Origin: a virus
Length of the DNA stretch: 25,674 bases
Reading direction: 5' to 3' (one strand)
Virus record (IMG/VR): IMGVR_UViG_3300025102_000252
Span: 1-25,674 of that record
This document shows positions 1 to 25,674 of the stretch, one piece after another; position 1 is the stretch's first letter, and the number at the start of each line of letters is the position of its first letter. The notes beneath the pieces are model-generated. The model saw nothing but the letters and a program-made list of their open reading frames with translations, did no database searches and was not told the origin of the DNA. The translations under genes were made by a program, and so were the position numbers.

Positions 1-822
1 TTTTTTCTTTCTGTTTAAATAAGAATCTTTCTTATCAGAAACTTGTATGATACCACTAGGAGTATATACCTTTGCATCCCACCATGCTCTTGTAAACTCT
101 TGATGCTTACCTTGTTTGAGCATATCATTAGCATCCTTGTAACCATTTGGTAGTGTTACAATCTTTGCTTTTCCCGGTTTTAAAATTGTAGCTACTCTTT
201 GTGCAGCTTCTTGTCCTTGTTTGTCTTTGTCAAAACATAGAACAACATTGTCAAAACTTTCTACATATTCTAAACTTTCTTTTATATCTTTTACTGCTGA
301 TAAAGCTCCTCTTTTAATTGAAACTACTGCCCATTTACTACCTAGTAATTCATAACCTGCCATAGCATCACATTCGCCTTCAACTATTGTGATATATTTA
401 CCACCCTCTTTAAATAAATTTTGTCCAAACAATCCAGAGCCTTGTATAGAACCATTGAAAGAAAATCTTTTATCTTTTATGTATCTAGTTTTTGTAGCAC
501 ATTGCTCATTGTTTATGTAAAAAGGATATAAATGTTGTGCTATCTGACCATTTGAATCATAAATAACTTTTACTCCATACTTTTCTGCTGTTTCTTTTGT
601 GATATTTCTATCTGTTAATTTACCAAAGATACCTCCATGAGGATTTACAATGGTAGTTGGTTGTGTATATTTTTCCATTGGTGTTACCTTATTTTCATAG
701 TTAGTGTAAAATTTGCCACAGCTAAAACATTTAGCCGAGCCGTCTTCATTTACTGATACAGCATCAGAACTACCACAAGCATGGCATGATACATGATACT
801 TTATAAATTTGTTTTGTTCCAT
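1..822 (-). CDS. T7 gp4-like DNA primase-helicase, N-terminal part (cut by window edge)
   Basis: The leftward frame is open from the ATG at 822 to base 1 (274 codons, no stop), so the C-terminal helicase part lies outside the window. A zinc ribbon is visible as C13-x2-C16 and C32-x2-C35, the same spacing as T7 gp4. A TOPRIM fold follows, with the EGECDAMAG motif near residues 148-156 (E148) and the metal-binding aspartates D198 and D200 in CFDKDKQG. In this family the zinc domain reads the priming template, TOPRIM makes the RNA primer and the missing RecA-like domain unwinds DNA at the fork. A GAGGG ribosome binding site lies 5 bases before the ATG. The gene follows the SSB and a 94-aa acidic gene in the same direction, forming a replication group. 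Upstream is a possible structured leader (823-979). Domain order and motifs make the call secure; the helicase half is inferred. Confidence 0.93.
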   Translation of the reverse strand, partial: MEQNKFIKYHVSCHACGSSDAVSVNEDGSAKCFSCGKFYTNYENKVTPMEKYTQPTTIVNPHGGIFGKLTDRNITKETAEKYGVKVIYDSNGQIAQHLYPFYINNEQCATKTRYIKDKRFSFNGSIQGSGLFGQNLFKEGGKYITIVEGECDAMAGYELLGSKWAVVSIKRGALSAVKDIKESLEYVESFDNVVLCFDKDKQGQEAAQRVATILKPGKAKIVTLPNGYKDANDMLKQGKHQEFTRAWWDAKVYTPSGIIQVSDKKDSYLNRKKK

Positions 823-979
823 GATTACCCTCGTTTGGAATTAAAATAGAGAGGCGTTGTTCATATGATTTGCTACAACCTCAACTTGAATAACCAATGT
901 ATCTAATTGTAGAATCAAACAGGATTTATACTTTAATAGCTATCCTCTTTTACGCTAACCTCTCACTTGGAGATATGAA
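823..979 (-). promoter_or_regulatory. possible structured 5' leader of the primase gene (three-way junction)
   Basis: This 157-base gap between two leftward genes contains three complementary pairs that nest into a three-way junction: GAGAGG 849-854 with CCTCTC 959-964 closes the element, CTACAA 873-878 pairs with TTGTAG 907-912, and AGGAT 921-925 pairs with ATCCT 942-946. The closing stem lies about 30 bases upstream of the primase ATG. No known riboswitch consensus was recognised. The pairing is seen in the sequence; any regulatory role is inference. Confidence 0.4.
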
Positions 980-1264
980 TTAGTCTTCTGAATCTGTTGC
1001 TCCACCGTCTTCTGTCGGTGTTTCAACTATATCCTCTGCGACTTCTTCTTCTTCAACTTCTACCAGAGATTCAGGACAATCCTTTAAGAGGGCTTCTAGA
1101 TTTGCCCTGTGTGTTGTACTGGTAAAGTTTAAAGCTTCTAATAAAACCTCAAGCTGACCTACTTTATTTATAATAACAGTAGCCTGAGTTCTAATATTTT
1201 CATCTTCAACTTTTGAAACATCATAGCTTGATGTTCCATTATCATTGTTAATAGTTACAATCAT
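980..1264 (-). CDS. small acidic protein between SSB and primase, unknown function
   Basis: This 94-aa protein of unknown family starts MIVTINNDNG. A longer reading from 1288 is possible, but the ATG at 1264 has a GAGGAG site 7 bases upstream and begins right after the SSB stop, so it is preferred. The middle is predicted helical (residues about 25-60). The last 30 residues are strongly acidic, with runs of Glu and a closing Asp-Ser-Glu-Asp. Acidic tails are common in phage replication accessory proteins, but no fold was recognised here. It sits between the SSB and the primase and is almost certainly co-transcribed with them, probably from the promoter at 1751-1779. Confidence 0.75.
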   Translation of the reverse strand: MIVTINNDNGTSSYDVSKVEDENIRTQATVIINKVGQLEVLLEALNFTSTTHRANLEALLKDCPESLVEVEEEEVAEDIVETPTEDGGATDSED

Positions 1265-1265
1265 A

Positions 1266-1718
1266 TTAAAACTCCTCGCCGTCCCCATAAGGGTCTAGCT
1301 CTGCTCCGTCTTGAGATTTTAAAGGAACTAAATCAAGAACCTGCATAGCTTGGAAATCTAAACCTTTAAATGTTCCAAACTTATTATCAGTTTCCCATTC
1401 GTTGTATTGAACTTTTACACTAGAGCCATTACCCACGACATCGTCCATGAGATTTTTCTCTTTATCAAAAAGTTTAGGTGCGTTTCTGACCATGCCATTC
1501 GGACCATTTACTTTTCTTTTAATTGTTAAAGCTCTACCAACAGATGTTGGAGTTCCTTGCTCATCTTTAATAGATAAGTCTTTTATTCTAAACCCACGAG
1601 CTTCAAAATCATTTGCAACTTCATCATCAACTACTAAGTCTACTGTATATACAGGTTCAAAAGTAGTATTTGGTGTAGTTACTGAAGCCCAGTAAGCTTT
1701 TCCTTCTAATACTGCCAT
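1266..1718 (-). CDS. T7 gp2.5-like single-stranded DNA-binding protein
   Basis: A 150-aa protein starting MAVLEGKAYWASV, with a beta-rich body like OB-fold phage SSBs. Its C-terminus is acidic and ends in an aromatic residue (DPYGDGEEF). In T7 gp2.5 that acidic tail with terminal Phe contacts the polymerase and the gp4 helicase and competes with DNA. The protein would coat single-stranded DNA at the fork and coordinate with the primase encoded two genes downstream. The start is set by an AAAGGAGGT site just before the ATG. A consensus promoter (1751-1779) lies immediately upstream, giving a leader of about 26 bases. The family call rests on length, fold impression, tail and context; sequence identity to gp2.5 is expected to be low. 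Confidence 0.72.
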   Translation of the reverse strand: MAVLEGKAYWASVTTPNTTFEPVYTVDLVVDDEVANDFEARGFRIKDLSIKDEQGTPTSVGRALTIKRKVNGPNGMVRNAPKLFDKEKNLMDDVVGNGSSVKVQYNEWETDNKFGTFKGLDFQAMQVLDLVPLKSQDGAELDPYGDGEEF

Positions 1719-1738
1719 AGTTACCTCCTTTGGCGTTG

Positions 1739-1945
1739 TTATTGTGTTGCATTATACAACAAGTCGTCATCAATGTCAAGTAAATTATCTAATTTATTTA
1801 CATCAATGTCATCTAATATTTCTATTAGAAATTTATCCCCAACTGTTTCAACAGTATGAGGTATATTAATATCATGTTTTTCTTTTAAAAAATCAACATA
1901 AGTATTAAACTCTTTATATTCTTTTCGTGTTAGTGTAGCTTTCAT
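1739..1945 (-). CDS. small acidic protein upstream of SSB, unknown
   Basis: A 68-aa protein (MKATLTRKEYKEF...) with an acidic C-terminal half rich in Asp and Leu (DDIDVNKLDNLLDIDDD). The ATG at 1945 is preferred to an upstream in-frame ATG at 1963 because it has a GGAGG site 4 bases away and its first bases overlap the previous stop as ATGA, typical of translational coupling. The promoter for the SSB lies inside its 3' end (1751-1779), so that promoter does not serve this gene. No domain recognised. Confidence 0.72.
   Translation of the reverse strand: MKATLTRKEYKEFNTYVDFLKEKHDINIPHTVETVGDKFLIEILDDIDVNKLDNLLDIDDDLLYNATQ
1751..1779 (-). promoter_or_regulatory. consensus sigma70 promoter for the SSB-primase group
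   Basis: On the leftward strand TTGACA (1779-1774) and TATAAT (1756-1751) are separated by exactly 17 bases, a 12 of 12 match to the bacterial consensus. Transcription would start near 1744, giving a leader of about 26 bases before the SSB ATG at 1718. It overlaps the 3' end of the preceding gene. Confidence 0.75.
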
Positions 1946-2436
1946 GCGACCTCCAATGTCCACCAGTCAGGTTTAGCTCTGCCTTTTTCCCATTTAGCAT
2001 AGTGTTTTTCATGGGTACAATAATCTCTGTATGCTTTAATAGGGTCATCATTTTTGTACTCATGAGGCATAGCTTGTGCAGGTGGTGTCATAGCTCCTTG
2101 TCTTATGTTTTTTGGAAATTGCATTAAAGGTTTAGCTAACTTAGTAATACTTGCATGTTCTTTGCCATATCTATAAGTGTATTCCATACCTAATGCTAAA
2201 AAATGTGCATATAACCATGAATAATTTTGACTACATTCTCTAGCCCATACTGTGCATGGATGATTCCAATAGGCTCTCTTGTATAATCCTACTTCATCAG
2301 CATAATCATCACCATCTAATTCTCTATGTGCTGTGCATAACATCTGTGCTGTTTCTAATGGCATTTTTACTAGCATCTTATCTGGTTGTGCTTCTGCTGA
2401 AGCTACTGGGCTATCATAAAAATAAAATATATTCAT
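1942..2436 (-). CDS. conserved phage protein of the 'MNIF' type, sometimes labelled pyrimidine-dimer DNA glycosylase-like
   Basis: A 164-aa protein starting MNIFYFYDSP. It carries features I associate with a widespread marine phage family: a KM-LETAQMLCTAHR stretch (residues about 24-38), NHPCTVWARE with an invariant His-Pro and Trp (about 58-67), EYTYRYGK (about 85-92), a QAMP segment and a C-terminal YRDYCTHEKHYAKWEKG...PDWW. Such proteins are often annotated as hypothetical or as pyrimidine-dimer glycosylases. The active-site chemistry is not evident, so repair is a weak inference. The stop overlaps the next start as ATGA, and its own ATG overlaps the stop of the 55-aa gene upstream, so it is part of a tightly coupled leftward chain. 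Confidence 0.75.
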   Translation of the reverse strand: MNIFYFYDSPVASAEAQPDKMLVKMPLETAQMLCTAHRELDGDDYADEVGLYKRAYWNHPCTVWARECSQNYSWLYAHFLALGMEYTYRYGKEHASITKLAKPLMQFPKNIRQGAMTPPAQAMPHEYKNDDPIKAYRDYCTHEKHYAKWEKGRAKPDWWTLEVA

Positions 2437-2600
2437 AACAATTTATCCTCTGCTAATTTAATTACTTGTTTCTCATTATACCATAAACCTGAATAGGTTT
2501 CAAGTGTTCCATTTCTCCATGAAACATAGTATCTTTTATAGCCAAACATTCTATCGTAGAATACGCTATAACAACCATGTGATTTAATTAATACTCTCAT
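2433..2600 (-). CDS. 55-aa protein of unknown function
   Basis: Short ORF (MRVLIKSHGCYSVF...) rich in Tyr and Trp. It is supported by an AAGGAAG site just before the ATG and by ATGA overlaps at both ends: its ATG overlaps the stop of the 52-aa gene and its TGA overlaps the ATG of the MNIF gene. The composition suggests a small beta-rich fold with a basic, aromatic surface. No family recognised. Confidence 0.7.
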   Translation of the reverse strand: MRVLIKSHGCYSVFYDRMFGYKRYYVSWRNGTLETYSGLWYNEKQVIKLAEDKLL

Positions 2601-2755
2601 CTTCCTTGCCCTCTATATGCTTTATAACTTCTGCGTTTATGTTTGTTCATGTGAGCTGTTGATATTTTAACACCCCTAGAACGACCTCCTGTGCCTTGTG
2701 ATGTTACCTTTTTAACATGCTCTATAGTTTGTATTGTCTTACCTCTTATAGCCAT
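2597..2755 (-). CDS. 52-aa basic protein with C-terminal YRGQGR motif
   Basis: A strongly basic ORF (MAIRGKTIQTIEH...) ending HMNKHKRRSYKAYRGQGR. The ending resembles small conserved proteins I have seen in marine phage genomes, function unknown; a nucleic-acid-binding role would fit the charge. The ATG has AAGGAT 8 bases upstream, overlaps the 3' end of the preceding gene by 10 bases, and the TGA overlaps the next ATG. The overlaps and conserved-looking tail make it credible despite its size. Confidence 0.68.
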   Translation of the reverse strand: MAIRGKTIQTIEHVKKVTSQGTGGRSRGVKISTAHMNKHKRRSYKAYRGQGR

Positions 2756-2940
2756 TCTATTTTATCCTTTTTTCTTTTATCATTATATTCTGTTACTTGT
2801 TTACCATTACCATATGAGGTAATCATTTTAGTCCACTTACCATTAGCATACCTACAATCTATAGCTGTAATTGAGTTATCTATTTTTTCTTGTTCAAGTT
2901 TTTCTCTTTGAGCTTGAACTTTATCTTTATACTGTGTCAT
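2746..2940 (-). CDS. 64-aa charged protein, unknown
   Basis: The frame is open upstream to 3033, but that would lie almost entirely across the preceding gene. The likely start is the ATG at 2940 (MTQYKDKVQAQREKLEQ) or 2949, giving 64 or 67 aa and a short overlap with the preceding stop at 2927. The first 25 residues look like an amphipathic, possibly coiled-coil helix, followed by a small region with ANGKWTKMITSYGNGKQV. GGAG lies 12 bases before the 2940 ATG, so the exact start is uncertain. Confidence 0.62.
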   Translation of the reverse strand: MTQYKDKVQAQREKLEQEKIDNSITAIDCRYANGKWTKMITSYGNGKQVTEYNDKRKKDKIEWL

Positions 2941-3133
2941 AATCTTCATGCACTCCACTTTCAAATAAATTTTCTGCAATAAAGAATAGTATAGCATTTC
3001 TATCATCATCTTCATGCAGTCCATATGTTTCACTTACAGTATGAACTTCTGCTTCAAGTTTACCCTGTTGGTCTAACAGTTCTACTTCCTGCATTATCTT
3101 TTCAAATTCTTTTTCATTGTGTTGGTTGCTCAT
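2927..3133 (-). CDS. 68-aa acidic helical protein, unknown
   Basis: The ORF starts MSNQHNEKEFEKIMQEVELL and is acidic and helix-rich. A GGAG site stands 5 bases before the ATG. It lies in an evenly spaced leftward chain of small genes. No family recognised. Confidence 0.68.
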   Translation of the reverse strand: MSNQHNEKEFEKIMQEVELLDQQGKLEAEVHTVSETYGLHEDDDRNAILFFIAENLFESGVHEDYDTV

Positions 3134-3141
3134 TTTATCTC

Positions 3142-3333
3142 CTATAAAGTATATCTTATAATATCTTTTCCTTCTACTCTACCAAAAGGACTATCATATA
3201 TTTTAAGAATTTCACACCTGTTGTCAAATCTTTTTCTTTGCTCATCACAAATATTTTCTGCAATCTCTTTAGCTTTTTCATCACTATCACACCAAATGTT
3301 TAGTGATAGTTCTACTCTATATCTATCCTTCAT
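3142..3333 (-). CDS. 63-aa protein, unknown
   Basis: The ORF starts MKDRYRVELSLNIWCDSDEKAKEIAENICDEQ, a beta strand then amphipathic helix pattern with three Cys. AGAGGAG lies 5 bases before the ATG, and the ATG overlaps the preceding TGA (ATGA, 3330-3333). Its alternation looks like a small ferredoxin-like fold of the type seen in many phage accessory proteins, but no family is recognised. Confidence 0.68.
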   Translation of the reverse strand: MKDRYRVELSLNIWCDSDEKAKEIAENICDEQRKRFDNRCEILKIYDSPFGRVEGKDIIRYTL

Positions 3334-3539
3334 GTTATCTCCTCTAATGATTTTGAATTTTCATCACTTCTTTCTCCATAATATTTTCTTATAATTCTAA
3401 TCGCATGGATTATATCTATTTCCATAATATCCATATCAATCTCACGATTATTGCTATAATACACCCATTTCTCTGCCATGTCAACAGGTATTGTTTTACC
3501 TAGTACTTCTTCTATTTCTAATACTTGCTTAAGTTTCAT
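3330..3539 (-). CDS. 69-aa protein, unknown
   Basis: The ORF starts MKLKQVLEIEEVLG, with a helical and acidic body containing DMDIMEIDIIHAIRIIRKYYGE. A strong AAAGGAG site precedes the ATG, and a 10-bp hairpin (3562-3593) lies just upstream of that site. It is the first gene after the structured gap 3540-3815. It overlaps the next gene by 4 bases. Confidence 0.7.
   Translation of the reverse strand: MKLKQVLEIEEVLGKTIPVDMAEKWVYYSNNREIDMDIMEIDIIHAIRIIRKYYGERSDENSKSLEEIT
3456..3484 (-). promoter_or_regulatory. possible internal leftward promoter
   Basis: TTGACA (3484-3479) and TATTAT (3461-3456) are 17 bases apart, 11 of 12 to consensus, inside the 69-aa gene. It could give extra transcription of the small genes from 3333 leftward. 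In such AT-rich coding DNA chance is a real alternative. Confidence 0.38.
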
Positions 3540-3815
3540 TGTTATCTCCTTTAAAATTAAGTAATAGTTTTTGCTCTTGTTGGAAAACTATTAAACCTCA
3601 AACTTAAATCTCATCTGATAAGTTACAGCAAGGTTTTCAGTTGTTTAATTTATATCAGTATAAACTGTGGGTCTTACCCAAAAGACTGATAGCTCGTCAG
3701 CATTGGTGCTAGTTTGATTGGTTTAAAGACAGCTTAAAATACTAGCAAAGTCTGTCTGCAAATTGTGGCTTTGTTGTTTTAAGTCTGTTCAAACCTCCAC
3801 GCAAGTGTGGGAAAA
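3540..3815 (-). ncRNA. candidate structured RNA with pseudoknot (276-base gap)
   Basis: No ORF with support lies here. Complementary pairs fill most of the stretch: TAATAGTTTT 3562-3571 with AAAACTATTA 3584-3593 (10 bp); CTGATA 3615-3620 with TATCAG 3653-3658; TGGGT 3668-3672 with ACCCA 3676-3680; CTGA 3686-3689 with TCAG 3697-3700; CCAC 3797-3800 with GTGG 3807-3810. An H-type pseudoknot is possible: TGCTAGT 3707-3713 with ACTAGCA 3741-3747, interleaved with AGACAG 3727-3732 and CTGTCT 3752-3757. The leftward transcript would carry it between the GP88 gene and the 69-aa gene; strand is inferred from the neighbours. A second TGGGT-NNN-ACCCA hairpin occurs in the other gap (5475-5487). The pairs are seen; RNA function is inference. 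Confidence 0.45.
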
Positions 3816-4523
3816 TCAGACATGAATGACAAAGCCTGACATATCATGTCGTGCCTTGCCCTTTGCTTTTAGACCAACAATAACATTGTCTTTGTCTAAA
3901 AATCTTAAGTCTGTTTCATCGCCATTGACTACTTCTCTACCTTTGAAATAGATAGGGAAAGCACCATTGAATACTACTGCTATGTTGTATGCAATCTTGT
4001 CATACCATGCTGTATACTTTGCATTGGCTTCGGAGTATGACCATGTCAAATGATAGTTCTTGATGTGAGATACTTTTCTTGTAGGTATCTTGGTGTAGTC
4101 ATAAAACTGTATGTCTGGGAAGTGTTCAAACATAGTCTTGCCTTTGTATAGTTTGTTCTCCCATTGTATATCACTTGTGCCATTCAATCTAAATGCAGGT
4201 GTTATATCCTTTTTGTTGCAATAGTTTATAAACCTTGTAATCTCTGTATGTAATAGTTCCATGAAATTATCATAGTCATCTAAATACATATCAGTTCTAC
4301 GCTGTCTAGCATCTTGTATGCGATTAGTATTTTCGCCCTTCTTGAATATACCACCACGCCCTGCTGTATTTAAACAAGCAGTCTTACAAGATGCTATGTC
4401 TTGAAATGGACATATCTTTGTGCTAACAGGTCGCAAATGCATGATAGCTGTAAGTATATTGTTATACTTCTTGAAACCTTTTATAGTCTTTGGATTGTTT
4501 GTTGTTAATAGTTTGTATGACAT
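3816..4523 (-). CDS. GP88 family protein (phage protein of unknown function)
   Basis: A 235-aa protein starting MSYKLLTTNNPKTIKGFKKYN. The order L-x-T-x-N-x-KT-x-KG, then LRPVS, then C38-P-x6-C46-x3-C50-L, then GRGG (55-58) and R-x-RT-x-MYL matches my memory of the phage 'gene product 88' family, whose function is not established. The three clustered cysteines could bind a metal or an iron-sulfur cluster; that is inference. The C-terminal half contains aromatic-rich YHLTWSYSEANAKY (about 157-170). The gene is followed 1 base after the preceding stop and leads into the structured gap 3540-3815. Length is usual for the family. Confidence 0.75.
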   Translation of the reverse strand: MSYKLLTTNNPKTIKGFKKYNNILTAIMHLRPVSTKICPFQDIASCKTACLNTAGRGGIFKKGENTNRIQDARQRRTDMYLDDYDNFMELLHTEITRFINYCNKKDITPAFRLNGTSDIQWENKLYKGKTMFEHFPDIQFYDYTKIPTRKVSHIKNYHLTWSYSEANAKYTAWYDKIAYNIAVVFNGAFPIYFKGREVVNGDETDLRFLDKDNVIVGLKAKGKARHDMSGFVIHV

Positions 4524-4524
4524 A

Positions 4525-4746
4525 TTATGCCTCCCTGTTTAAACCATTTATTAGAGCCTTTAAAACAACTTTTATATCTTCTAAAGTTTTTACTTCTTCA
4601 TCAATATACTTGATAATATCTCCATGATTACCATACTTACCTTCTTTAGTTTCAGTAAGTCTATATATATCTCCATTATATTTTGTAGCATTTTCTACTC
4701 TATCATCAAGTTCTTCTTTTAAATCTTCACTTATATCTATATACAT
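4525..4746 (-). CDS. 73-aa acidic protein, unknown
   Basis: The start at 4746 (MYIDISEDLKEELDDRVEN) is preferred to 4782 because AGGAG lies 6 bases upstream and the longer form would overlap the preceding gene. The protein is acidic and helical. It lies one base from the GP88 gene, so the two are likely translated from one message. No family recognised. Confidence 0.68.
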   Translation of the reverse strand: MYIDISEDLKEELDDRVENATKYNGDIYRLTETKEGKYGNHGDIIKYIDEEVKTLEDIKVVLKALINGLNREA

Positions 4747-4762
4747 ACTATTCTCCTTTTGT

Positions 4763-4999
4763 TTATGGAAACTTTTTATCAAGTTGCCATAGATTAAATA
4801 CTTTCATAGCATCTGACCTAGTTAATCCTAGACTTCTTCTATCTAAAAAGAAATCTCTAGGGTCATCTTCAGGCACATCTTCTAAATGGTCATAGGTTGT
4901 CATGCCACTAGACAATTCTTCATGCTCTAGTGTTGACCATGCTATTTGTGATGAACTTGTAATAGTATCATCGTTTAAATATTCTTCTGCTGTTTTCAT
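4763..4999 (-). CDS. 78-aa acidic protein, unknown
   Basis: The start at 4999 (MKTAEEYLNDDTITSSSQIA) is chosen over 5065 because CAGGAG lies 6 bases upstream and the longer form would run into the coiled-coil gene. Contains EDVPEDDPRDFF and ends with a short helical, basic segment (about residues 55-78). It begins one base after the preceding stop. No domain recognised. Confidence 0.68.
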   Translation of the reverse strand: MKTAEEYLNDDTITSSSQIAWSTLEHEELSSGMTTYDHLEDVPEDDPRDFFLDRRSLGLTRSDAMKVFNLWQLDKKFP

Positions 5000-5000
5000 A

Positions 5001-5420
5001 TTATTCTCCTGTAAATTGATTAGCAATACTTGAAATAATTTCTGGCAATCTTTCTTGCCAATCATTTGATAGTAAAGCTATTGCAAGTTTTCTTTCAATG
5101 TCTTGTCTAACTTCCCAATCATTAGTATGCCATTTGACTTTATCTTCATAGCATTTACTTAATGAATATTTTGAAGTAGTCAACGAATCATTAAAATCTT
5201 TAACAGCTTGACTTATTTCTTCATTAATAGTTCTTCTTTGTTTATAAAGTATGCTTTCTTGTTCTTGAATACTATTCATTTTAGCACCTAGTTTACGAAT
5301 ACTTTTAAGCTCTTTGCTACTCTTTTCCATAGCTTGTTGCTCTTTAGAATTACTAGCGTTAATAGTATCTAATATCTCTTTGGCTATTGCCTCTTGTTCA
5401 AATTTTCTCATCTGTGTCAT
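5001..5420 (-). CDS. 139-aa coiled-coil protein, unknown
   Basis: The ORF starts MTQMRKFEQEAIAKEILDTI and is almost wholly helical. Residues about 20-85 show heptad-like spacing with many Gln, Glu and Lys, consistent with a coiled coil. A GGAG site lies 7 bases before the ATG. Proteins with a similar MRKFEQEAIA start appear in marine phage early regions in my recollection, with no known function. It is the first gene downstream of the structured gap 5421-5641, so its expression may depend on that stretch. Confidence 0.72.
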   Translation of the reverse strand: MTQMRKFEQEAIAKEILDTINASNSKEQQAMEKSSKELKSIRKLGAKMNSIQEQESILYKQRRTINEEISQAVKDFNDSLTTSKYSLSKCYEDKVKWHTNDWEVRQDIERKLAIALLSNDWQERLPEIISSIANQFTGE

Positions 5421-5641
5421 AATATATCTCCATATAATTTAGTTAATAAAAGTGGGTAGTTTTTTTGCTTCTTGTGGGTGATACCCAGCACCAAATTCGG
5501 CAGGAGTAGTGAAGGTTAATTAGATATTGAGTTTTATAGACTTCTCTGTCTCACGCTTACTACTCCTAGTGCCTATAGTTTTAGTCAATTTTATTTATAT
5601 GTGGAGACATGGTTCTCGCCAAACGACACATACTATATGCT
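5421..5641 (-). ncRNA. candidate structured RNA or leader (221-base gap)
   Basis: No supported ORF lies here. The main feature is a long stem, GGAGTAGTGA 5503-5512 with TTACTACTCC 5557-5566, extended across a small unequal loop by GGC 5499-5501 with GCC 5571-5573. A short hairpin TGGGT-GAT-ACCCA (5475-5487) lies between this stem and the next gene, and it repeats the hairpin type found at 3668-3680. On the leftward strand the upstream part contains ACTATAGG (5580-5573), which resembles the core of T7-type promoters but is too weak to call. Strand is inferred from the flanking leftward genes. Confidence 0.42.
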
Positions 5642-5827
5642 TCAAAACATAGGAATAAAGCACATATATTTTCTACCAAAGTTTAATACTCTACCTCTAT
5701 TAGTTCTATAAGTTCCAAACTTATTAAAACCTCTAGTGTTAGTAGCTACTCTAAACTTCAATCCAAATATATTGAAGTGATAGAAAAACTTTTTATTATC
5801 ATAACTGTCTGTAAATATTTTTAACAT
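5642..5827 (-). CDS. 61-aa basic protein, first gene after promoter P2
   Basis: The start at 5827 (MLKIFTDSYDNKKFFYHFNIFG) has CAGGAG 6 bases upstream. The upstream ATG at 5857 would lie in the transcription-start region of the promoter 5858-5886, so it is rejected. The product is small, basic and rich in Phe, Arg and Asn; no family recognised. The leader would be about 24 bases. Confidence 0.66.
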   Translation of the reverse strand: MLKIFTDSYDNKKFFYHFNIFGLKFRVATNTRGFNKFGTYRTNRGRVLNFGRKYMCFIPMF

Positions 5828-5840
5828 ATTTCTCCTGTTG

Positions 5841-5863
5841 GTTAGTTGATGTTGCACATTGTA
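5841..5863 (-). repeat. 23-bp direct repeat, copy 1 (promoter -10 and initial transcribed region)
   Basis: Identical over 23 bases to 6781-6803. It covers the -10 hexamer TACAAT and the first bases of the transcript (leftward GTGCAACATCAACTAAC). Flanking spacer sequence differs, so only the -10 and early transcribed segment is conserved. Confidence 0.85.
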
Positions 5864-5886
5864 TCCGATAACGAACTCATTGTCAA
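5858..5886 (-). promoter_or_regulatory. leftward sigma70-type promoter P2
   Basis: TTGACA (5886-5881) is followed after 17 bases by TACAAT (5863-5858). The start would be near 5851 and the first gene starts at 5827. It shares its -10 and initial transcribed bases with P1 at 6798-6825. Confidence 0.78.
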
Positions 5887-5955
5887 CTCAAACGCACGGG
5901 TAGATTGTTTATATATTTGATTGACTTTCATTAAATTTTATGATAAAATCTCTAA

Positions 5956-6204
5956 TTATATTTTTAAGATATTCCATACAGTTCCTTGTTCCATTGTATT
6001 ATCATTAAGATAATCTTTTGAAGAAGATATCTTAACCCAACCAAATCTATTTTGATATATCATAGTTCTATCTTCTTTGTGATTAAACGCTTGTCTAAAC
6101 TTATAACCCTCTGATTTAAGGTATAATTTAGCCTTATCAAGACTATTAAACTTAATAGGTTTTACTATTGCTTTACTAACTATATATTCTAAATTTTTAT
6201 TCAT
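5956..6204 (-). CDS. 82-aa protein, unknown
   Basis: The ORF starts MNKNLEYIVSKAIVKPIKFN, basic, with a mix of strands and helices (SLDKAKLYLKSEGYKFRQAFNHKED, about 21-45). AAGGAT lies 6 bases before the ATG. It directly follows the 71-aa gene in the P1 operon and is its last gene before promoter P2. No family recognised. Confidence 0.68.
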   Translation of the reverse strand: MNKNLEYIVSKAIVKPIKFNSLDKAKLYLKSEGYKFRQAFNHKEDRTMIYQNRFGWVKISSSKDYLNDNTMEQGTVWNILKI

Positions 6205-6207
6205 TTA

Positions 6208-6423
6208 CTAATCCTTGAAATTGTTTATTATTCTTAATAAATCATCATCTTTATTAAGATAAGTATTAAATATTAATGATTGTCTTAATTCTTCAATAAA
6301 ATCTCTAGTGTAATCTTTATCAGTCCTAGCTTCTTCATCATCAGGATTATAATTAGTTTTTTCTCTAACAAATTCTACTAAACCTTGTAAAACTTTTAAT
6401 TCTTTTGTGGTAGGTATAGCCAT
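6208..6423 (-). CDS. 71-aa helical protein, unknown
   Basis: The ORF starts MAIPTTKELKVLQGLVEFVREK, helical and acidic. An AAAGGAG site stands 7 bases before the ATG, directly after the stop of the 24-aa membrane peptide. No family recognised. Confidence 0.7.
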   Translation of the reverse strand: MAIPTTKELKVLQGLVEFVREKTNYNPDDEEARTDKDYTRDFIEELRQSLIFNTYLNKDDDLLRIINNFKD

Positions 6424-6434
6424 AATTTACTCCT

Positions 6435-6509
6435 TTATAAAATTGTTAATATTAGTAAAACTAATATGATTGCTATTGGTTTTAACACATACCAATTAAA
6501 TTTTTCCAT
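6435..6509 (-). CDS. 24-aa single-span membrane microprotein
   Basis: A very short ORF reads MEKFNWYVLKP followed by a hydrophobic stretch of Ile, Leu, Val and Ala to the end, long enough for one membrane span (residues about 10-24). It has a strong AAAGGAG site 7 bases before the ATG, equal to that of its neighbour, and its stop touches the site of the next gene. The site and the clean hydrophobic coding sequence make it more than chance. Its role is unknown; small early phage membrane peptides often affect host membrane proteins. Confidence 0.6.
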   Translation of the reverse strand: MEKFNWYVLKPIAIILVLLILTIL

Positions 6510-6531
6510 AATTTACTCCTTTAAATTTCAT
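6496..6531 (-). CDS. possible 11-aa leader peptide
   Basis: MKFKGVNYGKI with a GGAG site 8 bases upstream, starting 2 bases after the preceding stop and overlapping the start of the 24-aa ORF in another frame. Its translation would cross the ribosome binding site of the microprotein, so it could couple or attenuate it. Chance is a serious alternative. Confidence 0.25.
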   Translation of the reverse strand: MKFKGVNYGKI

Positions 6532-6533
6532 TG

Positions 6534-6755
6534 TTATATCTCCATATAATCAAAATTGCTATCAAGACTATCAAGACTTTCATAACCATTCTGTTCACTA
6601 CAAAACTTTTGAACATCTATACTATCTAGTTCATCTAAACTATCATTAGTAATAATATTATTATCTAATATATCTTCTTGTTGTTCTTCTAAGTCTTGCA
6701 ATCTATCTAATTCTTTTAGATATTTATTGTTAAACAATTTATTTTTAATACTCAT
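6534..6755 (-). CDS. 73-aa very acidic protein, first gene of the leftward operon
   Basis: The start at 6755 (MSIKNKLFNNKYLKELDRLQ) has AAGGAG 6 bases upstream. A longer reading from 6797 would start upstream of the expected transcript start and is rejected. The first 35 residues are helical, and the rest is rich in Asp, Ser, Leu and Glu with repeated SLDSLD/LDELDSID. Being the first product of the strong promoter P1, an early host-takeover or decoy role is possible but only inferred. Confidence 0.7.
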   Translation of the reverse strand: MSIKNKLFNNKYLKELDRLQDLEEQQEDILDNNIITNDSLDELDSIDVQKFCSEQNGYESLDSLDSNFDYMEI

Positions 6756-6765
6756 TATATCTCCT

Positions 6766-6780
6766 TGACTTGTTAAGTCA
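6766..6780 (-). promoter_or_regulatory. palindrome in the P1 leader next to the ribosome binding site
   Basis: TGACTT (6766-6771) and AAGTCA (6775-6780) form a 6-bp inverted repeat with a 3-base loop directly before the AAGGAG of the first leftward gene. In RNA it could partly hide the site; in DNA it could be an operator half-site pair. Confidence 0.4.
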
Positions 6781-6803
6781 GTTAGTTGATGTTGCACATT
6801 GTA
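6781..6803 (-). repeat. 23-bp direct repeat, copy 2
   Basis: Identical over 23 bases to 5841-5863. Here too it carries the -10 hexamer and initial transcribed bases of a leftward promoter. Confidence 0.85.
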
Positions 6804-6825
6804 AACAAAAAAAATCAGATGTCAA
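6798..6825 (-). promoter_or_regulatory. leftward sigma70-type promoter P1
   Basis: TTGACA (6825-6820) is followed after 16 bases by TACAAT (6803-6798). Expected start near 6791, giving a 36-base leader to the ATG at 6755. It faces away from the rightward promoter 7022-7049. Confidence 0.8.
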
Positions 6826-6878
6826 GTCAGACACACGCGTATAGTATCTATGTTTATGTGCGATAGTAAAATATTTAG

Positions 6879-6931
6879 GTAATCTTTCAAATTATTTTTG
6901 CGTAATCTTTAAACTATTTTGCGTAATCTTT
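6879..6931. repeat. tandem direct repeats, possible operators
   Basis: GTAATCTTT occurs at 6879-6887, 6902-6910 and 6923-6931. The last two copies share a longer unit (ATTTTGCGTAATCTTT). Spacings of 23 and 21 bases are about two DNA turns, so copies would face the same side of the helix. A partial GTTATCTT follows at 6934-6941. Position between divergent promoters suggests binding by a regulator; none is proven. Confidence 0.55.
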
Positions 6932-7021
6932 GTGTTATCTTCAATATTTGTTTTGATTTTTTTATATTTACAGTAAAATATATATAATTTTTGATTGTTT
7001 TGTTGTTGTTTTTTGGGATAT

Positions 7022-7049
7022 TTGACAAGGGAATTGATTGCTGTATGAT
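7022..7049 (+). promoter_or_regulatory. rightward sigma70-type promoter
   Basis: TTGACA (7022-7027) and TATGAT (7044-7049) are 16 bases apart, 11 of 12 to consensus. Expected start near 7056, a 42-base leader before the ATG at 7098. Confidence 0.72.
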
Positions 7050-7097
7050 TGTTCACATATCGAAGCAATAACGCCAAGATAAACATAGGAAAATATT

Positions 7098-7481
7098 ATG
7101 AAAAATGAATTATCAAAAGAATTAGAAAAATTTTTGACATCTAATCCCAAAGTTTTAGAAGATTTAGGGACAAAGATTTTGAAAAAAGACACTTCAAAAA
7201 ATAAAACTTTTGAAGTTAAAAATCCCGATGCTTTATCAAGTATTGGAATGATAAAAAGAATAGCTATGACTTTCTTAAAACATAAAGATAATAATAAAAA
7301 TCCCTTACCAAAAGAGATTAATTACTATACTATTGTTGGACATTTCACGGCTAGGCTGAATGATAAAAATAAACCACTAACACAAGGACAAGTGAGCAAA
7401 ATTTTATCAGCAAAGAGCCTCCCAACTAAAGATATTAAGGCTATGCAATCTTATAAAAAATTAAAAGCGTTAGAGGTTTAA
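7098..7481 (+). CDS. 127-aa basic protein, possible DNA-binding regulator
   Basis: The ORF starts MKNELSKELEKFLTSNPKVL, is Lys-rich and helical. The C-terminal part reads PLTQGQVSKILSAKSLPTKDIKAM (about 93-116), where LTQGQVSKILSAKSL could be a helix-turn-helix-like element. It is the first gene after the divergent control region, which holds tandem repeats, so a regulator of the early switch is plausible. No family was recognised with certainty. AGGA lies 7 bases before the ATG. It is followed 2 bases later by the 69-aa gene and ends in the terminator at 7713-7742. Confidence 0.7.
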   Translation: MKNELSKELEKFLTSNPKVLEDLGTKILKKDTSKNKTFEVKNPDALSSIGMIKRIAMTFLKHKDNNKNPLPKEINYYTIVGHFTARLNDKNKPLTQGQVSKILSAKSLPTKDIKAMQSYKKLKALEV

Positions 7482-7483
7482 TT

Positions 7484-7693
7484 ATGAGTATTGAAAATAT
7501 AATCAGAATTCATTATGCCAATAATATTGTTACTGAACATGAAAATATAGAAGATGCTTTTTTTGTTTTAAGAAACATTTTAGATATTTATAAAACTAAA
7601 GTTAGTTATATTATTGCTGATGAGCAAACTTCCAATGATTTAAAATGCACGGCTTTAATTCACAATAAGCAAACTTTTAAATTTAAAACTTAA
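7484..7693 (+). CDS. 69-aa protein, unknown
   Basis: The ORF starts MSIENIIRIHYANNIVTEHEN. The alternation of strand, helix and strand suggests a small alpha/beta fold. GAGG inside the end of the preceding gene lies 7 bases before the ATG, so the two are translationally linked. Terminator follows within 20 bases. No family recognised. Confidence 0.68.
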   Translation: MSIENIIRIHYANNIVTEHENIEDAFFVLRNILDIYKTKVSYIIADEQTSNDLKCTALIHNKQTFKFKT

Positions 7694-7712
7694 AAAAACT
7701 GCACATAGTTTT

Positions 7713-7742
7713 AAGGGCTATTTAATATAGCCCTTTTTTTTT
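7713..7742 (+). terminator. intrinsic terminator after the regulator pair
   Basis: AAGGGCTAT (7713-7721) pairs with ATAGCCCTT (7727-7735), 9 bp with a 5-base loop, followed by a run of T to 7742. Textbook rho-independent form on the rightward strand. Confidence 0.9.
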
Positions 7743-7804
7743 CTTGAATATTTATATTATTTATGTAAATATTAAAACTCAATTAATTTTAAAAGGAAAA
7801 AATT

Positions 7805-8041
7805 ATGGATATAGAAAATAAAAAAGAATATTTCTTAACACTTCAAAAAGGTAGTTATGGTTTTTTTGTTTCTGAAATGTGGATAGAAACAAATGAAAAT
7901 GATAAAGATTTTTATGAAGTAGAATTAAATAGAGTTAAACCATCAGAAATGCAATATCAATTTAAAACTGAATATGAAGCCATAAAAGACTTTGAAAATT
8001 GGTGTGGTGATAATTGGGACGGAGTAGAACGCCGTTGGTAA
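7805..8041 (+). CDS. 78-aa acidic protein, unknown
   Basis: The ORF starts MDIENKKEYFLTLQKGSYGF and ends ENWCGDNWDGVERRW. It is acidic and aromatic-rich. AAAAGGA lies 7 bases before the ATG. It stands alone between two terminators, so it should have its own promoter; no good consensus is visible in the 60 AT-rich bases upstream (a TTGAAT at 7744 is weak). No family recognised. Confidence 0.66.
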   Translation: MDIENKKEYFLTLQKGSYGFFVSEMWIETNENDKDFYEVELNRVKPSEMQYQFKTEYEAIKDFENWCGDNWDGVERRW

Positions 8042-8060
8042 ATATTTTTATTATTCTAAA

Positions 8061-8088
8061 GGGGCTATTTTATGTAGCCCTTTTTTTT
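8061..8088 (+). terminator. intrinsic terminator after the 78-aa gene
   Basis: GGGCTA (8062-8067) pairs with TAGCCC (8075-8080), 7-base loop, followed by eight T. It is closely related in sequence to the terminator at 7713-7742. Confidence 0.87.
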
Positions 8089-8134
8089 GTCTGTAATAAA
8101 TCTAAACTTCAATTTTAAGCCCTTTAAATTCAAT

Positions 8135-8237
8135 CTGATACTAACCTACCTTATTTTCCTTTTAGGCTCTCAACGGCTCTTACAAGTCCATACAAGGCTA
8201 TTAATCTAATTAACACTCATGCTGATACTTACCTAGC
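8135..8237. repeat. direct repeat pair of 16 bases
   Basis: CTGATACTAACCTACC (8135-8150) and CTGATACTTACCTAGC (8222-8237) match at 14 of 16 positions, 87 bases apart start to start. A nearby GGCTCT also occurs twice (8165-8170, 8175-8180). Confidence 0.6.
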
Positions 8238-8380
8238 TATTAAGACCAACAAAGAGCCTTAAAGACTTGTATAGCTTTTTAAAGTTATTTACATATCTAA
8301 CCGTTGATTGCTATCACAGAAACACATCAAATCTTTAAAATTTTGGTAAGTTCTCGCCGTATATCTTTACAAATCCCAAT

Positions 8381-8490
8381 AATCTATATAGTTCTATGTA
8401 GTTCTATGTAGTTCTATGTAGTTCTTTGTAGTTTTTTGATGTTTTTTCCATAGATTTATGTAGTTCTATATAGTTCTTTAAAGTTCTTTA
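8381..8490. repeat. 10-bp T-rich iterations
   Basis: GTTCTATGTA occurs three times in tandem (8391-8420), then variants GTTCTTTGTA, GTTTTTTGAT, GTTTTTTCCA (8421-8450) and, after a 10-base break, TAGTTCTATA, TAGTTCTTTA and AAGTTCTTTA (8461-8490). Period 10 keeps T-tracts on one face of the helix, which can bend DNA, and resembles iterons. Function inferred. Confidence 0.65.
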
Positions 8491-8638
8491 GGGCAGGGCA
8501 GGATAACCACCCCCATACCCCCTATATATATGTAGTGCTTACACATTTTTAGAGATTTTCAGTTGGTAACTTCACAGGGCTAAACAGAGCAGAACAGCTC
8601 CCTAGAATATGTATTCAACCCTCGGCAGACTTAATCTT

Positions 8639-8667
8639 ATTATAGAGATATATTTGCATTTTGTCAA
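8639..8667 (-). promoter_or_regulatory. perfect consensus leftward promoter with no gene downstream
   Basis: On the leftward strand TTGACA (8667-8662) and TATAAT (8644-8639) are 17 bases apart, 12 of 12 to consensus. Transcription from about 8632 would run through the repeats 8042-8630, which hold no ORF in that direction, toward the 78-aa gene antisense. Confidence 0.7.
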
Positions 8668-8693
8668 GTCTTTTTTAAAATATTTATTAATAC

Positions 8694-8722
8694 TTGACAA
8701 ATGCTCCATATAACACTATAAT
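8694..8722 (+). promoter_or_regulatory. perfect consensus promoter for the late arm, leaderless layout
   Basis: TTGACA (8694-8699) and TATAAT (8717-8722) are 17 bases apart, 12 of 12. The normal start, 7 bases after the last T of the -10, is base 8729, the A of the TerS ATG. No ribosome binding site could be included. Confidence 0.82.
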
Positions 8723-8728
8723 ATCTGT

Positions 8729-9136
8729 ATGTCTTTACCTACAACAAAAAGAAAATTAACAGACAAACAAGAGTTATTCCTTAATAGCCTTATAGAGACT
8801 AAAGGAAATCTCAAACTTTCAGCCGAACTCGCAGGTTACTCAGGAAATCACTACCAAGTAATAAAAAGTCTTAAACATGAAATAGTTGATTTAGCCTCAG
8901 ACGTACTTGCAAGGGAAGCCCCTTCAGCAGCTTTTAAATTAGTTGAAGTATTAGGAAGTGATAAACCACTACCTCAAGCTAATATTAAAGTACAAGCTGC
9001 TCAAACTATACTTGATAGAGTTGGTTTAGGTAAGAAAGAAAGATTGGATGTTAATCATAATGTTCAAGGTGGTATATTTATACTACCTGAAAAAGAAACT
9101 ATAGACATTACAGACTATGAAGAACTTTCTGAATAG
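8729..9136 (+). CDS. terS: terminase small subunit
   Basis: A 135-aa protein starting MSLPTTKRKLTDKQELFLNSL. The pattern LTDKQELFL-x-SL-x-ETKGNLKLSAELAGYS (residues 10-38) is the helix-turn-helix domain of phage small terminases, which recognises the packaging site. The middle has an ANIKVQAAQTILDRVGLGKKER stretch (about 84-105), also typical. Small terminases ring-assemble on DNA and recruit the large subunit. The repeat-bearing gap upstream is a natural place for its site. TerL lies about 1.8 kb downstream, with small genes and iscU between. The promoter at 8694-8722 predicts a leaderless message. There is no Shine-Dalgarno. Confidence 0.85.
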   Translation: MSLPTTKRKLTDKQELFLNSLIETKGNLKLSAELAGYSGNHYQVIKSLKHEIVDLASDVLAREAPSAAFKLVEVLGSDKPLPQANIKVQAAQTILDRVGLGKKERLDVNHNVQGGIFILPEKETIDITDYEELSE

Positions 9137-9230
9137 AATCATAGAGTTTGCTTATCATAATCCTTTTTGGTTTTGTTTTTGGTTTGTTATAGGTTGGATA
9201 TTAGGATTAGGAATAAAAGATTTACTATGA
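9117..9230 (+). CDS. 37-aa membrane microprotein
   Basis: A short ORF starting MKNFLNRIIEFAYHNPFWF, with one membrane span rich in Phe, Trp, Ile and Gly (residues about 14-33) and a KDLL end. Its start lies inside terS in another frame and its TGA overlaps the ATG of the next gene as ATGA, the pattern seen throughout this genome. No Shine-Dalgarno. Function unknown. Confidence 0.55.
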   Translation: MKNFLNRIIEFAYHNPFWFCFWFVIGWILGLGIKDLL

Positions 9231-9403
9231 AGATATTTCTAACTGAAGTCTTAAAAGACAATAAAATGTTAGTTGGTCCTTATATACAAGCAAAGGATAT
9301 AGAAGAAGCTATAGAAATAGCTGACATGTATGCTTTAGTAGTTATAGGAGAACTATACGAACTTAAACATGAACTACCACCTAAACAAGAGGTTATACAC
9401 TAA
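9227..9403 (+). CDS. 58-aa acidic protein, unknown
   Basis: The start at 9227 (MKIFLTEVLKDNKMLVGPYI) is preferred to an upstream start at 9167 because it overlaps the stop of the 37-aa gene as ATGA. A strand-then-helix core with KDIEEAIEIADMYALVVIGELYEL (about 24-47) looks like a small alpha/beta fold. The stop overlaps the next ATG as TAATG. No family recognised. Confidence 0.68.
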   Translation: MKIFLTEVLKDNKMLVGPYIQAKDIEEAIEIADMYALVVIGELYELKHELPPKQEVIH

Positions 9404-9699
9404 TGGCACACGAGAATAGAAAAAAAGCTTTATTAAAAAAGCATGGACTATCAGGAGTTAATAAACCTAAAAGAACTCCGGGTCATAAAACTAAATCGCA
9501 TATGGTGTTAGCTCAAGACGGACATACTTTAAAGTTAATTCGTTTTGGTCAAAAAGGTGCAAAGACTGCAGGTAAGCCTAAAGCAGGTGAGTCTGATAGA
9601 ATGAAAGCTAAAAGAAAGTCTTTTAAAGCTAGACACGCTAAGAATATTGCTAGAGGAAAGATGTCAGCAGCTTATTGGGCTGATAAGGTTAAATGGTAA
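9403..9699 (+). CDS. 98-aa basic conserved phage protein, unknown
   Basis: Starts MAHENRKKALLKKHGLSGVN and contains NKPKRTPGHKTKSH, GKPKAGESDRMKAKRKSF and the C-terminal ARHAKNIARGKMSAAYWADK. These blocks match a small protein I recall from T4-like and pelagiphage genomes, always of unknown function. The basic charge suggests nucleic-acid binding. TAATG overlap with the preceding gene. Likely part of the packaging group between TerS and TerL. Confidence 0.75.
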   Translation: MAHENRKKALLKKHGLSGVNKPKRTPGHKTKSHMVLAQDGHTLKLIRFGQKGAKTAGKPKAGESDRMKAKRKSFKARHAKNIARGKMSAAYWADKVKW

Positions 9700-9770
9700 G
9701 ATTATTTAATAAGCTACATAAGTTTATGAAATGTGGTAGAATAAATAAAGTTTGGAAACTATTCAAGTAA
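9693..9770 (+). CDS. 25-aa basic peptide bridging to iscU
   Basis: MVRLFNKLHKFMKCGRINKV followed by WKLFK. It starts across the stop of the preceding gene and its TAA overlaps the iscU ATG as TAATG. Highly basic with Leu, Phe and Trp, possibly amphipathic. The double overlap supports real translation, which would also supply iscU with coupled initiation since iscU lacks a good binding site. Confidence 0.45.
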   Translation: MVRLFNKLHKFMKCGRINKVWKLFK

Positions 9771-10192
9771 TGGCGTATTCACAAAAAGTAGTTGATAGGT
9801 TTGAGAGTGTTTTAAATAATCCACAGAAACATTCTGTTGGGCGATTTGACCCTAAAGACCCTAATGTTGCTACTGGCATGACAGGTTCTCCTGCATGTGG
9901 AGATGTTATGAAACTACAGATTAAATTAAACAATGATGTTATAGAAGATGTCAAGTTTAAAACATATGGATGTGGAAGTGCTATCGCATCCTCTACAATG
10001 TTTGTAGATATGTTAAAAGGTAAAACTATAGAAGAAGCAAAACTTATCAAAGATAAAGATATTGCAGAAGCATTAGAACTACCTCCAATTAAGCTACATT
10101 GTTCAGTATTAGCTGAAAATAGTATCTGTAAAGCAATAGAAGATTGGGAACAAAAATTAGCACATAGAAAACATAATTATTATAAGGAGTAA
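9770..10192 (+). CDS. iscU: IscU iron-sulfur cluster scaffold (NifU N-terminal family)
   Basis: A 140-aa protein starting MAYSQKVVDRFESVLNNPQK, the same start as bacterial IscU; a TTG at 9752 is possible but less likely. Cluster ligands are all present: C43 in PACGDV, D45, C68 in YGCGSAIAS and H110-C111 in KLHCS. The LPPIK motif (104-108) matches the LPPVK that binds the HscA chaperone in E. coli. Compared with E. coli IscU it has a short insertion (about 15-20). IscU accepts sulfur from the cysteine desulfurase and iron, then hands a 2Fe-2S cluster to apo-proteins. Here it lies in the late arm between TerS and TerL, a virus-borne metabolic gene. Activity is inferred from the intact ligands. 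Confidence 0.95.
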   Translation: MAYSQKVVDRFESVLNNPQKHSVGRFDPKDPNVATGMTGSPACGDVMKLQIKLNNDVIEDVKFKTYGCGSAIASSTMFVDMLKGKTIEEAKLIKDKDIAEALELPPIKLHCSVLAENSICKAIEDWEQKLAHRKHNYYKE

Positions 10193-10195
10193 AAT

Positions 10196-10312
10196 ATGGA
10201 AATTTTAATTACAGTTATAGTTCTTTCAGTTGTAGCAGGTATCTTAATTAGTAAGGTAAACCCTAAATTAATGACTAAAATGAAAACTATGATAACAAAG
10301 AAAATGAAATAA
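10196..10312 (+). CDS. 38-aa single-span membrane peptide
   Basis: Starts MEILITVIVLSVVAGILISK, a clear N-terminal membrane span, then a basic Lys/Met-rich tail. A strong TAAGGAGT site lies 7 bases upstream. A small holin-like or membrane-modifying role is possible but nothing shows it. Confidence 0.68.
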   Translation: MEILITVIVLSVVAGILISKVNPKLMTKMKTMITKKMK

Positions 10313-10313
10313 C

Positions 10314-10502
10314 ATGTCACAAATAGGAAACGATGAAGGCAATCAAGTAGTCTTCCGAAAAAGTATTTATGGTAAAAGAGATAGTTGGGGTGGCAAAGGT
10401 GCTAGACCTAGAGTAAATGTTTTTTCAAAACAATACCAAGATAACTATGATAAGATTTTTAAGAAAGGAGTAAAAAATGCCAAAGAAAAAAACAACGACT
10501 AA
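10314..10502 (+). CDS. 62-aa basic protein, unknown
   Basis: Starts MSQIGNDEGNQVVFRKSIYG and contains RDSWGGKGARPRVNVFSKQY. Gly and Lys rich, probably disordered at the ends. It starts 1 base after the preceding stop with no clear binding site, so coupling is likely, and overlaps the next gene by 26 bases. Unknown. Confidence 0.62.
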   Translation: MSQIGNDEGNQVVFRKSIYGKRDSWGGKGARPRVNVFSKQYQDNYDKIFKKGVKNAKEKNND

Positions 10503-10674
10503 GAAAAAGTCGACTGTTAATAAGGCTGGTAATTATACTAAGCCTACTATGCGTAAGAGGCTTTTCGAGAAAATCAAAGCCGGTTCTAAAGGAGGTAATC
10601 CCGGTCAATGGTCGGCTCGGAAAGCCCAGCTTTTAGCAAAAGAATATAGAGCTAAAGGTGGTGGCTATAAATAA
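10477..10674 (+). CDS. 65-aa basic conserved phage protein
   Basis: Starts MPKKKTTTKKKSTVNKAGNY and has the block KAGSKGGNPGQWSARKAQLL followed by AKEYRAKGGGY, which I recognise from many marine phages, function unknown. AAAGGAG lies 6 bases upstream of the ATG. TAATG overlap with the next gene. Confidence 0.75.
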   Translation: MPKKKTTTKKKSTVNKAGNYTKPTMRKRLFEKIKAGSKGGNPGQWSARKAQLLAKEYRAKGGGYK

Positions 10675-10922
10675 TGACTTTAAAAAAATCACAACAAAGT
10701 CTTAGAAACTGGGAAAAACAAGACTGGGGTACAAAGTCTGGTAAAAAGTCTAGTGAAACTGGAGAAAGATATTTACCTAAAGCAGCTCGTGATGCATTAA
10801 GTCCAGCAGAGTATGCAGCAACTTCAAGAAAAAAAAGAGAAGATACTAAAAAAGGAAAACAACATTCTAAACAACCTAAGAAGATAGCAAGAAAAACAAG
10901 AACATATAGAAAGGTTAGATAA
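10674..10922 (+). CDS. 82-aa basic conserved phage protein
   Basis: Starts MTLKKSQQSLRNWEKQDWGT; contains TGERYLPKAARDALSPAEYA (29-48) and ends in a KKIARKTRTYRKVR tail. The blocks are familiar from uncultured marine phages next to terminase genes; the role is unknown, but the charge suits DNA or capsid binding. TAATG overlap with TerL. Confidence 0.76.
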   Translation: MTLKKSQQSLRNWEKQDWGTKSGKKSSETGERYLPKAARDALSPAEYAATSRKKREDTKKGKQHSKQPKKIARKTRTYRKVR

Positions 10923-12721
10923 TGTCTAACATACCAGAAGGATATATAAAGAAAAAAAGTGTAACCATTCCTTTTGGTTACAAGCTAAGTAGTATTGAAG
11001 GTTACTTAGAACCTATAGAATCTGAATTAAAAATACTAAACAAATACATACAGTCTGTACTTAATCAAGAATATTCTTTAAGAAAAGCAGCACAACTAAT
11101 ATCGGAAGAGTCTGGTAGAAAAATAAGTCATGTAGGATTATCTCAAATCGTACAAAAAACTCCACAACCCAAAGTAAAATATAAGTATTCTCCAGAACAA
11201 AGAAGAAAACAAAAATTAGCTAGAGATAAAAAAGAAATAGCTAAAGCTAAAAAGAAAATAGCCTACAAAGAATCTAAAGTTAAAAATGAAGAAGAAGTAA
11301 TTAAGAAGGCTACAGAAAAAACTACATCCAAGATAGTAACTGAAGAGCAATTAGAACAAGTATCTCCTTCTATTAAAGAAGTATTACAAGAAAGTAATGT
11401 AATCTTTCATGCTAATGAAGGTCCACAGACAGATTTTCTTGCTGCTGATGAGAAAGATGTTCTTTATGGTGGAGCTGCAGGTGGTGGTAAATCCTATGCC
11501 ATGCTTGTTGACCCTTTAAGATATGCACATAAAAAAGCCCATAGAGCATTAATATTAAGGCGTTCTATGCCAGAACTACGAGAAATGATTGACAAGTCTC
11601 GTGAACTATATCCTCAAGCATTTCCCGGTGCTAAGTTTAGAGAAGTAGAAAAACTATGGAATTTTCCTAGTGGAGCTAAAATAGAATTTGGTTTCTTAGA
11701 AAGAGATGCTGATGTATATAGATATCAAGGACAAGCATATAGTTGGATAGGTTTTGATGAAATAACTCATTTACCTACAGAGTTTAGTTGGAACTATTTA
11801 GCCTCTAGACTTCGTACTACTGACCCAGAAATAAAAACATATTTACGCTGTACAGCTAACCCCGGTGGTGTTGGTTCTCATTGGGTAAAGAAAAGATATA
11901 TAGAAGCTAATGAATATAATAAAAGTTTTTTAGGTAATGATGGTTTAACTAGAAAGTTTATTCCAGCTAAATTAGCAGACAATCCCTATCTTTCTGAAGA
12001 TGGTGTATATGAACAAATGCTTAAATCTTTACCACCTACTCAAAGACAACAATTACTAGAAGGTAATTGGGATGTAGCAGAAGGAGCAGCATTTACAGAG
12101 TTTGACCCAAATGTACATGTTATAACGCCATTTGCACTACCTATTCATTGGGAAAGAGTAAAAGGTATTGACTATGGATATGCTTCAGAAAGCTGTTGTT
12201 TATGGGGAATAATGGACATAAATGATAATACTTTAATAATTTATAGAGAATTATACAAAAAAGGCTTGACAGGAGAAGAATTAGCTAGTATAATAACAGA
12301 TATGGAGACAGAAGACCCTTTTTCTGTTGCCGGTGTTTTAGATACAGCAGCATGGGCAAAAACAGGAACAACTGGTCCTACTGTCGGAGAATCTCTTGTT
12401 AGAGCTGGACATAAATTAAGAAGAGCTGACAAGAATAGAATACAAGGTAAAATACAATTACATGAGTATTTAAAGATTAGAGAGAATGGAAGACCTAAGT
12501 TACAGATATTTAATACATGTCCTAACTTAATAAGAGAATTACAGTCTATACCATTATCTAAAACTAATCCAGAAGATGTAGATACTCACGCTTCTGACCA
12601 TGCATATGATGCTTTGCGTTATATGATTATGAGCAGACCTAGAATGGAAAGTCCTTTAGAAAGAATTAGAGGATTAAAAAGAGAAATGTATAAACCAGTT
12701 GATTCTACATTTGGATATTAA
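10922..12721 (+). CDS. terL: terminase large subunit, with long N-terminal extension
   Basis: A 599-aa packaging motor and headful or end nuclease. Residues 183-191 hold the P-loop GGAAGGGKS, 275-280 the Walker B WIGFDE, and 311-316 the coupling motif TANPGG. The nuclease shows D417 (GIDYG), D474 (VLDTA) and D559 in DHAYDALRY. The first 150 residues are unusual: about 42-80 look like a helix-turn-helix (YSLRKAAQLISEESG then SHVGLSQIVQKT), followed by a Lys/Glu-rich helix or coiled coil (91-133). Such a DNA-binding extension might add a recognition step beside TerS. A consensus promoter lies inside at 12266-12294. The overlap with the preceding gene is TAATG. Confidence 0.96.
   Translation: MSNIPEGYIKKKSVTIPFGYKLSSIEGYLEPIESELKILNKYIQSVLNQEYSLRKAAQLISEESGRKISHVGLSQIVQKTPQPKVKYKYSPEQRRKQKLARDKKEIAKAKKKIAYKESKVKNEEEVIKKATEKTTSKIVTEEQLEQVSPSIKEVLQESNVIFHANEGPQTDFLAADEKDVLYGGAAGGGKSYAMLVDPLRYAHKKAHRALILRRSMPELREMIDKSRELYPQAFPGAKFREVEKLWNFPSGAKIEFGFLERDADVYRYQGQAYSWIGFDEITHLPTEFSWNYLASRLRTTDPEIKTYLRCTANPGGVGSHWVKKRYIEANEYNKSFLGNDGLTRKFIPAKLADNPYLSEDGVYEQMLKSLPPTQRQQLLEGNWDVAEGAAFTEFDPNVHVITPFALPIHWERVKGIDYGYASESCCLWGIMDINDNTLIIYRELYKKGLTGEELASIITDMETEDPFSVAGVLDTAAWAKTGTTGPTVGESLVRAGHKLRRADKNRIQGKIQLHEYLKIRENGRPKLQIFNTCPNLIRELQSIPLSKTNPEDVDTHASDHAYDALRYMIMSRPRMESPLERIRGLKREMYKPVDSTFGY
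12266..12294 (+). promoter_or_regulatory. perfect consensus promoter inside terL
   Basis: TTGACA (12266-12271) and TATAAT (12289-12294) are 17 bases apart, 12 of 12. It would start transcription near 12301 and serve the portal and later genes. It lies in coding sequence, so it may be chance, but the exact match and spacing are notable. Confidence 0.55.
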
Positions 12722-12724
12722 AAT

Positions 12725-13045
12725 ATGAAAAGACAAAAGTATAGTAATGGAGGAAGTATTAAAAAATATAAAAGTTTAAATGATTTAAATATTTCTTTTA
12801 AACATACAGGACCAGAAATACAACCAGAAGGGCGAAAGACAACTAATAATGTATCATCTTTAATAATAAATAAACCTATAGGTAATAAAGCAAATGTTAA
12901 TGCCTTTTTTAAAAAACATGAAAATTTACCAACACAAAAAAATATTAATTTTAATGTAAAGTTAGGAAAAGGTTTTTCAGCTTATGGTGGTAAAAATAAA
13001 AACCAAGGCTCTTATTATGGTATTTCTTTTAAAAAGAAATTTTAA
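12725..13045 (+). CDS. 106-aa basic protein between TerL and portal, unknown
   Basis: Starts MKRQKYSNGGSIKKYKSLND; rich in Lys, Asn and Gly, ending YGGKNKNQGSYYGISFKKKF. The start resembles other small 'KYSNGG' phage proteins. Mostly disordered in appearance, with an amphipathic C-terminal strand region. Three bases from TerL and three from the portal, so one transcript. Function unknown. Confidence 0.68.
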   Translation: MKRQKYSNGGSIKKYKSLNDLNISFKHTGPEIQPEGRKTTNNVSSLIINKPIGNKANVNAFFKKHENLPTQKNINFNVKLGKGFSAYGGKNKNQGSYYGISFKKKF

Positions 13046-13048
13046 AAT

Positions 13049-15238
13049 ATGGTAGAAGAAAATACATTTTTAAATGCTAATAATATTTATGAAGAAGTAG
13101 AAGGTGAAGCTGGGAAAACATTATCTTTAGAAGAAGACCAACAAAGAAATCTTATTGGTATTATAAAAGGTCGTTATGCTAAAGCAGAAAGAGCTAGAGA
13201 TACTAATGAAAGAAGATGGATAAAAGCATACGAAAACTACAGAGGTTTATACGCTAAAGGCGTTAAGTTTAGAGAGTCTGAAAAGTCTAGAGTATTTGTA
13301 AAGATTACTAAAACAAAAGTATTAGCAGCTTTTGGTCAATTAGTAGATGTTATATTTGGTACAGGTAAATTTCCTATAGGTATATCAGAAACTAAAATAC
13401 CAGAAGGTGAAACAGACTACGCACATTTAGATACTTCAAATCCTACTCCTAATATAGAAACATCTATACCAGATGATATAGGAAATAGAATAGATAGTCC
13501 TTATGATGTTGGTTATAAAGGTGATGGTAGAGTTTTAAAACCGGGAGCTACTTTTTATAATGGAATGTTTGAAGCTCCTGTTGAAATACAAGCAGAAGAA
13601 GCTGGTATATTATCTGATGGTGTAAGTTCTATACCACAAGCAATAGAATTATCTCCTGCACAAAAAGCTGCAAGAAGAATGGAAAAACTTATTCATGACC
13701 AAATAGATGAATCTAATGGTAATGCTGAAATAAGAAATGCTTTACTAGAATCTGCACTAATAGGCACAGGTATAATAAAAGGACCATTTAACTTTAATAA
13801 AAAACTTCACAAATGGGAAACTGGTGAAGATGGTGAAAGAAATTATAATCCTTTAGAAGTTAGAGTACCAAGAATAGAGTTTGTAAGTTGTTGGGATTTT
13901 TATCCTGACCCTTCAGCTACTAATATGGATGAATGTGAATACATAGTTCACAGACATAAAATGAATAGAAGTCAATTAAGACAACTAAGAAACATGCCAT
14001 ATTTTAATGAAGATGCTATTCGTGAATGTATTCAAATGGGTCCAAACTATATTGAAAAAGATTACGAATCACAAATTAGAGATGATAATATTTCAGAAGA
14101 TGATTATCAAACTAACTTTGAAGTTCTTGAATACTGGGGTATTATGGATGCCGAGTATGCAAGAGAAGTCGGTATAGAATTATCAGATAAAATTGATGAT
14201 TTAGATGAAGTACAAATTAATGCATGGATATGTGGTGATAGATTATTAAGAGCAGTAGTTAATCCTTTTACTCCATATAGATTACCATATCATGCTTTCC
14301 CATATGAAAGAAATCCATATAACTTCTTTGGTATTGGTATAGCAGAAAATATGGATGACAGTCAGCAAATTATGAATGGTCATGCAAGAATGGCTATTGA
14401 TAATTTAGCAATGTCAGGTTCACTTGTTTTTGATGTAGATGAGTCTGCTTTAGTTGGTGGACAATCAATGGAAATATATCCGGGTAAGATATTTAGAAGA
14501 CAAGCAGGAATGCCCGGACAAGCTATACATGGTTTAAAGTTTCCTAATACATCACAAGAAAACTTAATGATGTTTGACAAGTTTAGACAACTTGCAGATG
14601 AACAAACTGGAATACCTAGTTACTCTCATGGTCAAACAGGTGTTCAAAGTATGACAAGAACTGCTTCAGGTATGTCTATGTTACTTGGAGCATCTAGTTT
14701 AAATGTTAAAACAGTAATTAAAAACCTAGATGATTTTTTATTAAAACCACTTGGAGAATCTTACTTTCAATGGAACATGCAGTTTCATGAAGGTAATTTA
14801 GATATTGAAGGTGATTTAGAAGTTAAGGCTACTGGTACAAATAGCTTGATGCAGAAAGAAGTTAGAAGTCAAAGACTTACTATGTTCTTACAAACTGCAC
14901 AAAGTCCAGCTATTGCACCATTTGTTAAGATTTCTAAACTCGTAAGTGAACTTGCTTATAGCTTAGATTTAGACCCTGATGAAATACTCAATGACCCTGA
15001 AGAAGCAGCTATCATGGCACAAATAATAGGAATGCAAAATGCTGGACAAACAAATGGCGAAGAAGCTCAATCCCTTGGTCAACAGCCCTCAATGGGAGGT
15101 GTTCAAGGAATACCTACAGGACCTCAAGAACTTGGACCTACAGGGACTGGTGGTGGCAACATCGGAACAGGAAATGTACCGATTCCAGGGGAAGATAGCT
15201 TCTCTGGTACGCTTAGAGAAACTGGACCTACAAGTTAA
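13049..15238 (+). CDS. portal protein
   Basis: A 729-aa protein. Helix-rich N-terminus with DTNERRWIKAYENYRGLYAK (about 51-70), a wing region with LLESALIGTGIIKGPFNF and WDFYPDPSATNMDECEYIVH, and a TRTASGMSMLLGASS helix region typical of marine podovirus portals. The C-terminal 60 residues are Gly, Pro, Gln and Thr rich and probably disordered, ending GEDSFSGTLRETGPTS. The portal forms the 12-subunit ring at the capsid vertex through which DNA is pumped. The last 200 bases are overlapped in another frame by the 76-aa gene. Call is by family recognition and position after TerL. Confidence 0.88.
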   Translation: MVEENTFLNANNIYEEVEGEAGKTLSLEEDQQRNLIGIIKGRYAKAERARDTNERRWIKAYENYRGLYAKGVKFRESEKSRVFVKITKTKVLAAFGQLVDVIFGTGKFPIGISETKIPEGETDYAHLDTSNPTPNIETSIPDDIGNRIDSPYDVGYKGDGRVLKPGATFYNGMFEAPVEIQAEEAGILSDGVSSIPQAIELSPAQKAARRMEKLIHDQIDESNGNAEIRNALLESALIGTGIIKGPFNFNKKLHKWETGEDGERNYNPLEVRVPRIEFVSCWDFYPDPSATNMDECEYIVHRHKMNRSQLRQLRNMPYFNEDAIRECIQMGPNYIEKDYESQIRDDNISEDDYQTNFEVLEYWGIMDAEYAREVGIELSDKIDDLDEVQINAWICGDRLLRAVVNPFTPYRLPYHAFPYERNPYNFFGIGIAENMDDSQQIMNGHARMAIDNLAMSGSLVFDVDESALVGGQSMEIYPGKIFRRQAGMPGQAIHGLKFPNTSQENLMMFDKFRQLADEQTGIPSYSHGQTGVQSMTRTASGMSMLLGASSLNVKTVIKNLDDFLLKPLGESYFQWNMQFHEGNLDIEGDLEVKATGTNSLMQKEVRSQRLTMFLQTAQSPAIAPFVKISKLVSELAYSLDLDPDEILNDPEEAAIMAQIIGMQNAGQTNGEEAQSLGQQPSMGGVQGIPTGPQELGPTGTGGGNIGTGNVPIPGEDSFSGTLRETGPTS

Positions 15239-15269
15239 AGAAGCACTACTAAGAAAGGAAGAAATATAA
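15039..15269 (+). CDS. 76-aa protein overprinting the portal C-terminus
   Basis: Starts MLDKQMAKKLNPLVNSPQWE, a helical protein with an EQEMYRFQGKIASLVRLEKL segment (about 43-62). It resembles small proteins encoded after the portal in marine phages (pattern KLNPLxxSPQW...FQGKIASLxRL). It overlaps the portal in another frame for 200 bases, exactly where the portal tail is low-complexity. AGGA lies 7 bases before the ATG; another ATG at 15054 is possible. Its TAA overlaps the next ATG as TAATG, which argues that it is translated. Confidence 0.78.
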   Translation: MLDKQMAKKLNPLVNSPQWEVFKEYLQDLKNLDLQGLVVATSEQEMYRFQGKIASLVRLEKLDLQVKEALLRKEEI

Positions 15270-16201
15270 TGTTAGAAGATGATAAAAAAAGATATAATAT
15301 GAAAGACGGTGGTCCGGGTATAGAAGCTCTTAGAAAAGAAGCACCTGAAGTTGTAGAACGAATGGGTTATGCAGATGGTGGTAGTAACTATGATTTACAT
15401 GAAGATTTTATAGATTCTAATGATAGGTTTATTTTACGAATGGCTAAAATATCTATGCAAGATGTTAAAAATGAAAAAGATAGAGATGAAGTTGTTAAAT
15501 TATATATACAAGATAAAAGTAAAGTTGCTAAAACTTTAGGTTTAGATTTTGATAAAAAGTATTATACAAAAGAAATAAGTAATAAGATAAGAGAATTAGC
15601 TGAAGAACAAAATCCTTTATTAGGCACTAGACAAATTAAACAAGATGGTGGTTCTATGGATGACCAAATGATGATGGTCATGACTGTACCTGAAAAAAAT
15701 ATGGAATCAGATGATTCTATGGAAAATAACTATACACAATTTATTATGGAAGAAGCATTAACAGAAGATGAAGAAGAAATGCTTATGTCCAAATTAGAAC
15801 AAGATGAGGAACTATCTATGCTATTTGATAAAGTTATAGATGTTGCTCAAGAGTTTGCTGGGTCTGGTCCTGTTGATGGACCGGGTTCAGGAGTCTCTGA
15901 TTCGATACCTGCAAGGTTATCGGATGGAGAATTTGTCTTTACTGCAAAAGCTACAGAAGAAATCGGAGAAGACACTTTAATGTCTATGATGAAAGATGCT
16001 GAAGCTCAAGCAGATGAAAGACAACAAGTAGCTGTGGGTGGAATGCTCGATAGTGGAGAAGAAGAGATTAAATCTAATATTAATCGACAACAAGTAATTA
16101 ATGAAGGTACTTTTATACCTGAAGAAGATACTACTGTTAGAGATAAAATAAGAGAAACAATGCTTGACCCTTCTGCACAATCAAGATATGTCCGTAGCTA
16201 A
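15269..16201 (+). CDS. 310-aa acidic virion-associated protein with GPGSGVSDSIPARLSDGEFV motif
   Basis: Starts MLEDDKKRYNMKDGGPGIEA. Acidic and Met-rich in the middle (about 128-180). A conserved block GPGSGVSDSIPARLSDGEFV followed by FTAKA (about 206-230) is common in structural proteins of marine phages between portal and capsid. The exact role (assembly or internal virion protein) is not known. It sits right after the portal accessory gene and before the scaffold, both late genes. TAATG coupling to the preceding gene; followed by a structured gap. Confidence 0.78.
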   Translation: MLEDDKKRYNMKDGGPGIEALRKEAPEVVERMGYADGGSNYDLHEDFIDSNDRFILRMAKISMQDVKNEKDRDEVVKLYIQDKSKVAKTLGLDFDKKYYTKEISNKIRELAEEQNPLLGTRQIKQDGGSMDDQMMMVMTVPEKNMESDDSMENNYTQFIMEEALTEDEEEMLMSKLEQDEELSMLFDKVIDVAQEFAGSGPVDGPGSGVSDSIPARLSDGEFVFTAKATEEIGEDTLMSMMKDAEAQADERQQVAVGGMLDSGEEEIKSNINRQQVINEGTFIPEEDTTVRDKIRETMLDPSAQSRYVRS

Positions 16202-16334
16202 AAGCGATAGAGCTACCCTATTAGCGTAGGCACTTTATCAAACTAAAACCGAAAGGCGACCTTTACAAGACAAGCCCTGCAAGTCGACATCGCAGCTACC
16301 TTGTTAAACGAAGCCCTGATTAGGAGAAAAGAAA
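16202..16334 (+). promoter_or_regulatory. structured leader before the scaffold gene
   Basis: These 133 bases have no ORF but notable structure: GCGAT 16204-16208 with ATCGC 16289-16293 (long-range), a perfect AAAGG-CGA-CCTTT hairpin (16252-16264), CTAC 16213-16216 with GTAG 16226-16229, and direct repeats AGCTACC (16211-16217, 16294-16300) and AAGCCCTG (16272-16279, 16311-16318). It ends in the TTAGGAG site of the scaffold gene. It is more GC-rich than its surroundings. I have an impression of similar leaders in marine phages. Likely a cis-acting RNA or processing site. Confidence 0.5.
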
Positions 16335-17222
16335 ATGACTAATAAAGTCCAAAAAGAGGAAACGCCAAATCCTTATAACGCAAATAAACCTTGGCATAAA
16401 GGAGAAGATAAACCTTTTTTATCATCAGATAATATGTATTTTGAAGAACCTTCTGAAAAGAATAAGTTATTCAAATCAGATGACATAACTGAAGTGGAAG
16501 CTGAAGGAAGTGTTAATACTGAAGAACTGGAAACTACTAAGGATAGACCTTATAAAAGACCAGACTACAAAAAAAGATATGATGATTTAAAAAAACATTA
16601 TGATAGTAAACTTAATGAGTTTAAAACTAGAGAACAAGAGTTAATAGAGGAAGCTACTAAAAATAGAACCGAATATAAAGCTCCAAAATCTGAAGAAGAA
16701 CTAGAAGAGTTTAAAAATAACTATCCTGATGTGTATGAAGTTGTAGAAACTGTTGCTCATATGCAATCTGAGACTAAAGCAAAAGTTCTAGAAGAACGCC
16801 TTAGTAAACTCCAAGAACGCGAGAATCAGTTAGTACGACAAGATGCAGAAAAAAGGTTAAATGAAAGACATCCTGATTTTGAAGATATTAGAAACAGCGA
16901 TGATTTTCATACTTGGGCAAAAGAACAGCCTGAGTCTATTCAAAACTGGATATACTCAAATGCTGATGATGCCGATTTAGCTTCTCGTGCTTTAGATTTA
17001 TTTAAGAAAGATTTTGGTATAGAACCTACAAAGACTAAGTCATCTTCTAAACCGACTAGAAAATCTGCTGCAGATATGGTCTCAACTAAAACAACAACAG
17101 TTGAACCAAAGCAGGAGAAAGTATGGTCAGAAAGGGAGATTGCTGCGTTGAGTATGGCAGAATTTGATAAATACGAAAAGGAAATATCAGATGCTATGCA
17201 AGAAGGCAGAATCATAAAATAA
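16335..17222 (+). CDS. capsid scaffolding protein
   Basis: A 295-aa acidic protein, mostly helical. Residues about 70-180 form a long coiled-coil-rich part with many Glu, Lys and Arg. It contains NERHPDFEDIRNSDDFHTWA (about 176-195), EQPESIQNWIYSN and a DLASRALDLFKKDFG stretch, a conserved block next to marine phage capsid genes. Low-complexity Ser/Lys/Thr linker follows (about 235-255), and the end has a short basic helix as in capsid-binding tails. Scaffolds guide assembly of the capsid shell and then leave. It precedes the major capsid gene in the usual order. AGGAG lies 8 bases upstream of the ATG. Confidence 0.85.
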   Translation: MTNKVQKEETPNPYNANKPWHKGEDKPFLSSDNMYFEEPSEKNKLFKSDDITEVEAEGSVNTEELETTKDRPYKRPDYKKRYDDLKKHYDSKLNEFKTREQELIEEATKNRTEYKAPKSEEELEEFKNNYPDVYEVVETVAHMQSETKAKVLEERLSKLQERENQLVRQDAEKRLNERHPDFEDIRNSDDFHTWAKEQPESIQNWIYSNADDADLASRALDLFKKDFGIEPTKTKSSSKPTRKSAADMVSTKTTTVEPKQEKVWSEREIAALSMAEFDKYEKEISDAMQEGRIIK

Positions 17223-17247
17223 ACTATAACTAAAAAAGGAAAGTAAA

Positions 17248-18225
17248 ATGGCTCAATTTTTTCAAACTGGCTCTGATGGGTCAGCAACGAGTAACTTTGA
17301 TGCAGGTGGTACTGGACAAGGAAATAGTTTCTTCTTACCTTCGGTTTACTCTAAAAAGGTTTTAAACTTTTTCAGAAAAGCCTCGGTAGTAGAAGCTATC
17401 ACCAACACAGATTATGCTGGTGAAATTTCTTCATTCGGAGACTCTGTAAAAATTATCAAAGAACCTGTAATTTCTGTATCTAATTATACAAGAAATGCAG
17501 ATACAACTGAAACATTGCTAACAGATGCTGAAATCACTTTAGTTGTTGATAGTGCTAAAGCTTTCAAATTCATCGTAGATGATATTGAAACTAACATGTC
17601 ACATGTCAACTTTAAAGAGATTGCTTCAAGCTCTGCTGCATATGCATTAAAAGATTCATATGATGCTGCTGTGTTAGCTACTATGTTTGCTGGATGTTCA
17701 GCTTCATCACCTAATCACATTTTAGGTGCTGATAGTGCAACTGATTTAGGAGTAGGAGTCTTTGATGGCTCTGGTGCTGCTGATATCGGTCCATCTGGTG
17801 AAACAGACCCTCTAGACCTTATGGCTAGAATGGCAAGACTTTTAGATGAACAAAATGTACCTGAAGAAGGTAGATGGTTCGTTGCAAGTCCTGACTTCTA
17901 CGAGGTTTTAGGTCAATCAGCTTCTAAATTAATGTCTGTAGACTTCAACGCAGGTCAAGGCTCAATTAGAAACGGATTAGTTTCAAGTGGTAAACTAAGA
18001 GGTTTTGATATGTACAAGTCAAACAACATTGCTGCAACATCTAATGCTGCTGGTAAATGTATGGCTGGTCATATGTCCTCTACTGCAACTGCTAATACTA
18101 TTCTCTCAACAGAAGTGTTAAGAGACCCAACATCGTTTGGTGATATAGTTAGAGGCTTACATGTCTATGGTGCGAAAGTACTTAGAGATGAAGCTTTAGT
18201 AAGTGCATTCTATGGTATTGACTAA
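17248..18225 (+). CDS. major capsid protein (HK97-like fold)
   Basis: A 325-aa protein starting MAQFFQTGSDGSATSNFDAG. Helix segments FFLPSVYSKKVLNFFRKASV (28-47) and a strand with GEISSFGDSVKIIKEP (about 58-73) match marine podovirus capsid proteins; the middle carries a spine helix with DSYDAAVLATMFAGCS and the later part PEEGRWFVASPDFYEVLG and GFDMYKSNNI. Length is at the low end for HK97-like shells. Abundant late product. AAGGA site 7 bases upstream. A strong hairpin terminator follows immediately (18235-18256), as T7 has after gene 10. Confidence 0.93.
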   Translation: MAQFFQTGSDGSATSNFDAGGTGQGNSFFLPSVYSKKVLNFFRKASVVEAITNTDYAGEISSFGDSVKIIKEPVISVSNYTRNADTTETLLTDAEITLVVDSAKAFKFIVDDIETNMSHVNFKEIASSSAAYALKDSYDAAVLATMFAGCSASSPNHILGADSATDLGVGVFDGSGAADIGPSGETDPLDLMARMARLLDEQNVPEEGRWFVASPDFYEVLGQSASKLMSVDFNAGQGSIRNGLVSSGKLRGFDMYKSNNIAATSNAAGKCMAGHMSSTATANTILSTEVLRDPTSFGDIVRGLHVYGAKVLRDEALVSAFYGID

Positions 18226-18234
18226 TATCAATTC

Positions 18235-18266
18235 GGGGGAGTCTTAGGACTCCTCCACTTTATTTT
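18235..18266 (+). terminator. intrinsic terminator after the capsid gene (T7 Tphi-like position)
   Basis: GGGGGAGTC (18235-18243), loop TTAG, GACTCCTCC (18248-18256): 9 pairs with one G-U, followed by ACTTTATTTT. The T stretch is broken, so it may be a partial terminator letting some polymerase pass to the tail genes. Confidence 0.8.
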
Positions 18267-18279
18267 AAGGAAAAAAAAT

Positions 18280-18441
18280 ATGTATGGTAATATGAAAAGA
18301 CAAAATAAAATGAAAGGTGAAATGGTTGAAAAGCCAAGAAAAAAAGCTAATATGGGCAGAATGATGTACAACAAAGGTGGTAAAGCAGGTTCTCAACCTT
18401 CTTACAGCCATGGCGAAATGCCAAAATGTATGCCTAAGTAA
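18280..18441 (+). CDS. 53-aa Met-rich basic protein, unknown
   Basis: Starts MYGNMKRQNKMKGEMVEKPR and contains nine Met (1, 5, 11, 15, 25, 28, 29, 47, 51) and Gly/Lys-rich stretches such as YNKGGKAG. AAGGA lies 8 bases before the ATG. Ends 2 bases before the next start. Small basic proteins right after the capsid gene are often head-completion or DNA-condensing proteins; that is only inferred. Confidence 0.65.
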   Translation: MYGNMKRQNKMKGEMVEKPRKKANMGRMMYNKGGKAGSQPSYSHGEMPKCMPK

Positions 18442-18443
18442 CT

Positions 18444-18590
18444 ATGAAAGTTAAAGCACCAAAAGGCTATCATTGGATGAAACAACCCAAAGGTGGTTTT
18501 AAATTAATGAAACACACAGGAAAGTTTGTCAAGCACACAGGTGCTAGTTTAACAGCAAACTTTGCAATACAAAAACAACATAAAAAATAA
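18444..18590 (+). CDS. 48-aa basic protein, unknown
   Basis: Starts MKVKAPKGYHWMKQPKGGFK, then KLMKHTGKFVKHTGAS (19-34). The GYHWMK-KGGFKLMKH pattern looks familiar from marine phages between capsid and adaptor. The TAA overlaps the adaptor ATG as TAATG. Function unknown. Confidence 0.68.
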   Translation: MKVKAPKGYHWMKQPKGGFKLMKHTGKFVKHTGASLTANFAIQKQHKK

Positions 18591-19354
18591 TGGCTACAAC
18601 ATATCTAGATTTAACTAATGAAGTTCTTAGAGAACTAAATGAAATTCCTTTAACATCAGCAAACTTTGCAACTGCAATAGGTTTTCAAAAGTTTGTAAAG
18701 GATGCAGTTAATAAATCTATATTTGATATAGCTAATGCAGAACCTCAGTTACCTTTTTTTAGTGCAGGTGTAAGTGGTAGTACAGACCCTTTTTATGGTA
18801 ATACAACAGTAGCAACTGTAGAAGGACAACGATTTTATACTTTAAAGGATGGCAGTTCTAGTATTACCACAGACTTTGCTTCAATAGACTGGGATGATTT
18901 TTATATAACAACAATAAATGTAAGTGGAGAATCAAGTCCTTTTGTTTCTAAAGGATTAAAATTTTTAACACTTGCAGATTGGAGAAGATATTATAGGGAT
19001 AGTGAAAATGCAGATGATGCTAACTCAACACACGGAGAACCTGTGTATGTAATTAAATCTCCAGATAGTAGGAAGTTTGGATTAAGTCCAATACCTGACA
19101 AAGTTTACAATATACATTTCTATGCATTTACCAAGCCTACAGCTTTGGATGCTCATGGAGATACAATGGCATTACCAGAACAATATAGTAATGTAGTAAC
19201 TGCAAGGACTAGATATTATGTATGGCAGTTTAAAGAAAGTCCACAACAAGCAGCGTTTGCATTAGATGATTATAAGAAAGGAATGAGAAGTATGAAATCA
19301 AATCTAATGAACCCAACACCAAAATACATGACAGATGATAGGACATATTTTTAG
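18590..19354 (+). CDS. head-tail adaptor (tail tubular protein A / gp11-like)
   Basis: A 254-aa protein starting MATTYLDLTNEVLRELNEIP. The helical N-terminal part with NEVLRELNEIPLTSANFA...GFQKFVKDAVNKSIFDIAN (about 9-49) is the signature of podovirus adaptor proteins that bind the portal ring and start the tail. Middle part beta-rich, with FYAFTKPTAL (about 175-184) and C-terminal helices (ARTRYYVWQFKESPQQAAFA). Position after the capsid and before the tail tube agrees. TAATG coupling to the preceding gene. Confidence 0.8.
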   Translation: MATTYLDLTNEVLRELNEIPLTSANFATAIGFQKFVKDAVNKSIFDIANAEPQLPFFSAGVSGSTDPFYGNTTVATVEGQRFYTLKDGSSSITTDFASIDWDDFYITTINVSGESSPFVSKGLKFLTLADWRRYYRDSENADDANSTHGEPVYVIKSPDSRKFGLSPIPDKVYNIHFYAFTKPTALDAHGDTMALPEQYSNVVTARTRYYVWQFKESPQQAAFALDDYKKGMRSMKSNLMNPTPKYMTDDRTYF

Positions 19355-19363
19355 GAGATATAG

Positions 19364-21136
19364 ATGGCAACACAAATACCAAGTGAATTAATAGCAAATA
19401 ATGCTGTAGGAATAACACAACTTAATGTTTCTGATGGCAGTAATGGGCAAGTTCTTACTACAAATGGTTCAGGTACATTATCATTTTCAACTGTAAGTGG
19501 TGGGGCAACATTTAAAACTTTTGGTACTTCATCAATTATGGTTGGTGATGATTCAACTGGTACAATAGATGCTGCTGATTATAATACAGGTTTAGGTGTA
19601 GATGTTTTTGCAGCTTTAACCTCAGCAGATAAAAATACAGCAGTAGGTTTTTCAGCTTTAACAGCAACAACTTCAGGTCAAAATAATACTGCAATAGGTA
19701 ACGAAACTTTAAAAGCAAACACTACAGGTGCTAATAATGTTGCGATTGGTCATAAAGCTTTATTGGTGAATACAACAGGTTCTACAAATGTCGCTGTAGG
19801 TCGTGTAGCATTAGATGCTAATACTACAGCAGACAATAACACAGCAATAGGTGATAGTGCTTTAAGTGCAAACACTACAGGTACAGGTGATGTAGCAGTT
19901 GGTAAAGATGCTTTAATATCAAATACAACAGGTTCTCAACAAGTAGCAATAGGAATGTCTGCTATGTATACAAACACCACAGGGTATAACAACACAGCAG
20001 TTGGTTGGGAATCCATGAAAGCAAACACAACTGGTTATCTAAATGTCGCAGTTGGTCAACAAGCTATGTTAGCAAACACCACAGGTTATTCAAATGTTTC
20101 TATAGGTCATAACTCTATGGCAGCAAACACCGAAGGTTTTTTTAATACGGCTGTAGGTGATAATACTTTATCATCAAATACTACAGGTGATGCTAATATT
20201 GCTATAGGAGGAAATGCTTTAGATGCTAACACTACAGCAAATAGTAATGTCGCAGTTGGTTATGATTCTTTAGGAGCTAATACAACTGGTCATTCTAATA
20301 CTGCTGTAGGTCATAGAGCTTTAATATCTAATACAACAGCAAATGGCAACACAGTAGTTGGACTTGAAGCTATGGAAGATACTACTACAGGTGGAGGAAA
20401 TTCTGCATTTGGTCAAGGTGCTTTAAAAGGTTGTACGACTGGTGAGTCTAATGTAGCATTTGGACAATCTGCTGGTTATGCTGTTACAACTGGTCAAAAA
20501 AATGTTTCTATAGGTGTGGTTGCTGGTGGAGGAACTACAGGTAGTGGAAATGTTGGTATAGGTTGGTATGGTGGCAGTTCAATGTCTACAGGAGTTAATA
20601 ATGTAGTTGTAGGCAGACAATCTCAATTATCTGCTGGTGGTGGAAATAATCAAATTGTATTAGGTTATCTTGTAACAGGTTCAGGTGATAATAACTTTAC
20701 ATTTGGAAATTCAGGAACAGATTCAAACATAGCCTTTGGTGCTACATCAATTACAGCTCCTTCAGATATCAGATTGAAAGAAGATATACAAGATGAAGAA
20801 GTAGGTTTAGATTTTATAAACGATTTAAGACCAGTTACTTTCCAATGGAAAAAAGAAAAAGATATACCTTCAGATATGAAAGCCTATAAAGAAGGCTCTG
20901 AAGAAAGAACTATGAATGGTAAATACAATCATGGTTTTATAGCTCAAGAAGTTAAAGAAGTGATTGATAATCATAATTTAAAAGATGGTTTTGATATGTG
21001 GCAAGAAGATGAAGTAGATGGAAGGCAAAGAGTTGCACCATCAGCTATTATGTCTGTCATGGTTAAAGCAGTCCAAGAACTGTCTACGCAAGTAGATGAA
21101 TTAAAAGCCGAAATAAAAACTTTAAAAGGAGAATAA
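19364..21136 (+). CDS. tail fibre A with head-domain repeats and S74 chaperone
   Basis: A 590-aa trimeric fibre. Residues about 48-85 hold a connector (TFKTFGTSSIMVGD...DAADYNTGLGVDVF) nearly identical in the fibre B gene. Residues about 88-430 are repeats of the kind NTAIGxxALxANTTG, a left-handed beta-roll also found in trimeric adhesin heads. The C-terminal 126 residues (from 465) form an S74 intramolecular chaperone: S467-D in SDIRLKEDI marks the self-cleavage site, GFIAQEVKEV follows and a coiled coil (STQVDELKAEIKTLKG) closes. It would bind the host surface. AGGAG lies 6 bases upstream. Odd: it separates the adaptor from the 91-aa and nozzle genes. Confidence 0.9.
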   Translation: MATQIPSELIANNAVGITQLNVSDGSNGQVLTTNGSGTLSFSTVSGGATFKTFGTSSIMVGDDSTGTIDAADYNTGLGVDVFAALTSADKNTAVGFSALTATTSGQNNTAIGNETLKANTTGANNVAIGHKALLVNTTGSTNVAVGRVALDANTTADNNTAIGDSALSANTTGTGDVAVGKDALISNTTGSQQVAIGMSAMYTNTTGYNNTAVGWESMKANTTGYLNVAVGQQAMLANTTGYSNVSIGHNSMAANTEGFFNTAVGDNTLSSNTTGDANIAIGGNALDANTTANSNVAVGYDSLGANTTGHSNTAVGHRALISNTTANGNTVVGLEAMEDTTTGGGNSAFGQGALKGCTTGESNVAFGQSAGYAVTTGQKNVSIGVVAGGGTTGSGNVGIGWYGGSSMSTGVNNVVVGRQSQLSAGGGNNQIVLGYLVTGSGDNNFTFGNSGTDSNIAFGATSITAPSDIRLKEDIQDEEVGLDFINDLRPVTFQWKKEKDIPSDMKAYKEGSEERTMNGKYNHGFIAQEVKEVIDNHNLKDGFDMWQEDEVDGRQRVAPSAIMSVMVKAVQELSTQVDELKAEIKTLKGE

Positions 21137-21137
21137 T

Positions 21138-21413
21138 ATGGCACAAACAGTAAGCGAAGTCTTAACAGCAGCAACAGATAGCGTAAACCTTATTGATGGG
21201 GTTAAGGCTGGAAGTTGGTATGTTGAAGGCATGACACAAGCTGAAATAAATGACATGGTTCAAAGAAATGTAGACCACTTAGAAATTATTTTAGAATATG
21301 CACCTGTTAATAGTGATGATGACACTCCAGATGTTAAAGGTAGTTCAGATAGTAAAACATCTTATACTACTGCAGTTACAACTGGTAAGACATATATAAC
21401 TGACAATAGCTAA
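21138..21413 (+). CDS. 91-aa tail-region protein, unknown
   Basis: Starts MAQTVSEVLTAATDSVNLID and has QAEINDMVQRNVDHLEIILE (about 35-54), a helical part of a type present next to tail genes in marine phages. The C-terminal third is Ser/Thr/Asp rich. It lies between fibre A and the nozzle. Possibly a small tail or fibre-assembly protein; not recognised. Confidence 0.65.
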   Translation: MAQTVSEVLTAATDSVNLIDGVKAGSWYVEGMTQAEINDMVQRNVDHLEIILEYAPVNSDDDTPDVKGSSDSKTSYTTAVTTGKTYITDNS

Positions 21414-21418
21414 TATAA

Positions 21419-23023
21419 ATGGCTAGTAGTCAACCCTATACAGTCGCAGTAAACGGAGGTTTAGTAAGCTCATCTAATGTTATAGATTTGCTTAAGACTC
21501 CCGGAGTTGCAAAAGACTTAAGAAACTTTGAAGTTTCTACAGAGGGTGGCTATAGAAGAATTAATGGTTATCAGAAGTTTGGTACTACAAATGCTACTAA
21601 ACCTTCTGGAGTAACAAACATATTAGGTGTCTTTACTTATGCTGATGGTGTTATAGTTACTGCAGGTACTGGTATATTTTTTAGTAACGATGGACAGACT
21701 TGGTTAAATATTGGAAGAGATTCTGTATCAGGTAGTGGAGATAACTACACAGCCTTTACAGGTAGAAGTACACTAACAAGAACTTCTCAAGGTCAATGTC
21801 AGTTTACATTGTTTGATGGTGCTACATTTGATTATGGTCAAGTTATCATAGCAGATGGTACTAACAAGCCTTACATATTTAGAATGGAAGGTACTGGAGC
21901 ATTAACATCTAGAACATTCTTTGCAGAAGAAATAACTGTAACAGGAACTAAAGGTGTTAAATATGTTACAACTCATGATAAGCATTTAGTAGTTGGTGGA
22001 GTAGAAGATAATTTAAGTACTATATTTTTTAGTTCTACATTAGACCCTACAAGCTTTAGTGGTACTGGTTCAGGCTCAATAGTCTTAGAAGACCAGATAG
22101 AAGGAATCAGAGGATTCCGTAATGAATTATTTATATTCTGTACAAATAGTATATTTAAATTAATAAATATAAATGATTCAAGCAATATAGCTATTGTACC
22201 GGTAACAAAGAATGTAGGTTGTTTAAGTGGCTATAGTATTCAAGAGATTGGTGGTGACTTAATATTCTTAGCACCAGATGGACTAAGAACAGTTGCTGGT
22301 ACTGCAAGGATTGGAGATGTTGAGTTAGGTACAGTTAGTAAAGCTATACAACCTTTAGTAACAGCTTTAGCAGAAAACATCAATTCATTTGTTATAAGTA
22401 GTGTTGTATTAAGAGATAAATCACAATACAGATTATTTTATACAGATACAAGTTTAGAAGAAACACAACAAAAAGGAATTATAGGAACATTAAGACCAAA
22501 CGGATTTCAATGGTCAGAGACAAGAAGTTTAGAAGTTACTGCTATAGGTTCTGGATTTGATAATAATAATGTAGAACAATATTATCATGGAGATACAAAT
22601 GGTTTTGTTTATCAACATGATACAGGAAATAGTTTTGATGGCAGTAATATATTAGCTAGGTTTGAAACACCTAACTATGATTATGGTGATTTAGGAACAT
22701 TAAAGACTTTACACTATGTCAGAGTATCAGCAAGTTCAGAAGGTATTGTTGAACCAGACATACAAGTAAGATTTGATTATGGTAATACAGATATACCACA
22801 ACCACCAGACTTATTTGATATAGGAGTTATAAATCCACCTTCAAAGTTTGCAGATGCATTGTTTAATACAAATGTATTCGGTGGAGGAGATAATCCTTTA
22901 ATAAGAGTTCCATTACAAGGAAGTGGAACAAGTAACAATTTTACAATTATAAGTGATGACACAAAAGCCCCATATACAATAAATGGTTTTTATGTAGATT
23001 ACATACCTTCAGGCAGGAGATAA
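21419..23023 (+). CDS. putative tail nozzle / tail tubular protein B-like
   Basis: A 534-aa beta-rich protein starting MASSQPYTVAVNGGLVSSSN. The N-terminus DLLKTPGVAKDLRNFEVSTEGGYRRINGYQKFG (about 23-55), with RNFEVxxEGGYRRI, is a pattern I associate with podovirus nozzle proteins. Repeated blades such as GVFTYADGVIVTAGTGIFFS and DLIFLAPDGLRTVAGT suggest a beta-propeller, as in known nozzles. The protein would close the tail tube and hold the fibres. It follows the adaptor with fibre A inserted between. Call is structural inference; a base-plate or fibre role is the alternative. Confidence 0.58.
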   Translation: MASSQPYTVAVNGGLVSSSNVIDLLKTPGVAKDLRNFEVSTEGGYRRINGYQKFGTTNATKPSGVTNILGVFTYADGVIVTAGTGIFFSNDGQTWLNIGRDSVSGSGDNYTAFTGRSTLTRTSQGQCQFTLFDGATFDYGQVIIADGTNKPYIFRMEGTGALTSRTFFAEEITVTGTKGVKYVTTHDKHLVVGGVEDNLSTIFFSSTLDPTSFSGTGSGSIVLEDQIEGIRGFRNELFIFCTNSIFKLININDSSNIAIVPVTKNVGCLSGYSIQEIGGDLIFLAPDGLRTVAGTARIGDVELGTVSKAIQPLVTALAENINSFVISSVVLRDKSQYRLFYTDTSLEETQQKGIIGTLRPNGFQWSETRSLEVTAIGSGFDNNNVEQYYHGDTNGFVYQHDTGNSFDGSNILARFETPNYDYGDLGTLKTLHYVRVSASSEGIVEPDIQVRFDYGNTDIPQPPDLFDIGVINPPSKFADALFNTNVFGGGDNPLIRVPLQGSGTSNNFTIISDDTKAPYTINGFYVDYIPSGRR

Positions 23024-23029
23024 AAACAA

Positions 23030-24376
23030 ATGGCAATAACAAAAGCAACATTTAATGTATTTTCATCAGCATTAGCTTCTGGCAATGCAACAGATGGATA
23101 TGTACTTACAGCAGACGGAAGTGGTAATGCAGCTTGGGAAGAAGTAGCTGGAGGTCCAACATTTAAAACATTTGGTACTTCATCAATAATGATTGGCGAT
23201 ACTACTACAGGAACTATTGATGCAGCTAATTATAATACAGGTTTAGGTGTAGATGTTTTTACATCTTTAACAACAGGTGATAATAATGTAGCACTTGGGT
23301 TCAATGCTCTTGCATCAGCTACTACAGGTTCCGAAAGTGTTGCAATCGGAGCAGGTGCATTAGATGCAGTAACTACGCAAGGTACAAATGTTGCTGTTGG
23401 TTATAGTGCTGCAACATCTTTGACAACAACAGGGGTAGTAGCTATAGGCTACAAAGCAATGGAAACTAGCACAACTGGTTATGATACTGTAGCTATAGGT
23501 TCAAATACACTAAAGGCTTGTACTACAGGTAACGAAAATGTAGCTGTTGGATTTAATGCAATGGCTAATCACACAACAGGTAGTGATTGCGTAGCGATTG
23601 GAAATAGTGCTTTACTTCTTAATACTACAGGTTCTCAAAATACAGCAGTCGGTAGAGCTGCTTTAGACGCAAATACAACATCTTCATACAGTACTGCTGT
23701 TGGAGCAGATGCTTTGACAACCAGTACTGGACCTTATAATACTGCAATGGGCGTAGGTGCTATGGGGAATAATACAACTGGACAACAAAATACTGCTATT
23801 GGTTATCACTCATGCGTTGCACAGACTACAGCATTATATAATTCAGCTTTAGGTTTACAATCTGGAAGAGATGTAACATCAGGTAGTGATAATGTATTTT
23901 TAGGGTACAGAGCAGGAGATGGACCTAGTCCTAGTGGAAGTATTACAACACAAAGCAATAATATTGTTATAGGTAATAACAGTAGTACAAATGCTTATAT
24001 TAAAATAGCTTGGACAGTAACTTCAGACAAAAGGGATAAAACAGATATTGAACCACTAACAATGGGATTAGACTTAGTTAATAAACTAGAGCCTGTTACC
24101 TATAAATGGGATATGAGGTCTGATTATGAAGATGGTAATCCTAATGGAACACATAAAAAAGAAAAATTATGTGGTGGTTTATTAGCACAAGATGTTGAAA
24201 AACTTGAAAGAGAATATGGTTATAAAGTAGAAGATAAGACATCTATACTTACTGATAAAAATGCAGATGGTAATTATGGATTAACATATGAAAAATTTGT
24301 ACCAGTATTAATAAACGCAGTAAAAGAACTATCTACAAAAATAGAAGAATTAGAAAATAAATTGGAGAATAAATAA
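23030..24376 (+). CDS. tail fibre B with head-domain repeats and S74 chaperone
   Basis: A 448-aa paralogue of fibre A. The connector TFKTFGTSSIMIGD...AANYNTGLGVDVF (about 44-80) matches it closely, also in DNA. Repeats of the type NVALGFNALASATTG fill about 83-290. From residue 331 an S74-type chaperone follows, with S332-D in SDKRDKTDI, GGLLAQDVEKLE and a C-terminal coiled coil (STKIEELENKLENK). The chaperone differs strongly from that of fibre A and is shorter (118 against 126 residues). AGGAG lies upstream with a long 10-base spacer. TAATG coupling to the next fibre gene. Confidence 0.9.
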   Translation: MAITKATFNVFSSALASGNATDGYVLTADGSGNAAWEEVAGGPTFKTFGTSSIMIGDTTTGTIDAANYNTGLGVDVFTSLTTGDNNVALGFNALASATTGSESVAIGAGALDAVTTQGTNVAVGYSAATSLTTTGVVAIGYKAMETSTTGYDTVAIGSNTLKACTTGNENVAVGFNAMANHTTGSDCVAIGNSALLLNTTGSQNTAVGRAALDANTTSSYSTAVGADALTTSTGPYNTAMGVGAMGNNTTGQQNTAIGYHSCVAQTTALYNSALGLQSGRDVTSGSDNVFLGYRAGDGPSPSGSITTQSNNIVIGNNSSTNAYIKIAWTVTSDKRDKTDIEPLTMGLDLVNKLEPVTYKWDMRSDYEDGNPNGTHKKEKLCGGLLAQDVEKLEREYGYKVEDKTSILTDKNADGNYGLTYEKFVPVLINAVKELSTKIEELENKLENK

Positions 24377-25674
24377 TGGCAGGATATACAAGACAAAGTT
24401 CTTTTGCAGATGGAGATACAATTACTGCTGCGTTATTCAATAATGAATATAACCAGTTAGTTAATGCATTTCACAATTCTACAGGACACTCACACGATGG
24501 CACAGCAGCTTCTGGACCAGTTATAGGTTTAATTGGTGATGCAGGAGAAACTTCTCCAAACAACAAAGTCTTAATAGACACTACAAATAATCATATAGAA
24601 TTTTATGTAGAAGTATCTTCTAATCCAGTACAACAAATATACATAGGCGATGGTGTTATAGCTCCAGTAACAGATAGTGATGTAGATATAGGTACAACAA
24701 GTTTAAGATTTAAAGATGCATTTATAGATTCTATAACTACTACAGGTAATGTAGCAGTAGGTGGTAATCTAACAGTAACAGGTACTACAACATTTAATGG
24801 TGGTACTATTACTATGGGTGATGCTGCTACTGATAATGTAGTCTTTGGAGCTGATGTAGACTCTAACATTATTCCAGATGATGATAACACATATGACCTA
24901 GGTAGCTCTTCACAACAATGGAAAGATATTTATATTGATGGTGTAGCTTACTTAGATGCAATAGACTTTAACGGAACAACAATTACAGCAACTGCTGCTG
25001 AACTAAATATTATGGATGGTGTTACATCTACTGCAGCAGAATTAAATATATTAGATGGAGTAACATCTACAGCAGCCGAACTTAATATCCTTGATGGAGT
25101 TACTTCAACTGCTGCAGAAATAAATATTCTTGATGGTGTTACAAGTACAACAGCAGAACTAAACTTACTAGATGGTGTTACATCTACTACAGCAGAACTC
25201 AACATACTTGATGGAGTTACAGCTACAGCATCAGAGATAAATGTTCTTGATGGTATTACATCAACAGTTGCAGAATTAAACATCTTAGATGGTGTTACAG
25301 CAAGTGCTACAGATATTAATCTTATAGATGGTATAACAAACGGAACAGTAATAGCAAGTAAAGCTATTATAACAGATTCAAACAAAGACATTACTGGTGG
25401 TAGAAATATAACCATTAGTGGTGAATTAGATGCAGCTACATTAGATATTAGTGGCGATGCAGACATTGATGGAACATTAGAAGCAGATGCAATTACTATT
25501 GCTGGTGTTACATTAGCAGAAACAATTAGTGATACTGTAGGAGCTATGGTAGGCTCTAATACTGAAACAGGTATTACAGTAACTTACGATGATTCAGATA
25601 ATACTTTAGACTTTGTTATAGGTTCAGGAGTTATTACTAATGCTATGTTAGCAGGTTCTATTGCTAATAGTAAA
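24376..25674 (+). CDS. tail fibre C with nine 13-aa repeats (cut by window edge)
   Basis: Open for 433 codons to the last base. The N-terminus MAGYTRQSSFADGDTITAAL, followed by FNNEYNQLVNAFHNSTGHSHDGT (21-43), is the marine phage fibre start that probably attaches to the virion. Residues about 206-322 hold nine 13-aa repeats of the form TAAELNILDGVTS; the rest is beta-rich with GNLTVTG and DIDGTLEADAITIAG stretches. The repeat with xAELNxLDGV is common in phage fibres and forms a trimeric shaft. The distal end, and any chaperone, are outside. TAATG overlap with fibre B. Confidence 0.88.
   Translation, partial: MAGYTRQSSFADGDTITAALFNNEYNQLVNAFHNSTGHSHDGTAASGPVIGLIGDAGETSPNNKVLIDTTNNHIEFYVEVSSNPVQQIYIGDGVIAPVTDSDVDIGTTSLRFKDAFIDSITTTGNVAVGGNLTVTGTTTFNGGTITMGDAATDNVVFGADVDSNIIPDDDNTYDLGSSSQQWKDIYIDGVAYLDAIDFNGTTITATAAELNIMDGVTSTAAELNILDGVTSTAAELNILDGVTSTAAEINILDGVTSTTAELNLLDGVTSTTAELNILDGVTATASEINVLDGITSTVAELNILDGVTASATDINLIDGITNGTVIASKAIITDSNKDITGGRNITISGELDAATLDISGDADIDGTLEADAITIAGVTLAETISDTVGAMVGSNTETGITVTYDDSDNTLDFVIGSGVITNAMLAGSIANSK
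24991..25341 (+). repeat. nine tandem 39-bp coding repeats
   Basis: Nine in-frame 39-base units encode TAAELNILDGVTS and variants. Copies diverge more at DNA level than at protein level, so the repeat is kept by selection on the protein. Confidence 0.9.

Follow-up and report, generated by a model that had tools for sequence, protein, structure and literature searches.

Genomic context of the intergenic gap

The window, by which we mean the whole stretch of 25,674 nucleotides analysed here (IMG/VR record IMGVR_UViG_3300025102_000252), is a 25.7-kb marine phage fragment with an SU10-type portal. Because its terminase is nearest to those of the cultured SAR11 phages HTVC115P, HTVC103P and HTVC104P (63–65% identity), the host of the phage is probably SAR11. 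The genes of the left arm lie on the minus strand, and this arm also carries a perfect TTGACA-17-TATAAT at 1779–1751 (minus strand). A long non-coding stretch (8042–8728), with repeated AGTTCTATGT units near 8395–8480, separates two divergent arms, and terminator-like stems followed by T runs occur near 7715–7740 and 8061–8090.

A gene-free gap in the left arm, whose limits were given exactly by the initial annotation (3540–3815), lies between two minus-strand ORFs. A transcript of the operon would read the gap together with these flanking genes, and the relevant RNA is therefore the minus (sense) strand. The features of the locus, all on the minus strand, are as follows.

3816–4523, minus strand: GP88-family gene, upstream of the gap (PF17338, Pfam E 8e-41, 235 aa)
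3756–3821, minus strand: unit A; stem P1 GUCUG/CAGAC, hairpin P2 CCAC/GUGG, pseudoknot P3 GGUUU with AAGCC
3707–3757, minus strand: PK-B, H-type pseudoknot; S1 AGACAG/CUGUCU, S2 UGCUAGU/ACUAGCA, A-rich loop 3
3631–3715, minus strand: M7; UAUCAGU/ACUGAUA and GGGU/ACCC hairpin, possible pseudoknot CAGUU/AACUG (pairings by eye)
3562–3601, minus strand: terminal element; 10-bp stem 3593–3584/3571–3562 (from the sequence)
3330–3539, minus strand: 69-aa ORF, downstream of the gap, without a family match

Structured RNA modules make up the gap

All the helices named by the initial annotation are present. The 10-bp hairpin, 3562–3571 TAATAGTTTT with 3584–3593 AAAACTATTA, is perfect when the sequence is read directly, and so are both interleaved pairs, 3707–3713/3741–3747 (TGCTAGT/ACTAGCA) and 3727–3732/3752–3757 (AGACAG/CTGTCT). 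The sense-strand H-type pseudoknot was equalled or exceeded in 1 of 200 dinucleotide shuffles, and the best plus-strand pseudoknot in 38 of 200. Folding energy (z of −1.4 for the sense strand and −3.2 for the plus strand) is not decisive and gives the sense strand no special place, which makes comparison the basis of the argument. In agreement with the initial annotation, which had recognised no known RNA family, a search with 4227 Rfam models, at the gathering threshold and at E up to 5, gave chance-level hits and no credible match. ARAGORN called no tRNA or tmRNA. The minus strand of 3540–3815 contains no terminator-like site, so that read-through of the array is expected.

As judged by comparison with related loci, structured RNA modules, most of them H-type pseudoknots, follow one another in the gap as an array that would be read on the minus strand together with the early genes on either side. 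The order is unit A (3821–3756), PK-B (3757–3707), M7 (3715–3631) and a terminal hairpin or pseudoknot. Unit A contains the UGA with which the GP88 gene ends, and the covariance model R2 scores 89.5 bits on the window copy, which is part of its training set. PK-B is the interleaved pseudoknot noted previously. M7 offers too little variation for a covariation count; within it, CUGACGAG was considered by eye as a possible hammerhead, an idea that was dropped, as the GAAA core is not in place. In the terminal element, a possible S1 (UUGAGG/CCAACAA) would make the element PK-B-like.

The modules are exchanged among related phages

Loci were collected via homologues of GP88 (80 loci) and of the small ORF (37 loci). 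In relatives, the same gap is either missing or filled with 170–590 nt of exchangeable modules. Just 12–19 bases separate the GP88 stop from the next start in L002, L004, L011 and L012, and the relatives with such short junctions include some whose GP88 is 95–98% identical; L003, L006, L007 and L008 carry an insert after GP88, though they are equally close to the window. The inserts consist of blocks in differing orders. A block of 109 bases comprising unit A and PK-B is common to the window and L026 (94% identical), while M7 recurs with 85/85 identical nucleotides in L086 and L087 at another gene junction, after a homologue of the small gene and not after GP88. The unit A–PK-B block and the M7 block join at the AACTAGC arm of PK-B.

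Comparison of these loci shows gain, loss and recombination of whole modules among related phages. A single compact RNA linked with GP88 or with the small genes that follow, as first proposed, does not agree with this mosaic: the gap is missing or very different in phages with 93–98% identical GP88, and the same modules are found before many other genes. The gap as a whole does vary in length and sequence, which had been named as grounds for doubting a structured RNA, but the modules within it are conserved and their stems covary. We regard structure and modularity as near certain.

Two further arrays and the M8 module

The window contains two further arrays, which lay beyond what the initial annotation could show.

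5421–5641, minus strand: second array, intergenic; ends in pseudoknot PK-C at 5492–5453 (GGUG/CACC, UGGGUA/UACCCA)
847–966, minus strand: third array, M8; closing stem GAGAGG/CCUCUC, pseudoknot UAGC/GCUA and AGGAU/AUCCU, variable side hairpin

The inner part of the second array has a closing stem AGGAGUAGU/ACUACUCC. M8 adjoins a Toprim primase gene, lying directly upstream of it, and the window copy matches covariance model R1 with 101.9 bits, this copy being in the training set. Taken alone, M8 has the strongest support of any new RNA family in the window. It resembles a constant frame whose side domain can be exchanged: between GUUU and AUAUGAAC, the insert may be as small as a short hairpin or reach about 100 nt. 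In two copies (L091 3571–3711 and L122 5750–5870) a hairpin is inserted in pseudoknot loop 3.

Covariation and strand

The stems covary among relatives, pseudoknotted helices included, which supports the structured RNA and the H-type pseudoknot that the initial annotation had suggested. For unit A (27 sequences), 95.7% of cells are paired versus 86.1% in shuffles, and 29 cells are doubly changed versus 9.6; for M8 (30 sequences), 95.2% of cells are paired, and 14 of 20 pairs are doubly changed, with 103 such cells versus 31.6 in shuffles. For both modules, the observed values were reached in 0 of 500 shuffles, counts that are not probabilities because the sequences are related. When the partners were slid, pairing fell to at most 51% for unit A (1–3 columns) and at most 49% for M8, an excess that is partly built in since the structures were derived from the same sequences; the double changes are free of this effect. 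The pseudoknot helix of unit A is paired in all 27 sequences, with GC, UA and AU at one pair.

For PK-B, MAFFT misregistered stem 1 because loop lengths vary, and a partner-swap test was used. Over 25 divergent copies, the mean stem-1 score was 11.26 with the own partner versus 9.33 when swapped (0/5000), including two parse errors (L174 and L154) that lower the score. S2 of PK-B changes in concert (GCUAG, GGUAG, GCAAG, ACAAG), and PK-C appears in relatives as GGGUA/UACCC, AGGUA/UGCCU and AGGCA/UGCCU. Support is weaker for the structure of a further module, M1, where 13 close sequences gave 3 doubly changed pairs.

G-U pairs outnumber A-C pairs in unit A (15:0) and PK-B (7:2), while M8 is neutral in this test (12:10). 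Relative to the surrounding coding sequence, 127 copies are sense and 23 antisense by a rough ORF count. The G-U excess and the sense bias favour an RNA on the gene strand.

Distribution among viruses and hosts

The modules occur in more than 100 viral loci, mostly in gene sense. Pattern matches on viral contigs numbered 23 for M1, 74 for unit A (some by chance), 5 for M7 and 41 for M8. At least one module is present in 122 of 131 fetched loci, as expected for loci chosen by pattern match, and 73 of the 131 contain two or more module kinds. Of 16 large viral records (46–61 kb, several of them chosen for M8), 12 contain M8, and in 11 of these it occurs once. A noisy generic pseudoknot scan of 64 loci found the gaps enriched.

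Among cultured phages, HTVC115P has a weak M8-like match in an annotated gap at 2738–2874 (21.9 bits, E 0.009 to 0.02); another annotated gap of this phage (L212, 2117–2303) contains interleaved GGCGG/CCGCC and GUGGUUU/AAACCAC. The M8 model found nothing in 397 SAR11-family genomes under stricter filters and without a positive control, and the M8 core pattern had no match in a genome collection of 84,980 species. Neither the gap nor a 586-nt relative array had a match in INPHARED at the nucleotide level.

Comparison with known systems

REP/BIME elements are interspersed, mosaic intergenic units in operons that can stabilise mRNA. The arrays resemble them as mosaic intergenic units, but REP units are simple palindromes, whereas the phage-borne modules are pseudoknots with conserved loops. 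Viral exonuclease-resistant RNAs are, like the modules, compact pseudoknotted folds, often in tandem; the modules gave no Rfam match. PeSL elements of T4-like phages are short intergenic stem-loops that are exchanged among phages, as the present elements are; PeSLs carry early promoters, and none was seen within the window array.

Tandem pseudoknots also characterise the STAXI motif (RF01728) of Enterobacteriales, often near DNA-handling genes (PMC2864571). STAXI repeats one pseudoknot, whereas the window array combines different modules, and the hosts differ; RF01728 gave no match at the gathering threshold or at E up to 5. Type III antitoxins consist of H-type pseudoknots in tandem (PMC5086642), and phage pseudo-ToxI, which binds and blocks ToxN (PMC3475682), likewise lies in an intergenic gap. 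The window array also has an H-type pseudoknot. In a type III antitoxin, near-identical 34–36 nt repeats are followed by a terminator and a toxin gene; the modules of the window array differ from one another in sequence, and no terminator-like site or toxin gene was seen.

Both tandem pseudoknots and candidate structured phage RNAs are already known as kinds (STAXI, type III antitoxins). In the open-access literature we found no description of several unrelated pseudoknot modules in interchangeable arrays, one of them with an exchangeable side domain, and nothing relevant on tandem pseudoknots or pelagiphage RNA. Despite the compactness of phage genomes, hundreds of bases are devoted here to knotted RNA that is recombined module by module. 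The defined modules and their covariance models allow a direct test of whether such modular RNA serves phages of abundant ocean bacteria in protecting transcripts or in blocking host proteins.

Possible functions of the arrays

More than 20 different ORFs lie downstream of modules on the module strand, so a module is not the regulator of one gene; nor does any gene seem to depend on the array, because its presence varies freely between close relatives. In 39 of 68 distinct copies of PK-B, a Shine-Dalgarno site and an ATG follow at no more than 60 nt, which holds for 9.5% of random positions; 14–39 nt (median 24 nt) lie between the end of the pseudoknot and the start codon. The RNase J family is present in 27 of 31 SAR11 genomes. 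Based on the Shine-Dalgarno-proximal position, the many downstream ORFs and the SAR11 RNase J, we tentatively favour a cis-acting knotted barrier that would protect segments of phage mRNA (probability about 0.38). The array would be a road-block in cis just 5´ of the Shine-Dalgarno site. During decay of the polycistronic mRNA, RNase J arriving from the 5´ side and 3´-5´ enzymes from the other would stall at the array, so that the transcript segments would retain fixed, protected ends and their ribosome site would stay intact. Several points speak against such a barrier: the conserved unpaired bases of unit A and M8 exceed the needs of a generic one, the array comes and goes freely between close relatives, 23 of 150 clear-context copies look antisense, and the single-sequence fold beats shuffles on the plus strand and not on the sense strand. 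The presence of RNase J in SAR11 discriminates little, since RNase J is widespread.

The main rival, a trans-acting decoy, we consider somewhat unlikely. Small pseudoknot RNAs would be released to block a host RNase or another defence protein, and different modules would target different host proteins. Phage pseudo-ToxI (PMC3475682) and type III antitoxins (PMC5086642) offer precedents, and the fast gain and loss, the numerous module types and the conserved cores with variable tips would suit a decoy; the modules within an array are unlike each other, contrary to antitoxin repeats, and a decoy has no need of a location right before Shine-Dalgarno sites. No Rfam antitoxin family matched, the flanking ORFs had no ToxN-family match, and none was found in 197 SAR11 genomes or 19 phage records (PF13958), where the control was silent too. 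A broader proposal, possible if on balance doubtful, is a combinatorial phage RNA system of at least six unrelated pseudoknot modules, with M8 a frame bearing an exchangeable side domain and with phage-specific arrays, perhaps a toolkit for anti-defence or RNA processing that SAR11 phages share.

The 14–39 nt between pseudoknot and start codon would fit cis regulators in which each terminal pseudoknot responds to a ligand or phage protein and so governs how the next gene is translated, similar to the T4 gene 32 pseudoknot or a small pseudoknot riboswitch. The repeated location of M8 upstream of a DNA primase gene and the conserved unpaired core bases point the same way, but the more than 20 downstream ORFs are unrelated, several different modules stand in a row, and presence and absence vary freely before one and the same gene, which leaves this explanation unlikely. 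Still less probable are selfish mobile elements, short DNA insertions spread by recombination whose structure serves their own movement, for example as single-stranded DNA in replication. The identical 85-nt M7 in different contexts, the empty sites and the mosaic junctions at the shared AACTAGC arm are consistent with such elements; M8, however, is usually single-copy per phage record, the G-U excess in unit A and PK-B (even in M8) points to RNA, and the sense-strand bias also argues against them.

The arrays can be leaders, because a sigma-70-like promoter (recognised by eye) immediately precedes the array in L207, L209 and L210 (about 6680–6760 in L210). The module after this promoter, different from those described above, has the closing stem UGUAGUU/AACUACA, and the L163 version of this stem, GUGGCUAG/CUAGCCAC, shows a concerted change by eye.
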